Source: Roseimaritima ulvae | Lineage (GTDB): Bacteria > Planctomycetota > Planctomycetia > Pirellulales > Pirellulaceae | Assembly: GCF_008065135.1 (NCBI RefSeq) | Contig: NZ_CP042914.1 | Coordinates: forward strand, 2,294,001 to 2,358,000 | Reading direction: 5' to 3' | DNA length: 64,000 nucleotides | Part shown: piece after piece, positions 1 through 64,000 of the stretch | Layout: every line of letters starts with the position of its first letter | Numbering within the stretch: position 1 is the stretch's first letter | Notes under the pieces: generated by a model | Databases searched by the model: none | Told to the model about the DNA's origin: nothing | The model's input: only the letters and a program-made list of their open reading frames with translations | Made by a program: the position numbers and the translations under genes

Positions 1-405
1 GGATCGGATCGCGTCGCCGGTGCAATGGCTGGTTTGCACGCCGCCAATTTAGCGGCCAAAAACGGCAACGTCTCCAACGCCGTCGCTGGCTATACAAAAA
101 TCCTCGACCGCATTCCCGTAGCCGCCGGCCTACACTACAACTTGGCCCTGTCCTTGGCCAATTCCAATCAACTGGAGCAAGCCGCCGCCGCCGCCGAATT
201 ATCGCTCGGTGATTGCTCCAACTATCGGCCCAGCGCCGGTTTGTTGCTGGCGTTATACGAGCAAATGGGGCAAGACGAACAGGTCGCGGCGTTGAAGAAG
301 CAATGGGGCGTCGAAGATCCCGAGCCCCAGGCCGCCGACCAACAGACCACTGACGATCAAGCCGCCGACCACCTGCTCGAACATGCTGATGACCTGCCCC
401 AATGA
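1..405 (+). CDS. TPR-repeat protein, 3' end only
   Basis: The frame is open from the first base of the window, so the N-terminus lies upstream. The visible ~134 residues contain tetratricopeptide-type helix pairs (for example 'GLHYNLALSLANSNQLEQA', with Ala/Gly/Leu at the expected small and large positions), followed by an acidic, Gln/Asp-rich tail. TPR proteins act as protein-protein scaffolds; the partner cannot be told from this fragment. The stop overlaps the start of the downstream glucosidase gene as ATGA, so the two are probably translationally coupled. The function beyond TPR is unknown. Confidence 0.75.
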   Translation, partial: GSDRVAGAMAGLHAANLAAKNGNVSNAVAGYTKILDRIPVAAGLHYNLALSLANSNQLEQAAAAAELSLGDCSNYRPSAGLLLALYEQMGQDEQVAALKKQWGVEDPEPQAADQQTTDDQAADHLLEHADDLPQ

Positions 406-3104
406 GTAAATTCGCGAGTATCGAAGATCGTCGTCTGCATGAGAGTCAGCAACGAGAACAGAATTGGCAGCGGTGGGGGCCGTACCTTTCCGAACGTCAG
501 TGGGGCACGGTGCGAGAAGATTACTCCTCCGATGGCAACAGTTGGGCCTATTTTCCCCACGATCACGCTCGCAGCCGCGCCTACCGCTGGGGCGAGGACG
601 GCCTGCTGGGGCTGTGCGATCGCGAATGTCGATTGTGTTTTTCGCTGGCTTTGTGGAATGGCCGCGACGCGATTTTAAAAGAACGCCTGTTCGGTCTGAC
701 CGGACCGGAAGGCAACCACGGCGAAGACGTCAAAGAGTGTTATTACTATCTCGATAGTTCGCCCACCCATTCGTACATGCGGGGTTTGTACAAGTATCCG
801 CAGGCGCGGTTTCCCTACCTCCCGCTGACGGATGTTAATCGCCAGCGAAGTCGTGAGGAGCCCGAATACGAACTGACCGATACCGGGGTGTTCGACGAGC
901 AACGCTACTTCGACGTCCAATTGGAGTACTCCAAGGCGTCGCCCGATGACATTCTGGTGCGGATTCGGATCACCAATCGCGGCCCCCAGGCGGCCGTCTT
1001 GCATGCCTTGCCACAGTTTTGGTTTCGCAACACCTGGACTTGGCACTGCACCGACGAAGGCTGCACTTTGCCGCCCAAGCTGTGGCTGCATGGTGACACG
1101 GTGTTGTCGGACCACGAGTCGCTGGGAGCGTTTTCGTTTGCGGCCGATGTGGGACCCGAGGGAAATTCGCCGACATGGCTGTTCACCGACAACGAAACCA
1201 ACACCGATCGACATCCGGGCTTGCCCCGCGAAGGCGAGTACAGCAAAGACGCGTTTCACCGCTACGTGGTGCTGGGGCAAACTCAGGCCGTCAACCCACG
1301 GCAACGCGGCACCAAGTCGGCCGCTTATTACCTGTTGATGTTACAGCCCGGCGAAAGCCAGGAGCTGCGATGCCGGATCAGTCCCACGGAGCTGACGCAG
1401 CAACCGGGTTGGCAGCCGTTTGGGCAAAACTTTGCACAGACCTTTGGACAGCGACAAACCGACTGTGACGAATTTTACAAAACCCGTATTCCGGCTTCGC
1501 TGAGCGAGGATCGACGCAATATCATGCGTCAGGCTTACGCCGGTCTGCTGTGGAGCAAGCAGTTCTATCACTACGTGGTGCGGTCCTGGTTGGAAGGCGA
1601 TCCGGCGGGCCCCACGCCGCCGGCCGGTCGCGGCGAGATCCGCAACGGCGAGTGGCAGCATCTGTTTAATCGCGACATATTGGTGATGCCCGATACCTGG
1701 GAGTACCCCTGGTACGCGGCCTGGGACAGTGCCTTTCATATGATCCCCATGGCGCGGCTGGACACGCATTTTGCTAAAGAGCAATTGCTGCTGTTCTTGC
1801 GCGAATGGTACATGCATCCCAACGGCCAAATCCCGGCCTACGAATGGCAACTGTCCGACGTTAATCCGCCGGTGCATGCCTGGGCGGTGTGGGAAGTTTA
1901 TAAAGCGACCGGACCGCCGGGACAGCGAGATAAATTGTTTCTGGCCCGCGCTTTTCAGAAGCTGGTCATCAACTTTACCTGGTGGGTTAACCGCAAAGAC
2001 CCGCGGGGCCGAAACATCTTTGCCGGCGGGTTCTTGGGGCTGGACAACATCGGCGTGTTTGACCGCAGTTCCCAGCTGCAAGATGGCTTGCTGGAACAGG
2101 CCGACGGCACCGCTTGGATGGCGTTTTACTGCGGCGCGATGCTGAACATCGCGATGGAGTTGGCCGATGGCAATCCGGCTTACGGGGATATGGCCAGCAA
2201 GTTCTTCGAACACTATGTGGCGATTGCCGAAGCCATGAATTGCCTCGACGGAAACGGTCTATGGGACGAAACCGATGGCTTCTACTACGATCACTTGTAC
2301 CTGGCGGGCCAGGGCACGCCAATGCGGATCCGCTCTCTGGTCGGCCTGATTCCGCTGCTGACCGGGGTGATCTTGGACGATGCGGCGACCGACAAACTAC
2401 CGGGATTCAAGAAACGCATGCAGTGGTTTCTGGAAAACCGGGGCGAGATGAGTCGCCACATGACGTATCTGGACCACGAATCGACCGAGGGGCCGGTACC
2501 GGGGCGGCGGTTGTTGGCGATTCCCTCGGAAGATCGCTTCCGGCGTCTATTGAGCGTGATGCTGGATGAGTCCGAGTTTCTTTCACCACACGGCATCCGC
2601 AGTCTCTCGGCGGCCCATCGCGACAATCCCTTTCGGTTTGAACTGCAAGGTCAAGTGGAAGAGGTTCGCTACGTTCCCGGCGAAAGCGACTCCTGGATGT
2701 TTGGCGGCAACAGTAATTGGCGGGGACCGGTTTGGTTCCCGATGAATTTTCTGTTGATCCAAGCCCTGCGGCGATACCACAGTTTTTATGGAGAATCCTT
2801 CCTGGTCGAATGTCCCACCGGCAGCGGCAATCAGATGACCTTGTTGGAGGTCTCACATGAGCTGGAGCGTCGGCTGATATCGATTTTTGAACAGACGCCG
2901 ACGGGCCGCCCGGCACATGGAACGTCCTTTTCGGCCTACACCGACGATCCGCATTGGAAAGATCTGGTGTTGTTCTACGAATACTTCCATGGTGATAACG
3001 GCAGCGGCTTGGGCGCCAGCCATCAAACGGGCTGGACCGCGTTGGTGGCCACGATGATGCAAAGCCAAGCCCAAGCGGTGCCGGCCAAGTCGCTGGAGAA
3101 ATAG
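402..3104 (+). CDS. Glucosidase-like protein, GH63 C-terminal type (MGH1-like)
   Basis: This 900-residue protein resembles the bacterial 'glucosidase' group with a GH63-type (alpha/alpha)6 barrel. Visible signatures are 'WYAAWDSAFHMIPMA' around residues 437-451, carrying the Asp expected as general acid, and 'GDNGSGLGASHQTGWT' near residues 863-878, which is close to invariant in this family. The N-terminal ~350 residues look like the beta-rich domain that precedes the barrel. No signal peptide is seen, so it is probably cytoplasmic. The substrate is likely an alpha-glucoside or glycosyl-glycerate type sugar, but that is inference. The ATG overlaps the stop of the TPR gene (ATGA). A paired palindromic element follows the stop codon directly. 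Confidence 0.85.
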   Translation: MSKFASIEDRRLHESQQREQNWQRWGPYLSERQWGTVREDYSSDGNSWAYFPHDHARSRAYRWGEDGLLGLCDRECRLCFSLALWNGRDAILKERLFGLTGPEGNHGEDVKECYYYLDSSPTHSYMRGLYKYPQARFPYLPLTDVNRQRSREEPEYELTDTGVFDEQRYFDVQLEYSKASPDDILVRIRITNRGPQAAVLHALPQFWFRNTWTWHCTDEGCTLPPKLWLHGDTVLSDHESLGAFSFAADVGPEGNSPTWLFTDNETNTDRHPGLPREGEYSKDAFHRYVVLGQTQAVNPRQRGTKSAAYYLLMLQPGESQELRCRISPTELTQQPGWQPFGQNFAQTFGQRQTDCDEFYKTRIPASLSEDRRNIMRQAYAGLLWSKQFYHYVVRSWLEGDPAGPTPPAGRGEIRNGEWQHLFNRDILVMPDTWEYPWYAAWDSAFHMIPMARLDTHFAKEQLLLFLREWYMHPNGQIPAYEWQLSDVNPPVHAWAVWEVYKATGPPGQRDKLFLARAFQKLVINFTWWVNRKDPRGRNIFAGGFLGLDNIGVFDRSSQLQDGLLEQADGTAWMAFYCGAMLNIAMELADGNPAYGDMASKFFEHYVAIAEAMNCLDGNGLWDETDGFYYDHLYLAGQGTPMRIRSLVGLIPLLTGVILDDAATDKLPGFKKRMQWFLENRGEMSRHMTYLDHESTEGPVPGRRLLAIPSEDRFRRLLSVMLDESEFLSPHGIRSLSAAHRDNPFRFELQGQVEEVRYVPGESDSWMFGGNSNWRGPVWFPMNFLLIQALRRYHSFYGESFLVECPTGSGNQMTLLEVSHELERRLISIFEQTPTGRPAHGTSFSAYTDDPHWKDLVLFYEYFHGDNGSGLGASHQTGWTALVATMMQSQAQAVPAKSLEK

Positions 3105-3111
3105 CGATCCC

Positions 3112-3174
3112 GTAGCCGAAGTCGCCAGACTTTGGATGGGCGCCATCCGTCCAAACTCTGGCGAGTTCGGCTAC
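3112..3174. repeat. Paired REP-like palindrome (BIME)
   Basis: Two head-to-head copies of a GTAGC-footed hairpin. The left copy (3112-3135) has stem AAGTC/GACTT around GCCA; the right copy (3151-3174) has AACTC/GAGTT around TGGC. Between them lies a third small palindrome, GGATGG-GCG-CCATCC. The element sits between a plus-strand and a minus-strand gene that converge and could act as a bidirectional terminator. Confidence 0.85.
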
Positions 3175-3181
3175 AGCGCGT

Positions 3182-3283
3182 TCACCAAAACGCTTTGTAC
3201 GCCAGGTAAATCCCCAGCACGACAAACAGCATCAGGAACGTTTGTCGTTCGTGGCGTCGGCGGCTACGTCGGTCGGGTTGCAT
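3182..3283 (-). CDS. Possible 33-aa single-pass membrane protein
   Basis: A short ORF begins 14 nt after the stop of the upstream coiled-coil membrane gene on the same strand. It encodes an Arg-rich N-terminus (about nine Arg/Lys/His in the first 14 residues), then one hydrophobic stretch 'TFLMLFVVLGIYLAY' and a short 'KAFW' end. The pattern fits a positive-inside single transmembrane peptide. Support is the tight spacing, the amphipathic layout and the fact that it ends just before the palindromic element. There is no clear ribosome site, and no family is recognised. It could be chance coding in an intergenic spacer. Confidence 0.4.
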   Translation of the reverse strand: MQPDRRSRRRHERQTFLMLFVVLGIYLAYKAFW

Positions 3284-3297
3284 CGCGCCGGCTGTGT

Positions 3298-4956
3298 CTA
3301 CTTGCCTTCACGTAGCAGGTCCAGGTATTGCTGGGCGTGTTCGCGTTCGGTGCGTGGCAGCGACTGGTTTTCCACCGGATCGCTTTCTTCGGATAACGCA
3401 CCGCGAACCGTTTCTTGCAGTTCCGCGCGAGTCACCCCCCTTTTGTTCTGCCCGCCTGCGACGCCGGCGATGATGCCTCGACCCTTTTGCGGGGTCCCGC
3501 GAACCTGGGTTTCGTAGGTGTTGGTATCATCTTCGGCTTCGGGGCGTTCGCCTTGACCTTGGCCGCGGCCCAGACCATTGCCGTTGCCTGGCTGTTGCCC
3601 GAACTGGTTACCCATGCCCTGGCAGTTCTGGCAGCCTTCCCCTTGGCATTGTTGGCAACGCATTTGGTCTTTGGCTTGGGACAGTTCGTCCATGGCTTGA
3701 TCGAGTTCTTCCAGTTCATCCATTTCCTGTTGCATTTCACCGAGTTCATCGGCGATGCTTTCCATCGCTTCGGCGGCCGCTTCGGAGTCCCCGTTTTTCA
3801 TCGCTTCGGAGGCTTCTCCCAAGCCTTCGGCCATCTGTTTCATGCGGTCGATCTGGTCTTGCTGAGCCTGCATCTTGTTCAGTTTTTCTTGCAGCTTGTC
3901 GGCGTCGGCCTGGCGGCCTTCGCTTTTGGCTTTGTCGATTTCGCGTTGCAGGTCTTGCTTGGCCTGTTCGTGTTTCTTGGCAGCTTCTTCGATCTTGTCT
4001 TTCATCTGCTGGATTTGATCCTGCAGTTGTTTTTTGTCCGCCTCGCTCAGTTTGCCATCACGCATTTTCTGAGCGAGATCCTTGATGGCCTTTTGGGCTT
4101 CGCCGAAATCGCCTTGTTGCAGCGATTTGGCGACGCGGTCGGCGGGGCCTTTTTCCATCTCGCTAAGGTTGGAAAGCGACTTCCGCATCTGGTCGGGGGT
4201 GCCTAATTTCTGGCGTCGTTCCTGCAGAGATTTTTTCAAGTCGTTCAGCGCGATCATGGCTTGCTTGCGGTCCACGTTTTCACGTTTGATGACCTTGTCG
4301 ACCTTCTTTTCCAGCTTGTTGAAGAGGTCCTCGGCGTCGGTCAGACCTTTCTCTTTGGCCTGGTCTCGAGCGGCTTGGATTTTTCGTTTGAGGATCTGTG
4401 CTGATTTCTTGACCTGCTCGGCCTCCTGCCGCGCGGCCAAGGTGGCGCTGGCGTCGGCTTCGTTTTCACGGGTCGCGTTGGGGATGAAAATCAAGATCGC
4501 CAGCATCGCGATCGGTACCAGCGGCAGCAGTCCCAGGCGAGCGGGTTGGAGTTGGAAGCGATCGCCGATGGCCAGTTGTGCGGCGCGGCGTTCGGCATCG
4601 GCCACCAGGGCTTGGCCGGCGGTGCTTTCGCGGTCCTCCTCGCTCATCGACAGCGAACTGCTGAGTCGTTCACGGAGCGAAAAACGACGATCGATTTCGG
4701 TGGCCGCTTCGGTCGGCGAGGGGCCTCGCCAGAGGGTCCAAACCAGGGCGGCCAACAAACCCACGGACAACGAGCCGATCAACCAAGCCAGATTCCAGAC
4801 GCTGATGTCCAGCGACAGCGCCCAGATCTTGGGGACCGCAAATGCGATCAGGGCAATCATCAAGCAGGCAAACAGCGACCACGAAGCTACGCGGCCGAAT
4901 TGTTGCAGCATCAATCGTCGTCGTGCACGTGAAACTTGTGCTTGGATCTGGTTCAT
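3298..4956 (-). CDS. Large coiled-coil membrane protein, DUF4175-like
   Basis: The start chosen at 4956 gives 'MNQIQAQVSRARRRLMLQQFGR'; an in-frame ATG lies 42 nt upstream. Two hydrophobic segments near the N-terminus ('SLFACLMIALIAFAVPKIWAL' and 'LAWLIGSLSVGLLAALVWTLW') and a third near residue 150 ('LGLLPLVPIAMLAILIFI') anchor a long Gln/Lys/Glu-rich coiled coil (roughly residues 170-430). Then come a compact Cys motif 'CQQCQGEGCQNCQGMG', resembling half of a DnaJ zinc finger, and a Gly/Gln-rich tail. Planctomycete proteins of this layout are annotated DUF4175 or hypothetical. The role is unknown; a scaffold or mechanosensing role would be speculation. It is divergent from the DCC oxidoreductase gene. 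Confidence 0.7.
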   Translation of the reverse strand: MNQIQAQVSRARRRLMLQQFGRVASWSLFACLMIALIAFAVPKIWALSLDISVWNLAWLIGSLSVGLLAALVWTLWRGPSPTEAATEIDRRFSLRERLSSSLSMSEEDRESTAGQALVADAERRAAQLAIGDRFQLQPARLGLLPLVPIAMLAILIFIPNATRENEADASATLAARQEAEQVKKSAQILKRKIQAARDQAKEKGLTDAEDLFNKLEKKVDKVIKRENVDRKQAMIALNDLKKSLQERRQKLGTPDQMRKSLSNLSEMEKGPADRVAKSLQQGDFGEAQKAIKDLAQKMRDGKLSEADKKQLQDQIQQMKDKIEEAAKKHEQAKQDLQREIDKAKSEGRQADADKLQEKLNKMQAQQDQIDRMKQMAEGLGEASEAMKNGDSEAAAEAMESIADELGEMQQEMDELEELDQAMDELSQAKDQMRCQQCQGEGCQNCQGMGNQFGQQPGNGNGLGRGQGQGERPEAEDDTNTYETQVRGTPQKGRGIIAGVAGGQNKRGVTRAELQETVRGALSEESDPVENQSLPRTEREHAQQYLDLLREGK

Positions 4957-5115
4957 ACCCGTTGCACCTGGTTGAAGAAAAAGAGCGTTCCCAAGCATCG
5001 GCTCGGTTAATCCGCCTCGGGGGGCTACAGTTAGTATAGAGCTGAGCGCGGCCGGGAAACGATTCCAAAACCGCTCAAAACACGTTTTTTCGCCAATTTA
5101 CAGGGTTCCGGGTCC

Positions 5116-5544
5116 ATGAACTCCCCTCCTACGCTCCCCGATCCGGATCGCTTGCCACAAGCCGATGTGGTGATTTTTGATGGGCAGTGCCGGTTCTGCC
5201 GGACGCAAGTTCAGCGATTGCGTTGGCTCGACGGCCGCGGTCGGCGGCTGGCTTTCCTGTCGCTGCACGATCCCCGGGTCGCACAACGCTATCCGGAGCT
5301 GACGCACGAGCAAATGATGGAGCAGATGTACGTGATCGAACGCGATGGGACGGCCCACGGCGGATCGGCCGCCGTGCGTTATCTATCGCGACAATTGCCC
5401 TGGCTGTGGGCGGCTATGCCGATTTTACACCTGCCCGGAACGGCCGGGCTGTGGCGATGGCTGTACCGCCAAGTCGCCAAACGCCGCTACCGCCTGGCCG
5501 GCAAAGCTTGCGAAGGAGACGCCTGTAGTGTGCATTTGAGGTAG
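5116..5544 (+). CDS. DCC-family thiol-disulfide oxidoreductase-like protein (DUF393)
   Basis: The protein has 142 residues with the family hallmark 'FDGQCRFC' at residues 21-28, giving the D-x-x-C-x-x-C thioredoxin-like motif. The following 'HDPRVAQRYPELTHEQMMEQMYVIERDGTAHGGSAAVRYLS' region and the terminal hydrophobic/basic helix match the rest of the DCC (DUF393) fold, and the length is normal for the family. Members are presumed to be thiol oxidoreductases, but substrates are mostly unknown. It stands alone between a divergent upstream gene and a separate secreted-protein gene. The ATG at 5116 opens the frame. Confidence 0.85.
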   Translation: MNSPPTLPDPDRLPQADVVIFDGQCRFCRTQVQRLRWLDGRGRRLAFLSLHDPRVAQRYPELTHEQMMEQMYVIERDGTAHGGSAAVRYLSRQLPWLWAAMPILHLPGTAGLWRWLYRQVAKRRYRLAGKACEGDACSVHLR

Positions 5545-5764
5545 TGGGACAGGGTTTGGCAGTGGGGGCGGTTAGGCAATGAGGGAAAGGACCTCAGGGA
5601 CAGAAGCGACCTAAAGGACTTTTGGGCAGACTATTGTCCCTTTGGTCCCCTACTGCCCTACGCCTTTCCACCACCTATGCCGGCTGTAACGATTTTACGG
5701 CCTCACGGGAATGGAAAATCCTGGACGTTGTGTCCAATTTTGGCCTCGCTGTAAAACGTGAACT

Positions 5765-6436
5765 ATGTTGGAGCGCATGCGAAATGCTCTCCTTCTCAAC
5801 GCTGCCGGCCGCCTGCGAATCGCCTGTGCGATGTTTGCGCTGGCTTTCTGCGTCGGCGAGCTGGGTTCCCGGGCGAAGGCTGCCGACTGGTTGACGCTGC
5901 CCAGCACCTACACACACGACGCCAACGGGCAACGTGTCAGTCAGTACGCGCCCCCGGTGGCCAGTTATGCCGTTCAAGTGTCCAATTTTCGCAGCAGCGG
6001 TTACACCCATGCTCGCAGTTCGCTGCAGTACGGTCCTTCTGCCGATAACTATCATCGCGTCGAAGAGTGGGGCGATCCCGTGCGACCTTATGGCGAGTGG
6101 CGATTCCCCTATCGACCCTACTCGCAACCCTATTCCGCTTGGGGTCCGCCCTTAGCCGGCCTGGGCGGCTTGGGATGGGGCGGTGGTTATGGCTATGGCT
6201 ATGGCCCCTCCGGCCCTAACGGAGGCGGGGCAGGAAATCGTCCCGGGGGCGAGCACGGTAATCGCCCAGGTCAAGACGGAGCGGGCGGACAAGCCAATCC
6301 CGGCAACCCCTATCCATCGCTACCCGGCACCGGCTACGACGTGCCACCTCAGTACGATGGGCACTACCCCTCGACGCCCTATCGGCCACGTCTGAACGAT
6401 CGCGACTTCTATCGCGACCCACGCTCCCGTCCCTAG
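5765..6436 (+). CDS. Secreted Gly/Pro/Tyr-rich protein of unknown function
   Basis: The protein has 223 residues. The N-terminus carries a signal peptide with hydrophobic core 'ACAMFALAFCVGEL' and a likely cleavage after 'SRAKA'. The mature part has a short globular region with Tyr/Ser, then low-complexity Gly/Tyr/Pro sequence ('GWGGGYGYGYGPSGPNGGG') and a Pro/Tyr/Arg-rich tail. The composition suggests an unstructured exported or surface protein. No family is recognised. The start could also be the Met four codons downstream (5777). The stop lies just before the tandem array. Confidence 0.6.
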   Translation: MLERMRNALLLNAAGRLRIACAMFALAFCVGELGSRAKAADWLTLPSTYTHDANGQRVSQYAPPVASYAVQVSNFRSSGYTHARSSLQYGPSADNYHRVEEWGDPVRPYGEWRFPYRPYSQPYSAWGPPLAGLGGLGWGGGYGYGYGPSGPNGGGAGNRPGGEHGNRPGQDGAGGQANPGNPYPSLPGTGYDVPPQYDGHYPSTPYRPRLNDRDFYRDPRSRP

Positions 6437-6447
6437 GCGGCGCTAAG

Positions 6448-8357
6448 CGGCTAGCTCGTTTAACCCGTAGCCGCAGGAGCCTCTGAGCGTTGAGCTCAAA
6501 CCAATACGTGCGACAGGCTCCGTAGGCGCAGGCGTTGCCCCGCTGGGAGGTGCAATCGAAGCGAATAGGTTGTGTACAACCATTGGCATGGCAAACCTCC
6601 GCGCCGGCGGCTAGCTCGTTTAACCCGTAGCCGCAGGAGCCTCTGAGCGTTGAGCTCAACCAATACGTGCGACAGGCTCCGTAGGCGCAGGCGTGGTCCG
6701 CCGGGAGGTGCAATCGAAGCGAATACGTTGTGTGCAACCGTTGGCATGGCAAACACCCACGCCGGCCCACGTCGGCGCCTGCGGCTACGGGTTAAACGAG
6801 ATTGCCGCAGGAGCCTCTGAGCGTTGAGCTCGAACCCATACGTGCGACAGGCTCCGTAGGCGCAGGCGTGGTCCGCCGGGATGTGCAATCGAAGCGAATA
6901 CGTTGTGTGCAACCGTTGGCATGGCAAACACCCACGCCGGCCCACGCCGGCGCCTGCGGCTACGGGTTAAACGAGATTGCCGCAGGAGCCTCTGAGCGTT
7001 GAGCTCAAACCAATACGTGCGACAGGCTCCGTAGGCGCAGGCGTGGTCCGCCGGGATGTGCAATCGAAGCGAATACGTTGTGTGCAACCATTGGCATTGC
7101 AAGCACCCGCGCCGGCCCACGTCGGCGGCTGAGGCTACGGGTTAAACGAGATTGCCGCAGGAGCCTCTGAGCGTTGAGCTCAACCAATACGTGCGACAGG
7201 CTCCGTAGGCGCAGGCGTGGTCCGCCGGGAGGTGCAATCGAAGCGAATACGTTGTGTGCAACCGTTGGCATGGCAAACACCCACGCCGGCGGCTAGCTCG
7301 TTTAACCCGTAGCCGCAGGAGCCTCTGAGCGTTGAGCTCGAACCCATACGTGCGACAGGCTCCGTAGGCGCAGGCGTGGTCCGCCGGGATGTGCAATCGA
7401 AGCGAATAGGTTGTGTACAACCATTGGCATGGCAAACACCCGCGCCGGCCCACGCCGGCGCCTGCGGCTACGGGTTAAACGAGATTGCCGCAGGAGCCTC
7501 TGAGCGTTGAGCTCAACCCATACGTGCGACAGGCTCCGTAGGCGCAGGCGTGGTCCGCCGGGAGGTGCAATCGAAGCGAATACGTTGTGTGCAACCGTTG
7601 GCATGGCAAACACCCACGCCGGCCCACGTCGGCGGCTAACTCGTTTAACCCGTAGCCGCAGGAGCCTTAGAGCGTTGAGCTCGAACCCATACGTGCGACA
7701 GGCTCCGTAGGCGCAGGCGTTGCCCCGCCGGGAGGTGCAATCGAAGCGAATAGGTTGTGTACAACCATTGGCATCGCAAACACCCGCGCCGGCCCACGCC
7801 GGCGCCTGCGGCTACGGGTTAAACGAGATTGCCGCAGGAGCCTCTGAGCGTTGAGCTCGAACCCATACGTGCGACAGGCTCCGTAGGCGCAGGCGTGGTC
7901 CGCCGGGATGTGCAATCGAAGCGAATAGGTTGTGTACAACCATTGGCATGGCAAACACCCACGCCGGCCCACGCCGGCGGCTGCGGCTACGGGTTAAACG
8001 AGATTGCCGCAGGAGCCTTAGAGCGTTGAGCTCGAACCCATACGTGCGACAGGCTCCGTAGGCGCAGGCGTTGCCCCGCCGGGAGGTGCAATCGAAGCGA
8101 ATAGGTTGTGTACAACCATTGGCATAGCAAACACCCGCGCCGGCCCACGCCGGCGCCTGCGGCTACGGGTTAAACGAGATTGCCGCAGGAGCCTCTGAGC
8201 GTTGAGCTCAAACCCATACGTGCGACAGGCTCCGTAGGCGCAGGCGTTGCCCCGCCGGGAGGTGCAATCGAAGCGAATAGGTTGTGTACAACCATTGGCA
8301 TTGCAAACACCCGCGGTCGCCCACGCCGGCGCCTGCGGCTACGGGTTAAACGAGCCA
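6448..8357. repeat. Tandem array of 11 units of about 158-176 bp
   Basis: The motif GAGCGTTGAGCTC recurs at 6485, 6645, 6819, 6994, 7169, 7327, 7502, 7670, 7846, 8021 and 8197. Each unit contains the boxes ACAGGCTCCGTAGGCGCAGG, GTGCAATCGAAGCGAATA, a near-palindrome GGTTGTGTACAACC or its variant, and TTGGCAT. Units are joined by one of two linkers holding the same ~23-bp module in opposite orientation (CTCGTTTAACCCGTAGCCGC or its reverse complement). The whole array is bounded by inverted copies of that module at 6448-6476 and 8329-8357. Reading frames in it are by-products: spacings are not consistently multiples of three. It separates a secreted-protein gene from the gntR operon. Confidence 0.9.
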
Positions 8358-8414
8358 GCCCCCTGCGCCCGCCGGGCAACCAAAGCTCCCAGCCTACTCC
8401 TCCCCTTTTTTCCC

Positions 8415-8454
8415 TTGACACCCTACGCCACCGCTGTACTGTTACGGTAGTACA
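8415..8454 (+). promoter_or_regulatory. Promoter and probable operator of the gntR-ABC operon
   Basis: A perfect -35 TTGACA (8415-8420) is followed after 16-17 nt by a weak -10 (TACTGT, 8437-8442). Overlapping the -10 is an inverted repeat with arms TGTACT (8435-8440) and AGTACA (8449-8454). GntR proteins of the YtrA type bind such short dyads in their own promoter, so autorepression is the natural reading. It lies 55 nt before the regulator's start codon. Confidence 0.65.
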
Positions 8455-8508
8455 CGCACGATCGAGGCTCGCGGCGGACTGCTGCCTTTTCCCAGGGGAT
8501 TGCGGGTT

Positions 8509-8886
8509 ATGTTTTTCTTCATTGACCATTCCAACGGTGTGCCGATCTACGAGCAGCTGGTGCGGCAGGTCAAGTATGCCGTCGCCGATGGCGTGCTGAG
8601 CTCGGGGCAGATGATCCCCAGTGTTCGGCAGCTGGCTCAACAGTTGGCGATCAATCCGAACACGATTGCGCGGGCTTATGGGCAATTGCAAACCGAACAG
8701 GTCTTGGAGCCGTTGCGTGGTCGCGGCCTGGTGGTTCGCAAGGACGCGCGGAGCCGTTGTGTGAAAGCCCGCAGCACGCTGCTGGCGGCGCGGCTGCGGA
8801 GCGCGCTGGAGGAATGTTTGCAGAGTGGGTTGAGCCGTGAAGAACTGACGGAGTTGTTTCAAACGGAGTTGGCGGCGTTGCCATAA
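8509..8886 (+). CDS. GntR-family transcriptional regulator, YtrA type
   Basis: The 125-residue protein starts 'MFFFIDHSNGVPIYEQLVRQ'; an alternative TTG lies nine bases upstream. The N-terminal winged helix shows the GntR signature 'SGQMIPSVRQLAQQLAINPNTIARAYGQLQ' and 'RGRGLVV'. The short helical C-terminus without a large effector domain is the YtrA pattern. Such regulators are usually repressors of a co-transcribed ABC transporter and respond to cell-envelope-active compounds or substrates, in most cases unidentified. The ATPase and permease genes follow on the same strand. The operator-like dyad at 8435-8454 supports autoregulation. Confidence 0.9.
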   Translation: MFFFIDHSNGVPIYEQLVRQVKYAVADGVLSSGQMIPSVRQLAQQLAINPNTIARAYGQLQTEQVLEPLRGRGLVVRKDARSRCVKARSTLLAARLRSALEECLQSGLSREELTELFQTELAALP

Positions 8887-8946
8887 CGTGCTCGGCGTCT
8901 CAGGTGGTTGCTATTCTTGGTCCTTCTCTTCAACAAGGAATTCCCG

Positions 8947-9888
8947 ATGTCGGCTGTAGTATCCGTGACTGGGGTGCAGAAGCACTTTCGTGGCTGCGAC
9001 GCGTTGCAGGGCGTTGATTTACAGATTCCTCCCGGAGTCGTGTTTGCATTGTTGGGTGAAAACGGGGCGGGCAAGACGACCTTGATCCGCATCCTCACCG
9101 GATTTCTGCATGCCGACGCCGGCGAGGCGCGGGTGCTGGGGATGGATTGTGTATCGCAAAGCTTGGAGATCCGTCGTCAGGTGGGTTACGTGTCCGACGC
9201 TCCGGCTCTGTACGATTGGATGACGCCCGAACGCATCGGCTGGTTTACCTCCGCCTTCTATCCCGCGGGCTTCCAACAACGCTACGAAGACCTGATCCGC
9301 CAGTTTGAAGTTCCGGTGGGGCGCAAGATCAAACATCTGAGCAAGGGGCAGCGAGCCAAGGTGTCGTTGGCTCTGGCGGTGGCTCACGAGCCGGAGCTGT
9401 TGATTTTGGACGAACCGACCAGCGGACTGGACCCCTTGGTGCGGCGTCAGTTTCTGGAGTCGATGGTTGATCGCGCGGCGACCGGTCGCACGGTTTTGCT
9501 GTCCAGCCATCAAATCGACGAAGTCGAACGCGTAGCCGATTGGGTAGCGATCATGCGCAGCGGAGTGATCGTGCTGGCTAAACCGCTGAGCGAGATCAAA
9601 GAGACGACGCAGCAGGTGATTGTCAGTTTGGACGATCCCTTGGTCGAAGTTCCCTGGCCGCGTGGCAACGTCCTGCAACATGCACGCAGCGGCCGGCAAT
9701 TGCGGATGGTCGTACAGGGAACCGATGCGGAGAGCCTGGCCGAACTACGCGGCGCGGTGGGCGTGCAGCATGTCGAGACGCGTGTGCCGTCGCTGGAAGA
9801 TGTTTTTGTGGCTTGTACACGTGGCGAATCGCCAGCGGCTGAGCAGCAGTCGCCGGAGACGGACGCGGTTGTTGCGGAGGCTGAATAA
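8947..9888 (+). CDS. ABC transporter ATP-binding protein
   Basis: The start at 8947 ('MSAVVSVTGVQKHF') is preceded by an AAGGA ribosome site. Walker A is 'GENGAGKTT', the signature motif is 'LSKGQRAKVSLALAVA', Walker B is 'LLILDEPTSGLD', and the switch His lies in 'LLSSHQIDEVERVAD'. The C-terminal ~70 residues after the NBD match the accessory domain of ABC-2 type (CcmA/YtrB-like) ATPases. Together with the downstream permease it should form an exporter or membrane-remodelling ABC system under GntR control. The substrate is not evident. The stop TAA overlaps the permease ATG by one base (TAATG). Confidence 0.92.
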   Translation: MSAVVSVTGVQKHFRGCDALQGVDLQIPPGVVFALLGENGAGKTTLIRILTGFLHADAGEARVLGMDCVSQSLEIRRQVGYVSDAPALYDWMTPERIGWFTSAFYPAGFQQRYEDLIRQFEVPVGRKIKHLSKGQRAKVSLALAVAHEPELLILDEPTSGLDPLVRRQFLESMVDRAATGRTVLLSSHQIDEVERVADWVAIMRSGVIVLAKPLSEIKETTQQVIVSLDDPLVEVPWPRGNVLQHARSGRQLRMVVQGTDAESLAELRGAVGVQHVETRVPSLEDVFVACTRGESPAAEQQSPETDAVVAEAE

Positions 9889-12170
9889 TGTCTGCGTCGA
9901 TGCTCTCTAAACGGTTGGTGCCGATGCTGCACCTGGTGTGGAAAGAAATTCAACAAGTGCGTGCCCTGGCAGTGGCCTTGATGGTGCTGGGAGCCTTGCT
10001 GTGTCTGTTGCTGTGGCTGTGGGGAGCCCATTCCTACGATGTCGTGCTGGTGCTGTTCCCCAATTTGTTTGCCCTGGGGGCGCCGGTGTTGATGATCGGT
10101 CATGAGGAAGAAACCGGAACCCTGGCTTGGTCGCGGACGTTGCCGATCGGTTGGCTCAGTGCGCTAATCAGCAAGTGGTTGGTGGCCGTGGCCGGCTTGG
10201 CAATCGCTTGGGCGATTTCGTTGTTCTTTTATCAGTTCACGCCATCGGCTCGCCAATATGTCAGCAGCTTGGACTTGATGGGAGCGCCGTCGTACATGCT
10301 CTCGTTTTCGCTGAGCTTGTTGGCCTGTGGGTTCATGTTGTCTTGGTGGCTTCGCAAGCCCGTGTTCACGTTGTTTGTGTTGGTGGCGTTGATGGCTGCG
10401 GTGTACATGGGGTGTTTCGCATTGGCAGAACAACTATGGGGGCGTCGACACGCCGCAGACGGTGGCGTCGTTCCGTTGTTAGCCGTCGCCGCCGCGGTGA
10501 TGGCGGTGGCATCGGTGTTCTTTGCGCGCCGCACCTGGACGCGACCCTGGGGCCGCAAATCGACTCGTGTGGCACGATCGATGGAGGTGGTGGTGCGACC
10601 GTATCGACCGACCGAAGTGGTTCCGGTAGTGCCGCCCGGTGCGCGATTCGCTCTGTTGTGGCAGCATGCTCGGCAGACACTGCCGATCGCTTTGCCGGCG
10701 TTCGTGGTGGGGACCTTGCTGGCGTTATCGCCGTTGCTGGCAGACCGTCTTAATCCCTTGTTTGTGTTGGTGCCGGTGGTGGCGGCATTGTTGTTAGGCG
10801 TCAGCACTTTTCTGACCGACAACACGGACGGGCGTCATCGTTTTCTGGCAGAACGCGGCTTTTCGGCATGGACGGTTTGGTGGACGCGGCAACTGATCCC
10901 GTTAGCGATGACCGGTATCATCCTGGTGTTGGTCATAATTACCTGGAGCTCGCATAGCACTACATCGCACCGGCAACTTGGCGAACCCTTTGTCGGCATG
11001 TTGGTCGCTATGTGCGCCGCCTTTGTGTCGGGGCAATTCACCGCGATGGTGGTCCAACGCCCGACGCTGGCTTTGTTATGTTCGCCGCTGACGTTTATCG
11101 CGATGTGGTTTGCGACGTTACCGTTGATCCATATCTATTCCGGATTTCGGTTTGGCATGTGGGCGATGCTCTGCCTGGGCCTGCTGGTGATGTGGTTGGC
11201 GACCTTGCGGTTGTGTCGGCGATGGTTGGATGATTGGCGGACGGTGGGATTTTATTCGCGGGCGATCGGTTGGATTTCAGCGGCCGCCTTGGTAGCCTTC
11301 GTGGGTTTGATCGGGCAGCGGTGGATCACGACTCCGGCCGCCATGCCCCAGTGGAAGAAACAGGTCTTGGCAACCGCGGCTGCGTTGCCGGATGGTGCCC
11401 CGCAGCTGCTTTTCGCATCGTCCGCTTGGTCTAGCAGGACTCCCAGCGCGATTGACGAAATGTGCGAGGCGATCAATGGTCCGGATGGTGCGGTCTTCTC
11501 GGATCAGACAGCGAATCATTTGGATCGGTATTTCGAATTGCTTTCCAGCCTAAGCATGTACGCGGCAGATGAGCCCCAGGAAATCGATGCGGCGGAACGG
11601 CGTCGAACGGAACAGTACGCCGAGCTGATCGAGGCTTCGTTTAACACCTTGGAGCGTTATCGCGACAGCGGCCGGCTTCGTTACAGCGACTTTGCCGATG
11701 GCATTGAATTGGAATTGGTCAGCGAGTTGTCTAAGCAGCAGGTGCGTGATTGGTTGGGGCAGCAAAGGTGGGAAACGTTTGTGGAGCGTCTGGCCACGCC
11801 GGAGCAACGCCGTGAAGCTCGGCGGCGAGCCTTGCTGCTTAGTTATCAAGAATTCGCGCGGCCTCGAGAGTCCTTTGCGGGTTCGGGCGATGTTGGCAAC
11901 CGTCTGTTGGGCGGCTACTGGGTGATGGGGGATCAGCGGCACATCTTTGCGTGGGAACGTTTTCGCACGCGTCGGCTGGTCGATCGCGCGGTGCGGATCA
12001 GCCTGGAACAGCTGGATCAGCCCCAACGAATGGGCTTCGGTGGCCCGCGGTGGGAGGCTTGGTGGGATGTATGGGAAGACCCCCACAGGAACGCTGTAGC
12101 GGAACCGACCCGCCACTGGCACAGCGCGTTGGACCAAACCGTGCTGGACTTGAAGGCCCAGTTGCGGTGA
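9888..12170 (+). CDS. ABC-2 type permease with two fused membrane domains and a soluble C-terminal part
   Basis: This 760-residue membrane protein is coupled to the ATPase by a one-base overlap. It has about twelve hydrophobic segments in two blocks. Each block carries the ABC-2 'acidic-GT...P' coupling-helix pattern: 'GHEEETGTLAWSRTLPIGW' near residue 73 and the diverged 'DNTDGRHRFLAERGFSAW' near residue 312. This suggests an internal duplication that would make the permease a fused dimer. After the last hydrophobic stretch (near residue 475) comes a soluble region of about 280 residues, Arg/Glu/Trp-rich, with no recognised domain. The substrate is unknown. Confidence 0.85.
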   Translation: MSASMLSKRLVPMLHLVWKEIQQVRALAVALMVLGALLCLLLWLWGAHSYDVVLVLFPNLFALGAPVLMIGHEEETGTLAWSRTLPIGWLSALISKWLVAVAGLAIAWAISLFFYQFTPSARQYVSSLDLMGAPSYMLSFSLSLLACGFMLSWWLRKPVFTLFVLVALMAAVYMGCFALAEQLWGRRHAADGGVVPLLAVAAAVMAVASVFFARRTWTRPWGRKSTRVARSMEVVVRPYRPTEVVPVVPPGARFALLWQHARQTLPIALPAFVVGTLLALSPLLADRLNPLFVLVPVVAALLLGVSTFLTDNTDGRHRFLAERGFSAWTVWWTRQLIPLAMTGIILVLVIITWSSHSTTSHRQLGEPFVGMLVAMCAAFVSGQFTAMVVQRPTLALLCSPLTFIAMWFATLPLIHIYSGFRFGMWAMLCLGLLVMWLATLRLCRRWLDDWRTVGFYSRAIGWISAAALVAFVGLIGQRWITTPAAMPQWKKQVLATAAALPDGAPQLLFASSAWSSRTPSAIDEMCEAINGPDGAVFSDQTANHLDRYFELLSSLSMYAADEPQEIDAAERRRTEQYAELIEASFNTLERYRDSGRLRYSDFADGIELELVSELSKQQVRDWLGQQRWETFVERLATPEQRREARRRALLLSYQEFARPRESFAGSGDVGNRLLGGYWVMGDQRHIFAWERFRTRRLVDRAVRISLEQLDQPQRMGFGGPRWEAWWDVWEDPHRNAVAEPTRHWHSALDQTVLDLKAQLR

Positions 12171-12263
12171 GACCTACTACCGGGCCTTTGAATACGATAA
12201 GATGGGCCGCGAAATAGTTCGCAAGCATCCGTTCGTATTCTGCAAGTAAAAGGTTCCGGCAGC

Positions 12264-12746
12264 ATGGAAGGCCAACAATGGCTGGACTGGGTTTCTCGCT
12301 TTACGCATGTTGCCACGGCGATCACGCTGATCGGCGGCAGCGTGTTTACGGCCTTTGTACTGGTGCCCGCCGCTCAGAAACTGGACTCATCTTCGCACGA
12401 TACTCTGGCGGAGGCCGTGGCCGCTCGCTGGAAGCGGTTTGTGCACATTGGCATTCTGCTGTTTTTGATCAGCGGCTTTTATAACTACATCCGTGCCATC
12501 GACAGTCATCGCGGCGATGGGCTGTATCACGCCCTGCTGGGAACCAAGATGCTGCTGGCCTTGGTGGTGTTCTTTCTGGCTTCCGCGTTGGTGGGACGAT
12601 CCGCCAAGCTGGAGGGGATCCGACGCGGCCGCGCCAAGTGGCTCCGCGTGCTGATCTTGTTGGCGACCATCATTGTCGCCATCTCTGGTTTCGTGAAAGT
12701 CCGTGGGGGCCCTGACTCGCCACCTTCTCCGACCATCACCGAGTAG
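12264..12746 (+). CDS. Four-helix membrane protein, CopD-like
   Basis: The protein has 160 residues and four clear transmembrane segments ('ATAITLIGGSVFTAFVLVPA', 'HIGILLFLISGFYNYI', 'MLLALVVFFLASALV', 'VLILLATIIVAISGFVKV'). The conserved His in 'WVSRFTHVATAITLIGGS' and 'RFVHIGILL' resembles the CopD/DUF2269 families, which handle copper or haem-like cofactors. The identification rests on pattern and not on a diagnostic motif. The stop lies five bases before the PP2C phosphatase start, so the two are probably co-transcribed. Confidence 0.6.
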   Translation: MEGQQWLDWVSRFTHVATAITLIGGSVFTAFVLVPAAQKLDSSSHDTLAEAVAARWKRFVHIGILLFLISGFYNYIRAIDSHRGDGLYHALLGTKMLLALVVFFLASALVGRSAKLEGIRRGRAKWLRVLILLATIIVAISGFVKVRGGPDSPPSPTITE

Positions 12747-12751
12747 TCTGG

Positions 12752-13669
12752 ATGTCTGTCAAGATTGATTGTAGTGGAGCGACAGACACGGGACGTGTCC
12801 GCAAAAACAATCAGGACCAGTTCCTGATCGCGGAACTTAAAAAATCCATGTTAGTACAGGCCTGCAGTCTGCCCCTGGAACAGCAGTCACGCCTGTTCGG
12901 CAACGCCCAGGGACATCTGTTATTGGTCGCCGACGGCATGGGCGGGCACGCGGCCGGCGAGCGAGCCAGTGAGTTGGCCGTGGACTACATGATCCAACGG
13001 CTGCTCAATAGCGTGCACTGGTTTTTTAGACTGGAAGATGACGTCGAAAAAGACTTCTTGCTGCATCTACAGAATCTCTTGCAGGAAGCCCACCAGCGGA
13101 TTCTTGACGATGGCGTGGTGAATGTCGAAAACCGCGGCATGGGCACCACGCTGACGATGGCCTACGCGATTTGGCCGCGGCTGTACGTCGTGCATGCCGG
13201 GGACACGCGTTGCTACTTGATCCGCGATGGACAAGCCGAATGTATGACCCGCGATCACACCTTGGCACGTCAGCTGGTCGAGAGCGGAGGCATGCGGCCC
13301 GAAGAGGAAGCGGAAAGTCGCTGGAGCAACGTGTTGTGGAATGTGCTGGGCGGCCACGGCGATGGAGACATCACGGTGGAAGTCAGCAAAGCGACGCTGC
13401 AGGTGGGCGACGCGATCATGCTGTGCAGCGATGGGCTGTATCGGTATCTGGACGAACCGGCGATCGCCGACATCGTGAGCCGAGCGAGCTCGGCGGCCGC
13501 AGCCTGTGATGAACTGATTCGGTTAGCCAATCTGCGTGGTGGCGAAGACAATATCACCGCCGTGGTGGGACGCTATCCGCGGCCGTTGGAAGCCAGCGAT
13601 CTCGACGACGACTTTGTGGCCGCGCCGCGCGACCCCAGCGACGAAGACACCAAACCGCAAGGCGGTTAG
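12752..13669 (+). CDS. PP2C-type serine/threonine protein phosphatase
   Basis: The protein has 305 residues. PP2C/PPM motifs are visible in order: 'TDTGRVRKNNQDQF' (residues 11-24; the Asp binds metal), 'VADGMGGHAAGE' (59-70, with metal-binding Asp and Gly), 'GTTLTMAYA', 'VVHAGDTRCYLIRDG', 'TRDHTLARQLVESG', 'LCSDGLYRYLDE' and 'RGGEDNITAVVGRY' near the C-terminus. It dephosphorylates Ser/Thr phosphoproteins with Mn/Mg. Stp-type phosphatases usually oppose Hanks-type kinases, but no kinase gene is in this window. There is a ~20-residue insertion before the DGMGGH motif and an Asp/Glu-rich tail. It starts five bases after the CopD-like gene. Confidence 0.93.
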   Translation: MSVKIDCSGATDTGRVRKNNQDQFLIAELKKSMLVQACSLPLEQQSRLFGNAQGHLLLVADGMGGHAAGERASELAVDYMIQRLLNSVHWFFRLEDDVEKDFLLHLQNLLQEAHQRILDDGVVNVENRGMGTTLTMAYAIWPRLYVVHAGDTRCYLIRDGQAECMTRDHTLARQLVESGGMRPEEEAESRWSNVLWNVLGGHGDGDITVEVSKATLQVGDAIMLCSDGLYRYLDEPAIADIVSRASSAAAACDELIRLANLRGGEDNITAVVGRYPRPLEASDLDDDFVAAPRDPSDEDTKPQGG

Positions 13670-13706
13670 CGGAGCACCGGAGCGCCGGGACGTCGGGACG
13701 CCGGAC

Positions 13707-13784
13707 GTAGCCGAAGTCGCCAGACTTTGGTTGCTGGGACAAAAGGGACAAAAGGGACGGGATTTCAAATCTGAAATTTGAAAT
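13707..13784. repeat. REP-like hairpin plus AT-rich inverted repeat
   Basis: 13707-13730 is a single GTAGC-footed hairpin with stem AAGTC/GACTT. At 13762-13784 a perfect 9-bp inverted repeat, ATTTCAAAT / ATTTGAAAT with a five-base spacer, stands out as AT-rich. It lies in the 255-bp gap downstream of the phosphatase gene and may serve as its terminator, though no T-run follows. Confidence 0.65.
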
Positions 13785-13924
13785 CTCAAATCTGAACCCT
13801 CCGCTGCCCCGCCGCTGCCGCTTTCCGGGAACCGCCGGCGGGTCTCTGCGTCCATCCCCTTGTGGGTCGCCTACGGTGAGGCTGCTCGCAGTCTACTTCT
13901 TTTCGCTTTATGGGAGCGCCAGGC

Positions 13925-16267
13925 ATGCGTCCGTTCAATCGCCCACTCTGTATGGCTCTGCTGGTTGGGGCCGGCTGCCTGATTTTTTCCGCCGGCTCGG
14001 CGCTCGCGCAGGGTTTTTTACTGCCGGAGAATCCGGACAGCCCGATCTGGCGGCGACCGCCCAATCGCCAACCTGTGCAAACGTACCGTGTCGATAAAAT
14101 CGAAGTCGACGCGGCGATTAAGGATCAGGTCGCCACGGTGCAGGTGTCGCAAACCTTCCGCAATACCTGCTCGCAAACGCTACAAGTCCGCTTTGTGTTT
14201 CCCATGCCCTACGACGGCGCGGTCGACCAGATGACGTTTTTGGTCGACGGGGACGAATTGCCCGGCAAATTGATGGACGCCGATAAGGCTCGCAAACAGT
14301 TTGCCGACTATGTCCGCCGCATGCAGGACCCCGCACTGGTGCAGTGGATCGGGCCGGGCGTTTTTCAAACTCAAGTTTTTCCAGTTCCCGCCGGAGCCGA
14401 ACGCACGGTCTCGCTGCGCTATACCCAACTGCTACAACGCAACGGATCGATGACCGACTGGCTGTTGCCGCTCAAACCCGCCGCTTCGGGTGGCACCCCG
14501 GTGGGGCAGATCAACGTCTCCGCTCGCATCCGCAGTTCCGTACCGCTGACCAATGTTTACAGTCCCACCCATGAAGTGACCGTCAAAAAGCCCAATTCGC
14601 AAACCGCGACCATCAAGTTGAGTCAGTCCGGCAAACGCAATCTGGGGGATATGCGAGTGATGTGGGACGTGGGCGAAGATCCCGTGCCGATGTCGTTGGT
14701 GGGCTATCGCGGGGAGCGAGACGAAGACGGCTATTTCATGCTGCTGCTGCAACCGGACCTGCCCGAGCCCTCGGCCAAAGATCGTCGCCGCGGCAAACAC
14801 GTGATCCTGGTGCTGGACAAAAGCGGCAGCATGAAACGCGAAAAGATCGAGCAGGCTCGCAACGCGGCGAGCTACGTTCTGGATCGCTTAAAACCCCGCG
14901 ATCAGTTCGAATTGATCACCTATGACAATGGCGTTGAGGCTTACGCCGAATCGATGACCGATGCCGACGAAGACACCATTGAGGACGCCAAGGATTATGT
15001 GTCATCGATCCTGGCCGGTGGCGGTACCAACATTCATGAAGCCTTGCTGACGGCGCTGCACACCGCCAGCGATGTCGACGGGTCGCCGTACATCGTGTTC
15101 CTGACCGATGGACGGCCCACGGTGGGCACCGTCGAAGTCGCAAAAATTGTTTCGGCCGCAAAAAAAGCTAACGACTCCAACGCCCGCCTGCTCAGCTTGG
15201 GCGTGGGCCACGACGTCAACAGTCACCTGCTGGACAAGCTGTCCGCCAACCTGCAGGGCCAATCGATCTACGTCAGCCCCGGCGAAGCCATCGACGATCA
15301 CGTCAAACGCCTGTACGACCGCATTGGCGCGCCGGCACTGACGGATGCGAAATTGACGATCACCGTGGAAGGTAAGAAACGTTCGGTTCGCCAACTGTAC
15401 CCGCAGGACATGGTCGACCTGTTCTCCGGCGACCAAGTGGTGGTGGTCGGACGCTATCGACACGCCGGCGATGTGCGGATCGAATTGACGGGTAAGCTGG
15501 GAGACGAGCGGAAGACCTACACCTACCGTTCCCACTTGCCAGGCGTTTCCGAGAGTCATCGTCGCGATGCTTTTGTGGAACGCTTGTGGGCGGTGCGTCG
15601 CATCGGTTCGATCATCGATGACATCGACCTGAACGGCGAAAAGCCCGAGTTGGTCGACGAATTGATTGCCCTGTCGAAAAAACACGGTGTGTTGACGCCT
15701 TACACGGCCTTCCTGGCCGACGAAGACGTGGGGCTGAACGATCGTCGGTTGCAGCAGGCCAATACGCGGCGGAACTTGGGGCGGCTGCATGCCGAGTCGG
15801 GCGCCGACGCGTTCCGGCAACGAGCCGCCAAGAGTCTGTATAAAACGGCTCCGCGAGCTGGCGCGGCTGAAGAAGCGATCGCTGATTTTGCAATGTCCGA
15901 ATCGAGTGCTGCCGGAGCTGGCGGGTACGGTCGCGGAAGCATCGCGTCATCCGCCCCGGCCGCGCCGGGATTGGCCGGCGGCCAACCTGCCCAGCCCGCT
16001 CCCGCTGGCGGTTCCGCACCGACAAGCCGTCGAGACAAGCTGCGTCAGATCGAAGGCAAGACGTTTTACAGTCGTGGCGGCGTGTTAATCGATGCCGAAG
16101 CCTCTGACGAACAGGTCGCCGCGGCGGAAGCCATTGAACAGTTCAGTGATCGCTACTTTAAACTGCTCGAAGAGCTGGACGACAAACAAAAAGCCTGGCT
16201 GGCCCAGGACGATGAAATCCTGTTTGTCGTCAAAGGCAAGGCCTACAAAATCGTCAAAGCCAAGTAG
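13925..16267 (+). CDS. VIT and von Willebrand A domain protein, secreted
   Basis: The start at 13925 ('MRPFNRPLCMALL') has a GGAG upstream; an ATG 15 nt earlier is also possible. A signal peptide ends at 'SAGSALA'. A VIT domain (about residues 45-160: 'VDKIEVDAAIKDQVATVQVS', 'VRFVFPMPYDGAVDQM') is followed by a vWA domain with an intact MIDAS 'LVLDKSGSM' near residues 295-303. Further on are a ~150-residue beta region, a Gly/Ala/Pro-rich linker and a C-terminal helical segment ('EAIEQFSDRYFKLLEELDDKQ'). VIT-vWA proteins resemble inter-alpha-trypsin inhibitor heavy chains and are thought to mediate adhesion or complex assembly outside the membrane. No partner gene is adjacent. Confidence 0.88.
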   Translation: MRPFNRPLCMALLVGAGCLIFSAGSALAQGFLLPENPDSPIWRRPPNRQPVQTYRVDKIEVDAAIKDQVATVQVSQTFRNTCSQTLQVRFVFPMPYDGAVDQMTFLVDGDELPGKLMDADKARKQFADYVRRMQDPALVQWIGPGVFQTQVFPVPAGAERTVSLRYTQLLQRNGSMTDWLLPLKPAASGGTPVGQINVSARIRSSVPLTNVYSPTHEVTVKKPNSQTATIKLSQSGKRNLGDMRVMWDVGEDPVPMSLVGYRGERDEDGYFMLLLQPDLPEPSAKDRRRGKHVILVLDKSGSMKREKIEQARNAASYVLDRLKPRDQFELITYDNGVEAYAESMTDADEDTIEDAKDYVSSILAGGGTNIHEALLTALHTASDVDGSPYIVFLTDGRPTVGTVEVAKIVSAAKKANDSNARLLSLGVGHDVNSHLLDKLSANLQGQSIYVSPGEAIDDHVKRLYDRIGAPALTDAKLTITVEGKKRSVRQLYPQDMVDLFSGDQVVVVGRYRHAGDVRIELTGKLGDERKTYTYRSHLPGVSESHRRDAFVERLWAVRRIGSIIDDIDLNGEKPELVDELIALSKKHGVLTPYTAFLADEDVGLNDRRLQQANTRRNLGRLHAESGADAFRQRAAKSLYKTAPRAGAAEEAIADFAMSESSAAGAGGYGRGSIASSAPAAPGLAGGQPAQPAPAGGSAPTSRRDKLRQIEGKTFYSRGGVLIDAEASDEQVAAAEAIEQFSDRYFKLLEELDDKQKAWLAQDDEILFVVKGKAYKIVKAK

Positions 16268-16317
16268 CCTTTGGTAACTACTGACTTAGTAGCATTGAAT
16301 TGCTATTGCGCCTCACT

Positions 16318-16362
16318 TCACCCTCCCCCGGGAGGGTCGAGCGTCAGCGAGGGGAGGGTGGA
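16318..16362. repeat. CCCTCCCC-type dispersed repeat
   Basis: CTTCACCCTCCCC, then CGGGAGGGT, CGAGCGTCAGCGAGGGG and AGGGTG. Variants recur at 39227-39335 and 45296-45432. The GGGAGGGT/ACCCTCCC arms can pair into a hairpin. It lies between two genes on the same strand, followed directly by the lipase-like gene. Confidence 0.7.
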
Positions 16363-16411
16363 TAGCTTCTAAGTCAGTGATCTCCTTTGGGTGCGGCTAT
16401 AATGGCCGATT

Positions 16412-17254
16412 ATGGCCGCACCCCTGTATCCGTTTCACTCCTGGACCGACGCGCTGCATCTGGCCGGCTGGCGGATGCAGCGTAATGCTCAAGACGCGTG
16501 GCGGATTCAGGATGAGCTTGACCGTACCGTTTGGTCGGGCCCGGCCGATGAAGCTGATGCGGCATGGCAACAGCTTGTTGATGCTCATCAGTTGACTTGG
16601 GCGCCGGGTTCGTTTTTGATCACGCTGCACGGGTTATGGCATCATCGGCGGATGATGAAGCGGATGGTGCAACGCTTGCCAGAGTCCTGTGGAACCAATC
16701 GGATTCGGTTTGAATACGCCAGTTGTTGTCATTCAATCCGTGAACATGCCGCGGCGTTGGACCGCGTGTTAGCGGCTCTGCCGGCTGGTAGTCGCTGCGA
16801 TTTTGTGGCTCATAGCATGGGCAACTTGGTTACGCGTGGTTGGTTTGGGATGCGTCGCGATGGGCAGGCGACCGCCGACGTGGTGCCCAGTCGGATGGTG
16901 ATGCTGGCTCCGCCAAACCAGGGCAGCGATCTGGCGCGGCGACTGAGCAAACTTCAATTATTTCACCGCTTGGCAGGCACGGCCGGTCAGGAAGTGGGGC
17001 TCGAATGGGAGTCGATCGAACCCGATTTACCTGCGCCCGATATTCCGTTTGGAGTGATCGCCGCGCGGGTGCCACGCTGGATGATTAATCCGTTGTTGGG
17101 CGGCGAAAGCGACTGGATTGTGCGGGTACGTGAAACGCCGCTAGCCGGGGCGAAGGAAAGGATCACGATGTCTGCCCTGCACGCCACGATGATGCGTTCG
17201 CCCAAGGTGATCGCCGCCACCGAGCGGTTTCTGACAACCGGCACCTTCTCGTAG
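16412..17254 (+). CDS. Alpha/beta-hydrolase, lipase/PGAP1-like
   Basis: This 280-residue protein has the nucleophile elbow 'DFVAHSMGNLVTRGWF' with Ser near residue 135. An upstream oxyanion region 'FLITLHGLWHHRRMMKRM' fits the family's HG-x motif. 'MVMLAPPNQGSDLARRL' is typical of triacylglycerol-lipase-like proteins, which often have APPNxGS after the elbow. The catalytic His is probably in 'ALHATMMRSPKV' near the C-terminus. No signal peptide is seen. Substrates are likely acyl esters; specificity is unknown. It converges on the MBL-fold gene across a REP cluster. Confidence 0.8.
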   Translation: MAAPLYPFHSWTDALHLAGWRMQRNAQDAWRIQDELDRTVWSGPADEADAAWQQLVDAHQLTWAPGSFLITLHGLWHHRRMMKRMVQRLPESCGTNRIRFEYASCCHSIREHAAALDRVLAALPAGSRCDFVAHSMGNLVTRGWFGMRRDGQATADVVPSRMVMLAPPNQGSDLARRLSKLQLFHRLAGTAGQEVGLEWESIEPDLPAPDIPFGVIAARVPRWMINPLLGGESDWIVRVRETPLAGAKERITMSALHATMMRSPKVIAATERFLTTGTFS

Positions 17255-17284
17255 CGGGTGTCGCGATCTCGGTGGGGCCTTCTC

Positions 17285-17413
17285 GTAACTACCGTCGCCA
17301 GACGGTGGGGCAAACACCTTCTCGTAGCTACCGTCGCCAGACGGTGGGGCAAACACGTAGCCGAAGTCGCCAGACGGTGGGGCAAACACGTAGCCGAAGT
17401 CGCCAGACTTTGG
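17285..17413. repeat. Cluster of four REP-like hairpins in direct orientation
   Basis: Copies start at 17285, 17324, 17357 and 17390. The first two have stem ACCGTC/GACGGT and the fourth AAGTC/GACTT. The third is a hybrid, with left arm AAGTC but right arm GACGGT, so its stem is broken. The copies are joined by the short spacer CAAACAC. The cluster fills the gap between two convergent genes. Confidence 0.85.
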
Positions 17414-17460
17414 ACGCGATTCCCCAGGTTGGAAGCCTAGGCTACGTTGCCCACTACGGG

Positions 17461-18795
17461 TTAGTCGACCTCGTAGCCGCGGCGGCTGAGCTGTTCGCGG
17501 AGGACTTTTTTGGCGTGGTATTCGCCGTGCACCAAGCGGATGTGCTGTGGCCGCGATTCGAACTGTTCGACAAATCGCAACAGGTCGGCTTGGTCGCCAT
17601 GCGCCGAATAACCACTCAACTGGTGCACCTTGGCATGGATCTGAAATTTCTTGCCGTCCAGCCGAACCCAATCACGCTGTTGTTGGATGTGGTGTCCCGG
17701 AGTGCCATGTGCCTGGTAGCCTACAAACACAACGTCGGCGGTGGGTTCTTGCAAAAACCGCTTGAGGTAATTGACCACGCGGCCCCCGGTACACATCCCG
17801 CTGCCGGCGATCACGATTGCCGGCAGTTTGTGTTCTGCCAGATAATTCAGCGTATCCATGTGCTCGGCATGGTCGCCGACGGTGGTCAAGTTGTCGAACA
17901 CCAGCGGTTGGTCATCGATCCGCAGCACGGCTTGAGCTTCTTGGCCCCAGAAGGGTTGCAGGTCTTTGTAGATTTGTGTGAACCGGGAGGCCAGCGGCGA
18001 GTCCACGATCACGTCCACCTTCTTCATTAAACTGCAGCCTTGCTGGCTTTGCATGTGTTCGAAGATGCTGTTCATTTCAAACAGTAGCGCCTGAGTTCGT
18101 CCCAGACTAAAGGCGGGGATGATGGTCACGCCCTTGTCGGCCAGGGTGTGGCAGAGGATGGCTTCCAGTTGTTTGGTGCGGTCGTCGGGAGCGTCGTGAA
18201 AGCGGTCGCCGTAGGTGCTTTCCAAGACCAGCAGATCGGCTTTGGGCGGACTGGTGACTTCGTTCAGCAGGGGAGCGTTGCGGCTGCCGATATCTCCGGA
18301 AAAGACGACCGTGGCGCCGTCGGCGGTTTGGACTTCAAAAACCGTCGATCCCAGCACATGTCCGGCGGGCCGCAGGCGAATCTGACCGCCGGCCTCGATC
18401 GCATGCCACTCGCCGTAATCTAGCGGACGCAGCAATTTGCCAACCGTCTTGAGAAACTTGTCGATCATCCGGCGGTTGCGTGTAAAGCCGATGCGAATGG
18501 CGTCTTCCATCACCAGGGGCAGCAATTTCGCCGTGGGATGACTGCAGTAAATCGGCTTGTTGAATCCCGCTGACAGCAGGTATGGGATCCGCCCACAATG
18601 GTCGATATGGACGTGGGTCAGCAGCAGCGCTTCGATGCCGGAGAGCGAAAATTTGATTTCGGGATTGGGATTGCGTTTAGCGTCATCTCCTTGAAACAAC
18701 CCGCAATCGACCAGGTAACTACTGCCGTTGTCCATCTTTAGTTGGTGGCAGGATCCGGTTACTCCCTGGTGGGCGCCGTGGTGGATCAGCTTCAT
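17461..18795 (-). CDS. MBL-fold metallo-hydrolase with beta-CASP domain (RNA-processing type)
   Basis: The start at 18795 gives 'MKLIHHGAHQGVTGSCHQLK', the usual N-terminus of this family; a longer in-frame start 51 nt upstream is less likely. The metal site is 'LLLTHVHIDHCGRIPYLL' (residues 57-74). Further motifs are 'RLRPAGHVLGSTVFEV', 'VFSGDIGSRNAPLL', 'ESTYGDR', 'IPAFSLGRTQALLF', 'IAGSGMCTGGRVVNYL', and terminal 'YSAHGDQADLLRFVEQ' with the metal-binding His. This order is that of CPSF73/RNase J-like beta-CASP nucleases of about 450 residues. It probably cuts RNA. It is transcribed divergently from the P-II gene. Confidence 0.93.
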   Translation of the reverse strand: MKLIHHGAHQGVTGSCHQLKMDNGSSYLVDCGLFQGDDAKRNPNPEIKFSLSGIEALLLTHVHIDHCGRIPYLLSAGFNKPIYCSHPTAKLLPLVMEDAIRIGFTRNRRMIDKFLKTVGKLLRPLDYGEWHAIEAGGQIRLRPAGHVLGSTVFEVQTADGATVVFSGDIGSRNAPLLNEVTSPPKADLLVLESTYGDRFHDAPDDRTKQLEAILCHTLADKGVTIIPAFSLGRTQALLFEMNSIFEHMQSQQGCSLMKKVDVIVDSPLASRFTQIYKDLQPFWGQEAQAVLRIDDQPLVFDNLTTVGDHAEHMDTLNYLAEHKLPAIVIAGSGMCTGGRVVNYLKRFLQEPTADVVFVGYQAHGTPGHHIQQQRDWVRLDGKKFQIHAKVHQLSGYSAHGDQADLLRFVEQFESRPQHIRLVHGEYHAKKVLREQLSRRGYEVD

Positions 18796-18938
18796 CGTGG
18801 GGCTCTGCGTTGCGATTCGAAGAGGAATGTTTGCAGTATACTGCACAAACCAAGGCAGCTTGCCCTGGCCGGTGGGCAGTGGCTACCATTGACGCTGAAT
18901 TTTTCCTACCTTTCGTCGCCCGTTTGAGCTGCTTTGTT

Positions 18939-19286
18939 GTGAAATTAATCATCGCCATTATCCAGCCCGAGAAGTTGGAAGCCGTCAAGCAAGCCCTTAC
19001 CGAAGTCGACGTGGTGCGGTTGACGGTCATGGATTGCCAGGGGTTTGGACGTCAAAAGGGCCAGACGGGAATCTATCGAGGCCACGAGTTCTCGTTTAAT
19101 CTGCTTCGCAAGGTGCAGTTGCAGATCGCCGTCAACGAGGACTTTGTCAGCCCGACGGTGGATGCCATCTTGGGCGCCGGCCGCAGCGGCGACCAGGGAG
19201 CCATCGGGGATGGAAAGATATTTGTCCTGCCGATGGACGATTGCATCCGCATCCGCACCGGTGAACGCGGCGAAGAAGCGATTTAG
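18939..19286 (+). CDS. P-II family nitrogen regulatory protein
   Basis: The GTG start at 18939 gives 115 residues that align end to end with GlnB/GlnK: 'VKLIIAIIQPEKLEAVKQAL', 'GFGRQKGQTGIYRGHEF', 'KVQLQIAVNEDFV' and 'GDGKIFVLPMDDCIRIRTGE'. P-II trimers sense 2-oxoglutarate and ATP/ADP and bind targets through the T-loop. The Tyr that is uridylylated in enterobacteria (Tyr51, 'RGAEY') is replaced by Phe here ('RGHEF'), and the cyanobacterial Ser49 position is His. An extra loop 'GAGRSGDQGAIGDG' precedes the B-loop. Neither amtB nor glnA lies next to it. A strong inverted repeat follows. Confidence 0.93.
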   Translation: MKLIIAIIQPEKLEAVKQALTEVDVVRLTVMDCQGFGRQKGQTGIYRGHEFSFNLLRKVQLQIAVNEDFVSPTVDAILGAGRSGDQGAIGDGKIFVLPMDDCIRIRTGERGEEAI

Positions 19287-19296
19287 ATCTTTGCAA

Positions 19297-19357
19297 GTAC
19301 GTCAGCCTTTCCAGGCTGACATTCCAGGTCTATGTCAGCCTGGAAAGGCTGACGTAC
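19297..19357. repeat. 26-bp perfect inverted repeat downstream of the P-II gene
   Basis: The arms 19297-19322 and 19332-19357 are perfectly complementary over 26 bp around a nine-base spacer. Each arm contains a smaller hairpin (GTCAGCC...GGCTGAC). It begins 11 nt after the P-II stop and probably ends transcription or protects the 3' end, although there is no T-run. A GTAGC-footed REP copy (19368-19391, stem AAGTC/GACTT) follows. Confidence 0.85.
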
Positions 19358-19438
19358 GTTGTTGCCTCCAAAGTCTGGCGACTTCGGCTACGGCGGCAGC
19401 TACAATGGGACGCTTCCCACCTTCCTGGAGATCCCTCG

Positions 19439-20923
19439 ATGTTGCTTTCTCGTTTGCTCGCCCTGCTGTTGCTGGGCGTGGCGACCATGCTTTCGCTGTC
19501 TACCGCCGTCGCTGACGACGCGCCGCCCAACGTGGTGGTGATTTTTATCGATGACATGGGCTACGGCGATATCGGGCCATTCGGCGCCGAAGGCTACACC
19601 ACGCCCAACCTGGACCAGATGGCTCGCGAAGGCCGGCGGTTTACCGATTTTGTTGTCTCCTCAGCCGTCTGTTCGGCATCACGCTCGGCGCTGTTAACTG
19701 GCTGTTACCATGTCCGCGTGGGCTTCTCCGGTGCATTGGGTCCCAACGCGAAGATTGGAATCAGCGATCAGGAAACCACGCTGGCCGAAATCTGCAAATC
19801 GCAGGGCTACGCGTCGGCTTGTTTTGGCAAGTGGCATCTGGGGCATCACCCCCGTTTTCTGCCGCCCGCGCACGGCTTTGACCAGTACTACGGAATCCCC
19901 TATTCCAACGACATGTGGCCGCTGCACCCCGAGGACGTGGCTCGCATCGCTCACAACCCCAACGCCAAAAACCGCTGGCCGCCGTTGCCGATGATTGAAG
20001 GCACGCGGGTGGTGAATGCCGACGTCCAACCGGCCGATCAAGAACAGATGACACGCGCGTTCACCGAACGGGCCACGCAGTTTATTCGTCAACATGCGGA
20101 CGAACCGTTTTTTGTTTACCTGCCGCATCCCATGGTTCACGTTCCGCTGTACGTCTCCGAGGCATTCAAGGGCAAAAGCGGTGCCGGGCTGTTCGGCGAC
20201 GCGGTGATGGAACTGGACTGGTCGGTGGGTCAGATTTTGCAAACGCTAAAAGACGTTGGCGTCGACGAAAACACGCTGGTGATCTTTACGTCCGACAACG
20301 GCCCCTGGCTCAGTTACGGCAGCCATGCCGGATCGGCCGGACCGTTTCGCGAAGGCAAAGGCACGATGTTCGAAGGCGGTTACCGCGAGCCCACGATCAT
20401 GCGTTGGCCGGGGAAGATACCGGCGGGAACAAGCTGTGATGAACTGGCCTCGACGATTGATATTTTGCCCACGGTGGCAAAGTTAATCGGCGCCGAATTG
20501 CCGTCGCACAAAATCGACGGACAAGATATTCGCCCGTTGATGTTTGGCCAGCCCGACGCGCAGTCGCCGCACGAAGCGTTCGCCTGTTACTACGGCGGCG
20601 GTCAGTTGCAGGCGGTACGCGATCGGCAGTACAAGCTGCATTTCCCCCATTCGTATCGCACCTTGGACGGCCGTCCCGGAGGAAGCGACGGCGCGCCGAC
20701 ACGCTACTCCCAAGCCAAGATCAGCCAAGTGCTGTATGACTTGAAAGCCGATCCGGGCGAGACCACCGATGTCGCGGCGCAGTATCCCGAGGTGGTGGCG
20801 CGGTTGACCGCGGCGGGCGAAGCGTTGCGAGCCGATCTGGGCGACAAGCTGCAAAAGCGGCGAGGCGCCGGCGTCCGTGCGGTGGGCAAGCTGACGCCGC
20901 AAGACAAGCGGTTGGAGTGGTAA
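19439..20923 (+). CDS. Secreted arylsulfatase-type sulfatase
   Basis: This 494-residue protein has a signal peptide ('LLALLLLGVATMLSLSTAVA'). The metal-binding pair is in 'VVVIFIDDMGYGDIG'. The formylglycine site is 'CSASRSALLTG' with Cys78 and Arg82. 'FGKWHLGHH', 'HPMVHVPLYVSEAFKGKS', 'VIFTSDNGPWLSYG' and 'EGGYREPTIMRWPG' complete the sulfatase S1 signature. It hydrolyses sulfate esters, probably of marine polysaccharides. The motif is C-x-A-x-R, not C-x-P-x-R, which points to maturation by an anaerobic-type sulfatase-maturing enzyme. No maturase gene is in the window. Confidence 0.95.
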   Translation: MLLSRLLALLLLGVATMLSLSTAVADDAPPNVVVIFIDDMGYGDIGPFGAEGYTTPNLDQMAREGRRFTDFVVSSAVCSASRSALLTGCYHVRVGFSGALGPNAKIGISDQETTLAEICKSQGYASACFGKWHLGHHPRFLPPAHGFDQYYGIPYSNDMWPLHPEDVARIAHNPNAKNRWPPLPMIEGTRVVNADVQPADQEQMTRAFTERATQFIRQHADEPFFVYLPHPMVHVPLYVSEAFKGKSGAGLFGDAVMELDWSVGQILQTLKDVGVDENTLVIFTSDNGPWLSYGSHAGSAGPFREGKGTMFEGGYREPTIMRWPGKIPAGTSCDELASTIDILPTVAKLIGAELPSHKIDGQDIRPLMFGQPDAQSPHEAFACYYGGGQLQAVRDRQYKLHFPHSYRTLDGRPGGSDGAPTRYSQAKISQVLYDLKADPGETTDVAAQYPEVVARLTAAGEALRADLGDKLQKRRGAGVRAVGKLTPQDKRLEW

Positions 20924-20929
20924 GGGGCG

Positions 20930-21152
20930 TGGTTCGCTCGGGGCGTGAAATGTTTTATTGACGAAAATCTGGCTCCCCTCTCCCCCAAGCAAGCTTCTGG
21001 AAATCGCACGCAAAGTTTGGGGAAGCTGACTGTTTATCCAAAGTCCACCCCACCACAACGAGCTTGCTTGGGGGAGAGGGGAGCAAGAATTGCTTCACGT
21101 CCTCCGCGAACCAAACGGGAAGTGGTTTTCGTTATGTTCGCGGAGCGAACAC
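20930..21152. repeat. Composite inverted-repeat element between sulfatase and unknown gene
   Basis: The 240-bp gap holds CGTGAAATGTTTTATTGACG, then CTCCCCTCTCCCCCAAGCAAG (here 20982-21002) paired with its near-reverse complement CTTGCTTGGGGGAGAGGGG (21064-21082), and ends with the hairpin GTTCGC-GGA-GCGAAC (21135-21149). Related pieces occur at 39137-39420 and 57200-57255, so this is a dispersed, modular repeat. No gene is seen in it. Confidence 0.7.
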
Positions 21153-21163
21153 CGACCTTGGAC

Positions 21164-23113
21164 TTAGGCTTTGCGGATGAAGTCGGCGGCGTAGCTGCGG
21201 ATTTCGGTGCCGTTTAAGACGTGCGCCATCCGCAACTGTTGGACTTCCACGCTGCTGAAAGAGGCCAGCGGGACATGGACGAATTGCTTCTTAAAATGCC
21301 TGGCCAGTCGTCGCCATCCGGCGCCCGGGGGCAGTGACGAAACCAAGGCTATCTGCCGACCGCGAGCGTGTAGGCAGGTCGCCGCCAGCAACCGTTCCTC
21401 CACCGAGTCGACGAAATCCAAGCGGCGGTCGGTCCAGATGTCGGGGATCACCAACGGCGGAAACAAAAACATTGCCCCGCCATAGACGCTCATCCCAATC
21501 CCCGGACCGACCATTTCTTCGCGAAAGTCGGTGGCGTAAAACGCCATCGTCGATTCGGCGTCGTGTTCGGCAAACCAAGTCGTTCGCCAGGGGTAGTCGC
21601 GGGGGTCGGCGGGGCTGTCGAACAGCATCACGCAAGCGTCCAATTTGCCGCCGCTCGGTGGCGTCACCCGCACATAAATTTGTTTGTCGTACCAATGCCG
21701 CAGAGTGTCGCGGATGTCGATCCCGTCTTTGACGCTGGTGGTGAATTTTTCGGTGCGTGCCAAGTCGTTGCCGATGATCGCCTGAGCCCGGTCAAACACG
21801 CGGGTGCGAAAGTTTTCGATCTGCACGTCTTCGGGCGGGTAGCTGCATTGCCGAAAGGGATTCCAAGAGTACTGCCAGCGCTGGGTTTCTTTGCGCGTCG
21901 GTCGCCGCTTCAGTTCCACCGTTTTCCACATCGTGGCAGGCCCCGGCAGGCGGCTGACCAACTCGCGGACTTCGCCATCGGGAAAGCGGCATTGTTCGAC
22001 GCCCAGGGCGACGGAGTTGCTGTCGGTGAGCACGTCGTAGGGATATTCGCAGGCCCGTTCGACGACGTGCAAAGCAAATTGGTCGCCCAGAACCTGTTTG
22101 GTGGCGGTCACGATCGTGTACAGGTCGGGCGTCATCCGGCGTTCGATCAGCGACAGGTTGCGGATGTACTTGATGCACTGCGACAGCAGCAGCGGTGTGA
22201 CCGGGCGGGCGCGGCGTCCAAAGTCGCGGCGGTACGAATCACGGCTGGCCAGAAACAGTTCTTTTAATCCGTCGATCGATAGGTTTTCATCGTCGCTTAA
22301 TTCCGCTCGAGCCCGTTCGTACAAGCCGGTGATAAAGGGCAATTCGCCGAACAGGAACGTCAACGTGCGGGGATCGACGTCGTAGATTTGCGGCGGTTCG
22401 ACCGCATCGCCTTCAGAGGGTGACTGGCGGGTTTCAGTGAAGGCTTGCCGGATCCAGGGCCAATGCAGCAGATTGCAAACCAGCAGAATACGTTCGAAGC
22501 GCTGTTCCAATTCTTGCAGCCGCCAAGCCATGTAGTTCAGCCGCTCGCAGGTCTGGCGGTCAGGCGGGCGGGGAATGCTGGGCAGGATGGCGGCGGCGAA
22601 GCGTTCCGGGGAGACGTGTTTGAGGGCGTAGGGGTCGGGCATGATCGCCGACTGCGGCTGGAACGGCGAGGTTTCCATATCGATGTAGGCTCGCGGGATG
22701 TGCTCCCCCAACGCCGAACGAATGGCCGTGATCACCGGCTGGCAGGGATCGATGGGCACGAAGCTGTAGGGCTCGCCTTCGCCTTCGTCCTCCTCTTCCT
22801 CTTCCGCCTGCGGGCCGTCCTGCCAGGGTGCGTCCTGTGACCACTCGGTCGGCTCCCAGGGCTGTTCGGCGGAGCGTTCGTCCAGATCAAATCGAGGCGT
22901 CGTGGGTTGGATCACGATGCTCGGTTTGGGCAATTGCAGAACCGCCTCTTCGATGCCCTCGCGGAAGGATTCCGGCAGCGGCACGGCGATGCAGTCGAAA
23001 TCATGTTCCAACATCCAGCGGCGGACGGTCAAGGCGCAGTCACCGCTGCCGTGGATTACCGGCAGCACGGCGATGCGTGGTCCAATCCGCAGCAATTCAG
23101 GGATGTCGTTCAT
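21164..23113 (-). CDS. Unknown 649-aa protein
   Basis: No family is recognised with confidence. The N-terminus 'GPRIAVLPVIHGSGDCALTVRRWMLEHDFDCIAVPLP' looks like a Rossmann-type or TraB/EreA-like opening strand with a His. An acidic low-complexity stretch lies near residues 105-118. 'VPIDPCQPVITAIRSALGEHIPRAYIDME' follows, then a mostly helical middle rich in Arg and aromatics. There is no signal peptide or membrane segment. ATG 23113 is chosen; a GTG six bases upstream would overlap the stop of the YkgJ-like gene. Gene spacing of 5 nt suggests co-transcription with that cysteine-cluster protein. Confidence 0.65.
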   Translation of the reverse strand: MNDIPELLRIGPRIAVLPVIHGSGDCALTVRRWMLEHDFDCIAVPLPESFREGIEEAVLQLPKPSIVIQPTTPRFDLDERSAEQPWEPTEWSQDAPWQDGPQAEEEEEDEGEGEPYSFVPIDPCQPVITAIRSALGEHIPRAYIDMETSPFQPQSAIMPDPYALKHVSPERFAAAILPSIPRPPDRQTCERLNYMAWRLQELEQRFERILLVCNLLHWPWIRQAFTETRQSPSEGDAVEPPQIYDVDPRTLTFLFGELPFITGLYERARAELSDDENLSIDGLKELFLASRDSYRRDFGRRARPVTPLLLSQCIKYIRNLSLIERRMTPDLYTIVTATKQVLGDQFALHVVERACEYPYDVLTDSNSVALGVEQCRFPDGEVRELVSRLPGPATMWKTVELKRRPTRKETQRWQYSWNPFRQCSYPPEDVQIENFRTRVFDRAQAIIGNDLARTEKFTTSVKDGIDIRDTLRHWYDKQIYVRVTPPSGGKLDACVMLFDSPADPRDYPWRTTWFAEHDAESTMAFYATDFREEMVGPGIGMSVYGGAMFLFPPLVIPDIWTDRRLDFVDSVEERLLAATCLHARGRQIALVSSLPPGAGWRRLARHFKKQFVHVPLASFSSVEVQQLRMAHVLNGTEIRSYAADFIRKA

Positions 23114-23118
23114 GGCCA

Positions 23119-23544
23119 CTAGACGTCTTTTTCTTTGCGACGGGCTTCGATCTGCTCCAGCGAATACAGTTTACCAACCCCGCTGCCGGGACACACGTCG
23201 CAGGTTTCTTTCCAAGCTCGTTTGCTGGTCAGGTTGCTGTTCCAAAACGGCCAGGTGCGGCATTGCACGGGTCGGGCTTCGTAGACGATGCACTTGCGGG
23301 TTTCCGGTTCCAGGAAGATGCAATCGCCGTCGGGGTATTCGATCAGGCTCTTGCCCTCGCTTTCCTCACGGACGAATTTGTCTTCGAACTCCGGGACGGG
23401 CATTTCCATCTTTTCCGCCATCGCGGCGATTTCCTCGGGCTCGACCCACACAAACCCCGGCTCGCCGCTGCAGCAATCGCCACAGCCGCTGCATTCAAAC
23501 CGCAAGCCTTCGTGATACCAGGGTTTTGCGCTTCGGCCGGCCAT
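23119..23544 (-). CDS. YkgJ-family cysteine cluster protein
   Basis: This 141-residue protein has the cluster 'FECSGCGDCCSGEPGFVWV' (Cys18, 21, 24, 25), followed by 'YPDGDCIFLEPETRKCIVYEARPVQCRTWPFW' and 'CDVCPG'. This is the pattern of the YkgJ / UPF0153 family, thought to bind zinc or an iron-sulfur cluster; the biochemical role is unclear. It sits between an aminotransferase class V gene upstream and the unknown 649-aa gene downstream, with minimal spacing, so the three may form one transcript. Confidence 0.9.
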   Translation of the reverse strand: MAGRSAKPWYHEGLRFECSGCGDCCSGEPGFVWVEPEEIAAMAEKMEMPVPEFEDKFVREESEGKSLIEYPDGDCIFLEPETRKCIVYEARPVQCRTWPFWNSNLTSKRAWKETCDVCPGSGVGKLYSLEQIEARRKEKDV

Positions 23545-23569
23545 CGTGTGCGTTTCCTATCGTCTCGGG

Positions 23570-24805
23570 CTACGAGTGAATTTCGGCTGCGATTCTTGCG
23601 ACCGCATCGAGCGCGGCGGCGACATCGTCCTCGTTGGTCAGATGCCCGGCACTAATCCGCACCGTGCCTTCGCCTTGCGTGTCCAGCGAGTGGTGAATCA
23701 GCGCCGCACAGTGCAGGCCCGTGCGGACCTGCACGCCGAACTCTGCATCTAGTATGGCACCCACATCCGACGGCGTTAAGCCAGCCACCACGAAGCTCCG
23801 CAGCGGCAGCGGGTGGCCGACGCCCAGGCAGCGCACGCCGGGAAGGTCTTCGAGGCCTTGATCCAAACGACGGCTGAGGACGCGAAGGTGCTGCGACGGA
23901 TCGGGTTGCTGCTCCAACCACCGCAGGCCGGCCAGCCAACCCGCGATCGCTGGCACGTTCAGATTGCCGGCTTCCAAACGCTGAGGGAATGCATCGGGCA
24001 TCGTCAGCAGGTCGGAGTTCCCCCCGGTGCCGCCCCACAAGCTGGGGGTCAGCCGGGGTTGGACATGCGGAGCCGCGTACAGGAATCCGGTGCCCAGCGG
24101 TCCCAGGCCGCCCTTGTGTCCGGGGGACGCCAGCAGGTCGACGTGCCACGCTTGGACGTCGATGGGGAGATAGCCGAAGGTTTGCGCGGCGTCGCACAAT
24201 AGCAAAGCCGGGTGATCGACCAGAGCTTCTCCGATTGCGGCGATGGGTTGTACCGCCGCGGTGACATTGGAAGCGTGCCCGACGGCCACCAGTTGCGTGT
24301 CGTCACGGACCGCCGCCAGCACTTGCTCGGCCCGCACGGTTCCGCTGGCATCACAGGGCACAGTCTGCAGTTCGACGCCGCCGCGATCAGCCATCGCCTG
24401 CAAGGGCCGCAGCACGCTGTTATGTTCGGCCGCAGTGGTCACCACGTGAGCGGCGACGGGGGGCGGCGTCGGCCAGATGCCCTGAATGGCCAAGTTCAGA
24501 GCGGCGGTGCCGTTGGCCGCCATGGCGATGCAACTGGCCGAAGGAGCCGAAATCAGCCGCGCGATCGCCGCCCGAGTTTGCTGGACCACGTCGGCCGAAG
24601 TGACCGCGTCGTGATAGGCGCCCCGCCCGGCCGCCGCGCCGACGGCTTGCATCTGCTGCATAACGGCTTCGTAAACGGCTGGCGGTTTCGGCCAGCTGGT
24701 CGCCGCGTTGTCGAGGTAATGGCGTGGTGTGGTGATCGTGGGTGTCCGTGGGGTTGTGATGTAAGTCGTAGCATGGGCCCCTGGCCCGTGTCCCCGTTGT
24801 AGCAT
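23570..24805 (-). CDS. Aminotransferase class V, cysteine desulfurase-like
   Basis: The N-terminal core starts 'HYLDNAATSWPKPPAVYEAV', then 'ANGTAALNLAIQGI', 'TAAEHNSVLRPL', 'LLCDAAQTFGYLPIDV' and the PLP lysine in 'ASPGHKGGLGPLGTGFLYA'. A Cys is in 'QVRTGLHCAALIHHS', the position of the sulfur-accepting Cys in this subfamily. It probably removes sulfur from cysteine or a related substrate. The only in-frame start codon is ATG 24805, which lies within a palindromic repeat (24799-24821), so the first ~16 residues are repeat-derived. MoaE and MoaD follow upstream on the same strand; sulfur supply for molybdopterin would fit but is inference. Confidence 0.88.
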   Translation of the reverse strand: MLQRGHGPGAHATTYITTPRTPTITTPRHYLDNAATSWPKPPAVYEAVMQQMQAVGAAAGRGAYHDAVTSADVVQQTRAAIARLISAPSASCIAMAANGTAALNLAIQGIWPTPPPVAAHVVTTAAEHNSVLRPLQAMADRGGVELQTVPCDASGTVRAEQVLAAVRDDTQLVAVGHASNVTAAVQPIAAIGEALVDHPALLLCDAAQTFGYLPIDVQAWHVDLLASPGHKGGLGPLGTGFLYAAPHVQPRLTPSLWGGTGGNSDLLTMPDAFPQRLEAGNLNVPAIAGWLAGLRWLEQQPDPSQHLRVLSRRLDQGLEDLPGVRCLGVGHPLPLRSFVVAGLTPSDVGAILDAEFGVQVRTGLHCAALIHHSLDTQGEGTVRISAGHLTNEDDVAAALDAVARIAAEIHS

Positions 24806-24861
24806 GGGCCCCTGGCCCGTGGCGGCGAATGGGAACTACACGGGCCGGGCGCCCATGCTAC
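24768..24861. repeat. GTAGCATGGGCC-family palindromes, three copies
   Basis: Two direct copies (24768-24790, 24799-24821) and one inverted copy (24839-24861) of a GTAGC-footed hairpin with stem ATGGGCC/GGCCCGT around CCT. Related copies lie at 28223-28282 and 37377-37398. The first two overlap the 5' end of the aminotransferase ORF and one supplies its ATG. Confidence 0.85.
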
Positions 24862-24870
24862 GGGTTGCTA

Positions 24871-25350
24871 TTACGGGTGAATCCACTCGCTGCTCCCGTC
24901 CTCAAACCGTTCTTGTTTCCAGACCGGGACGCGTGTTTTTAATTGGTCCATAATCCAGGGCATGGCCTGCATGCAGGCGTCACGGTGGGGGCTGGCCAGG
25001 GCGATCGCCACGCTGGCTTGGCCGACCGGGACGTCGCCCAGTCGGTGCACCCCCAGCAGGTGTCGCAGCGGCCATTTTTCGGCGGCTTCGGCAAGCAGCT
25101 TTTCCAGTTCCTTGACCGCCATCGGCCGAAACGCTTCGTAAGATAATTCCGTCGTTACCGCCACGGTTTCGTCGGATTGGGTGTGACGTCGGGTGCGGCC
25201 GACAAACACCAATTGAGCGCCGCAGTCCTCGTCGGCGATTTGCCCCCATAGTTCGTCCAAAGAAATCGGTTGGTCGACCAGGCGGACGGAGATCTGGGGC
25301 GTCGGCACAGGTGGCTGCGGGGCGTCTGGAGTAGGCATGCTGATCGTCAC
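24871..25350 (-). CDS. moaE: Molybdopterin synthase catalytic subunit
   Basis: This 159-residue protein matches MoaE: 'GAQLVFVGRTRRHTQSDETV', 'LSYEAFRPMAVKELEKLLAEAAEKWP', 'HRLGDVPVGQASVAIALASPHRDACMQAMPWIMDQLKTRVPVWKQERFEDGSSEWIHP'-type order is present, with the active-site Lys pair in the LKTRVPVWK block. It transfers sulfur from MoaD to precursor Z (cPMP). The GTG start at 25350 overlaps the moaD stop (GTGA); an ATG 12 nt in is an alternative. An N-terminal Pro-rich extension of about 25 residues is unusual. It is co-transcribed with moaD. Confidence 0.93.
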   Translation of the reverse strand: MTISMPTPDAPQPPVPTPQISVRLVDQPISLDELWGQIADEDCGAQLVFVGRTRRHTQSDETVAVTTELSYEAFRPMAVKELEKLLAEAAEKWPLRHLLGVHRLGDVPVGQASVAIALASPHRDACMQAMPWIMDQLKTRVPVWKQERFEDGSSEWIHP

Positions 25351-25598
25351 CCGCCGCTGACCGGTGGAATCAGCGCCAATTCAGCGCCCGGGGCCACCGT
25401 TTGCTGCGGTTCCAGATAGCTCTGGTCGGCGACCAGTCGGCAGGCCGGCAGCAAGCCCGACAATTGCGGTGCGGCGGCGGCGATGGCCGCCAGAATCTGT
25501 TCCGCCGAAGCGTCGTCAGCGACGGCGACGCTCAGCGAATCCTGACCGACGGCTTGGCGAGCACCGGCGAACAACCGGATGGTTCGTTGGGGGTGCAT
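25347..25598 (-). CDS. moaD: Molybdopterin synthase sulfur carrier subunit
   Basis: This 83-residue ubiquitin-fold protein starts 'MHPQRTIRLFAGARQAVGQD' and ends in the diagnostic Gly-Gly ('ALIPPVSGG'), which is adenylated and thiocarboxylated. The acidic 'GAELALIPPVSGG' end and the length are normal for MoaD. It overlaps moaE by four bases and follows ilvC by 36 bases, so all three may be on one transcript with ilvN. No other molybdenum cofactor genes are in the window. Confidence 0.92.
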   Translation of the reverse strand: MHPQRTIRLFAGARQAVGQDSLSVAVADDASAEQILAAIAAAAPQLSGLLPACRLVADQSYLEPQQTVAPGAELALIPPVSGG

Positions 25599-25634
25599 GG
25601 CAAGCCGTCTCCAGATCGAGGGAACAGGGGCGAC

Positions 25635-26639
25635 CTAGACTTCTTTTTCGTCGATCCAGGTCATCATGCGACGCAGGTTGCGACCGACTTCTTCGATCTG
25701 CAGAGCGCGTTCGCGGCGGCGGGTGGCTTTGAAACCCGGGGTGCCGGCGCGGTTTTCCAGGATCCAGTTGCGAGCGAAGGTACCGTTTTGGATTTCTTCG
25801 AGGATCTTTTTCATTTCCGCGCGGGTTTCGTCGGTAACGATTCGCGGGCCGCTGCTGTAGTCGCCGTATTCAGCGGTATTGGAAATACTATAACGCATGT
25901 AGCTGAGGCCGCCTTCGTAGAACAGGTCCACGATCAGCTTCAGTTCGTGCATGCACTCGAAGTACGCCATTTCCGGTTGGTAGCCGGCGTCGACCAGCGT
26001 TTGGAAACCGGCTTTGACCAGTTCACTCACGCCACCGCACAGCACGACCTGCTCGCCGAACAAATCGGTTTCGGTTTCTTCGGCGATGGTGGTTTCGATC
26101 ACGCCGCCACGGGTTCCGCCGATGCCTTTGGCGTAAGCCAGACCGATTTGTTTGGTAGCTTCCGAAGCGCCGTCGCCCAACGCGATCAGGCTCGGGACGC
26201 CACCGCCTTTTTCGAATTCGCTTCGCACCAGGTGGCCGGGCCCCTTGGGCGCGACCAGCAGAGTATCGACGCCTTGCGGAGGTTCGATCTGGCCGAAGTG
26301 GAGGTTAAAGCCGTGCGAGCACATCAGGATGTTGCCCGGCGACAGATTGTCTTTGATGGCTTCCTGGTAGACCGGACCTTGGACTTCATCGGGCAGCAGG
26401 ATGTTGATCACATCGGCGGCTTTGACGGCGTCGGCGATCGACATCGGCTCGAAGCCGTGGTCTTTGGCCAAGTCGTAGTTAGCCGAACCGGGGCGTTGCC
26501 CGATGATCACGTTGCAGCCGCTGTCGCGGAGGTTTTGGGCTTGGGCGTGTCCTTGCGAACCGTAACCCAGAATCGCGATGGTTTTGCCCTTCAAGTGGGA
26601 CAGGTCTGCATCGGCTTCGTAGTAAATCGTGGCGGCCAT
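25635..26639 (-). CDS. ilvC: Ketol-acid reductoisomerase
   Basis: This 334-residue protein has the class I (short) KARI length. The Rossmann motif is '[21 protein letters not shown]', the NADPH-binding loop region is '[11 protein letters not shown]', and '[19 protein letters not shown]' and '[21 protein letters not shown]' carry the metal-binding acidic residues of the knotted helical domain. It converts acetolactate or acetohydroxybutyrate to the dihydroxy acid in valine, leucine and isoleucine synthesis. It lies 62 nt after ilvN, and both are probably governed by the attenuator upstream of ilvN. Confidence 0.96.
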
Positions 26640-26701
26640 CTTAGAAATCTTCCTCTAGCGTGAAACAGTTGTACGGGAAATAGGTGAAGGGAACGCTGGG
26701 A

Positions 26702-27235
26702 TCAGCGTTCGGCTTGGGCGGCCGCGTCTTCGGCCAGTTCTTGCGGCTCGGCTTCGGCCACGCTGCGGACCATGGCGATCCGTCCGGTGCGGACCAGTTC
26801 CGTGATGCCGTAGGCTCGCATGCGGTCGACAAAGGCTTCGATTTTGTTTTCGCGGCCGCTGATTTCGATCATGATTTCTTCGGGGCCGACATCCACGATG
26901 CGGCCTCGGAAGATGTCCACCAATTCGCGAATCTCACTGCGCACGTTGCCGGCCGGCGCCTTGACTTTCAGCAATATCAGGTCGCGTTCGACGTAGTCTC
27001 GCGAACTGACGTCTTCCACATGGACGACCGTGACAATCTTTTCCAGCTGCTTGCGGACCTGTTCCAGAACGTCTTTCCCGCCGACGACGACAAACGTCAT
27101 CCGCGACAGATCGTGGTGCTCGGTTTCACCGACCGCCAACGAATCAATGTTGTAGCCCCGCGAGGCTAGCATTCCGGAAATGTGAGCCAAAACGCCGGGG
27201 ACGTTTTGGACGAGCGCTGAAACGACGTGTCGCAT
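26702..27235 (-). CDS. ilvN: Acetolactate synthase small (regulatory) subunit
   Basis: The start at 27235 ('MRHVVSALVQNVPGVLAHISGMLASRGYNIDSLAVGET' in outline) gives 177 residues, with an ACT domain in the first ~75 residues and the 'AGNVRSEIRELVDIFRGRIVDVG' C-terminal ACT-like domain. It binds valine and controls the catalytic IlvB subunit, which is not in this window. The frame is open far upstream, but family length and the domain start argue for 27235. It heads the ilvN-ilvC-moaD-moaE series and is divergent from scpA. Confidence 0.95.
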   Translation of the reverse strand: MRHVVSALVQNVPGVLAHISGMLASRGYNIDSLAVGETEHHDLSRMTFVVVGGKDVLEQVRKQLEKIVTVVHVEDVSSRDYVERDLILLKVKAPAGNVRSEIRELVDIFRGRIVDVGPEEIMIEISGRENKIEAFVDRMRAYGITELVRTGRIAMVRSVAEAEPQELAEDAAAQAER

Positions 27236-27308
27236 GTTGAAAGAACCTTGCACCGGTCGAAAGGGGGACCGGCCGAGCCGGAATAGGGATTCCGACTGAC
27301 GGGTGGGT

Positions 27309-27386
27309 AAAAAACCAGAGCGGCATAATAATTCTGCTCTGGCAAACCAACAAGGCCCGCAATCTCTTGCTTTTGTGGGCCAGAGC
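27309..27386 (-). promoter_or_regulatory. Candidate transcription attenuator upstream of ilvN
   Basis: Read on the minus strand, 27342-27336 (CCAGAGC) and 27321-27315 (GCTCTGG) form a 7-bp stem with a 14-base loop, followed at once by six T residues (27314-27309): a textbook intrinsic terminator. The segment 27343-27336 (GCCAGAGC) is also fully complementary to the upstream 27386-27379 (GCTCTGGC), giving an 8-bp competing helix. The two pairings exclude each other, as in terminator/antiterminator switches. The leader is about 70-150 nt before ilvN. What tips the switch is not visible: no closed leader peptide could be defined. Confidence 0.65.
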
Positions 27387-27404
27387 TGCGATTGTGGGAC
27401 CATT

Positions 27405-28211
27405 ATGGCATTTCGCATCGAATTACCGGCCTATCGCGGCCCCCTGGACTTGCTGCTGTACCTCGTACGGCGGCAGGAACTGGATATTACCGGGCTCTCG
27501 CTGACCCGTGTGGTCGACCAGTTCGTCGAGTACTTGGATGTTCTGCAGGAGCTGGATTTGACCGGGGTGGGCGAATTTCTGGATGTCGCCAGCTCGTTGG
27601 TGGAGCTGAAAAGCCAAGCCGTCTTGCCAGCTCCGCCCAGCGAAGATGACGAAGCGGTCGTCGAAGACCCGCAGGAAGAACTGGTCCAGCGGTTGCTGGA
27701 ATACAAACAGGTTCGCGATGCCGCCAGCGTGTTGGACGAAATGAGCGACCGCTGGCAGCAGCGTTTTCCGCGGATGTCCGACAGCCTGCCGCCGCGCCAA
27801 GTCGATCCCGGCAGCCAACCCATTGCCGACCTGGAACTGTGGGACCTGGTCAGCGCTTTCGGCCGCCTGATGCGGGAATCCAAAGGCCCGCCGCAGACCG
27901 AAGTCATCTACGACGACACACCGATCCACGTCTACATGCAGCGGATTCACGAAAAACTGTGTACCACCGAGCGGGTCGCTTTGGTGGATTTACTGGACAG
28001 CGGAATGCACAAATCGGCCCTGATCGGCTGGTTCTTGGCCATGCTGGAGCTGACTCGTCACCATGGCTGCGCGGCTGAAGACGACCCTGAAAGCGGCGAC
28101 ATCGTGCTGATCCGCGGCGAAAACTTCTCGGCCGACCTGAACGTCAACGAGGTCGACAACTACGATTCCGCCACCATGGCCGCCAGCAACCTGCCGGTCG
28201 CCGGACGGTAG
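27405..28211 (+). CDS. scpA: Segregation and condensation protein A
   Basis: The start at 27405 ('MAFRIELPAYRGPLDLLLYLVRR') is the standard ScpA N-terminus; the frame is open upstream but not supported. 'VGEFLDVASSLVELKSQAVLP' and 'LVQRLLEYKQVRDAA' follow, and the C-terminal winged-helix region ('HEKLCTTERVALVDLLDS...ALIGWFLAMLELTR') is present. ScpA is the kleisin that bridges SMC and ScpB in chromosome condensation. scpB is not next to it. Transcribed divergently from ilvN. Confidence 0.95.
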   Translation: MAFRIELPAYRGPLDLLLYLVRRQELDITGLSLTRVVDQFVEYLDVLQELDLTGVGEFLDVASSLVELKSQAVLPAPPSEDDEAVVEDPQEELVQRLLEYKQVRDAASVLDEMSDRWQQRFPRMSDSLPPRQVDPGSQPIADLELWDLVSAFGRLMRESKGPPQTEVIYDDTPIHVYMQRIHEKLCTTERVALVDLLDSGMHKSALIGWFLAMLELTRHHGCAAEDDPESGDIVLIRGENFSADLNVNEVDNYDSATMAASNLPVAGR

Positions 28212-28222
28212 GGAGGCGAACC

Positions 28223-28282
28223 GTAGCATGACTCTCCGAGTCGTGTTGGCGCTGACACACACGGGCCGGGGGCCCATGCTAC
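28223..28282. repeat. Paired GTAGCATG-family palindromes
   Basis: The left copy (28223-28245) has stem ATGACTC/GAGTCGT around TCC. The inverted right copy (28260-28282) has the ATGGGCC/GGCCCGT-type stem. The stem sequence differs between copies but pairing is kept. It begins 12 nt after the scpA stop. Confidence 0.8.
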
Positions 28283-28410
28283 GAGGGGGGATGCGACGGC
28301 GGCGGACAAAATCGTTTGCAGCGCACCCACGATTGGGGCTTAGGGCCTAGAATGAGGACCTTGCGTTCTCTTCTTCCCTTTCGCCGCGTCCCACGGAGGT
28401 CCGTCCGCTC

Positions 28411-29976
28411 ATGCTGTTCCGAACCGTTTCGCCCTTCCTCTCTATTGCTCAAGATTCCAATCGCAACCTGCTGGGCGCCGCCGCCGGGCTGCTGGTTGCC
28501 CTGATGGTGTCCGCGACGACGCTGGCGCAGGCCGCCGAGCCGCTGAAGGTTCTGTTGATCGACGGACAAAACAACCATAAATGGAAAGAAACCACGCCGC
28601 TGATCCAACAAACGCTGGAAGGCAGTGGGCGGTTTACCGTCGATGTGGCCACCAGTCCGGCCAAGGGCGGCGATATGAGCACGTTCCAGCCCAAGTTTGC
28701 CGACTACGACGTGGTCGTATCCAATTACAACGGCGAGATGTGGAGCGAAGCGACTCGCGAGGCGTTCGAAAAATACGTGGCCGGCGGAGGCGGGTTCGTC
28801 GCCGTTCACGCCGCCGATAACTCCTTTCCCCAATGGGATGCCTACAACCGCATGATCGGCCTGGGCGGCTGGGGCGGTCGCAATCAGAACAGCGGCCCCT
28901 ATGTGCGGTGGCGTGATGGCAAAGTCGTACGCGACACACAAGCCGGCCGCGGTGGCAGTCACGGCAGACGGCATCCGTTCCTGGTGATCGTCCGCGACGC
29001 CTCCCACCCGGTGACCAAGGGCCTGCCTTCGTCTTGGATGCAAGCTCAAGATGAACTGTATGCCGAACTTCGTGGCCCGGCCGTCAATATGCATGTGTTG
29101 GCAACCGCGATGAGCGACAAGTCGACCGGCGGGACGGGAGAACACGAACCGATTTTGATGGCGATCAACTTTGGCAACGGCCGCGTCTTCCACACCACGA
29201 TGGGACACGACGCCGAAGCGATGAGCGGGATCGCATTTCAAGTCACGCTGCAACGCGGCGCCGAATGGGCCGCCACCGGCGAAGTCACCCTGCCCGCGGT
29301 CGACGAGCAAACTCTGACTTCCGACGCTCCGGCCAAACGCGACCCGGCGAGTATCGGTGATGCGTCGGCCGTCGACTTTAGCAAACCTCCGGCGCTCGAC
29401 GCCGCCGGTTGGGTGAGCATCTTTAACGGCAAAGACCTGACCGGTTGGTCGCAAAAAAATGGCACCGCCACGTACCGCGTCGAAGACGGAGTCGTGATCG
29501 GCAAAACCGCCGTGGGCAGCCCCAACTCCTTCATGTGCTCCGATAAAGAATACGGCGACTTTGAATTAACTTTTGAAGTCAAAGTCGACAAAGGCTTGAA
29601 CTCCGGCGTCCAGATCCGCTCCTGCAGCTTGCCCGATTACAAAAACGGTCGCGTGCATGGTCCTCAGGTGGAAATCGAATCCGCTCCTGGTGAATCCGGT
29701 TACATCTACAGCGAAGGCACCGGCCGCGGCTGGATCAGCAAAACCCAGCCGATCAAAGACGCTTACCAAAACGACCAATGGAATCGGTACTTGGTACGAG
29801 CCGTCGGCGAGCGACTGCAGGTCTGGGTCAACGGCAAGAAGGTCGAAGATCTGACCGACGCGGAATCCTCGCAAAAGGGCTTCTTCGGTCTGCAGGTCCA
29901 CGGCATCGGTAAGGATCAGGGACCCTACGAAGTCCGCTGGCGCGACATTCAAGTCCGTGAGCTGCCGGCGGAGTAG
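28411..29976 (+). CDS. Secreted ThuA-like + DUF1080 (3-keto-disaccharide hydrolase type) protein
   Basis: The 521-residue protein starts at 28411 after GGAGGT. A signal peptide or membrane anchor is '[22 protein letters not shown]'. The ThuA/glutamine-amidotransferase-like domain spans about 45-300 ('[18 protein letters not shown]', '[17 protein letters not shown]', '[11 protein letters not shown]'). The DUF1080 concanavalin-like domain spans about 335-520 ('[13 protein letters not shown]', '[12 protein letters not shown]', 'NSGVQIRS', '[12 protein letters not shown]'). DUF1080 members are described as 3-keto-glycoside hydrolases. The combination is frequent in planctomycetes and fits periplasmic sugar breakdown. 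Confidence 0.92.
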
Positions 29977-30019
29977 GACGGCTGAGTTAGGTAGCGGACA
30001 ACGCTTGGAGGCTACGTGC

Positions 30020-30219
30020 CTAGCTCGTTTAACCCGTAGCCGCAGGCGCCGGCGAGCGGCACCGTAGCGTCCTAGTTTCAAACCATCCGCTGAGCGACAC
30101 CTGCGGCATCGGCCAAGACTTGGGTAGCGGACAACGCCTGCGCCTGCGGAGCCTGTCAGGCCTGCGGGCGATTGCGGAGCTGTTTGAGGCTCCTCCGGCT
30201 GCGGGTTAAACGAGCTAGC
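30020..30219. repeat. Solo element bounded by the array's terminal module
   Basis: The inverted copies CTAGCTCGTTTAACCCGTAG (30020-30039) and the matching GGGTTAAACGAGCTAGC (30203-30219) frame about 165 bp holding GTAGCGGACAACGC direct repeats and CTGCGG boxes. The same terminal module bounds and punctuates the 6448-8357 array. No gene is seen in this 248-bp gap. Confidence 0.8.
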
Positions 30220-30224
30220 CGCAA

Positions 30225-31802
30225 CTACTTGCTAAGTTCAATCGCCTGACCATCGTTGATCTCGAACAACCGCAGCACGGTTTCGGCCGGCAGGTCGCCG
30301 CTTAATTGGCTGACGCTGCCGTCGCCGCGGCCACTCAGCCAGCGACCGTCGGGACCCATCTGAATCCCCGACAACGGATCGGCGGGATCAAACGCGTAGT
30401 CCTGCGGCGCGGTCCACGGTACCGCGGCCTCGGGTTTGACTTCGACAATCGCGATCGTATTGCTCAGCCCATCGATGATCTGTGCAAAGCGGATCCCCTT
30501 GCTCTGACCAAAGATCGTGTTTTCGCCAACCGGAGCGACACAGGTGGTGTGGCCCGGCGGTAGGGGCGTTGCGGTCGGCAACAGACTGCTGCTGGCGTAC
30601 ACGTTGGGTAGTTCGTCGAGCAGCGGCTTGTTGTGCGGGCTGTCCCAGGGTTCGTCCAAGTGAAATTTTTCATACAACGCCGCCTGCCCCACATAGGGCA
30701 GCAAATGCACTCGCCAGCTGAGATACGGTTTGCCGTTCTCGTCGAGGTATTTTTCCAACGGTGGAAGCTGTCCGTTGGCACTATGAAAATTGTGCATCGC
30801 CAATAACACCTGCTTGAATCGCTTGTCGCTTGCTCCTCGATGTGCCGACTTTTCGAACTGGGCAGCTAGATTGGCCAGCAGAGCTCGGTTGTCGGCACTA
30901 CTCGCCGACAGGTTTAGCTGCTTCCGCAATTGCGAACCTTCAGCCTGCGGCTGCAGCCATGCCAACAAAGATTCGACCAATGGCATGGGGACCGCCTCGG
31001 AGGGAGGAGCGAAGGACTTGTATCCGGCTCGCATGATGTTGGGTAATTCCGCGGCCAATTGCTGCGCCGCCTCAGGACTACTCGACTGCACGACCACTTC
31101 GGTTTGCAGAGTTTGCAAGTGGATGCCCATCGCCAACCACTGAAAGCCTTCGGTTAGCAGTTCGCTGGAGCCACCGCCCAGTTGTGGAGGCAAGTTCGGC
31201 GAGAGCTCTTGCACGGTCCGGCGAACATGTTCGGGTGGCTCAACAACTATTTGAATCGGAGCGTCTGCGATGGAGGCGAAGGCGTCTCGGGTGGCGGTCC
31301 GGGTCACAGCGGGCGTCGACGCCGCGTCACCGCCGGCATCTTCTTGTCGGCTCAACACCACATAGTCTAGCTTGCGGTAGATGATAAAGTCTTTGGGGAT
31401 GGGCAGCGATTGCCGGAGTGCTTCGAGATCTTCCGCTGCGTTGCTTTTGCGAAACACGAACAGTTTCGGTTGGTTTGGGTAAGTGGGAATGGCGGCCGTG
31501 GCATACAGCGTTTGCCCGTTGGCGAATCGCTGCAGCGGTTCCAGGGCGCGTTCAAGCCGTACGGTCGCCTCGGCGTAAGCGGCTTGAGCTTGGCGGGACA
31601 TCACCAAACCGCTTTCACTTGCCGGCGGTAGGTGGAGTTTGTCGGGATCGATGCGAATGTATAGATACGTGGTTTGGTCGATGAAAGCCGAGGGGAAGAC
31701 ATCGGCATCAATGGCTGGTCCGTCCGGCGACGGTTGGGCAAACGCGGGCGTTGCCAGCAGGCACAGCAAGGAGAATGTGAAACCATATAAGCGACGTGAC
31801 AT
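30225..31802 (-). CDS. Secreted protein with C-terminal DUF1559-like region
   Basis: This 525-residue protein has a signal peptide 'LYGFTFSLLCLLATPAFA'. The N-terminal ~320 residues are unrecognised. The C-terminal ~200 residues carry the DUF1559 pattern: 'AMHNFHSANGQLPPL', 'SWRVHLLPYVGQAALYEKFHLDEPWDSPHN', 'GLSNTIAIVEV', and a terminal Gly/Asp-rich region. Typical planctomycete DUF1559 proteins begin with a type IV prepilin-like N-terminus; here it is replaced by a signal peptide and a large extra domain. It is the last gene of the ECF sigma operon, after a BIME with a T-run. Confidence 0.75.
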   Translation of the reverse strand: MSRRLYGFTFSLLCLLATPAFAQPSPDGPAIDADVFPSAFIDQTTYLYIRIDPDKLHLPPASESGLVMSRQAQAAYAEATVRLERALEPLQRFANGQTLYATAAIPTYPNQPKLFVFRKSNAAEDLEALRQSLPIPKDFIIYRKLDYVVLSRQEDAGGDAASTPAVTRTATRDAFASIADAPIQIVVEPPEHVRRTVQELSPNLPPQLGGGSSELLTEGFQWLAMGIHLQTLQTEVVVQSSSPEAAQQLAAELPNIMRAGYKSFAPPSEAVPMPLVESLLAWLQPQAEGSQLRKQLNLSASSADNRALLANLAAQFEKSAHRGASDKRFKQVLLAMHNFHSANGQLPPLEKYLDENGKPYLSWRVHLLPYVGQAALYEKFHLDEPWDSPHNKPLLDELPNVYASSSLLPTATPLPPGHTTCVAPVGENTIFGQSKGIRFAQIIDGLSNTIAIVEVKPEAAVPWTAPQDYAFDPADPLSGIQMGPDGRWLSGRGDGSVSQLSGDLPAETVLRLFEINDGQAIELSK

Positions 31803-31833
31803 GATAGGGCTCGACGAGATAAGGGCGGTGACA

Positions 31834-31903
31834 AAAAAACGTAGCTACCGTCGCCAGACGGTGGGGACGCGCTGCTATCCACGCTCTGGCGAGCGTAGCT
31901 ACG
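31834..31903 (-). terminator. REP pair followed by seven T residues
   Basis: On the minus strand the two inverted REP copies (31902-31879, stem ACGCTC/GAGCGT; 31865-31841, stem ACCGTC/GACGGT) can pair with each other through their CGTAGCTAC/GTAGCTACG ends, and TTTTTTT follows directly (31839-31833 region). It lies between two genes of the same operon and could reduce read-through into the last gene. Confidence 0.55.
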
Positions 31904-31924
31904 ATGACGGGCGGTGATGTGCGG

Positions 31925-33454
31925 CTATGGGGCGATGCGTACGATCAATCGCGTTTCGATGCTGCGATTGGTCTGCCCGGTCAGGACGGCATGGTCGGCG
32001 TTGCGTTCGTATCGCAGCGGTTGACCGGTGTGCGGATCGACCGGTGCAGGCAGCTCCAGGTCTTGCAGAGAAGCGGGCAGGTCACCGCCGTGCGCCGCAG
32101 CGTACGCGCGGATTGATTCGACGGTTTGCAGCAGAGCGATTTGTTGCTGTAGGCGAACTTCGGTTGTGTCGATCGAACCCAGCAAGGGGATCAACGTATC
32201 GGCGGGCAGGGCAAACCAACCGGCTTGCTTGGCCGCGGCCGACAGACGCGAGCTGCGGTCGGCTCCGTCGGGTGTGGTGTGTCGTTGCCAGAACGGCACG
32301 TGTTCCCATTTAAAATACTCGTCGCGCCAATGATCATAGAACTTGACCATCGCCAGCAGAACGACCTGAGCGGTCGGATAAGCTTCGACCTGTTCAGGCG
32401 GCAGAGCGACGACATCGATCAAATATTTCTTTGCAGAGGGATAGCTGGCGGCGATACCAGCCACCATCATGGCTCGCCGCGTTTCAGCATCGCTCGCGTC
32501 CCATCCGAACTCCGTGTACAGACTGTTGGGCTCGGCGGCCAAGCGGTCGAGGAAAACTTGCCAATATTCCGCCGATCGCGGCTCCACGGAGACTTCTTTC
32601 AGAGCTGGCAACTGCAGGTACAACAGTTGATGTTCGATGGCCATGGCGCGGCGGTTGTCGACCAAGGGATCGGGCAACGCCGCCAGAGCCCAGTACAAGT
32701 TGGGAGCATCGGGGTGTTGCACCACATACAGCAGGTCGTTCCAGCCGATCGATCCGATCGCGACGCCCACCAAATTGCAAACCAGAAAATCGTCTTTTCC
32801 CAAATGCCGAGCAAGCGCGAATTGCTGACCACAGATTTCGATGGCATCGTCAATGCGGTTTTCGGCCACAGCTAACCGGCAACGCATACTGTTCAGTCGT
32901 GCCAGCTCACGCATGGTTTGGATTTCAGGCAACAGGTACGCAATCAAATCTTCAACGTCGCGAAGGTTGCGATCCAGATGAAAATCGCTTCGCGCAGCCG
33001 CTTCTTTTAGCATTGGTACTTGGAACGAAGTCAGGTGGAGAAAATCTTTGACTTCGTCGATCGGCAATTGCTGCGGCGGCGTGGAGAGCCAGACATGGGG
33101 CGGGATGTCGGCCATCGATTGGCCCTGTTCGTTGGCCTGCTCACTAGCCGTTTGGTAGATTTCCGTAATCCGATCACGCGCGGAAGTTTGTTCCAAAAAC
33201 CCCATCGCTTTGAGGTAATACAAGGCGGCATTGCCCGGCACCGCTTCGAAGGCATTGGGTAAGAATCGGTATCGCAGCGCGGGCTCTGGTTCGCTTTGTC
33301 GGTGGAGCGTCAGCTGTTTGCTGCGGAGCGTCGTGCCGGTGTCGGGATTGTGCTGATTCAGCCAACCGTCCTCGCGCTCGCCATCCTGACTGACGGCGTA
33401 CGGTAACAGCAGCAAGTGGAGCGACCATACAATCGCAAAGAGGAGGGAACGCAT
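31925..33454 (-). CDS. Secreted protein of unknown function, ECF operon
   Basis: This 509-residue protein has a signal peptide ('LFAIVWSLHLLLLPYAVS'). The mature part is mostly helical, rich in Ala/Leu/Arg with repeated 'AR...AENRIDDAIEICGQQFALAR'-like helices in the middle. The C-terminus has 'IRAYAAAHGGDLPASLQDLELPAPVDPHTGQPLRYE'-type sequence, which resembles the conserved tail seen in several planctomycete secreted proteins. No enzymatic motif is visible. It lies third in a sigma / membrane protein / two secreted proteins series; a REP hairpin (33496-33520) precedes it. Confidence 0.7.
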   Translation of the reverse strand: MRSLLFAIVWSLHLLLLPYAVSQDGEREDGWLNQHNPDTGTTLRSKQLTLHRQSEPEPALRYRFLPNAFEAVPGNAALYYLKAMGFLEQTSARDRITEIYQTASEQANEQGQSMADIPPHVWLSTPPQQLPIDEVKDFLHLTSFQVPMLKEAAARSDFHLDRNLRDVEDLIAYLLPEIQTMRELARLNSMRCRLAVAENRIDDAIEICGQQFALARHLGKDDFLVCNLVGVAIGSIGWNDLLYVVQHPDAPNLYWALAALPDPLVDNRRAMAIEHQLLYLQLPALKEVSVEPRSAEYWQVFLDRLAAEPNSLYTEFGWDASDAETRRAMMVAGIAASYPSAKKYLIDVVALPPEQVEAYPTAQVVLLAMVKFYDHWRDEYFKWEHVPFWQRHTTPDGADRSSRLSAAAKQAGWFALPADTLIPLLGSIDTTEVRLQQQIALLQTVESIRAYAAAHGGDLPASLQDLELPAPVDPHTGQPLRYERNADHAVLTGQTNRSIETRLIVRIAP

Positions 33455-33495
33455 GCGATTTTCCTGTGGTGTAACAAGGGAGAGAAAAGTGTTTC

Positions 33496-33520
33496 GTAGC
33501 TACGCTCGCCAGAGCGTGGG
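33496..33520. repeat. REP-like hairpin, ACGCTC stem
   Basis: GTAGCTACGCTC, loop GCCA, then GAGCGTGGG, with a perfect 6-bp stem ACGCTC/GAGCGT. It lies in the 70-bp gap between the second and third genes of the ECF sigma operon. Confidence 0.8.
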
Positions 33521-33524
33521 AGGA

Positions 33525-34226
33525 TTACAGCGGACCCAGCAATTCGTCTAGTAACTGGTTGGGCGTTGCGACTGTGGGGATTCCCATCCCTCGGGTTCGC
33601 GTCGGTTGCAATATGGGAGTTGATTGTCGCTGCATACGACTGCGGTTAGCGGACAGCCCTACTAGATCAGTCCGCGGTTGACTGCCACGGACAGCGAGAA
33701 TCCTTGTTGTGTCAAATTGGATTTGTTTTGCGGCCAGCCATGATTGCCCGGAGGCGGGATGGAACGGCGCGGATACTTCGGCGAGCAGGTGGGACGATGG
33801 TGCGGATGGGGATTCGCCCATGAGTGATGGACGAGGTGGAGTGTCGCTGGCACGCTCTGGCCTCGGCTGCGCGGCTGGCACCGCGGCGGGTTCCACGTTG
33901 CCAACCGGCACTGGCGGATTCGCCACCACCGGGGCGGTTGTTTCGATCGATCGACTCATCACGACATAGGTCAGCAGGATTCCCACCGCAAAGCCGCTAA
34001 GTCCCACGACAACCAGGGGCCAGGGATGCGATGGTGTGGCCGTTGCGAGGGGGCGGAGTGCGGGTTCATCTGCCGTGTTTTGCTCAGACGCAAGGTTCGC
34101 AGCGGCCGCCACGATCGATTCGGCGTCGAGTCCCAGCGGTTGTGGCTGCAAGCGTTGTAGCCGCCGTTCGATGGGATGCGGGGAGGGGTTCGGCAATGCA
34201 TCATGATCGGGCGAGGGAGTATTCAT
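33525..34226 (-). CDS. Single-pass membrane protein, probable anti-sigma partner
   Basis: The start at 34226 overlaps the stop of the sigma factor gene as ATGA; an open frame continues upstream but is within that gene. The ~233-residue protein has a Pro-rich N-terminus with 'IERRLQRLQPQPLGLDAESI', one transmembrane segment 'WPLVVVGLSGFAVGILLTYVVM' (around residues 85-106) and a Pro/Ala-rich exported tail. This is the usual layout of planctomycete ECF partner proteins. The zinc-binding HxxxCxxC motif of ZAS anti-sigma factors is absent, so the anti-sigma role is inferred from position and topology. Confidence 0.7.
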   Translation of the reverse strand: MNTPSPDHDALPNPSPHPIERRLQRLQPQPLGLDAESIVAAAANLASEQNTADEPALRPLATATPSHPWPLVVVGLSGFAVGILLTYVVMSRSIETTAPVVANPPVPVGNVEPAAVPAAQPRPERASDTPPRPSLMGESPSAPSSHLLAEVSAPFHPASGQSWLAAKQIQFDTTRILAVRGSQPRTDLVGLSANRSRMQRQSTPILQPTRTRGMGIPTVATPNQLLDELLGPL

Positions 34227-34714
34227 GATTCGGGCCTGCTGGTTTGCGGGCAGAGGAGGCTGGATTCCAGGGATGCCAAAGCGGTGTGGTAACGGCGATG
34301 GACCGTGCTGAGCGGCAGTTGCACAACATCGGCAATTTGCGCAAACGTTTGCTCGCCCCAAATTCGCAGGATCACGATTTCACGTTCCTGACGCGGCAAG
34401 CCGGCCAGTGCGGTCTGGCATTCGGCGGTGGTGTCTTCAGCGGTGGAGTCAGGGACGAACCAAGCGGAGCGCGCGAGGCCGGCATCGCGCTGGTGTTTGC
34501 GGCGACGGCTTTCGGCGCGGGCGAGGTTCATCGCTCGTCGCCGCACCACCGTATACAGCCAGGCTGCGGGAGTACGCGGCACGGGCTGCTGCTGGAGCAG
34601 TTCGATCAGAGCTTCCTGAACGGCGTCCTCGGGCGCGTCGCACCACTGACGAGCGAGCAACTGCAGGGCGGCGCCATGCGAGTCGATCAGCGCTTGCAGT
34701 GTCGGCGTGTCCAT
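34223..34714 (-). CDS. ECF-type RNA polymerase sigma factor
   Basis: The start at 34714 ('MDTPTLQALIDSHGAALQLLARQWC') gives 163 residues; upstream in-frame sequence is repeat-derived. Region 2 contains 'DAPEDAVQEALIELLQQ' and 'TPAAWLYTVVRRRAMNLARAESRRR'. Region 4 is 'LAGLPRQEREIVILRIWGEQTFAQIADVVQLPLSTVHRRYHTALASLE', a clear helix-turn-helix. It should direct transcription of a stress or envelope regulon. Its stop overlaps the start of the membrane-protein gene (ATGA), with two secreted-protein genes behind. Upstream lie a REP copy, an inverted-repeat element and an IS1380 copy. Confidence 0.92.
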   Translation of the reverse strand: MDTPTLQALIDSHGAALQLLARQWCDAPEDAVQEALIELLQQQPVPRTPAAWLYTVVRRRAMNLARAESRRRKHQRDAGLARSAWFVPDSTAEDTTAECQTALAGLPRQEREIVILRIWGEQTFAQIADVVQLPLSTVHRRYHTALASLESSLLCPQTSRPES

Positions 34715-34807
34715 GGGCGGCGAGCGGCTCCGGCGAAGAATTCCCTGTTTATAACCAAGGTCACCGGCCAGAGCGTGATTTCCCAGAAAATCAAAAATTT
34801 TCGACAC

Positions 34808-34831
34808 GTAGCCGAAGTCGCCAGACTTTGG
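34808..34831. repeat. REP-like hairpin, AAGTC stem
   Basis: A single GTAGC-footed copy with stem AAGTC/GACTT around GCCA, in the region upstream of the sigma factor gene. Confidence 0.8.
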
Positions 34832-34862
34832 ACGGGGCGTCCAAAAATCCAAACCCTCCTCC

Positions 34863-34935
34863 AATAGGTGCCACCCACCCATCGCGCGTCGGCGATTCGC
34901 TAGCAATATCGCAAAATAGGTGGGTGGCACCTATT
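34863..34935. repeat. 73-bp inverted-repeat element (AATAGGTGCCACC family)
   Basis: Perfect 17-bp arms AATAGGTGCCACCCACC (34863-34879) and GGTGGGTGGCACCTATT (34919-34935) flank a conserved centre containing CGCTAGCAATAT. Further complete or partial copies are at 36917-37079 and 37218-37290. It resembles a miniature inverted-repeat element and contains no gene. Confidence 0.85.
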
Positions 34936-34986
34936 AGGGCGTTTGCCGCCAGCTTTCCGAAACCGCGGAGCGGTGGCAGGTGCTAG

Positions 34987-36714
34987 CCCGGATTATGCAC
35001 CCGTTTATCGGTTGCCCCTATAGCGCAAAAGCCTCAGCCCTGCTATGTATTGGAGTTACGACACTTCATACACGACAAGCCCGAGGCTTCTGCAATGGCA
35101 CAGCGTAAACGAAAACGCCCCGTTTTGAAACGGCTCCGACGACAAGCGGTCGATTTTGATTTCGACGGCGGAACGCTGACCACCGATGGTGGCTTGCTGC
35201 TTCTGCGAGAGGTCGACCGAAGACTCGATTTGATTCGACGGCTCGATCAAGCCATCCCCGATCCTCGCGATCCGCTTCACACGGTCCACCCTCAAGCCGA
35301 ACTGCTCACCTCCCGCATCTTTGCCATCGCCGCAGGTTACGAAGATGGCAACGACCACGACGCGCTGCGACACGACCCGGCGTTTCAAGTCGCTGCCGGG
35401 CGGGTTCCCGCGGAACACAATTACGACGGCGATCACTCCCCGCTGGCCAGCCCCTCAACGCACTCCCGATTAGAGAACAGGATCGACACCAAGACAATCT
35501 TGCGGTTGAACGAGCTCCTTGTGGACCTGTTTCTGGAAAGCTATGAGCAACCGCCCGAAGAAATCATCTTGGACTACGATGCCACCGACGACACGATCCA
35601 CGGAAATCAAGAGCAACGGCATTTCAACGGCTTTTATGATGGCTACTGCTTTCTTCCCCTGTATGTTTTCTGTGACGACCACCTGTTGGTTTCGCACCTT
35701 CGCCCCAGCAAAGTCGGGGCCGCCCATCATGCTCGGCCGATTACCAAATTGCTGATCCAGAAGATCCGCTCCCGCTGGCCCGATGTGAAAATCATCATTC
35801 GCGGCGACAGCGGATTTGCCATCGAACGCTTGATGCGTTGGTGTGATAAAAACGATGTCGGATACGTCTTTGGCTTGCAGCACAACAACGTTTTAGACAA
35901 GCAAATCGCTTGCGAAATGACGCAAGCCCAGATTCGCCACGGACTCTATGGGGGCACGCAGTCCGTCTTCAAGTGGTTTCGCTACCGCACACAAAAATCT
36001 TGGGATTGCAGTCGCTGGGTCGTGGGTAAGGCGGAATATAGCAGCCAGGGCACCAACCCGCGTTTCGTGGTCACGAATCTCCCCAGTGAGGAAGGCATCG
36101 TTGATCCGACTTATCGTCGCGTTACTATCGACGGCAAGCGGGTGCGGCAGTTGCAGGATGCGGGAACGCTTTGCTCGGTGGCTATTAATCCGGAAGAGTT
36201 CTACCGCACACGCTACTGCCCGCGCGGCGAGATGGAGAACCGGATCAAGGAGACACAATTGGGGCTGTTTGCCGACCGCACCAGTTGTAGCAGGTTCGTG
36301 GCCAACCAGTTCCGCTTGATGCTTTCGTCCTTTGCATACGTGTTGCTCGATGGCGTGCGTCGCCTGGGACTTTCTGACACGAAGGCAGCACGCCTGCGCG
36401 TCGATACCATCCGTCTGCGGCTTCTCAAGATCGCCGCTCGCGTTCGGGTGACCAGCCGCCGTGTGGTCTTTCACATGGCGAGCCATTGTCCCTCCGAAGC
36501 TCTGTACGAGCACGTCATGCAGCGTCTGTGCCGCAGCGATTAACGCCTCCCCAACTCCCCGCGAGGCGACACTCAGAGCGAGCGACATCGATTTGGGGAG
36601 GGGGAGCTTCTGCGCTGACCGCCGGCCCAAGCCCCTCAAAACGCCTCCCACCCCGTCGCAGGAAGTAGCGAGCCCAACTGCCCGCGTCAACAACGGGCGG
36701 ATGCATAATCCGGG
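34987..36714 (+). mobile_element. IS1380-family insertion sequence, complete
   Basis: The terminal inverted repeats start CCCGGATTATGCA on the left (34987) and end TGCATAATCCGGG on the right (36714). The element is 1,728 bp and flanked by a 4-bp direct repeat CTAG (34983-34986 and 36715-36718), as expected for IS1380. It carries one intact transposase gene. The right flank continues into a hairpin CCCCGGAC-GCTA-GTCCGGGG, so the target was a palindromic repeat. Ends and duplication are intact, suggesting recent insertion. Confidence 0.92.
35095..36543 (+). CDS. IS1380-family transposase
   Basis: The start at 35095 ('MAQRKRKRPVLKRLRRQ') gives 482 residues; a start 45 nt earlier is possible. 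'TTDGGLLLLREVDRRLDL' near the N-terminus, 'IILDYDATDDTIHGNQEQ' (first catalytic Asp), 'IIIRGDSGFAIERLMRWCD' (second Asp) and 'YCPRGEMENRIKETQLGLF' (catalytic Glu region) are the family's DDE landmarks. The frame is uninterrupted. It catalyses cut-and-paste transposition of the element that encloses it. Confidence 0.95.
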   Translation: MAQRKRKRPVLKRLRRQAVDFDFDGGTLTTDGGLLLLREVDRRLDLIRRLDQAIPDPRDPLHTVHPQAELLTSRIFAIAAGYEDGNDHDALRHDPAFQVAAGRVPAEHNYDGDHSPLASPSTHSRLENRIDTKTILRLNELLVDLFLESYEQPPEEIILDYDATDDTIHGNQEQRHFNGFYDGYCFLPLYVFCDDHLLVSHLRPSKVGAAHHARPITKLLIQKIRSRWPDVKIIIRGDSGFAIERLMRWCDKNDVGYVFGLQHNNVLDKQIACEMTQAQIRHGLYGGTQSVFKWFRYRTQKSWDCSRWVVGKAEYSSQGTNPRFVVTNLPSEEGIVDPTYRRVTIDGKRVRQLQDAGTLCSVAINPEEFYRTRYCPRGEMENRIKETQLGLFADRTSCSRFVANQFRLMLSSFAYVLLDGVRRLGLSDTKAARLRVDTIRLRLLKIAARVRVTSRRVVFHMASHCPSEALYEHVMQRLCRSD

Positions 36715-37409
36715 CTAGCCCCGGACGCTAGTCCGGGGTTACGGATCTGCCAGGAACCGAAAGTCGCGAAGCGACGGCATGTGTCTGCTGAGCCAATGTG
36801 AGACGCTGCCGCAATACCCCTGTCGTCACTTCGTGACTCTGCGGATTCGCCTCCCGTTCCTGGGACTTGCGTCCCAGGCTATCGCCTGCCGTCGCTGCGC
36901 GACTCCGGACTGCTCCAATAGGTGCCACCCATCCATTGCGCACTGCTCCAATAGGTGCCACCCATCCATTGCGCACCGCTCTAATAGGTGCCACCCACCC
37001 ATTGCGCCCGGCCATTCGCTAGCAATATTGCGAGATAGGTGGGTGGCACCTATTAGTTTGGTGGGTGGCACCTATTAGTTTGCTCGGGGAAATTAGGCCC
37101 GGAGGGTCGGTACAGCCTCTGCCGGGGCTGTTAAGCCCCGGTGAACGCAGCGACCTAAATTAGAGGCCCGGAGGGTTGACACAGCGGCGGTTATCGCGGC
37201 AAATCCGTGACCGCTTCAATAGGTGCCACCCACCCATTGCGCCCGGCCATTCGCTAGCAATATCGCGAGATAGGTGGGTGGCACCTATTAGTGGCACCTA
37301 TTAGTGAAAAACCATTAGTGATTAGTGAAAAATCCAAACTCTGGCGAGTTCGGCTACGGTGGGGCGACCGTCGGTACACGGGCCGGGGGCCATGCTACGA
37401 AGGCGGAGG
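36715..37409. other. Gene-free, repeat-rich stretch right of the IS
   Basis: About 700 bp without a credible gene. It holds the CCCCGGAC/GTCCGGGG hairpin (36719-36738), three left arms and two right arms of the AATAGGTGCCACC element (36917-37079), a further copy (37218-37290), duplicated GCCCGGAGGGT segments near 37098 and 37167, TTAGTGA microrepeats, a GTAGC-footed REP (37334-37357) and a GTAGCATGG palindrome with one C missing (37377-37398). Confidence 0.8.
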
Positions 37410-37847
37410 CTACGGGGCTTTGGCGGCGAACAGCACGCGTTCGAAGCCGGCGGCTCGGGCCGTGTCGTAGACCCGAATCGCGCGACCGATCTCGGTGGCT
37501 TCGGTAGGGTCAATGATCACGCTGGGCTGGGCTCCCAGTTCGGCGATCTGGATGAATCGCTGCTCGAGCTGGGCCAGGGTTTCGATCCTTTGGCCGTTCA
37601 GCTTGAGGTCCTGGGGGCCGGCAACTTCGACGATAATTTCGTCGAACATTTCCGCCGGCTGATCCGTGGGGCCGCGACTTTCCGCAGCGGCTTTGCTATC
37701 GGTCGCCAGAGCGCTGGGCAAATCAAATTCCGGCTCATTGAAGCTGCTGGTCCAGAGAAAGAACACCAGCAGCAGAAAGACGACGTCGATCATCGGCGTC
37801 ATTTTGAGTTCCAGCCCGCCGTGTCGTTTGGCTGTTACCGCACGCAT
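37410..37847 (-). CDS. ExbD/TolR-type biopolymer transport protein
   Basis: This 145-residue protein has an N-terminal 'RHGGLELKMTPMIDVVFLLLVFFLWTSSF' segment: one transmembrane helix with the proton-relay Asp (MIDVV) typical of ExbD/TolR. The periplasmic remainder 'IIVEVAGPQDLKLNGQRIETLAQLEQRF' fits the TolR fold. It would work with an ExbB/TolQ partner to use the proton gradient for outer-membrane transport, but none is adjacent; the downstream side is occupied by repeats. A tRNA gene lies 46 bp upstream on the same strand. Confidence 0.9.
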   Translation of the reverse strand: MRAVTAKRHGGLELKMTPMIDVVFLLLVFFLWTSSFNEPEFDLPSALATDSKAAAESRGPTDQPAEMFDEIIVEVAGPQDLKLNGQRIETLAQLEQRFIQIAELGAQPSVIIDPTEATEIGRAIRVYDTARAAGFERVLFAAKAP

Positions 37848-37893
37848 CGCCAGGAATTCGCTGGTCGCAAGGACTTCGCTGGAAAATTACAAG

Positions 37894-37968
37894 GGTGAGT
37901 GAGGGGATTCGAACCCCCGACATTCGGAACCACAATCCGACGCTCTAACCAACTGAGCTACACCCACC
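37894..37968 (-). tRNA. tRNA-His (anticodon GTG)
   Basis: The minus-strand sequence folds into a full cloverleaf: acceptor GTGGGTG/CACTCAC, D-arm GCTCAGTTGGTTAGAGC, anticodon stem TCGGA/TCCGA with loop TTGTGGT, and T-arm GGGGG-TTCGAAT-CCCCT. An extra 5' G (37968) faces C73 (37894), the tRNA-His identity pair. The 3' CCA is not encoded. Confidence 0.95.
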
Positions 37969-38266
37969 ATGTGAGAGAAAAGGAAATTTAGCTCTGCCGC
38001 CCCCAATCGTCAATCAGACATCGCCGCGAGGAATGGATTTTCCGCGACATCGATCCTAGACGCCGTCGGGCCGCAAAGGTTCAAGCGATCGCGACGGTTA
38101 GACTCATGATTCTAGCTACAAAAAGCCAGCGAGACCCCGCAAACAGGCTTGCCCGGCTACGATAATGCCCTGCTCCGCGGAACGATGCCGGCGGTGTGCG
38201 GCAAGCGGCAACAGCAGGATTGCGAAATTTTTTTGGATCGGTTTTCGGCGTCGGAGGACAGCGACC

Positions 38267-39136
38267 ATGCGTTTGGGTGGAAGACGGCAGAGTGAACATG
38301 TGGACGACCGTCGGCGGAGGCGTGCGGCTCCGGCGGCGGCCGGCGGCGTGGGCCTTTTGTTGATGGCCCTGGTGGTCTGGATGATGGGCGGCAATCCGCT
38401 GCAAGTCCTGCAAAACGCTCCGCAGGGCGGCGGGCAGGCCGTCCAGCAAGGCGGTCAGCAGGTCGGCGCCGAATTGACTGCCGAGGAGCAGGCGGCGGGC
38501 GAATTTGCGTCCACAATTTTGGCTAGCACCGAAGACGTGTGGACGCCGCTGTTTGCCCAAAGCGGCAAAACGTACCGACCGGCGGAGATGGTGTTGTTCC
38601 GCGATGCCGTGCAGAGCGCCTGCGGCAATGCGTCCAGCGCCACCGGCCCCTTCTACTGTCCGGCCGACGAAAAGGTGTATTTGGACACCTCCTTCTTTGA
38701 TCAGATGGCTCGGCAACTGAACGCGCCGGGCGATTTCGCGCAGGCCTACGTGATCGCTCATGAAGTCGGGCACCATGTGCAGAACTTAATGGGCCGCACC
38801 GATTGGATGGAGCAGCAGCGGCGGAGGGTCAGCAAAACCGAATACAATCGACTGTCGGTGCGGCTGGAATTGCAAGCCGACTATTACGCCGGCGTCTGGG
38901 CGCATCACGAGCAGGCTCGGTTTGGCAGCTTGGAAGAGGGCGATATCCGCGAAGGCCTGGACGCCGCCAATGCCATCGGCGATGACCGGCTACAAAGACA
39001 AGCCACTGGCCGCGTCGTCCCCGATTCCTTCACGCACGGCACCAGTGAGCAACGTCTGCGCTGGTTCGCCGCCGGCTTGGAATCAGGCGACCTAAGCGGA
39101 GCGGACACATTCAGCATGCCATATGAACGGCTATAA
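38267..39136 (+). CDS. YpfJ-type neutral zinc metallopeptidase
   Basis: The start at 38267 ('MRLGGRRQSEHVDDRR') has a strong GGAGGA ribosome site; an upstream open frame is not supported. An Arg-rich N-terminus and one membrane helix 'GVGLLLMALVVWMMGG' precede the protease domain. Zinc motif 'VIAHEVGHHVQNLMG' contains HEVGHH at residues 165-170, and 'LSVRLELQADYYAGVWAHH' supplies the third ligand. The C-terminal 'GTSEQRLRWFAAGLESGD' is also conserved in this family. The natural substrate is unknown. Confidence 0.93.
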   Translation: MRLGGRRQSEHVDDRRRRRAAPAAAGGVGLLLMALVVWMMGGNPLQVLQNAPQGGGQAVQQGGQQVGAELTAEEQAAGEFASTILASTEDVWTPLFAQSGKTYRPAEMVLFRDAVQSACGNASSATGPFYCPADEKVYLDTSFFDQMARQLNAPGDFAQAYVIAHEVGHHVQNLMGRTDWMEQQRRRVSKTEYNRLSVRLELQADYYAGVWAHHEQARFGSLEEGDIREGLDAANAIGDDRLQRQATGRVVPDSFTHGTSEQRLRWFAAGLESGDLSGADTFSMPYERL

Positions 39137-39420
39137 TGGTCGTTGTTCGCTCCGCGAACATAACGTAACAGTGAGTATTCGCTCGGAACGTGAAATGAAT
39201 TATTGACGGCTTCCCTTCACTCTCCCTCTGGGAGAGTCGAGCGTCAGCGAGGAGAGGGCGACCGCGCCGCAGCAATAATTATAAGAACCTCCCCTCGCTA
39301 AGGCTGGACCCTCTTTGAAAAGGAGGGTGAAGCAAGAGGCCCCAATGCTGCAGCTATACAATTGACGGCCCGAGCGAACAATCTCTGTCGCGTTGTGTTC
39401 GCGGAGCGAACAACGACCAT
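39137..39420. repeat. Element bounded by ~25-bp inverted repeats
   Basis: The terminal arms GGTCGTTGTTCGCTCCGCGA (39138-39157) and TCGCGGAGCGAACAACGACC (39399-39418) are perfect inverse copies; with flanks the match is 25 bp. Inside are the CTCTCCCT...AGCGTCAGCGAGG family, twice in opposite orientation, and CGTGAAATGAATTATTGACG. It exactly fills the gap between a plus-strand stop and the stop of the minus-strand channel gene. Confidence 0.85.
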
Positions 39421-39423
39421 GGC

Positions 39424-40317
39424 TCAGAGGCGGGTGCCACAGCGGTGGCAGAAGATGGCTTGCTGCAGGTGCTCGTCGGCCTGGCAGGCCGGGCAGACGC
39501 GTCGCGCCGGCGGCCGGCTCGCTTGTCCCGCTGCCTCGCGCCGCGCGGCCGTGAATTCCGCACTGACAAACCCGGTGGGCACGATGATCAAGCTGTAGCC
39601 CAACAGAATCAGTGCCGCGCTGATACATTTCCCGGCGATCGTATGGGGGACAATGTCGCCGTACCCCACCGTGGTCATGGTCACGACGGCCCAGTACATC
39701 GATTGCGGGATCGAGGTAAAGCCGGACGTCGAAGGGGTGCCGTCGGCGGCTGGGCGGTTTTCCACGTGGTACATCAACGTCCCACTGATCGTGACGGCTA
39801 CCATTACGACGGCTAAAAACACCACGATTTTGCCGCGAGAACGCCAGATCGTAGCGCCCAACACATCCGCTTCGCTCATCAATCGCCATAGCTTTAAAAT
39901 CCGGAACACCCGCAGCAGTCGCATCGAGCGAACGATCACAAAGGCGTTCTGGCGTGGGCTGCCAAAGCCGACCAGCAGTGAAGGCAGGAAGCTGATCAGA
40001 TCGATCACGCCCCAGAAGCTAAAGATGTATTTCCAGGGATAACGCGTGCAGTAAATCCGCATCGCATACTCCGTCCCAAACAGGATCGCAAAGATCAGCT
40101 CGATCCGGGCCATCCAGAGCACGGTGCCGGGATTGGTTTGAATCGAAGGCAGGGTCTCGATCGCGACGATGGCGATGCTGCCCATGATGGCGATCAGCAG
40201 GCCGATGTCGAAGGCGCGTCCCCAGCTCTCCTCGGCTTCGAAAATGATGTCGTACAAATTCTGTCGCAAACCCGGTTTCGTCGGACGCTGCTGGGGGTGC
40301 TTGGGGTGGATATGCAA
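39424..40317 (-). CDS. Voltage-gated potassium channel-like ion transporter with C-terminal zinc ribbon
   Basis: This 297-residue protein has six transmembrane segments. S4 is 'VIVRSMRLLRVFRILKLWR' (residues 127-145) with regularly spaced Arg. The pore has the K+ filter 'MTTVGYGD' (214-221). The tail after S6 carries 'RRVCPACQADEHLQQAIFCHRCG', a CxxC...CxxC zinc ribbon at 275-293, which is unusual for a Kv-type channel. The start is TTG at 40317 with GAGG upstream; no ATG lies nearby in frame. It should conduct K+ in response to membrane potential; the ribbon may modulate gating or assembly. Confidence 0.9.
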   Translation of the reverse strand: MHIHPKHPQQRPTKPGLRQNLYDIIFEAEESWGRAFDIGLLIAIMGSIAIVAIETLPSIQTNPGTVLWMARIELIFAILFGTEYAMRIYCTRYPWKYIFSFWGVIDLISFLPSLLVGFGSPRQNAFVIVRSMRLLRVFRILKLWRLMSEADVLGATIWRSRGKIVVFLAVVMVAVTISGTLMYHVENRPAADGTPSTSGFTSIPQSMYWAVVTMTTVGYGDIVPHTIAGKCISAALILLGYSLIIVPTGFVSAEFTAARREAAGQASRPPARRVCPACQADEHLQQAIFCHRCGTRL

Positions 40318-40457
40318 CAGTCAGGCCTCAACCGAGAAGGAGCGTCAGGCAAATGCCGCAAGGCAACGGCAGCTTTACCCTCTAGAATAACCTCTGGGCT
40401 CGTCGTAGCTACCTTGGCCGGTAGCCGCGGCTGGGGCGCGGACCAGGGGCACATAAT

Positions 40458-41621
40458 ATGAATCGAATCGAACGAATACGGCAACTATGCGGGCACGGTT
40501 CGCTGGAGCAAGCCGGCGGGGCGGAGCCGTACCAACAGGTCGCGACGTGGCATGCGATCGTCTGTTCGCGGCTGGGACGCAGCCTGGAACGCCGGCGGCG
40601 AACCTTCGACTATTTGCAGCAAGCGGTCTTAAAAACCAAACGCGACGGAGCGGCATTGCTGGTCGTCGCCGGCACGGCTCCCGAACCCTGGGTCCGACGC
40701 GCCGCGGAACTGTTTCACGTTCCGCTCCAGGTGCTCGAGGCGACCGAGCCGCATTCCCGTGATCGCTTGCTGGTTGGCGCAGCGGACCGCGTGTTTGCGG
40801 TCTGGGTTCGCCGCCGAGGCAAGATCGCCGAATTGCTGGGCCGCCGTTTGGCCGTCTGTGGGGATGAGTCGACGTGGGTGGCCGTCAACGAGGATGCCGA
40901 CTGTGCGGCGCGGTCGCTGATCGCCCGCGGCGCCGTTGGCTGGTATCTGCCCGAACCCGATTTGCAGGGCTCGGCGGTTCCTGCGACCGGCGATCGTGCC
41001 GCGATTTTGAAAGCACAGGCCGTCGACTGGACGCAGTACTTGGTCCATTGCACGCGCGGTCGCGGCGGGCCGCTGCCGGGGCAATCCGAGGCGCAGTATC
41101 ACGACGAAGTCCTGCTGGGGGGTGAGGGAGGTCGGCCGGCGACGGCGGCCGAGACGCTGCGGAAGATTCTCGCCAGCGGTTGGTTGCTGGGCGCCGCGCG
41201 GGTCAGTCGCCGCGAGTTCCCGGTGGTTTGCTGGTCGGAGGTCCCGCTGCCGAAGTGTCTGGCTAGGCGGATTTTCCGGCCGCATCTGGGCCGCTGGGAC
41301 TACGAACCGTTTGGGCTGGCGGTGCGAAAGTCGGCCGCCCAGCGGTTGGGGATCCAGCCGGTGATCTACGGCACCGCCGCAGAGCGTGAACGGTTGCCGG
41401 TCGATCAACGCTGGCGGTTTCAGGCTCAGGGCACGCGGGTAGACTGGCGGAATGAAAAAGAGTGGCGTTGCCGCGGCAGTTTGGATTTATCGCGGGTGAG
41501 TGCCGACGAAGCCTTGGTGTTTGTCGGCGAGCCGGGCGCGGTTGCAGCGACAGCGGCCGTTTCCCCATGGCCGGTTGTCGACGTCGCCACGTTCCTCTGC
41601 AGCGCGAAAGGGGTACAATAG
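40458..41621 (+). CDS. Unknown two-part protein: SLOG-like N-terminus, ADP-ribosyltransferase-like C-terminus
   Basis: This 387-residue protein has no certain family. Residues ~65-133 ('ALLVVAGTAPEPWVRRAAEL', 'RDRLLVGAADRVFAVWVRRRGK') resemble the nucleotide-binding SLOG/lysine-decarboxylase-like Rossmann fold. Residues ~190-345 hold 'YLVHCTR' (His197), 'ETLRKILASGWLLGA', 'VVCWSEVPLP', 'YEPFGLAVRKS', 'QPVIYG' and 'NEKEWRC' (332-338), an order like that of DUF2971/AbiGi/DarT-type ART-fold proteins, where His, Tyr and Glu line the NAD site. Both assignments are by eye. The stop is 37 nt before nadA, on the same strand, so the two are probably co-transcribed. Confidence 0.6.
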   Translation: MNRIERIRQLCGHGSLEQAGGAEPYQQVATWHAIVCSRLGRSLERRRRTFDYLQQAVLKTKRDGAALLVVAGTAPEPWVRRAAELFHVPLQVLEATEPHSRDRLLVGAADRVFAVWVRRRGKIAELLGRRLAVCGDESTWVAVNEDADCAARSLIARGAVGWYLPEPDLQGSAVPATGDRAAILKAQAVDWTQYLVHCTRGRGGPLPGQSEAQYHDEVLLGGEGGRPATAAETLRKILASGWLLGAARVSRREFPVVCWSEVPLPKCLARRIFRPHLGRWDYEPFGLAVRKSAAQRLGIQPVIYGTAAERERLPVDQRWRFQAQGTRVDWRNEKEWRCRGSLDLSRVSADEALVFVGEPGAVAATAAVSPWPVVDVATFLCSAKGVQ

Positions 41622-41658
41622 TCAGAGTGTTGTTCTGGTTAATTTTTTGGAGTGTTTT

Positions 41659-42798
41659 GTGAGTACCGTCGCCGAATCGGAAGCCCAACATCCATTGCCG
41701 CCTTATAAGTCGATGGAAAACGATGTTCTGGAGCAGCGGATCGAAGCGGTTCGTCAACAGCTGGGCGACCGGTTGCTGATTCTGGGGCACCACTACCAAC
41801 AGGATGAGGTGATCGCGCACTGCGACCTTCGCGGCGACAGTTACCAACTGAGCCAGATGGCGGCCAGCAGTAGTGCTTGCGAAAAAATTGTCTTCTGCGG
41901 CGTGCACTTTATGGCCGAAACGGCAGACATCCTGGCCAACCGCCCGGATCGCGTGGAAGCTCGCGACGGGCGCCGCATCCCCGTCGTCTTGCCCGATATG
42001 GCGGCCGGTTGCTCGATGGCCGACATGGCGGCGATCAACCAAGTCGAAGCGGCTTGGGAAGATATGGGCGAGATCATCGATACCGAACAGGTCATCCCGG
42101 TGACCTACATCAATAGCGCCGCCAGTTTAAAAGCGTTCTGCGGCCGCCACGGTGGGATCGTCTGCACCAGCAGTAATGCTCAAGCCGTTTTGCAATGGGC
42201 CTTCGAACGTGGCCAGCGAGTGTTCTTCTTCCCCGATCAGCATCTCGGACGCAACACCGCGCTGAAGATGGGGATCGACGTCGAAGCCATGCCGGTCTGG
42301 GATCCCTACGCCATGGAACTGGGCGGCAACAGCGAAGCGGCGCTGGAAAACAGCCGCGTGATCCTCTGGAAAGGACACTGCAGCGTGCACCAAATGTTCC
42401 GCCCCGAGCACGTTCAGCAGTTTCGGGAAAAACACGCCGGAATCAAAATCCTCGTGCACCCCGAATGCCCGCGCGAAGTGAACGACTTGGCCGACGTATC
42501 GGGCAGCACCGGAAAGATCATTCAAACGGTGAAAGAAAGTCCGGCGGGAACCAAGTGGGCGATCGGCACAGAACTGCACTTGGTCAATCGCTTAAAGCAG
42601 GAACATCCTGAGCAAGAGATTCATTTCCTCTCGCCGGTGCTGTGCATGTGCGCCACGATGTACCGCATCGACTTGGCACACCTTTGCTGGAGTCTGGAAA
42701 ACCTCCGCGACGGACATCCCGTCAACGTGATCGGAGTCGATGACGAGACCAGCAAGTGGAGTCTCGTCGCGTTGGAACGCATGCTGGCCGTGCGCTAG
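41659..42798 (+). CDS. nadA: Quinolinate synthase
   Basis: The GTG start at 41659 follows TGGAG; an ATG at 41713 is an alternative. The 379-residue protein has 'LLILGHHYQQDEVIAHCDLRGDSYQLSQMA', 'IVFCGVHFMAETADIL', 'PVTYINSAASLKAFCGRHGGIVCTSSNA', 'FPDQHLGRNTALKMG' and 'LCMCATMYRIDLAHL', including the conserved Cys ligands of the [4Fe-4S] cluster. It condenses iminoaspartate with dihydroxyacetone phosphate to quinolinate in NAD synthesis. nadB and nadC are not adjacent. The gene upstream is the SLOG/ART-like unknown. Confidence 0.96.
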   Translation: MSTVAESEAQHPLPPYKSMENDVLEQRIEAVRQQLGDRLLILGHHYQQDEVIAHCDLRGDSYQLSQMAASSSACEKIVFCGVHFMAETADILANRPDRVEARDGRRIPVVLPDMAAGCSMADMAAINQVEAAWEDMGEIIDTEQVIPVTYINSAASLKAFCGRHGGIVCTSSNAQAVLQWAFERGQRVFFFPDQHLGRNTALKMGIDVEAMPVWDPYAMELGGNSEAALENSRVILWKGHCSVHQMFRPEHVQQFREKHAGIKILVHPECPREVNDLADVSGSTGKIIQTVKESPAGTKWAIGTELHLVNRLKQEHPEQEIHFLSPVLCMCATMYRIDLAHLCWSLENLRDGHPVNVIGVDDETSKWSLVALERMLAVR

Positions 42799-42837
42799 CC
42801 CAGCGCGTCAAACCGTCAATTGCCCGAGGACGCTCAT

Positions 42838-42894
42838 ATCTTCCTGTCTTCTTTTCTGATACCGGTTTTTGACAGGAAGATGGGGGACAGGAAG
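42838..42894. repeat. Inverted repeat after nadA
   Basis: ATCTTCCTGTC (42838-42848) and GACAGGAAGAT (42871-42881) are perfect 11-bp arms; a second GACAGGAAGATGG copy follows (42886-42898). It lies between the convergent nadA and HTTM genes and could end transcription from both sides. Confidence 0.6.
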
Positions 42895-42898
42895 ATGG

Positions 42899-43840
42899 CT
42901 ACGCGGATTTGGGCTTGCTGGCTGTGCGGCTGGGCAGGTCGATGAACGACAGCAGGCTGATGACCATGATCCACTGAAACAGGAATAGGTGCATCGTGTA
43001 TTCGATGCTCAGGTGCAGCCCTATGCCCAGCACGACAGCGGCCACACGGGTGCGGCGGTACCACAGTGCAAAGGGCAATGCGGTTTCCACGACCAGCACC
43101 GACCAAGTGGCCAGCCGGATCAAATGATCGGACTGCGTTATCATCTCCGGCAAGGGGCCACGTCCGAATAGATTGTCCATCTGGTAGACGTAAAACAACG
43201 CCGAACCATCGCGCCAAGCCACCCCCAACCATTTGCTCGCCGCCGCCGACAGGTACATCAGCGTGAGGTGGATCTGCAGCAGGCGCAGTCCCCACGCGGC
43301 CGCTTGATCGCGGACTGCCGCGGCGGTTGGACCTGCGTTCGCCTCGCGCGTCAGCCGACGATACAACTGGGGCCACCAGCGTTTCCCCAGCGACCAAGCA
43401 TGGTCCAGCGGCATAAACATCAAGCAAAAGGCAAACACGCGAAACACGTCGTCTTCGCGGTCGGCGATCAAAGAGTTCCGCGATTGAAACGAGACCAGCC
43501 ACAGAAAAATACAGGCGGCCTGAAATCGCGAACCGATTCCGAGCAGCAGACATAGGCTTTGGATGCCGAGGATCGCCAAGCAAACTTTGACCATCGTGGG
43601 AGTGGCGGGCAGCCAGAAGAACAATGCCCAGGACGGTCCTTGCGACAGCGTTCGCGCGGTGTCGACGTGCAGCACGCCCACGTCGGAAAACCAACGCACG
43701 GCATCGAGCGACCAGACGCTAACGTAAATCAACAGCAACGCGGCATACGCCACGCGCAGCAACACGCAGGTCGCGGGACTGCAGGATGCGAACAGGAAAC
43801 GATCGACACGTTGCATGAGACCAGAGCAGCATCCGATCAT
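42899..43840 (-). CDS. HTTM-domain membrane protein (gamma-carboxylase-like)
   Basis: This 313-residue protein with about seven hydrophobic segments has the HTTM layout: 'LLRVAYAALLLIYVSVW', 'FFWLPATPTMVKVCLAILGIQSLCLLLGIGSRF', 'SLIADREDDVFRVFAFCLMFMPLDHAWSL', 'WGLRLLQIHLTLMYLSAAASKWLG' and 'HLSIEYTMHLFLFQWIMVI'. The family includes vitamin K-dependent gamma-carboxylase relatives and many uncharacterised bacterial proteins. The ATG at 43840 overlaps the stop of the upstream gene (ATGA); a second Met is eight codons in. It forms a pair with that gene. Confidence 0.85.
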   Translation of the reverse strand: MIGCCSGLMQRVDRFLFASCSPATCVLLRVAYAALLLIYVSVWSLDAVRWFSDVGVLHVDTARTLSQGPSWALFFWLPATPTMVKVCLAILGIQSLCLLLGIGSRFQAACIFLWLVSFQSRNSLIADREDDVFRVFAFCLMFMPLDHAWSLGKRWWPQLYRRLTREANAGPTAAAVRDQAAAWGLRLLQIHLTLMYLSAAASKWLGVAWRDGSALFYVYQMDNLFGRGPLPEMITQSDHLIRLATWSVLVVETALPFALWYRRTRVAAVVLGIGLHLSIEYTMHLFLFQWIMVISLLSFIDLPSRTASKPKSA

Positions 43841-44412
43841 GGTTCAGGCTCGATCGTCGCCAGGGGCTCGCTGTACAGCATCCAGGTAATTTCATCGCGC
43901 GGTGGAATCCCGCCGTCGATCGGTTCCACGTATCGCAAACCGTTGGCGGTCAACGTCACGCGTGATTGCGGGGAAGCTTCGGACAGCGTGCGGCGGAGGT
44001 AGCGGGCAAAGTCTTCGGCCGCCGCCGCATTGACCGGATGCGTCAGAGCTTTGTCGTAGTTGAGGTGACGAAAGCGATAGAATTTTTCGGCGGTGCCCGC
44101 GTCATGCCAATCCGTCGAAGCCCACTGGACCGGTGGCAGAGCATCGGACTCGACCGTCGCGGTCAACCAAGAATTGTTCACTCGCGGCGCGGGCGCAAAC
44201 ATCCCCCACGGCCCGGTGCTCAGGCCCCAGGGCCGCAGCCACGCGGTCACAAACACCGGGATCTGCTCAAAGGGCATCAGTGTCCGCGGCGTGGTCGTGA
44301 GCACCCATGCCGTGACCAGCAGAATCACAAAGCTGCGAATCAAGCGGCGACGGCCCCGCGGCATCGCGGGACCTGCCGGAGCAGCGGCACGGGGAGTCGA
44401 TGCAGAATCCAT
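43837..44412 (-). CDS. Membrane-anchored partner of the HTTM protein, unknown function
   Basis: This protein of 191 residues (196 from the in-frame GTG at 44427) has an Ala/Pro/Arg-rich cytoplasmic start, one transmembrane helix 'FVILLVTAWVLTTTPRTL' and an exported domain with 'WGLSTGPWGMFAPAPRVNNSWLTATVE'. Phrases like 'WgmFaP.P...n.wl' recur in proteins encoded next to HTTM genes in planctomycetes. The four-base ATGA overlap supports a functional pair. No catalytic motif is visible. Confidence 0.7.
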   Translation of the reverse strand: MDSASTPRAAAPAGPAMPRGRRRLIRSFVILLVTAWVLTTTPRTLMPFEQIPVFVTAWLRPWGLSTGPWGMFAPAPRVNNSWLTATVESDALPPVQWASTDWHDAGTAEKFYRFRHLNYDKALTHPVNAAAAEDFARYLRRTLSEASPQSRVTLTANGLRYVEPIDGGIPPRDEITWMLYSEPLATIEPEP

Positions 44413-44595
44413 AGGGTTCGGTTTCACTCAAACGCGAGACGTTGTCTTTCAGCGTAGCACGATCGGCACGCGTGCTGCTCAAGTTTGCGGCTTGGCCGGC
44501 GCCGCGGCGGCCACAAAACAAATTTTCAGGACTCACGACGCTAACCCCGCCGGCAAAATTCGCTACATTCGTGACATTCGACATGTCCCCAGCCC

Positions 44596-45267
44596 TTGGT
44601 ACCGATCAGCGAAAGTATTGAAGTGGACGAGACGACGGAGCGATTACGCTGTTTGCGGCATCCACTGGTAGAGCATCATCTGTGCGCGGTACGTGACAAA
44701 GCGACCAGACCGGCAGAATTTCGTGCCGCGGTCAGCCGGTTGGCGATGGTGTTGGGCGTTGCGGCGACCGAAGACCTACCGACTCGCCAGGTTCGCGTCG
44801 AAACCCCGATCACCACCACCGACGGCCAGCAACTGGATACCCGCATTGCCATCGTGCCTATCTTGCGAGCCGGACTGGGCTTGGTCGAACCGGTGCTGAC
44901 GTTGTTACCCGATGCGCAGGTTTGGCATCTGGGCTTGTATCGCAACGAACAAACGGCTGAACCGGTGCCCTACTACGACAAACTGCCGACTTGCGGGGCG
45001 CCGCATGTGGGATTGGTGTTGGATCCGATGTTGGCCACCGGCGGATCGGTGGAGTTGGTCATTCAGCGGATTCAGCAATGGGGCGTGTCGGACATCCGCG
45101 TGTTGAGCGTAATCGCCTCGCAGCCTGGCATCGATCGGATCCTGAGAGACTACCCGCACGTTCGGATCTTCACCTGTGCGGTGGATCCGGAATTAAACGA
45201 GCAGTCGTTCATCGTGCCGGGATTAGGCGATGCCGGAGATCGGATTTTTGATACGCCGCAAGGTTGA
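44596..45267 (+). CDS. upp: Uracil phosphoribosyltransferase
   Basis: This 223-residue protein (TTG start at 44596; GTG at 44623 is an alternative) has 'LRCLRHPLVEHHLCAVRDKAT', 'RIAIVPILRAGLGLVEPVL', 'LGLYRNEQTAEPVPYYDKLP', the PRPP loop 'GLVLDPMLATGGSVELVI' and terminal 'FIVPGLGDAGDRIFDTPQG'. All are landmarks of Upp. It salvages uracil to UMP. It stands alone, divergent from the HTTM pair across a 170-bp gap, and no uracil permease is adjacent. Confidence 0.95.
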   Translation: MVPISESIEVDETTERLRCLRHPLVEHHLCAVRDKATRPAEFRAAVSRLAMVLGVAATEDLPTRQVRVETPITTTDGQQLDTRIAIVPILRAGLGLVEPVLTLLPDAQVWHLGLYRNEQTAEPVPYYDKLPTCGAPHVGLVLDPMLATGGSVELVIQRIQQWGVSDIRVLSVIASQPGIDRILRDYPHVRIFTCAVDPELNEQSFIVPGLGDAGDRIFDTPQG

Positions 45268-45295
45268 TAACCGGCGGGCCTTAGGTGGCAGAGTT

Positions 45296-45432
45296 TCACC
45301 CTCCCCCGGGAGGGTCGCGAGGAACGAGCGGGGAGGGTGCGTTGGATTTGCAAGTCGCCAGAAGCGTTTTCCGCAGCCGAAAAACCCTCTCCTCGCTGAC
45401 GCTCGACTCTCCCAGAGGGAGAGTGAAGCGAA
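45296..45432. repeat. Two CCCTCCCC-family repeats in opposite orientation
   Basis: TTCACCCTCCCCCGGGAGGG (45293-45312) starts the left copy. The right copy (45383-45432) reads CCTCTCCTCGCTGACGCTCG and then CTCCCAGAGGGAGAGTGAAG. Same family as 16318-16362 and 39227-39335. It lies between convergent upp and the CehA-like gene. Confidence 0.75.
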
Positions 45433-45471
45433 GCCCTATAGCAATTGGGTGCTATTACGCCAGGCGTCTCG

Positions 45472-47028
45472 CTACGGGGCGTTGGCGGCGGCGGCTTGTT
45501 GTTGCCAAAAGTTGCGGGCCGCGATCACGTAGGGGGCGTGCGCGGCGCGCTGGTCGGCCGGCAATTTTGCCAACATCGCTTCGCGTTCGGATAACCAGTC
45601 GCGAAAGAATTGCACGGCCTGTTTGGAGATTCGCGGACGGTCGTCGAAATGAATGTACCAGGGCGCCGACACGGCGGCTCGCCAGTGGTCTTCGAACAAC
45701 GTCACCACTCGCACGATCACCCAGCCGCTATGTTCGATCCGCAGCGGTGGGATCACGCCGCCGGCTTCGGCGAACTCATCCAGTCGAGCGCTATAAAACA
45801 CGTTGCCGTTGTGAACCACTTCCAGGTACTCCACCGGGTCGCGCGTCGACAAATTCAGCTCGACGCTCATCTCCAACGCTTCGCCGCTATAGGCGCGAAA
45901 CACATGCCCGGGATATTCGCCGCCCAGTGTAGGCCGCAGCAGCGGCCCATTGGTGATCACCGACTGGCCGGTCAAGGCGGCGTCCCACCAGGCCTGTTGG
46001 CCGATCGGTTGAGGATCCGGTGAGCGATTGTCTTGGGCCGCATGCACATAGGTTCGGCAGTATCCCACCGGGTGATTTTTCAGCTGCGATCCGCTGCCGC
46101 CCAGCGGCGCGATCTGTAAACCGCTGTTGAGCATTTGCCAGTAGACGTGTTCGGCCCATCGTCCAGGACCATGAGCGTCACGAAACCCGACTTCACTGGG
46201 CGGCCGACTTCCGCTCACGGCGGTGATCTTGCGGTCTAGCCGCAGCCAATCACCCATCAGGAACATGGCCTTGATGCGGCCGCTAGCCAACCAGATCGGA
46301 ACATCCCAGGCGAAAGGGTTTTCCACCACCACCGCGTTCACATCCTGCCGTACCGCGGCTCGAATCGTGTCGCTGGAAACCGCCGAGTCGGCCGCCGTAA
46401 ACGACTCCGGTGTTCCCACCAGCAACAAGCCGTGTTGATCGGCGGCCAGGTCTTGGCGGATTTCGATGGGGCCCCAAGGAGCGTCCGCCGCAGCGGTGGG
46501 CAAGGGGCGGTCGAGTCGGATTTGTGTTTGGGGATCCTCGCCCACACGTCCGGCAAAGTGCAGGTCTTCGCTTTGCATCAACAGCGGCAACAACCGCAGC
46601 GGCGTGGTGACCGCCGGATCGCCCGACCACCAGCCCTCGGCCGCCATATCGACCATTCGTGGCAGCGTCACGCTGTGCGCATCGGAGGCATCGCGATCGA
46701 TCGAAAAGTTTCCCGTGATCACGCGGTATTCCGGGCCGCGAATCACCTGAAACTGAAAAGCTCCGTTGGGTAGGGCCACCAATTGTTCGCCGTCGAGCAC
46801 GAACCCGACGCCGCTGGGAACCGTGCGGCGGACGATCTGTGGGCGTCCGTCGGCGCGCGTAAACACGACTCGCGTCGGAACCGGCTCGCCCGTGCTTTCA
46901 TCCACGGCCGTCAAGGTAAAACTTCCCCCCGCCTGTGCCGCCGAACCGCTCAGCAGGACCGCCCCAACCAGAGCAAGTCGCCAAACCAACATCTTTATCG
47001 TCAAACGTTTTCGGACCTGCCGCTGCAT
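45472..47028 (-). CDS. Secreted CehA/McbA-like protein with a degenerate metal site
   Basis: The start at 47028 ('MQRQVRKRLTIKMLVWRLALVGAVLLSGSAAQA' region) gives a signal peptide; two Met codons upstream and one downstream are alternatives. The N-terminal ~120 residues are a beta-rich domain ('FTLTAVDESTGEPVPTRVVFTRADG'). The following domain is laid out like the PHP-fold CehA/McbA family, with 'TNGPLLRPTLGGEYPGHVF' near residue 360. However, the place of the metal-binding 'GDxHxH' reads 'WWSGDPAVTTPL', without His. It is therefore probably not a working metallohydrolase. Function unknown. Confidence 0.7.
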   Translation of the reverse strand: MQRQVRKRLTIKMLVWRLALVGAVLLSGSAAQAGGSFTLTAVDESTGEPVPTRVVFTRADGRPQIVRRTVPSGVGFVLDGEQLVALPNGAFQFQVIRGPEYRVITGNFSIDRDASDAHSVTLPRMVDMAAEGWWSGDPAVTTPLRLLPLLMQSEDLHFAGRVGEDPQTQIRLDRPLPTAAADAPWGPIEIRQDLAADQHGLLLVGTPESFTAADSAVSSDTIRAAVRQDVNAVVVENPFAWDVPIWLASGRIKAMFLMGDWLRLDRKITAVSGSRPPSEVGFRDAHGPGRWAEHVYWQMLNSGLQIAPLGGSGSQLKNHPVGYCRTYVHAAQDNRSPDPQPIGQQAWWDAALTGQSVITNGPLLRPTLGGEYPGHVFRAYSGEALEMSVELNLSTRDPVEYLEVVHNGNVFYSARLDEFAEAGGVIPPLRIEHSGWVIVRVVTLFEDHWRAAVSAPWYIHFDDRPRISKQAVQFFRDWLSEREAMLAKLPADQRAAHAPYVIAARNFWQQQAAAANAP

Positions 47029-47134
47029 CGAATTCGCCATCTGCCGTGCGTTGAACAAAAAAACCTCGCACTCTAGATTAGCTCACTCGAGCAACTGGCT
47101 CGGCATTTGCGTCCAAAACGCACTAGCACAACAC

Positions 47135-47151
47135 GCTGCCATTATGGCAGC
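47135..47151. promoter_or_regulatory. Palindrome upstream of the DnaJ-like gene
   Basis: GCTGCCATTATGGCAGC is a perfect 8-bp inverted repeat around one T, 24 nt before the start codon. It is not a CIRCE element (no TTAGCACTC). It could be an operator for a heat-shock repressor or a small hairpin; no further evidence. Confidence 0.35.
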
Positions 47152-47174
47152 CAGGCAAACCATAAAGAGCATCC

Positions 47175-48161
47175 ATGGCGGAAGATCTGTATCAAGTATT
47201 AGGAGTCGGGCGGGACGCATCGAAGGATGAAATCCAGAAAGCGTACCGTAAATTAGCACGCAAATACCATCCGGACATGAACCCTGACGACGACGCGGCG
47301 CAGGAGAAATTCAAGCGGGTCCAGGAGGCGTACGATGTGCTGAGCGATGAGGAAAAACGCGAGGGCTACAACCGCTACGGGGCCGAATTCGAGCGGATGC
47401 GGAGCGGCGGTTTTCAGGGCGGCGGCGGGGGAGCTGCGTTTGATGGTTTGGACTTGGAGCAGATCTTCGGCGGCGCCCGGGGCGGCGGCGGTGGAGGCGG
47501 TTTCGAAGGCGGGTTTGGAGACTTCTTTGAACAGTTAATGGGCGGCGGCGCGCGAGGTGGAGCCCGCAGCGGTGGGTCTCCCTTTGGTGGCGGTCGCCGG
47601 GCCGCTCAGCCGCCGCAGCGCGGCAGCAATATCCGCCACGAGCTGACGATCCCCTTCCAGACGGCCGTGCAGGGTGGCAAAACCGAATTCTATCTAACCC
47701 GCGGTGGGCAGCCGGAAAAATTAAGCGTTTCGATCCCGGCCGGCGTCAGCGACGGCAGCAAGGTGCGACTGCGCGGCAAGGGAGCCCCTTCGCCCAACGG
47801 AGGAGAACCCGGCGACCTGATTTTGGTCCTCTCGGTGGGACCGCATCCGCTGTACCGCCGCAACGGCAACCATCTGGAACTGGATCTGCCGATCACTTTG
47901 AAAGAAGCCGCCTTGGGAACCAAAGTCGATCTGCCCACGCCCGCCGGGACGCTGACCCTGACCGTGCCGGCCGGCAGCAGCGGCGGCAAGAAATTGCGGC
48001 TGAAAGGCCAGGGCGTGGCGGGCAAGAACGGTAAGAAAGGCGACCTGCTGGTGCGGCTGCAGATCCAATTGCCCAGCGAATGGAGCGAAGCGGATCAGAC
48101 GGTCTTGGAGGAACTGGATCAGCGGCATCCGTTGAACCCGCGACATCAGCTGTCATGGTAG
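47175..48161 (+). CDS. DnaJ-type chaperone without zinc finger (CbpA-like)
   Basis: The 328-residue protein has a J-domain (residues 1-70, '[33 protein letters not shown]') with intact HPD. A Gly-rich linker (75-150) replaces the Cys-rich zinc finger. The C-terminal substrate-binding domain shows '[22 protein letters not shown]', '[19 protein letters not shown]', '[23 protein letters not shown]' and '[20 protein letters not shown]'. This is the CbpA / type II Hsp40 layout. It hands substrates to DnaK; no dnaK is adjacent. It overlaps the rnpA start by seven bases. Confidence 0.93.
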
Positions 48162-48517
48162 GCGACTATCGGTTCCCCAAATCGGTGCGGCTGACCGGTC
48201 ACGAAGCGTTTGGTCCGGTGATCCGTCGAGGCGGGTTTGCCGCCGATCAAATCCTGGTGGTTCACGCCCTGCCGCACGCCGGCAGCGGCAGCCGGTTTGG
48301 GGTCACGATCCCCAAACGCACAGGCAATGCGGTGGTCCGCAATCGCTGGAAGCGGCACATTCGCGAAGCCATCCGGCACTGTCGCAGCGAGGCCGCCGAG
48401 GGCTATGATTTTGTCATCCGTCCCAAAAAGGACGCCCCGCTGGACGGTCGGCAGATCCGCCAGGGGCTGCCCAAACTGCTGCGGCGAGCGGTGAAGCGGT
48501 ATGCGGCCGGGAAGTAA
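48155..48517 (+). CDS. rnpA: Ribonuclease P protein component
   Basis: The ATG at 48155 lies inside the end of the dnaJ-like gene and gives 120 residues. '[22 protein letters not shown]' is the RnpA N-terminus, '[27 protein letters not shown]' is the RNR signature, and '[29 protein letters not shown]' closes the fold. It binds RNase P RNA for 5' processing of tRNA. In most bacteria rnpA sits beside rpmH near the origin; here it is translationally coupled to a DnaJ-type chaperone and rpmH is not seen. Confidence 0.93.
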
Positions 48518-48529
48518 TTTTTGAGCCAT

Positions 48530-48811
48530 GTAGGCCGGAACAAGCCGTGCGCCGTTCCGGCAAGGGCAAGCAAACGGCAACGCCCCTTGGAAAACAGGGA
48601 AAGGAATGGCTGGCGGGTCGCAAAGCCCAAATGCGTCAGTCTTAATATTACTGTCGTTTCGCAAACGCAACGTCACCAACGCAACGTCACCAACGCAACG
48701 TTCTGTTCGCGGAGCGAACAACGACCGTAGGCAGGGGCAATCAAACGGCAAGGCCCTGCCGGAACGGCGCACGGCTTGTTCCGGCCTACTGACTCTGGCG
48801 AGTTCGGCTAC
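48530..48811. repeat. Element with 33-bp inverted ends plus a REP half-copy
   Basis: The arms 48530-48562 and 48757-48789 are perfect inverse copies over 33 bp; the outer ends read GTAGGCCGGAACAAGCC and GGCTTGTTCCGGCCTAC. Inside are a 14-bp tandem (CAACGCAACGTCAC, about 2.5 copies, 48669-48701) and the GTTCGC-GGA-GCGAAC hairpin (48705-48719). A REP copy (stem ACTC/GAGT) ends at 48811. It fills the gap between rnpA and the convergent TraB-like gene; no gene is seen in it. Confidence 0.85.
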
Positions 48812-48816
48812 GCCGT

Positions 48817-49758
48817 TTAGTTGCTCTGCAAATCCCAGGCTTGTAGCCAGGTGGTTTTGACGGGCGTCATGTCGAAGTCGTTGCGGAGGCGGTCGGCCAT
48901 GTCGTTTAGGTGGCCGGCGCCGTAGAACACGGCGACCTTCTTCTGGCCGTCTTTTAGAACTTCTTCCAAGACCTGGAAAGCTTTGGCGTTGCGTCCTTTG
49001 ATCAGCGTATTGTCGCCATTTTCGTCGTCCATGCCCGCGGTGGCCATTTCGATATCACTCAGCTGCGTCGCCATCGCACGCTTCATCATCATGGCTCGAT
49101 CGGTGCTGAACAGGGCCGTCAGGATGTCAAATTCCGAACCGCCCGTCTTGGCTTGCGCGGCCAGGCCGGCGCCCATCATGCGAGCGATCATTTTGGGAAA
49201 GTTATCACCGCGCCGCTGCATGTCCTTGCTGAACTCTTCGGGGCTCATGTCCGCATGCCGAAAGTTCTTGGCCATGTAGTCGATTTTTTCCAGCTGGTAC
49301 TCCAGGTTCAGCATGTCTTTCATGCCGGTCTGCATGGAGGCCAACAGGGAGCGTCGCTTCTGCAGGTCTTCGGGACGAATCCGGGTCCCGTCCGGGGCGA
49401 CCAGTTCGTACAACACCACGTCGTAACCGGCCAGACGTTTTTTCAGTTTGCTGTAGTAGTCGTCCTGGCCGATGTGCACGACACCCACCAAATCGACCAC
49501 GGCGTCGGCATGTTTGGTCCCCGGGCGTCCGGTAAAGCGAACGATGGCGGTGTCGAGTCCTTGCGGTTCGCCGGAATCGGTTTGGGAAACCCGCACGAAG
49601 GTTTCCGCCGGGCCGGCAGGCGGTTGGGCATCCGCAGGTTGGACCGCATCCGCAGGTAGGGCCGCGCCCGCCGGTTTTGCGGGGGCGTCCTGAGCGGACA
49701 GCCCTGGCAAGGCAAACGGCAGGATTGCGGCAAGGGCCAGCACAGCAGATCGAAACAT
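48817..49758 (-). CDS. Secreted TraB/GumN-like protein
   Basis: The start at 49758 ('MFRSAVLALAAILPFALPG') gives a signal peptide followed by a Pro/Ala linker; an upstream Met adds 14 residues. The TraB/GumN pattern is visible: 'VVDLVGVVHIGQDDYYSKL' (G-x-x-H), 'YDVVLYELVAPDGT' (conserved Glu) and, near the C-terminus, 'KKVAVFYGAGHLNDMADRL' (second GxxH). This superfamily includes the Tiki protease; bacterial roles are mostly unknown. It converges on rnpA. Confidence 0.82.
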   Translation of the reverse strand: MFRSAVLALAAILPFALPGLSAQDAPAKPAGAALPADAVQPADAQPPAGPAETFVRVSQTDSGEPQGLDTAIVRFTGRPGTKHADAVVDLVGVVHIGQDDYYSKLKKRLAGYDVVLYELVAPDGTRIRPEDLQKRRSLLASMQTGMKDMLNLEYQLEKIDYMAKNFRHADMSPEEFSKDMQRRGDNFPKMIARMMGAGLAAQAKTGGSEFDILTALFSTDRAMMMKRAMATQLSDIEMATAGMDDENGDNTLIKGRNAKAFQVLEEVLKDGQKKVAVFYGAGHLNDMADRLRNDFDMTPVKTTWLQAWDLQSN

Positions 49759-49848
49759 GAACAACACCCGACGGATTACGGAACGAAAGAATTTCACCAC
49801 CCTTTCGAAACATACGTCGAAACTAGTCAGCTGACAACACTCTGGCGA

Positions 49849-50388
49849 TCAGGCTTCCAGATTCAGCGAACTGCTGCGGGGCGACGCGGAGCCCATATCG
49901 GCGTGGGGAGCCGGAACTTTGACCAGTGGAATTTTGGCCAGCGGCACCTTGGCGGCCGGGGCGGCAGCGTTGCCCGCGGGATCGGCGGTCGCGGCTGCCG
50001 CGGCGGCGGGGGCACTGGTTTGGGCACAGGCCAGTTGCCAGGTTTCCCGTTCGATTTCTAGGACGGTGGCGATTTCCCGCCAGCTAACCGGATCGTGTTG
50101 CTGTTCCGCCGCGGTCAGGTGCTGCAGCAAAAAGACGTACAGATCCGAGACCTGCTTGGCCACTTCCGTTTCCCCTACCGCGACGCCCGAGAGCAATTCA
50201 CCCAGGATATCGCGGAGCCGCAGGGTCTGGTCACTGAAGGCCACCGGGTCGAGCGATTCGGGCGGCATCGCTGCCAGCGAGCTGGCCAGTTGCAGGCCGC
50301 GTTCGATCAGCATTAACCGCAGACGGGCCGGGGACGCGTTGAGGACACTTTGGGCGAGGTACTGTTCGCTGTTATGAGCACTGGTCAT
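49849..50388 (-). CDS. fliS: Flagellar export chaperone FliS
   Basis: This 179-residue protein begins 'SAHNSEQYLAQSVLNASPARLRLMLIERGLQLA', matching the FliS motif (YxxxxVxxAsPxrLilmLydga). The helical core follows ('LRDILGELLSGVAVGETEVAKQVSDLYVFLLQHLTAAE'). The C-terminal ~50 residues are an Ala/Pro-rich extension, beyond the usual ~130-residue length. It binds the C-terminus of flagellin before export. It lies 20 bp after fliD, consistent with a fliD-fliS operon. Confidence 0.92.
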   Translation of the reverse strand: MTSAHNSEQYLAQSVLNASPARLRLMLIERGLQLASSLAAMPPESLDPVAFSDQTLRLRDILGELLSGVAVGETEVAKQVSDLYVFLLQHLTAAEQQHDPVSWREIATVLEIERETWQLACAQTSAPAAAAAATADPAGNAAAPAAKVPLAKIPLVKVPAPHADMGSASPRSSSLNLEA

Positions 50389-50408
50389 CGTCGGGGAATC
50401 ATCCTTGA

Positions 50409-53144
50409 TTAGGAGCTGGAGTAGGTGATCGGTTGGATTGCCGAGACGTATTGTTGGTTGCTTTGCAGTTTCGAGATCGCGGCTTCCATGTTGTAGAACT
50501 GAGTTAGCAACCGTTCACGTTCGTTGTCCAAGCGAGTGTTGAGGGTATCGATCCGTTCGTTATTGCTTTCCACTTGGGCGGTCAGGGCGTTGCCGCGGGT
50601 CAGCAGCATACCGTTTTCGGTGCCCACCAAACGTTCGGCCAGCGCGCTAAGGCGAGCGGCCACGCCGGTATCTTCGGTGGTGAAAAATTCTTCGACCGAC
50701 GCCCCGTCGGACTCCAACTTGGCCGTCAATTTTTCTTCGTCCAGTTCCATCTGCCCGGTGTCGTTGAGCCGCAGGCCGACTTCGCCCAGCGAGGCGATAT
50801 CGCCGCTGCCGCGGATCGCACCGGACAACAGCCGCGAGTAACCGGTTTCGATCCGCAGGGCTTCGGTAGATCCGAACAGCAGGCCGTAGGTTTCCGTTTC
50901 CGCTTCGTAGAAGGTCAGCGAATCGAGCTTCTCCATCAGCAGGTTGTACTGCGTGACCAAGGTCTTAGCAGCGTCCACCACGGCTTTTGGGTTTTCGGCG
51001 ACACTGACGCTGATGGGATCGTCGGACAGTTGTTTGAGCGTCATCGAGAGGCCGCTGGTTTCGTCTTCGAAGACCCCGTCGATGCTGGTGAGTTTGCGGG
51101 CGGAACCGTCCTCGCTGGTCAACAGGATTTCGGCGTCCTGACCGCGCGAGCTGGTTTCGATGGCCAGGTCAAATCCGCTGGTGTCGATGCTGAACTGCCC
51201 CTGACTGCCGCCCTGACGACTGGTCAGACGCAGCGAATAAGAACCGTCTTCCTGCGTCGCGATCGAAGCTTTGACGTAGCGTTCGGACGCATTGATTTTG
51301 TCGACGATGGACTGCAGCGTATCGTCGGCTTCGACCTCGATGGACAGCGAATCGCCGCCCACGATGGCTTCGACCTCTTCGCCGTTGATGGTCTGCGTGG
51401 TGGCGGTGCCGGCCAAGCCCAGTTCGGTGGCGGCTACCGCGGTGTCGGTGTTTTCCACCGTCAGGGTACCTTCGCCACCGGCGGTATCCACCAGCGCGAT
51501 GCCATCCCCATTGGGATTGATCGACGCGGTGACGCCGATTCCAAGATCGTTGATTTCGTCGATCAGTTCGCCGACGGTTTCGATGTCCTGAGTTTTCAGG
51601 TTGATGGCGCTGGCCAGGCCCGCCGAGTCGGTCAGTTTGAAGGAGCCAGGCGTGATCCCGAAACCTTGATTGAGGTCGGACAGCAAGGTGGTTTCATCGA
51701 CGTACTGCCGGCCCAGATGTTTGCCGTCCAGGATCGTCGAGGTGCTGTCGGTGGCGATGCCCAGTCGAGTGGCCGTATCGTCGCTGCTGCTGATCGTAAA
51801 GTTTTCCGCGGCGCCGCCCGAGAGGTCACGAATCCGCAGGCCGGTTTTGGCGTCGTCCAGTTTGGCCACCAAGGACAAACCGCTGTCGTTGATCGCGTCG
51901 ACGACTTGTTGGATGGTGTCGGCGCCTGAGACATCGACCGTGGCTGAAGAACCGTCGCGGAGCGTGATGTCCAATTCGGTCAGGTCGCCCAGTCCCTGGC
52001 CGCCGCCGAGCTGCGACAGAGCCACGCCGTGCAGGTAAGGTGAACGCGAGGGTGATTCGATTTGACCTCCGCTGCCGGTGCCTTCGAATCCCAATGCCGA
52101 GGCCAGCTGGGAGCCATTCTGATCGGAAATCGTAAACGCTTCGGCGCCCGCCGTTAGATCTTGCAGAAGCAGGGAATCGCCGCTGGCGGAAATGGATGCG
52201 GAAAGTTTGCCGTCGGCGGCTTCGTTCAAGAAGTCCAACAGCTCGCCGACCGATTGCGGCGCCGTGCCGTCCTCGTCGTCGGCGGGGTTCAGGTCCAGAT
52301 CCAGCGAGCTGCCGTCGGCGAATTCGATCCGCAGGTCATCGCCCTCTTCCAGGGACACGCCCAGGTCGGACAGTGTGGTGGACTGAAAGGCCAAGGCGTC
52401 GGCCTGCGTCAGATCGCCCCCGACGGCCACATCGCCCGCGACGTTCAAACCGTAGAGTCCCAGGTCCGCCGCGGTTTCTCCGTCCCCGACTTCGTCGACG
52501 CGCAAATTGGCCGTCGTTTCCCCGCTCTTGTCGGTCAGCGTGATGCCGTCCCGGTCCGCGGAGGCCTGGACGTTGATCGTCGTGTTGGCGTTGATGGTGT
52601 CCAGCACATCATCGATTGTGCGGGCCGCGGACAAATCAATTTCCGCCGAGGCGCCACTGCGATCGGTAATCCGAATCGATCCCTTCTGGACGCCCAAGCC
52701 GCCATTTAAATCCTGCAGCGACAGCGAGTGCTCGAGGAAGCCCCCATTGCGAATGTCGATCTGGCCCTCCAAGCCCAAGGCCGTATCGGTACTGCCAAAG
52801 CGTTGTCGGGAGCCGACCGAGTGGGTGGCCGCCAACTGCTGGGTGGTGACCGTGTATTCGCCCAGCGGGGCGCCCGAGGACGAGGACACCGACAGGGCGT
52901 CCTCGTTGGAGGACGAATCTTTGCGGGTCTGAAACAAACTGCTTTCGGCCAACCGGTCGCCGGACAACTGCACCGCGATCACCGACGCGGTGAGTTGGGA
53001 GATCGCTTCCTGCTCCTGCCCCAGGGTATCGTTGCGAGCCACCAAGCGGTCGCGGGGGATCCCGCTGATCGCAATCAGTTGGTCGACCGTACCGGTGATG
53101 TCGGTACCGGTGATCAAGCCGATGGAGGTTTGGATTCTGCCCAT
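50409..53144 (-). CDS. fliD: Flagellar hook-associated protein 2 (filament cap), enlarged
   Basis: The ATG at 53144 ('MGRIQTSIGLITGTDITGTVDQLIAISGIPRDRL') matches the FliD N-terminus. The protein has 911 residues, about twice the common length. The long central part consists of repeated modules with Flagellin-IN-like sequences ('GSIRITDRSGASAEIDLSAARTIDDVLDTINA', 'GSFKLTDSAGLASAINLKTQDIETVGELIDEIND'). The C-terminal coiled coil 'ARLSALAERLVGTENGMLLTRGNALTAQV' and 'RERLLTQFYNMEAAISKLQ' is the standard FliD end. It caps the filament and places flagellin subunits. It sits between the flagellin gene and fliS. Confidence 0.94.
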   Translation of the reverse strand: MGRIQTSIGLITGTDITGTVDQLIAISGIPRDRLVARNDTLGQEQEAISQLTASVIAVQLSGDRLAESSLFQTRKDSSSNEDALSVSSSSGAPLGEYTVTTQQLAATHSVGSRQRFGSTDTALGLEGQIDIRNGGFLEHSLSLQDLNGGLGVQKGSIRITDRSGASAEIDLSAARTIDDVLDTINANTTINVQASADRDGITLTDKSGETTANLRVDEVGDGETAADLGLYGLNVAGDVAVGGDLTQADALAFQSTTLSDLGVSLEEGDDLRIEFADGSSLDLDLNPADDEDGTAPQSVGELLDFLNEAADGKLSASISASGDSLLLQDLTAGAEAFTISDQNGSQLASALGFEGTGSGGQIESPSRSPYLHGVALSQLGGGQGLGDLTELDITLRDGSSATVDVSGADTIQQVVDAINDSGLSLVAKLDDAKTGLRIRDLSGGAAENFTISSSDDTATRLGIATDSTSTILDGKHLGRQYVDETTLLSDLNQGFGITPGSFKLTDSAGLASAINLKTQDIETVGELIDEINDLGIGVTASINPNGDGIALVDTAGGEGTLTVENTDTAVAATELGLAGTATTQTINGEEVEAIVGGDSLSIEVEADDTLQSIVDKINASERYVKASIATQEDGSYSLRLTSRQGGSQGQFSIDTSGFDLAIETSSRGQDAEILLTSEDGSARKLTSIDGVFEDETSGLSMTLKQLSDDPISVSVAENPKAVVDAAKTLVTQYNLLMEKLDSLTFYEAETETYGLLFGSTEALRIETGYSRLLSGAIRGSGDIASLGEVGLRLNDTGQMELDEEKLTAKLESDGASVEEFFTTEDTGVAARLSALAERLVGTENGMLLTRGNALTAQVESNNERIDTLNTRLDNERERLLTQFYNMEAAISKLQSNQQYVSAIQPITYSSS

Positions 53145-53232
53145 GGTCAACTAACGCGGTAGGGGAAGGTTTCAGACACGTTCTAATAGATCGGCAAACT
53201 CTGCCGGTTGAGTTCAGTTTTTCGTCGTTTCC

Positions 53233-53387
53233 CGTAGCTACCGTCGCCAGACGGTGGGATCCGCCCGTAGCTACCGTCGCCAGACGGTGGGGGGCCCACG
53301 CTCTGGCGAGCGTAGCTACAAAAACATGCCCACGCTTTGGCGAGCGTAGCTACAAAAACATGCCCACGCTCTGGCGAGCGTAGCTAC
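53233..53387. repeat. Cluster of five REP-like hairpins
   Basis: Two direct copies with stem ACCGTC/GACGGT (53233-53257, 53267-53291) and three inverted copies with stem ACGCTC/GAGCGT (53295-53319, 53363-53387) or the same with one C-to-T (53329-53353). The inverted ones are separated by AAAAACATG. The cluster lies in the 330-bp gap between the flagellin terminator and fliD. Confidence 0.88.
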
Positions 53388-53406
53388 GGAGTAAGGTGGC
53401 GGCATG

Positions 53407-53442
53407 AAAAAACCAGCGGAAGGATCGGAATCCTTCCGCTGG
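53407..53442 (-). terminator. Intrinsic terminator of the flagellin gene
   Basis: On the minus strand a perfect 13-bp stem CCAGCGGAAGGAT / ATCCTTCCGCTGG with loop TCCG is followed at once by six T. It lies 33 nt after the flagellin stop. It should separate the flagellin transcript from fliD. Confidence 0.95.
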
Positions 53443-53474
53443 CGGGCGAATTTTCAATTACTCGAGAAGCGAAA

Positions 53475-56400
53475 CTATCGGATCAGCGACAGCACGTTCT
53501 GCGGATTCTGGTTGGCCAAGGACAACACGTTGGTACCGGACTGGACGAGGATTTGAGCTCGCGTCAGGTTGGCCGATTCGGCGGCGAAGTCGGCGTCTCG
53601 AATCGAGCTTTCCGCTTCTTGCAGGTTGGCCACGGTGTCGTTCAGCGAGACCAGGTTGCTTTCCAGCGTGGTGGCTTGGAATGCACCCAATCGACCGCGA
53701 AGGCTGGTCACTTCGGTGATCACTTCGTCGACGATCTTGGCGGCTCCCGCGGCGTCATTGGTCAAGCTCTTGGCTTGACCGCTGCCCAGTTCGTACAGGC
53801 GGCCCGAGGTGCCACCCAACTTACCGGTGCTGACGCTGCTGATGCCCAAGCGAGCTTGCTGGTTACTGACCACTTCGGAACCGAGTTGGAACAGGGCTCC
53901 ACCACCGGTGATCGAGAACGAGAAGCTTTCGTCGGATCCATCGGTCACGCTCAGCGACAAGTCCAGCGTGGCGGTGTTGATCGACAACGTGTTGCCCTTG
54001 CCGTTGGCCAGGGTGCCGTTGACCTGGGCGATGATGTCGGCCCCTTCGTCGCGGAACGCATTCAGGCTGGAAGTGAAGTTTCCGCTGTCGCCTTCGCTGA
54101 TCACGTCGATGGCGACTTTGGAATCACTGCCGTAAGCCGAGGAGTTGAATTCCAGGGCCCCTTCGTTGTCGACCGCCGTGATGCCGGTGGCGTCACTGAC
54201 CAGGTTGACCGCCGCGGCAACGTCTTCGATCGTTGCTCCGGCTTTGAAGTTGAACGTTTCCGCTCCGTCGGTACCGGTCAATTCAAACACCAGGTCGTCG
54301 GACAAGCCACCGGTGTCCGCCACTGCGGCGGTGCCGTCTTCGACGGTCGTGGTGGCGATGTTCAACTCACCATCGGTGTCCACCGTGGCGGTGAATTCCG
54401 TGGCATCGATCACGGTCTTGAGGTCTTCCAACGATTGCGGAGCCGCATCGTTGACCGTCACGGTCAGCGTGTTGGTGTCGGCATCGTAAGCGGCCGCGTT
54501 GGCCGAACCAGCGACAAAGCTGATCGTGGCATCGGCGTATTGGGTATCGTTGGTGTCGGCAGCGATGGTGATCCCCGGCGCGGTCGCGCTCAGCGTGGAA
54601 GCGGTCGGCAAAGCCGAGCTGAATTCCACGGCCGAAGCGGGCGAAGCGGCTTCACCGGTGAAGCCATCGACGTTGCTGATCGCCAAAGCGACATCGCCAC
54701 GCGTCACGGCATCGCCGTTGCCGCGAACGGTCAGCGTGTTGGACTCTTCGTCGTAAGCGGCTTCCACAGCCCCGACTGCCAGAGCATCGCCGTTGGAATC
54801 GGTCGCGCTGTTGACAAACTCGATCTGCGTGCCGGCGGCGATGCTGGAATCGGCCGTTACCGAAACTCCGGCAACTCCCGCGTCGGCTCCACCGGCGGTG
54901 GTGCCGTCAGCGATCGTGGTGTTGTCGATGTCGACGACGCCGTCGGTTTCCACCGTGAGGTTAAACCCGGTGGCATCGATGACCGATTTCAGGTCCGAGA
55001 TGTTCTGCGGAGCGGTATTGTCGACCGTCACGGTCAACGTGTTGGTGCCGCTGTCGTATGAAGCCGCGTTGGCTCCGCCCGAGGCGAAGGTGATCGTGGC
55101 TCCATCCAGGTCGGTGCCCGTTTCGTCGGCCGCGATCGTAAAGGCCGGTGTGGATTCGGTCAGCGTGACATCGTTGGGCGTGGCGGTTTCAAACCGCACG
55201 GCCGACGCGGCACTGCTGGCCGTGGCTTCGAAGCCGTCCAAGGAACTCACAGCTGCCGCCACGATACCGCGGGTGACGCTGTCGCCATTACCGCGAATTT
55301 CCAACGTGTTGGTACCGGAGTCGTAATAGGCTTCGGCTTGACCGGCGGCCAGTGCGCCACCGCCCTGCAGGGTCGTCGAGTTGATGAAGGTGACCTCGGT
55401 GCCGGCGGGGATACCCGAGTTGGCGGTGATGTCGATCGTACTGGCCAGGGCATCGTAACCACCGGAAGTCGTGCCGCTGGGCGTGGTGGAGTTGATGTCC
55501 AGGTCACCGGCGGTGTCGACCGTGGCGGTGAAGTCGGTGTTGGCGTCGATGACGGTCTTGAGGTCCGCCAGGCTTTGCGGCCCCGAGCTGTCGACCGTCA
55601 CCGTCAGGGTGTTGGTGCCCTCATCGTAGGCGGCGTCGTTGGCCGCTCCGGCGACGAAGCTGATCGTGGCTCCGCTGTAGGCCGCACCAGCGTTGTCGGC
55701 TTCGATGGTCAGCTGGGGCGTGGTGTCGCTGAGGCTGTCGTTTCCAGGGCCTGCTCCCGTGAAATCTTCGGTACCGGCGGGCGTGGCGGCGAGGGCTGAA
55801 AAACCATCCAGAGCGTTGATGGCCGACGCCACGTTGCCTTGCGTCACCGCGGCACCGTTACCAAGCACCGTGATCGTGTTGGTGCCGGCGTCGTAAGTCG
55901 CATCGGCGCCTCCCGCCCCTAAAGCGACCCCGTCGGAGTCCACCGCGCTGTTGGTGTAGGTGATCGTGGTGCCCGAGTCGATGCTGGAGTCCGCATCGAC
56001 GGTGATATCCGAGAGGGCTGTTCCCGTTTGGTTCAGGAACGAGATACTGCCCGAGGCTTGGGTGGCGTCAGCGGCACCGACGGCCCCGCTTTGATTGGTC
56101 AAAGTAAAATCGGCCGAAGCGACCGAGGCGGGGCTGGCACCCACGTCGCCGGTTTGGTTGGTGAAGTCAAAGCTGGTCTCGGCGATCGACGGGGCTTCGA
56201 AGGCCGCCGAGCTGCTGGAGATGCTGGCCTGACGGGCCGCCGAGGAAATGCTGACGTTGACCGACACGCTGCCGGTGGCGCCCAGGTTGGCCTGGTCGAT
56301 CTGAGCGTCCGTGACGCTCGACACCTGATTGGCGGTGCTGACGAAGTCCAGCGATCCGTCCAGCAACTTACGGCCTTGGAACGTGGTCGTCTGAGCGATT

Positions 56401-56774
56401 CGGTTGATGGCTTCCAGCGAGCTGTCGATCTGCAGCTGATTAGCCGCGATTTCGTCGTCGCTCAGAGCACCCGAGTTGGCGGCTTCGACCACCAGGCCGC
56501 GGATGTCACCCAGCAGGCTGCTGACCTGACCCAAGGCGCTGTCGGCGGTGCTGATAATTTGGCTGGCACGCTTGGTGTTACTGATGGCTTTGTTCAAACC
56601 ACCGATTTCACTTCGCAACGCTTCGCTGGCGATCAAACCCGCCGGGTCATCCGAACCAGAGTTGATTCGCAAACCGGTGCTCAATCGCGTCAGCGATTCT
56701 TGCAGAGAGTCATTGGATTGCTGAAGGCGGTTCTGAGCGATCAGCGATGGTACGTTTGTATTGATTCGTGTCAT
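53475..56774 (-). CDS. fliC: Giant flagellin with three internal repeats
   Basis: This 1,099-residue flagellin is about twice the common length. The N-terminal D0/D1 ('MTRINTNVPSLIAQNRLQQS', 'LSTGLRINSGSDDPAGLIAS') and C-terminal D1/D0 ('ESSIRDADFAAESANLTRAQ', ending 'NVLSLIR') are intact. Residues 200-250 contain three short '(F)xNQ(T/S)G' motifs. Residues 257-446, 447-637 and 638-815 are three tandem bipartite modules, each with 'AGT...TFINS', 'YDxGTNTL', 'GNGDAVTRG' and 'TLTVTV...PQSLxDLKTVID'. A Flagellin-IN-like motif follows (~828-870). The repeats should form the outward domains of the filament. No sigma-28 promoter was found. Confidence 0.95.
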   Translation of the reverse strand: MTRINTNVPSLIAQNRLQQSNDSLQESLTRLSTGLRINSGSDDPAGLIASEALRSEIGGLNKAISNTKRASQIISTADSALGQVSSLLGDIRGLVVEAANSGALSDDEIAANQLQIDSSLEAINRIAQTTTFQGRKLLDGSLDFVSTANQVSSVTDAQIDQANLGATGSVSVNVSISSAARQASISSSSAAFEAPSIAETSFDFTNQTGDVGASPASVASADFTLTNQSGAVGAADATQASGSISFLNQTGTALSDITVDADSSIDSGTTITYTNSAVDSDGVALGAGGADATYDAGTNTITVLGNGAAVTQGNVASAINALDGFSALAATPAGTEDFTGAGPGNDSLSDTTPQLTIEADNAGAAYSGATISFVAGAANDAAYDEGTNTLTVTVDSSGPQSLADLKTVIDANTDFTATVDTAGDLDINSTTPSGTTSGGYDALASTIDITANSGIPAGTEVTFINSTTLQGGGALAAGQAEAYYDSGTNTLEIRGNGDSVTRGIVAAAVSSLDGFEATASSAASAVRFETATPNDVTLTESTPAFTIAADETGTDLDGATITFASGGANAASYDSGTNTLTVTVDNTAPQNISDLKSVIDATGFNLTVETDGVVDIDNTTIADGTTAGGADAGVAGVSVTADSSIAAGTQIEFVNSATDSNGDALAVGAVEAAYDEESNTLTVRGNGDAVTRGDVALAISNVDGFTGEAASPASAVEFSSALPTASTLSATAPGITIAADTNDTQYADATISFVAGSANAAAYDADTNTLTVTVNDAAPQSLEDLKTVIDATEFTATVDTDGELNIATTTVEDGTAAVADTGGLSDDLVFELTGTDGAETFNFKAGATIEDVAAAVNLVSDATGITAVDNEGALEFNSSAYGSDSKVAIDVISEGDSGNFTSSLNAFRDEGADIIAQVNGTLANGKGNTLSINTATLDLSLSVTDGSDESFSFSITGGGALFQLGSEVVSNQQARLGISSVSTGKLGGTSGRLYELGSGQAKSLTNDAAGAAKIVDEVITEVTSLRGRLGAFQATTLESNLVSLNDTVANLQEAESSIRDADFAAESANLTRAQILVQSGTNVLSLANQNPQNVLSLIR
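54330..56006 (-). repeat. Three tandem repeats within the flagellin gene
   Basis: Module starts correspond to about 56006, 55436 and 54863 and the last ends near 54330, a period of about 570 bp (190, 191 and 178 codons). Shared landmarks are 'YDxGTNTL', 'GNGDxVTRG', 'TPxxTIxAD' and 'PQSLxDLKTVIDA'. Divergence is moderate, so they are old duplications and not recent slippage. Confidence 0.85.
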
Positions 56775-57355
56775 AGCTCTACTGCCCTTGTTCCTGAATT
56801 GAGGTGGGTCAAATTGGGATTGTCAACCGACCCACTTGCCGGATGACAGGGACCCCACATCCAGGATGTGGGAGCCGGTGGTTTTGTTTGGCGAGTGACG
56901 TTCACTCTTGTTGCGAGAACACGCGTTCTCACAGCCCCAGCGGTTCGTCCCTGTTAGGAATCACTGTCCCGTTTTTCCGCCGTACGGAAACATCGGTCAC
57001 CGCACCGGCGCCGGTCGCAACTTAGCTAAGTAAAACAATCGGGAATGCCAAAGCCATGCGGGACAGCCCGCATAACCGTTACAAACCTCCAGGGGCTTGC
57101 CAAAACAACCCAGGTGAAACCACCCCGCGGGGTGGTGCCAGCTCGCGTAGGGACGCCCATTGGGGGCCGCTGCCCCCCTTTGCATCGGCATTTAAGCGAA
57201 CCGGGAAGCGTGAAATGTTTTACCGATGAAAACCTGGCTCCCCTGGGAGGGGGGCGTGATTGAGTCGGGCGTCACTTACGCCCCCTTAGAAGTTGCCTAG
57301 CAAACCCTTTCCCAATCGTCCAAAGTCTGGCGACTTCGGCTACGGAGTTGCGGCT
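56775..57355. other. Flagellin upstream region, no gene
   Basis: This 580-bp gap precedes flagellin. It holds three successive hairpins: CCCACAT/ATGTGGG (56854-56872), GAGTGA/TCACTC (56893-56907) and GAGAAC/GTTCTC (56915-56930); an 18-bp palindrome ACCACCCCGCGGGGTGGT (57119-57136); a piece of the CGTGAAATGTTTTA... composite repeat (57206-57255); and a GTAGC-footed REP (57320-57343). The flagellin promoter should be here but no consensus sigma-28 or sigma-54 site could be placed. Confidence 0.75.
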
Positions 57356-58150
57356 TTAGCGGACCGCGGGGCAGCCGGTCAGCTGTTTGACGGCAGCTGA
57401 TAGATCGGCTTGCCGCATCAACGATTCGCCGACCAGGATGGCTTTCACACCGGCGGCGCCCAAGGCCAGCACGTCTTCGCGGCTGCGGATCCCGCTTTCG
57501 CCCACCAACAGCCGATCGCGGGGGATGGCTTCGCGCATCCGCACCGTGTGTTGCAGGTCGGTCTGGAAAGTCCGCAAGTCACGATTGTTGACGCCGATGA
57601 TGCGGCAATCGGTGGCCAGCACATGCGGCAGATTTTCCGGTTCGTACAATTCGATCAAGGTCGCCATGCCCAGTTGGCGAGCCAATTGATGCAGCGCGAT
57701 CAGACGCTCGGCTGTCAAACATTCGGCGATCAACAGGATCGCATCGGCGCCGGCCGCGCGGGCTTCATAGACCTGGTAGGGATCGACGATAAAGTCTTTG
57801 CGGAGCAGCGGCACCGAGACGGCGGCGCGGATTTCGCGGAGGTACTGCAGTTGGCCTTGGAAGAAAGGTTCGTCGGTCAACACGCTGATGCAAGCGGCCC
57901 CGGCGGCGGCGTATTGTTCGGCGATCCCGCGGGGCTGGAAGTCCTCACGGATCAGGCCCGCCGAGGGGCTGGCCTTTTTGACTTCGGCGATCAATTGCAC
58001 GCTGTCGCCGGCATCCAGCGCGTCATAAAAGTCCAGCGGGTCGGCGGCCTGGGCGGCTTGACGTTGGACTTGTTCCAGCGGCGTGGCGGCGCGCGAGCGT
58101 TCGATCGTGAGCCACGTTTGGGCAACGATTTTGTCCAGCACGTTTGACAC
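57356..58150 (-). CDS. trpC: Indole-3-glycerol phosphate synthase
   Basis: The GTG start at 58150 is preceded by AGGA at good spacing. The 264-residue (beta/alpha)8 enzyme shows 'LIAEVKKASPSAGLI' (catalytic Lys), 'ISVLTDEPFFQG', 'VPLLRKDFIVDPYQV', 'ADAILLIAECL', 'IIGVNNRDLRTFQTDL' and 'LLVGESGIRSREDVLAL'. It converts CdRP to indole-3-glycerol phosphate in tryptophan synthesis. No other trp gene is adjacent. It follows purH across a paired REP element. Confidence 0.97.
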   Translation of the reverse strand: MSNVLDKIVAQTWLTIERSRAATPLEQVQRQAAQAADPLDFYDALDAGDSVQLIAEVKKASPSAGLIREDFQPRGIAEQYAAAGAACISVLTDEPFFQGQLQYLREIRAAVSVPLLRKDFIVDPYQVYEARAAGADAILLIAECLTAERLIALHQLARQLGMATLIELYEPENLPHVLATDCRIIGVNNRDLRTFQTDLQHTVRMREAIPRDRLLVGESGIRSREDVLALGAAGVKAILVGESLMRQADLSAAVKQLTGCPAVR

Positions 58151-58174
58151 GGTAAGTCCTCTCTCGATCCATTG

Positions 58175-58241
58175 GTAGCCGAAGTCGCCAGACTTTGGTG
58201 ACGTTGGCCAACCCGGTCCAATCTCTGGCGAGATCGGCTAC
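58175..58241. repeat. Paired REP-like palindrome with ATCTC stem
   Basis: The left copy 58175-58198 has stem AAGTC/GACTT. The inverted right copy 58218-58241 has ATCTC/GAGAT around TGGC, a different but perfectly paired stem. The centre contains TTGGCCAA. It lies between purH and trpC on the same strand. Confidence 0.85.
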
Positions 58242-58267
58242 CCGAAGACGGCAGCTATCGGCGCAGC

Positions 58268-59839
58268 TTAGTGGCGGAAGTGTCGGCGGCCGGTCATCAC
58301 CATGGGGATGTTGTGACGATCGCAGGTTTCGATGACTTCCTGGTCGCGACGTGAGCCGCCCGGTTGGATGATGGCCACGATGCCGGCTTCGGCCGCCGCG
58401 TCGATCGAATCGGGAAACGGAAAAAAGGCATCGGAGGCCAACACGGCGCCTTCGGAGCGATCCCCAGCTTTTTCGATGGAGATGTCCACGCTATCGACGC
58501 GGCTCATCTGGCCGGCTCCGACGCCGATCAAGGCGGTGTCTTTGCCCAGCACGATGGCGTTGCTTTTGACGTGGCGGACCATTTCCCAAGCGAAGGAGAT
58601 ATCGTCCCACAATTCGTCATTGACCTGGGTTTCGGTGACGGTCTTCCACTGCAGCGACGCCGAGGGCAGGCGGTCGGCGTCTTGGACCAGCATCCCGCCA
58701 GCGATGAAGCGGCGTTCCAGCGGGGTTTCCGGTTCGTCCAAACGGCCGACCTGCATCAAGCGAACGTTTTCACGCCACTTGGGTTTGGTGGTCAGCAGCC
58801 CCACGGCGGCGGCTTCGAAGTCCGGTGCCACGATGGCTTCGATGAACAGTCCCGGCGCACATAAGGCTTCGGCGGTTTCCAGGTCGACCGTGCGGTTGAA
58901 CCCCAGCACACTGCCGAAGGCGCTCAGCGGGTCGCCCTCGAGAGCTTTGCGGCACGCCCGTGCCAGGCGGTCGGCGGTCGCTGCACCGCAGGGGTTATTG
59001 TGTTTGATGACCGTTGCGGCGGGCTGTGAGAAGGAACGTACGATGCTCAAGGCCGAGTCCAGGTCCAGCAGGTTGTTGTACGACAATTCTTTGCCGTTCA
59101 ACTGGCGGGCCGAGATCAAATTGGCGGTGCGGACGTGGGGTTCGGCATAGATGGCCGCTTTTTGGTGCGGGTTTTCGCCGTACCGCAACATCGCTTTGCG
59201 ACGCAGATTGATGCTCATCGTAGACGGGAATTCGCCGCTGAGCGTTTCGCCGTCGTGGTAGTCGGCGATGGCGCGATCGTATTCGGCGGTGTGGCGGAAG
59301 GCTTCGCCGGCTAGTCGACGCCGTAGTTCCAGCGAGGTGCCACCACGGGTGTGTACCTGATCCAGGATCTCGCGGTACTGTTCGGGCGACGTGGCCACGA
59401 CCACATCTTGTTGGTTCTTGGCCGCCGCACGCACCAGGCTGGGCCCGCCGATATCGATCTGTTCGATGGCTTCGCTGCGCGTCACCCCGGGGCGGGAAAC
59501 GGTTTCCATAAACGGGTACAGATTGACGACCACCAAATCGATCGGTTCGATGTCGTGATCGTCGATGGCTTGCAAATGGTCTTCGCGGTCGCGACGGGCC
59601 AGGATGCCGCCGAAGACTTTGGGATGCAATGTCTTGACGCGGCCGTCGAGCATTTCCGGAAAACCGGTGTATTCGGCCACGTCTTCGACCGGAATATCGC
59701 ACTCTTCCAGATACCGCCGAGTGCCTCCGGTGCTAAAAATGCGCACGCCTGCCCGGTGCAAGCCCTCGGCCAATACGGCCAACCCCAGCTTGTCGCTCAC
59801 GCTGATCAGGGCATTTCGGATCGGGACGGCATCGGACAC
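58268..59839 (-). CDS. purH: Bifunctional AICAR formyltransferase / IMP cyclohydrolase
   Basis: The GTG at 59839, seven bases after GGAAGA, gives 523 residues, the family's normal length; the frame is open further upstream. The N-terminal IMP cyclohydrolase domain shows 'RNALISVSDKLGLAVLAEGL', 'IFSTGGTRRYLEE', 'MLDGRVKTLHPKVFGGIL' and 'IDIGGPSLVRAAAKN'. The transformylase domain shows 'LRYGENPHQKAAIY', 'VIKHNNPCGAA' (catalytic Lys-His) and 'SDAFFPFPDSIDAAAEAGI'. It makes the last two steps to IMP. trpC lies downstream. Confidence 0.97.
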   Translation of the reverse strand: MSDAVPIRNALISVSDKLGLAVLAEGLHRAGVRIFSTGGTRRYLEECDIPVEDVAEYTGFPEMLDGRVKTLHPKVFGGILARRDREDHLQAIDDHDIEPIDLVVVNLYPFMETVSRPGVTRSEAIEQIDIGGPSLVRAAAKNQQDVVVATSPEQYREILDQVHTRGGTSLELRRRLAGEAFRHTAEYDRAIADYHDGETLSGEFPSTMSINLRRKAMLRYGENPHQKAAIYAEPHVRTANLISARQLNGKELSYNNLLDLDSALSIVRSFSQPAATVIKHNNPCGAATADRLARACRKALEGDPLSAFGSVLGFNRTVDLETAEALCAPGLFIEAIVAPDFEAAAVGLLTTKPKWRENVRLMQVGRLDEPETPLERRFIAGGMLVQDADRLPSASLQWKTVTETQVNDELWDDISFAWEMVRHVKSNAIVLGKDTALIGVGAGQMSRVDSVDISIEKAGDRSEGAVLASDAFFPFPDSIDAAAEAGIVAIIQPGGSRRDQEVIETCDRHNIPMVMTGRRHFRH

Positions 59840-59942
59840 AGCGGTTCTTCCGGTTAAAGTGTTGTGCTCGGCGGAGCAGGAACTGAGGACTTCAGGACCC
59901 ATTGGTGTAAGGATAACGGCCCGGTTGGTCAACGGGCCTGGC

Positions 59943-62678
59943 TTAGAAGCGGACGCGAAGTTGCAGGGTTTCGAAGCCGCCGAGCACGATTTTGACCGCA
60001 TCTTGTTCACATTCAAACGGCTGTTCATCACCCATCCGCTGGGCCGACTGCGGATTGCGGTAGAAGTGCAACCGCGTCTTGGTGGCTTTACCGCGGGTTT
60101 CGATCAACAACAGCACCATTTCCAAGCGGCCGTCGACCTGTTCGGCAACCGCGTCGCTGACCAACACGTTGCGGGCGTCCAGTTGCAGCAACCAGCCCAC
60201 CGGAACAGGGATCCCCGACGACGGGGCGTCCAACGCGACCGCTGGCGACAATCGGCTGCGAGCCACCGAGACGGGGGATTTAACGTCGAAGCCGTACTGT
60301 AGCTTGAACTGGTTTTGGCTTTCCCCGGCGACCATCAATAAACTGTCCAGCATCCGTGTTCCGCAAACGCGATGGGCCGGCCGCCCATCGGCGAGGACCA
60401 AGGTCTGGCGGTCGGCTTCGTCGACCAGCACTCCCAACGGCGCGTTCAAGCGGCGGCCTCGCACCTTGTGGATCTTGTCCCGCAGCAGCACTTTAAAACG
60501 CGCCGCTTCGGAGGCCACCGCGGCCCGGGCAGCGATGTAGCTCCGCCAGGGATCGCCGCCGAGCGTCGTGCCCTTGAGCAGGTCCAGCTGGCCTTCCACC
60601 TCCAACCAACGCGATCCGGCTTCGACCCGGTACCGCAACTGGTATTCGCCGATGGCGGTATCGCCCCGCAATAAGCGGCCTTCGCTGGTGATCTCGCCAC
60701 AGGCGCCGTCGCTCCGCGATACGTATATCTTGTCGGCTTGCATCGAGCTGTACCGCGGTTCGCGGTCGGCGTCGAGATGACACAGCTGCAGCGAGAGCCG
60801 GTTGCCCCGGACCGGGCCGCTGTGCACCGAGGCCAACGAGCCGTCGTCGCCGATCACGGCATCTAAAAATTCATTGGACAATGCCTGGTCGACGGCCAAT
60901 TGAGGTTCTTTGCTGAACCAGCCGCGGCGCTGCGGTTGGCGGCCCGGAGCGATGGTGGCAAACCCCAGCGACGGCACGTCGACCAAGGCCACGCATTGGT
61001 CGGAGGCCGTCGGATGAGCGGCGAACAATTGCGGCAGTTGCTTGGCCTGCGGCGGATGGCCCTGCAGCGTGGCCGGGACCCGCAGCGGAACCGAATACGG
61101 ATTCAGCAGCACCTTCGTCGAGCCGTCGGTGTTGGTCGCCGCCGAACCTCCGCTGGCCGCCAGGGCCGCGACCAGCTCCGCACTGCCATCGCGTGCCGGC
61201 GACGACTCGTTCGAGCTGGCCGTGCCGGTGACCAAGTCGGTCAGGGCGGACAGCAGGTCGTTGCGTTCGTGGTCCAGTTGTTGTCGGAAGCGGTTGGCGG
61301 CGGTGCTCAGTGGGTCGGCGGCGGAACCTTCGACTTGGGCGGAGAGCCAGTGGCCGTCGGCGGCGATCGTTTCGGCTTGGAAGCTGTGATACGGCTTCTC
61401 GCCTTCGGAAAAATAACCGCCCAGAGTCCAGAACCTGCCCAGTGCCAGCCCCCAATCGGCGGCGCGGCGAAGGTCCTCGAAGGCCGTGCAGGCTTGGCCG
61501 GGCCAGTGCACCAACAGGGCGGTGGCCACGTCGCCGGCATCGACCGCACTGCCCAGGGTGGCTCCCAGGCGAAGGAATTCCGCATCGTCGGCCGCGTCGA
61601 TCGGTTTGGCGACCAGGGCTTCCAGTTCCACCGCACCGGCTTGCCAGAGCAATTTATTTTCGTCGCGAAAGCCGGTGCCGGCGGCGAAATCCAAGGGAAT
61701 CGTGCCGGTATATCCCAGGCCCGCGATCCAGGGGGCCAGGTCGGCCGGGATGCCGCCGCTGTAACTGGCAAAGGCGTCGGGCATTTTGCCGCAGCGTTCG
61801 GTAAAGCGTCGTTTGGCGTCGGACAGGGCGTGGCCCAGTTCGGCAACGGTCAGGTGGTCCAGGCATTGCTCGCCATCCGGCGCCCCGCCGGCCAGTCCCA
61901 GCGAGCCGTCAGCGAACCGCTCGCGAATCGTCTGCAACACATCGGGATGTTGTTCGGCCAAACGATCGGCCAAGGAGGCGTCCAATAGCAGGTTTTGGGG
62001 CCGTGGGTCGGTCAGGGCCGTTTGCAGCGAGTGCCCCAGCGTGGTGGGGGCCAGCAGGGTCAGATCCACCAGATGGGGGTCGGAGGAGAAGTAGTGGTCG
62101 CGTTCCTGTGCCAGCAGGTCAAAGGCAGCGTGCAGCGAGTCGGCGGCGGCCGCGCCATCGCCGGCCTGCCAGGACTTGGCGGCGGCGACCACGACGTCGG
62201 TAAAATGCACCTCATCCAGGTTGCTGGTATAGCGCAACTGCCGCGTCATCAGCTGGACTTGGAGAAAAATATACGCCAAAGCAAAAAAATCTTCGGGCGC
62301 CACAGGCCGGTGTCCGCCCTCGACGGGACCGTCCGGGGAATCGATTTCGGCCAGGGGAAAGAGGTCCAAAAAACCGCTTCGGGTCGAGGATCGCAGGGAT
62401 GTAACGCCCGTGTCGGGGCCATAGGCGGTGGCGAAATCGTGTGGCAAACGTCCCTCACTGACCTCGGGAATCAGCAAAAACATGCCCTTGCTGGCCGCCG
62501 GGGGTACGTCGGCACGGCACCAGGTAGGGGTTTTGCCGCTGGTAGCAATCAGCGCGGGATGCCAGGGGGCCGACCAGGCGGCCAGCAGGCCTTGGGCGTT
62601 ACAACCCGACAGGCTGGAAGGGAAATCTTCCAAGGTATGGCAAGGAATAAGGACACAACACTCTTCGATGTACGGCAT
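59943..62678 (-). CDS. Large protein with GH38-like (alpha-mannosidase) layout, function uncertain
   Basis: The protein has 911 residues and no signal peptide. The order of parts recalls GH38/GH57 polysaccharide enzymes: an N-terminal (beta/alpha)-type domain with 'MPDAFASYSGGIPADLAPWIAGLGYTGTIPL', then a helical stretch and a long C-terminal beta-sandwich region ('NEFLDAVIGDDGSLASVHSGPVRGNRLSLQLCHL', 'EYQLRYRVEAGSRWLEVEGQLDL'), ending 'GGFETLQLRVRF', a typical alpha-mannosidase end. The catalytic 'HxH...D' of GH38 is not seen at the expected N-terminal place, so activity is doubtful. It lies 100 bp upstream of purH and is divergent from pilM. Confidence 0.6.
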   Translation of the reverse strand: MPYIEECCVLIPCHTLEDFPSSLSGCNAQGLLAAWSAPWHPALIATSGKTPTWCRADVPPAASKGMFLLIPEVSEGRLPHDFATAYGPDTGVTSLRSSTRSGFLDLFPLAEIDSPDGPVEGGHRPVAPEDFFALAYIFLQVQLMTRQLRYTSNLDEVHFTDVVVAAAKSWQAGDGAAAADSLHAAFDLLAQERDHYFSSDPHLVDLTLLAPTTLGHSLQTALTDPRPQNLLLDASLADRLAEQHPDVLQTIRERFADGSLGLAGGAPDGEQCLDHLTVAELGHALSDAKRRFTERCGKMPDAFASYSGGIPADLAPWIAGLGYTGTIPLDFAAGTGFRDENKLLWQAGAVELEALVAKPIDAADDAEFLRLGATLGSAVDAGDVATALLVHWPGQACTAFEDLRRAADWGLALGRFWTLGGYFSEGEKPYHSFQAETIAADGHWLSAQVEGSAADPLSTAANRFRQQLDHERNDLLSALTDLVTGTASSNESSPARDGSAELVAALAASGGSAATNTDGSTKVLLNPYSVPLRVPATLQGHPPQAKQLPQLFAAHPTASDQCVALVDVPSLGFATIAPGRQPQRRGWFSKEPQLAVDQALSNEFLDAVIGDDGSLASVHSGPVRGNRLSLQLCHLDADREPRYSSMQADKIYVSRSDGACGEITSEGRLLRGDTAIGEYQLRYRVEAGSRWLEVEGQLDLLKGTTLGGDPWRSYIAARAAVASEAARFKVLLRDKIHKVRGRRLNAPLGVLVDEADRQTLVLADGRPAHRVCGTRMLDSLLMVAGESQNQFKLQYGFDVKSPVSVARSRLSPAVALDAPSSGIPVPVGWLLQLDARNVLVSDAVAEQVDGRLEMVLLLIETRGKATKTRLHFYRNPQSAQRMGDEQPFECEQDAVKIVLGGFETLQLRVRF

Positions 62679-62894
62679 GTCGGATTAGAATTTGACGTAA
62701 GGCGATGGCCAGCGATACACTTAAAGTGTGTGGCGGTTAGGGTATTCCACTTATTTGACTTATCTTCGAGGCCGCCCTGCCTCGCACGCTTTTCCTCGCC
62801 TTTGGATTGCTAGGACGTGGTGGAAACGTTGTCCACCGCTAGTTATACCAGCAAGGGTCGGACCTGCAGCAACTCGCAGAAATCGAAAACAAAT

Positions 62895-64000
62895 ATGGCG
62901 AAATCAACCGGTGTGTGGGGAATCGAAATCGGCCAATCGGCTCTGAAAGCACTGCGTTGCCACTATGATGGCGACAGTGTAGTCAGCGATGCGTTTGATT
63001 TGATTGAGTATCCCAAGATTCTAAGCCAGCCGGAAGCCGACCCCGAAGAACTGGTCCGCGAAGCGCTGGAGAAATTCCTCGAACGTAACGATTATTCCAA
63101 AGGCACGCGGATTGTAATGAGCGTGCCGGGCTCGAGTGGGCTGGCCAAGTTCTTCAAGCCGCCACCGGTGGAAGCCAAAAAAATCGCCGACATCGTTCGC
63201 TACGAAGCGAAACAACAGATTCCCTTTGATCTGGACGATGTGGTCTGGGACTACCAGATGATGCCCGGCAGCCTGATCGAAGAAGGGTACGCGCTGGATT
63301 CGGAAATCGGGCTGTTCGCAATGAAACGCGAGCAGGCCTATCGAGCGCTGGAGCCCTTTGATGAAGTCGGCTTGGAGGTCGAGTTGATCCAGATGGCGCC
63401 GCTGGCGTTGTACAACATGCTGGCCTTCGATCGTCTGCATGAACGGCTGGAAAACGACACCTTCGACCCGGACAACCCGCCCTCTTCGACCGTCTTGTTG
63501 TCGATCGGTACCGACTCCTCGGACCTGATCATCACCAGCGGCTTTCGCATTTGGCAACGCAGCATCCCGCTGGGCGGCAACCACTTCACGCGGCAGCTGA
63601 CCAAAGAGTTGAAACTGACGTTCGCCAAAGCTGAACACCTCAAACGCCACGCTCGCGAAGCGGAAGACCCCAAGCTGGTGTTCCAGACCATGCGGCCGGT
63701 GTTCAACGATTTGGTCACCGAAATTCAGCGTTCGATCGGGTTCTTCAAAAGCATCAACAAGAAGGCCGAGATCACGGAATTGCTGGTCACCGGCAACACG
63801 GTCAAAATGCCCGGCCTGGCGCAGTACTTGGGCAAGAACCTGGGCTACGAAGTCCACGCGGTCGATCGCTTCAATCGCCTGCAGGGCGAAGACGTGCTGA
63901 CGATCCCCACCTTCCGCGACAACGCCCCCACCTTCGGCGTCTGTTACGGTTTGGCCCTGCAAGGCTTGGGACTGGGCGAGATCAAAACCAGCTTGGTGCC
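62895..64000 (+). CDS. pilM: Type IV pilus assembly protein PilM, 5' part
   Basis: The frame is open to the window end, 368 codons. 'WGIEIGQSALKALRCHYDGD' is the actin-like phosphate-1 region, 'SVPGSSGLAKFFKPPPVEAKKIADIVRYEAKQQIPFDLDDVVWDYQ' is the PilM signature, and 'LLSIGTDSSDLIITSGF' and 'ELLVTGNTVKMPGLAQYL' are phosphate-2 and adenosine motifs of the actin-like fold. PilM is the cytoplasmic ring component that binds PilN; pilN/O would be expected just beyond the window. The 216-bp divergent gap with the GH38-like gene contains its promoter. Confidence 0.93.
   Translation, partial: MAKSTGVWGIEIGQSALKALRCHYDGDSVVSDAFDLIEYPKILSQPEADPEELVREALEKFLERNDYSKGTRIVMSVPGSSGLAKFFKPPPVEAKKIADIVRYEAKQQIPFDLDDVVWDYQMMPGSLIEEGYALDSEIGLFAMKREQAYRALEPFDEVGLEVELIQMAPLALYNMLAFDRLHERLENDTFDPDNPPSSTVLLSIGTDSSDLIITSGFRIWQRSIPLGGNHFTRQLTKELKLTFAKAEHLKRHAREAEDPKLVFQTMRPVFNDLVTEIQRSIGFFKSINKKAEITELLVTGNTVKMPGLAQYLGKNLGYEVHAVDRFNRLQGEDVLTIPTFRDNAPTFGVCYGLALQGLGLGEIKTSLV

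Follow-up and report, generated by a model that had tools for sequence, protein, structure and literature searches.

A predicted SLOG-ADP-ribosyltransferase fusion protein near-universal in Pirellulaceae and adjacent to nadA in one branch

What is the role of a protein that appears to join a nucleotide-binding domain to an NAD-consuming fold, and does its position beside a gene for NAD synthesis bear upon that role? This question is raised by an open reading frame within the window, a stretch of 64,000 nucleotides from Roseimaritima ulvae, whose genome (G000) is a single contig of 8.21 Mb. The original prediction described a 387-aa protein with a SLOG-like nucleotide-binding region, a downstream part whose motif order matches ART-fold proteins, and quinolinate synthase as its downstream neighbour, and proposed that these form a regulated NAD-handling or defence module. 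As shown below, that prediction is sound as anatomy but overreaching as an NAD or defence module; both folds are already known, and what appears new, in the open literature searched, is their fusion. The genes and domains concerned are the following.

40458..41621, + strand: SLOG-ART fusion protein, 387 aa (open reading frame; relatives in 196 of 241 Pirellulaceae genomes; model pLDDT 89)
40545..40955, + strand: predicted N-terminal SLOG/DprA-like Rossmann domain, residues ~30-165 (by Foldseek; no sequence-level DprA match)
41040..41590, + strand: predicted C-terminal AbiGi/DUF2971-related, DarT-like ADP-ribosyltransferase-fold domain, residues ~195-378 (pLDDT 92.7; DarT in the PDB; AbiGi in 28 of 65 members)
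41659..42798, + strand: nadA, quinolinate synthase, probable GTG start (Pfam NadA E 1.3e-95; 37-nt gap, without a terminator-like site between the genes)

The open reading frame is present as described, running from an ATG to a TAG stop at 41619-41621, and is not a chance frame, since relatives with 22-64% identity were aligned from 22 other genomes; the motifs quoted for it (H197, LRKILASG, CWSEVPL, YEPFG, PVIYG and EKEWR) are likewise all in place. The single window protein yielded nothing above cut-off against Pfam, NCBIfam, PADLOC and PDB sequences, and searching PDB sequences with a profile built from the full alignment gave no match either. Elsewhere in the window, at 36909-37082, three copies of a 33-bp unit and two of a 22-bp unit, each repeated in tandem and with a common GGTGGCACCTATT-like core, stand downstream of a transposase-like open reading frame (35050-36543).

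Two predicted folds in one protein

The full-length protein was modelled by AlphaFold2 with the family alignment (pLDDT 89) and compared with the PDB by Foldseek, which placed DprA on top (3uqz, E 2e-4, probability 1.00; 4ljk, E 9e-4) and, lower down, ShosA (8zva, E 8e-3) and LOG (2a33, E 4e-2); against a viral library, YspA-type SLOG and DUF2493 proteins led, with weaker E-values. These matches agree with the SLOG-like region read from the sequence, and a SLOG (DprA-like) Rossmann fold for the modelled N-terminal half is well supported. Because hhalign detected no sequence similarity between the N-terminal-half alignment and 19 DprA proteins (probability 0.2, P 0.27), the term 'DprA-like' is a statement about fold and not about family membership. 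An Asp/Glu racemase assignment for the N-terminal part (PF01177, E 0.037) was rejected: it occurred in 2 of 23 members, below the cut-off, and the fold search says SLOG.

For the C-terminal domain, which was modelled by AlphaFold2 from 65 sequences, the only credible PDB matches are three Thermus DarT entries: 7omy (E 5e-3, probability 0.97), together with 7omx and 7omv (E 1.2e-2 and 2.3e-2 for these two, at probabilities of 0.90 and 0.91), all at modest TM-scores of about 0.4 (0.43). No rival fold scored below E 1, and no SIR2-type fold was found. The scores are moderate but exclusive, and the fold had been named in advance in the original prediction; hence the assignment of a DarT-like ART fold to the C-terminal half of the model is well supported. 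Structure prediction combined with a fold search, which had been suggested as a check, thus recovered both a SLOG-type Rossmann fold and an ART fold.

At the level of sequence, the kin of this domain are AbiGi and DUF2971. Pfam AbiGi (PF10899) matches it in 28 of 65 members (best E 8e-6) and PADLOC AbiGi in 25 of 65, and hhalign against standalone AbiGi-like proteins of the phylum gives E 1.3e-28. The window member itself reaches 16.4 bits against an AbiGi cut-off of 22.4 (E 0.068 for the whole protein, 0.0094 when only the domain is searched), in a match that spans the CF[ST]..PL, YG and VxY region. A genome-wide search for AbiGi in relatives gave no match, in its controls as little as elsewhere, and so does not speak for absence. 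Kinship to DUF2971 is weaker (hhalign E 3.8e-5, probability 71), and the Pfam DUF2971 profile itself (PF11185) is not significant (2 of 65 members, best E 0.11). No profile similarity was detected between the domain and the DarT family (hhalign, P 0.08), nor did the DarT profile PF14487 match anything in the window genome; 'DarT-like' is therefore also a statement about fold rather than family membership. In other words, both the DarT and the DprA assignments rest on structure, inasmuch as hhalign gave no sequence signal for either. A different fusion occurs in another planctomycete (L094:748-2235, genome G452), in which an AbiGi-like domain of the C-terminal type is joined to DUF4427 (E 8e-23).

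Invariant residues and putative activity

Conservation within the C-terminal domain is concentrated in the following motifs.

41046..41057, + strand: HxTR motif on the first strand, with H197 and R200 (H and R in 65 of 65)
41229..41237, + strand: C[FW][ST] motif on the second strand, with S260 as its last residue (64 of 65 have S or T)
41358..41369, + strand: PVxY motif ending in Y304 (Y in 65 of 65)
41454..41468, + strand: ExEWR motif with E333 and E335, a candidate catalytic glutamate pair (both in 65 of 65; invariant in the DUF2971 alignment too)

Thus H197, R200, Y304, E333 and E335 are identical in every aligned C-terminal domain, while residue 260 is serine or threonine, and residue 337 arginine, in all but one (64/65 each); the ART-like motif order that had been proposed is borne out by this conservation, and the 'Glu336 region' that had been singled out corresponds to E333/E335. 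The VxY tyrosine, like both glutamates, is kept in the DUF2971 alignment as well. ART classes are described by the motifs [H-Y-E] and [R-S-E], and DarT1 uses H17 and E152, with S63 at the class-tyrosine position being dispensable there (PMC11543638). A histidine on strand 1, a serine or threonine on strand 2 and a late ExE fit these classes, as judged by order and not by superposed coordinates; moreover, strict conservation of such residues among whole proteins that often are just 25-40% identical is the pattern that one expects of an active site.

The reading favoured here, with a probability of roughly one half, is that the fusion protein is a SLOG-gated, NAD+-dependent ADP-ribosyltransferase or NADase with a putative activity and a resident cellular role. 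It is favoured because of the confident models, the SLOG and DarT folds, the AbiGi/DUF2971 kinship, the invariant residues and the wide single-copy presence described below. The DprA-like SLOG Rossmann domain would bind a nucleotide or single-stranded nucleic acid and would control or position the AbiGi/DUF2971-type domain at the C-terminus. This second domain, with its DarT-like ART fold, would use NAD+ either to ADP-ribosylate a cellular target or, by hydrolysis, as a substrate in itself; in Roseimaritima and related genera, and in that branch only, a probable shared transcript with nadA would tie the level of the fusion protein to NAD supply. The architecture is well supported; we infer the use of NAD+, the catalytic activity, the target and a regulatory part for the SLOG domain. 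Several observations count against the favoured reading: the lack of profile similarity to DarT and the modest TM-score; the window member's score below the AbiGi cut-off and the SLOG half's lack of sequence kinship to DprA; the naming of AbiGi as a putative antitoxin by Pfam; the finding that lactococcal AbiGi is not toxic in E. coli (PMC3985639); and the dispensability of the DarT1 serine at the second motif position (PMC11543638).

Some of these points bear upon a non-catalytic alternative, in which the ART-like fold has been kept as a binding protein and its chemistry lost. The low sequence kinship to true DarT is compatible with such a loss, as is the fact that no activity of AbiGi or DUF2971 was reported in the open literature searched, but the strict invariance of H197, R200, Y304, E333 and E335 makes it rather improbable.

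A further possibility is a special case of the favoured reading, so that the confidences placed in the two overlap: the protein may be an ADP-ribosyltransferase acting on DNA or another nucleic acid, its DprA-like domain bringing single-stranded DNA to the DarT-like domain, which would mark or pause DNA in times of stress. This is attractive because the two halves independently have as their closest folds proteins that act on single-stranded DNA, DprA and DarT (the matches include Helicobacter pylori DprA entries whose titles refer to ssDNA binding, and 7omy is a DarT-ssDNA-NAD+ complex), and because two species of genus g69 (G106, at L109:5017-5562, and G108, in L067) have a Macro-domain gene (Pfam E 2.7e-39) immediately upstream of the fusion gene; domains of the Macro type undo the kind of modification that DarT makes. 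The ligands of SLOG folds are many, however, and the Macro neighbour is confined to this one genus, whose third species (G107) has no Macro gene within the fetched flank. As no Macro match exists anywhere in the window genome, a Macro eraser evidently is not needed. Action on nucleic acid seems unlikely, and somewhat less likely is the fuller proposal of a resident, non-mobile planctomycete DNA ADP-ribosyltransferase that serves normal control of replication or repair instead of being a toxin-antitoxin weapon.

Distribution, neighbourhood and the nadA link

The wide presence to which the favoured reading appeals was established with a profile built from 23 aligned family members. It detects the fusion gene in 196 of 241 Pirellulaceae genomes (129 of the 159 of good quality) and in 55 of 68 genera, nearly always at one place per genome. 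In the rest of the phylum 18 of 294 genomes match; clear scores outside Pirellulaceae belong to family f66 and to one f99 genome, the remaining matches being mostly shorter and to proteins of the C-terminal type. A scan of 84,980 species for the pattern RWDxEPYG, which is silent on proteins that do not carry the pattern, gave 110 confirmed relatives; the 80 of these that were listed are planctomycete records, except L262, which is titled merely as a bacterium. Among the matches listed, the named relatives nearest the window member are from Roseimaritima (for instance L183, Roseimaritima sediminicola, at 70% in the C-terminal domain). The fusion gene is, then, near-universal, chromosomal and single-copy in Pirellulaceae, and, given a broadly vertical tree, apparently is inherited vertically. 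Some family members look broken, through assembly error or decay: in L042 (G024) the SLOG part is in another frame, and in L045 (G007) a stop occurs inside the match.

A search for conserved neighbours at 63 loci found nadA alone to recur as an adjacent gene; neither an AbiGii-like gene nor any other recurrent partner appeared at these loci, save nadA in one clade. One neighbour cluster occurs at 17 loci, at distances from the fusion gene that vary from locus to locus, and seems to be a widespread family of paralogues. Immediate neighbours elsewhere are ordinary housekeeping genes from 115 Pfam families, none of which is found in more than 3 of 89 proteins. The neighbours show no enrichment in defence genes: the PADLOC matches listed are generic kinase models (PD-T4-6 and mad6), which were rejected as defence genes in that the same set gives Pkinase matches, and the 25 PADLOC families among the neighbour matches listed include no Thoeris model. 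Phage records gave no match to the fusion protein, and in plasmid records the only matches, two weak ones, were confined to the C-terminal half.

These observations bear upon the defence module that had been proposed. AbiGi is a phage-resistance family and, as noted, its PADLOC model recognizes 25 of the 65 members, so that one might envisage an abortive-infection effector whose SLOG domain senses an infection-made nucleotide and whose ART domain responds by exhausting NAD+ or by modifying a target. A SLOG domain paired with an NAD-consuming domain is, moreover, the plan of Thoeris ThsA (PMC7272460, PMC9503650). Such an effector is, however, made quite improbable by the distribution and context of the gene: it is single-copy, near-universal and broadly vertical in its tree; it stands among housekeeping genes, with no recurrent partner and with generic kinases as the only adjoining defence-model matches; and it has no phage match and just the two weak plasmid matches. 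The proposal of a defence module is accordingly not supported.

The nadA neighbour itself is real: its product also scores over the cut-off of TIGR00550, and its probable GTG start at 41659 is preceded by TTGGAG and lies exactly 37 nt beyond the stop of the fusion gene, as had been reported. Inasmuch as no terminator-like site occurs in the intergenic gap, co-transcription is plausible and, to judge from the layout of the sequence, likely in the window genome. Across the family, nadA is the next gene downstream, in the same orientation, at 11 of 63 deep loci and, among the matches listed, at 21 of 80 named loci, the adjacency occurring in seven genera (g1, g7, g12, g78, g79, part of g84, and g89). 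On the family tree the 11 linked loci all fall inside one Rhodopirellula-Roseimaritima clade, with unlinked genera interspersed (4 label changes, versus 10.3 in shuffles); this is most simply read as a linkage that was ancestral and was later broken in some lineages. The next best clusters of adjacent neighbours within the linked clade reach 4-5 loci, and that the nadA adjacency outlasts them hints modestly that the two genes are expressed together.

In their occurrence, however, the two genes are uncoupled. At least 16 genomes in which no nadA was detected carry the fusion gene, among them G152 (95% complete, on one contig), a count that leaves out G140 and G156, which are not positive for the fusion gene, and to which draft genomes add noise; conversely, nadA is present in 18 of the 20 genomes listed as lacking the fusion gene. 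It is therefore unlikely that the fusion protein is obligatory for NAD synthesis by way of quinolinate. These findings also bear upon the idea that the fusion protein regulates NAD biosynthesis, with the SLOG domain sensing a nucleotide of the NAD pathway and the second domain modifying or controlling NadA or the NAD level: the persistence of nadA as the next gene in seven genera speaks for such a regulator, but its confinement to one clade and the genomes that have either gene without the other make it very improbable. The survey of homologous neighbourhoods thus upheld the adjacency in one clade but gave no general NAD or defence context, and an NAD-handling module with nadA as its general partner is not borne out; the adjacency is a habit of one branch rather than a key to the job of the fusion protein.

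Two further observations concern nadA. One locus (L033, G014) has a second, partial nadA-like match (243-563) about 6 kb from the complete nadA (6217-7353) beside the fusion gene. Several Pirellulaceae genomes (g81, such as the single-contig G152) have no NadA match, and genomes of this type may be without the aspartate route to NAD or may use a divergent enzyme.

Significance and comparison with known systems

ART-fold enzymes of the AbiGi, DUF2971 and DarT type are regarded as toxins and parts of phage defence. Here an ART-type domain whose putative active site is strictly kept is joined to a SLOG domain of the sensor type, in a protein that an entire bacterial family carries in one copy per genome. 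In the open literature searched, a scope outside which most subscription journals lie, there was no description of a SLOG fusion to an AbiGi/DUF2971-type domain or of a near-core, non-mobile protein of this type. Should the fusion protein be an active enzyme, as the favoured reading holds, then planctomycetes would employ ADP-ribosylation in their ordinary physiology, and the AbiGi/DUF2971 proteins would include a housekeeping representative amenable to study.

Among known systems, Thoeris ThsA, in which an NAD-consuming SIR2 domain is joined to SLOG (PMC7272460, PMC9503650), has the same general plan; in the fusion protein, by contrast, the NAD-using fold is a different one, the SLOG domain comes first and no ThsB/TIR partner was seen. 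DprA and other SLOG proteins (ShosA, LOG and YspA) provide the closest solved folds for the N-terminal domain, though DprA shares no sequence similarity with it and G000 keeps a separate, true DprA (G000:C1:513837-514454). For the C-terminal domain it is DarT whose solved fold comes closest, with the same order of histidine, helix, strand and late glutamate; the fusion protein nevertheless differs in having neither profile-level similarity nor the YVPFYF and QAEFLV motifs of DarT and, unlike DarTG, has no DarG or Macro gene adjacent to it except in genus g69. From AbiGi, whose profile matches the C-terminal half of 28 of 65 members, the fusion protein is set apart by its SLOG domain, by the lack of a recurring AbiGii-like partner gene, by a location outside islands and, for the window member, by a score below the curated cut-off. 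Finally, the aligned DUF2971 examples have no SLOG domain, but the VxY and W..ExE.R signature is common to them and to the fusion protein, with glutamates that are invariant in each family.
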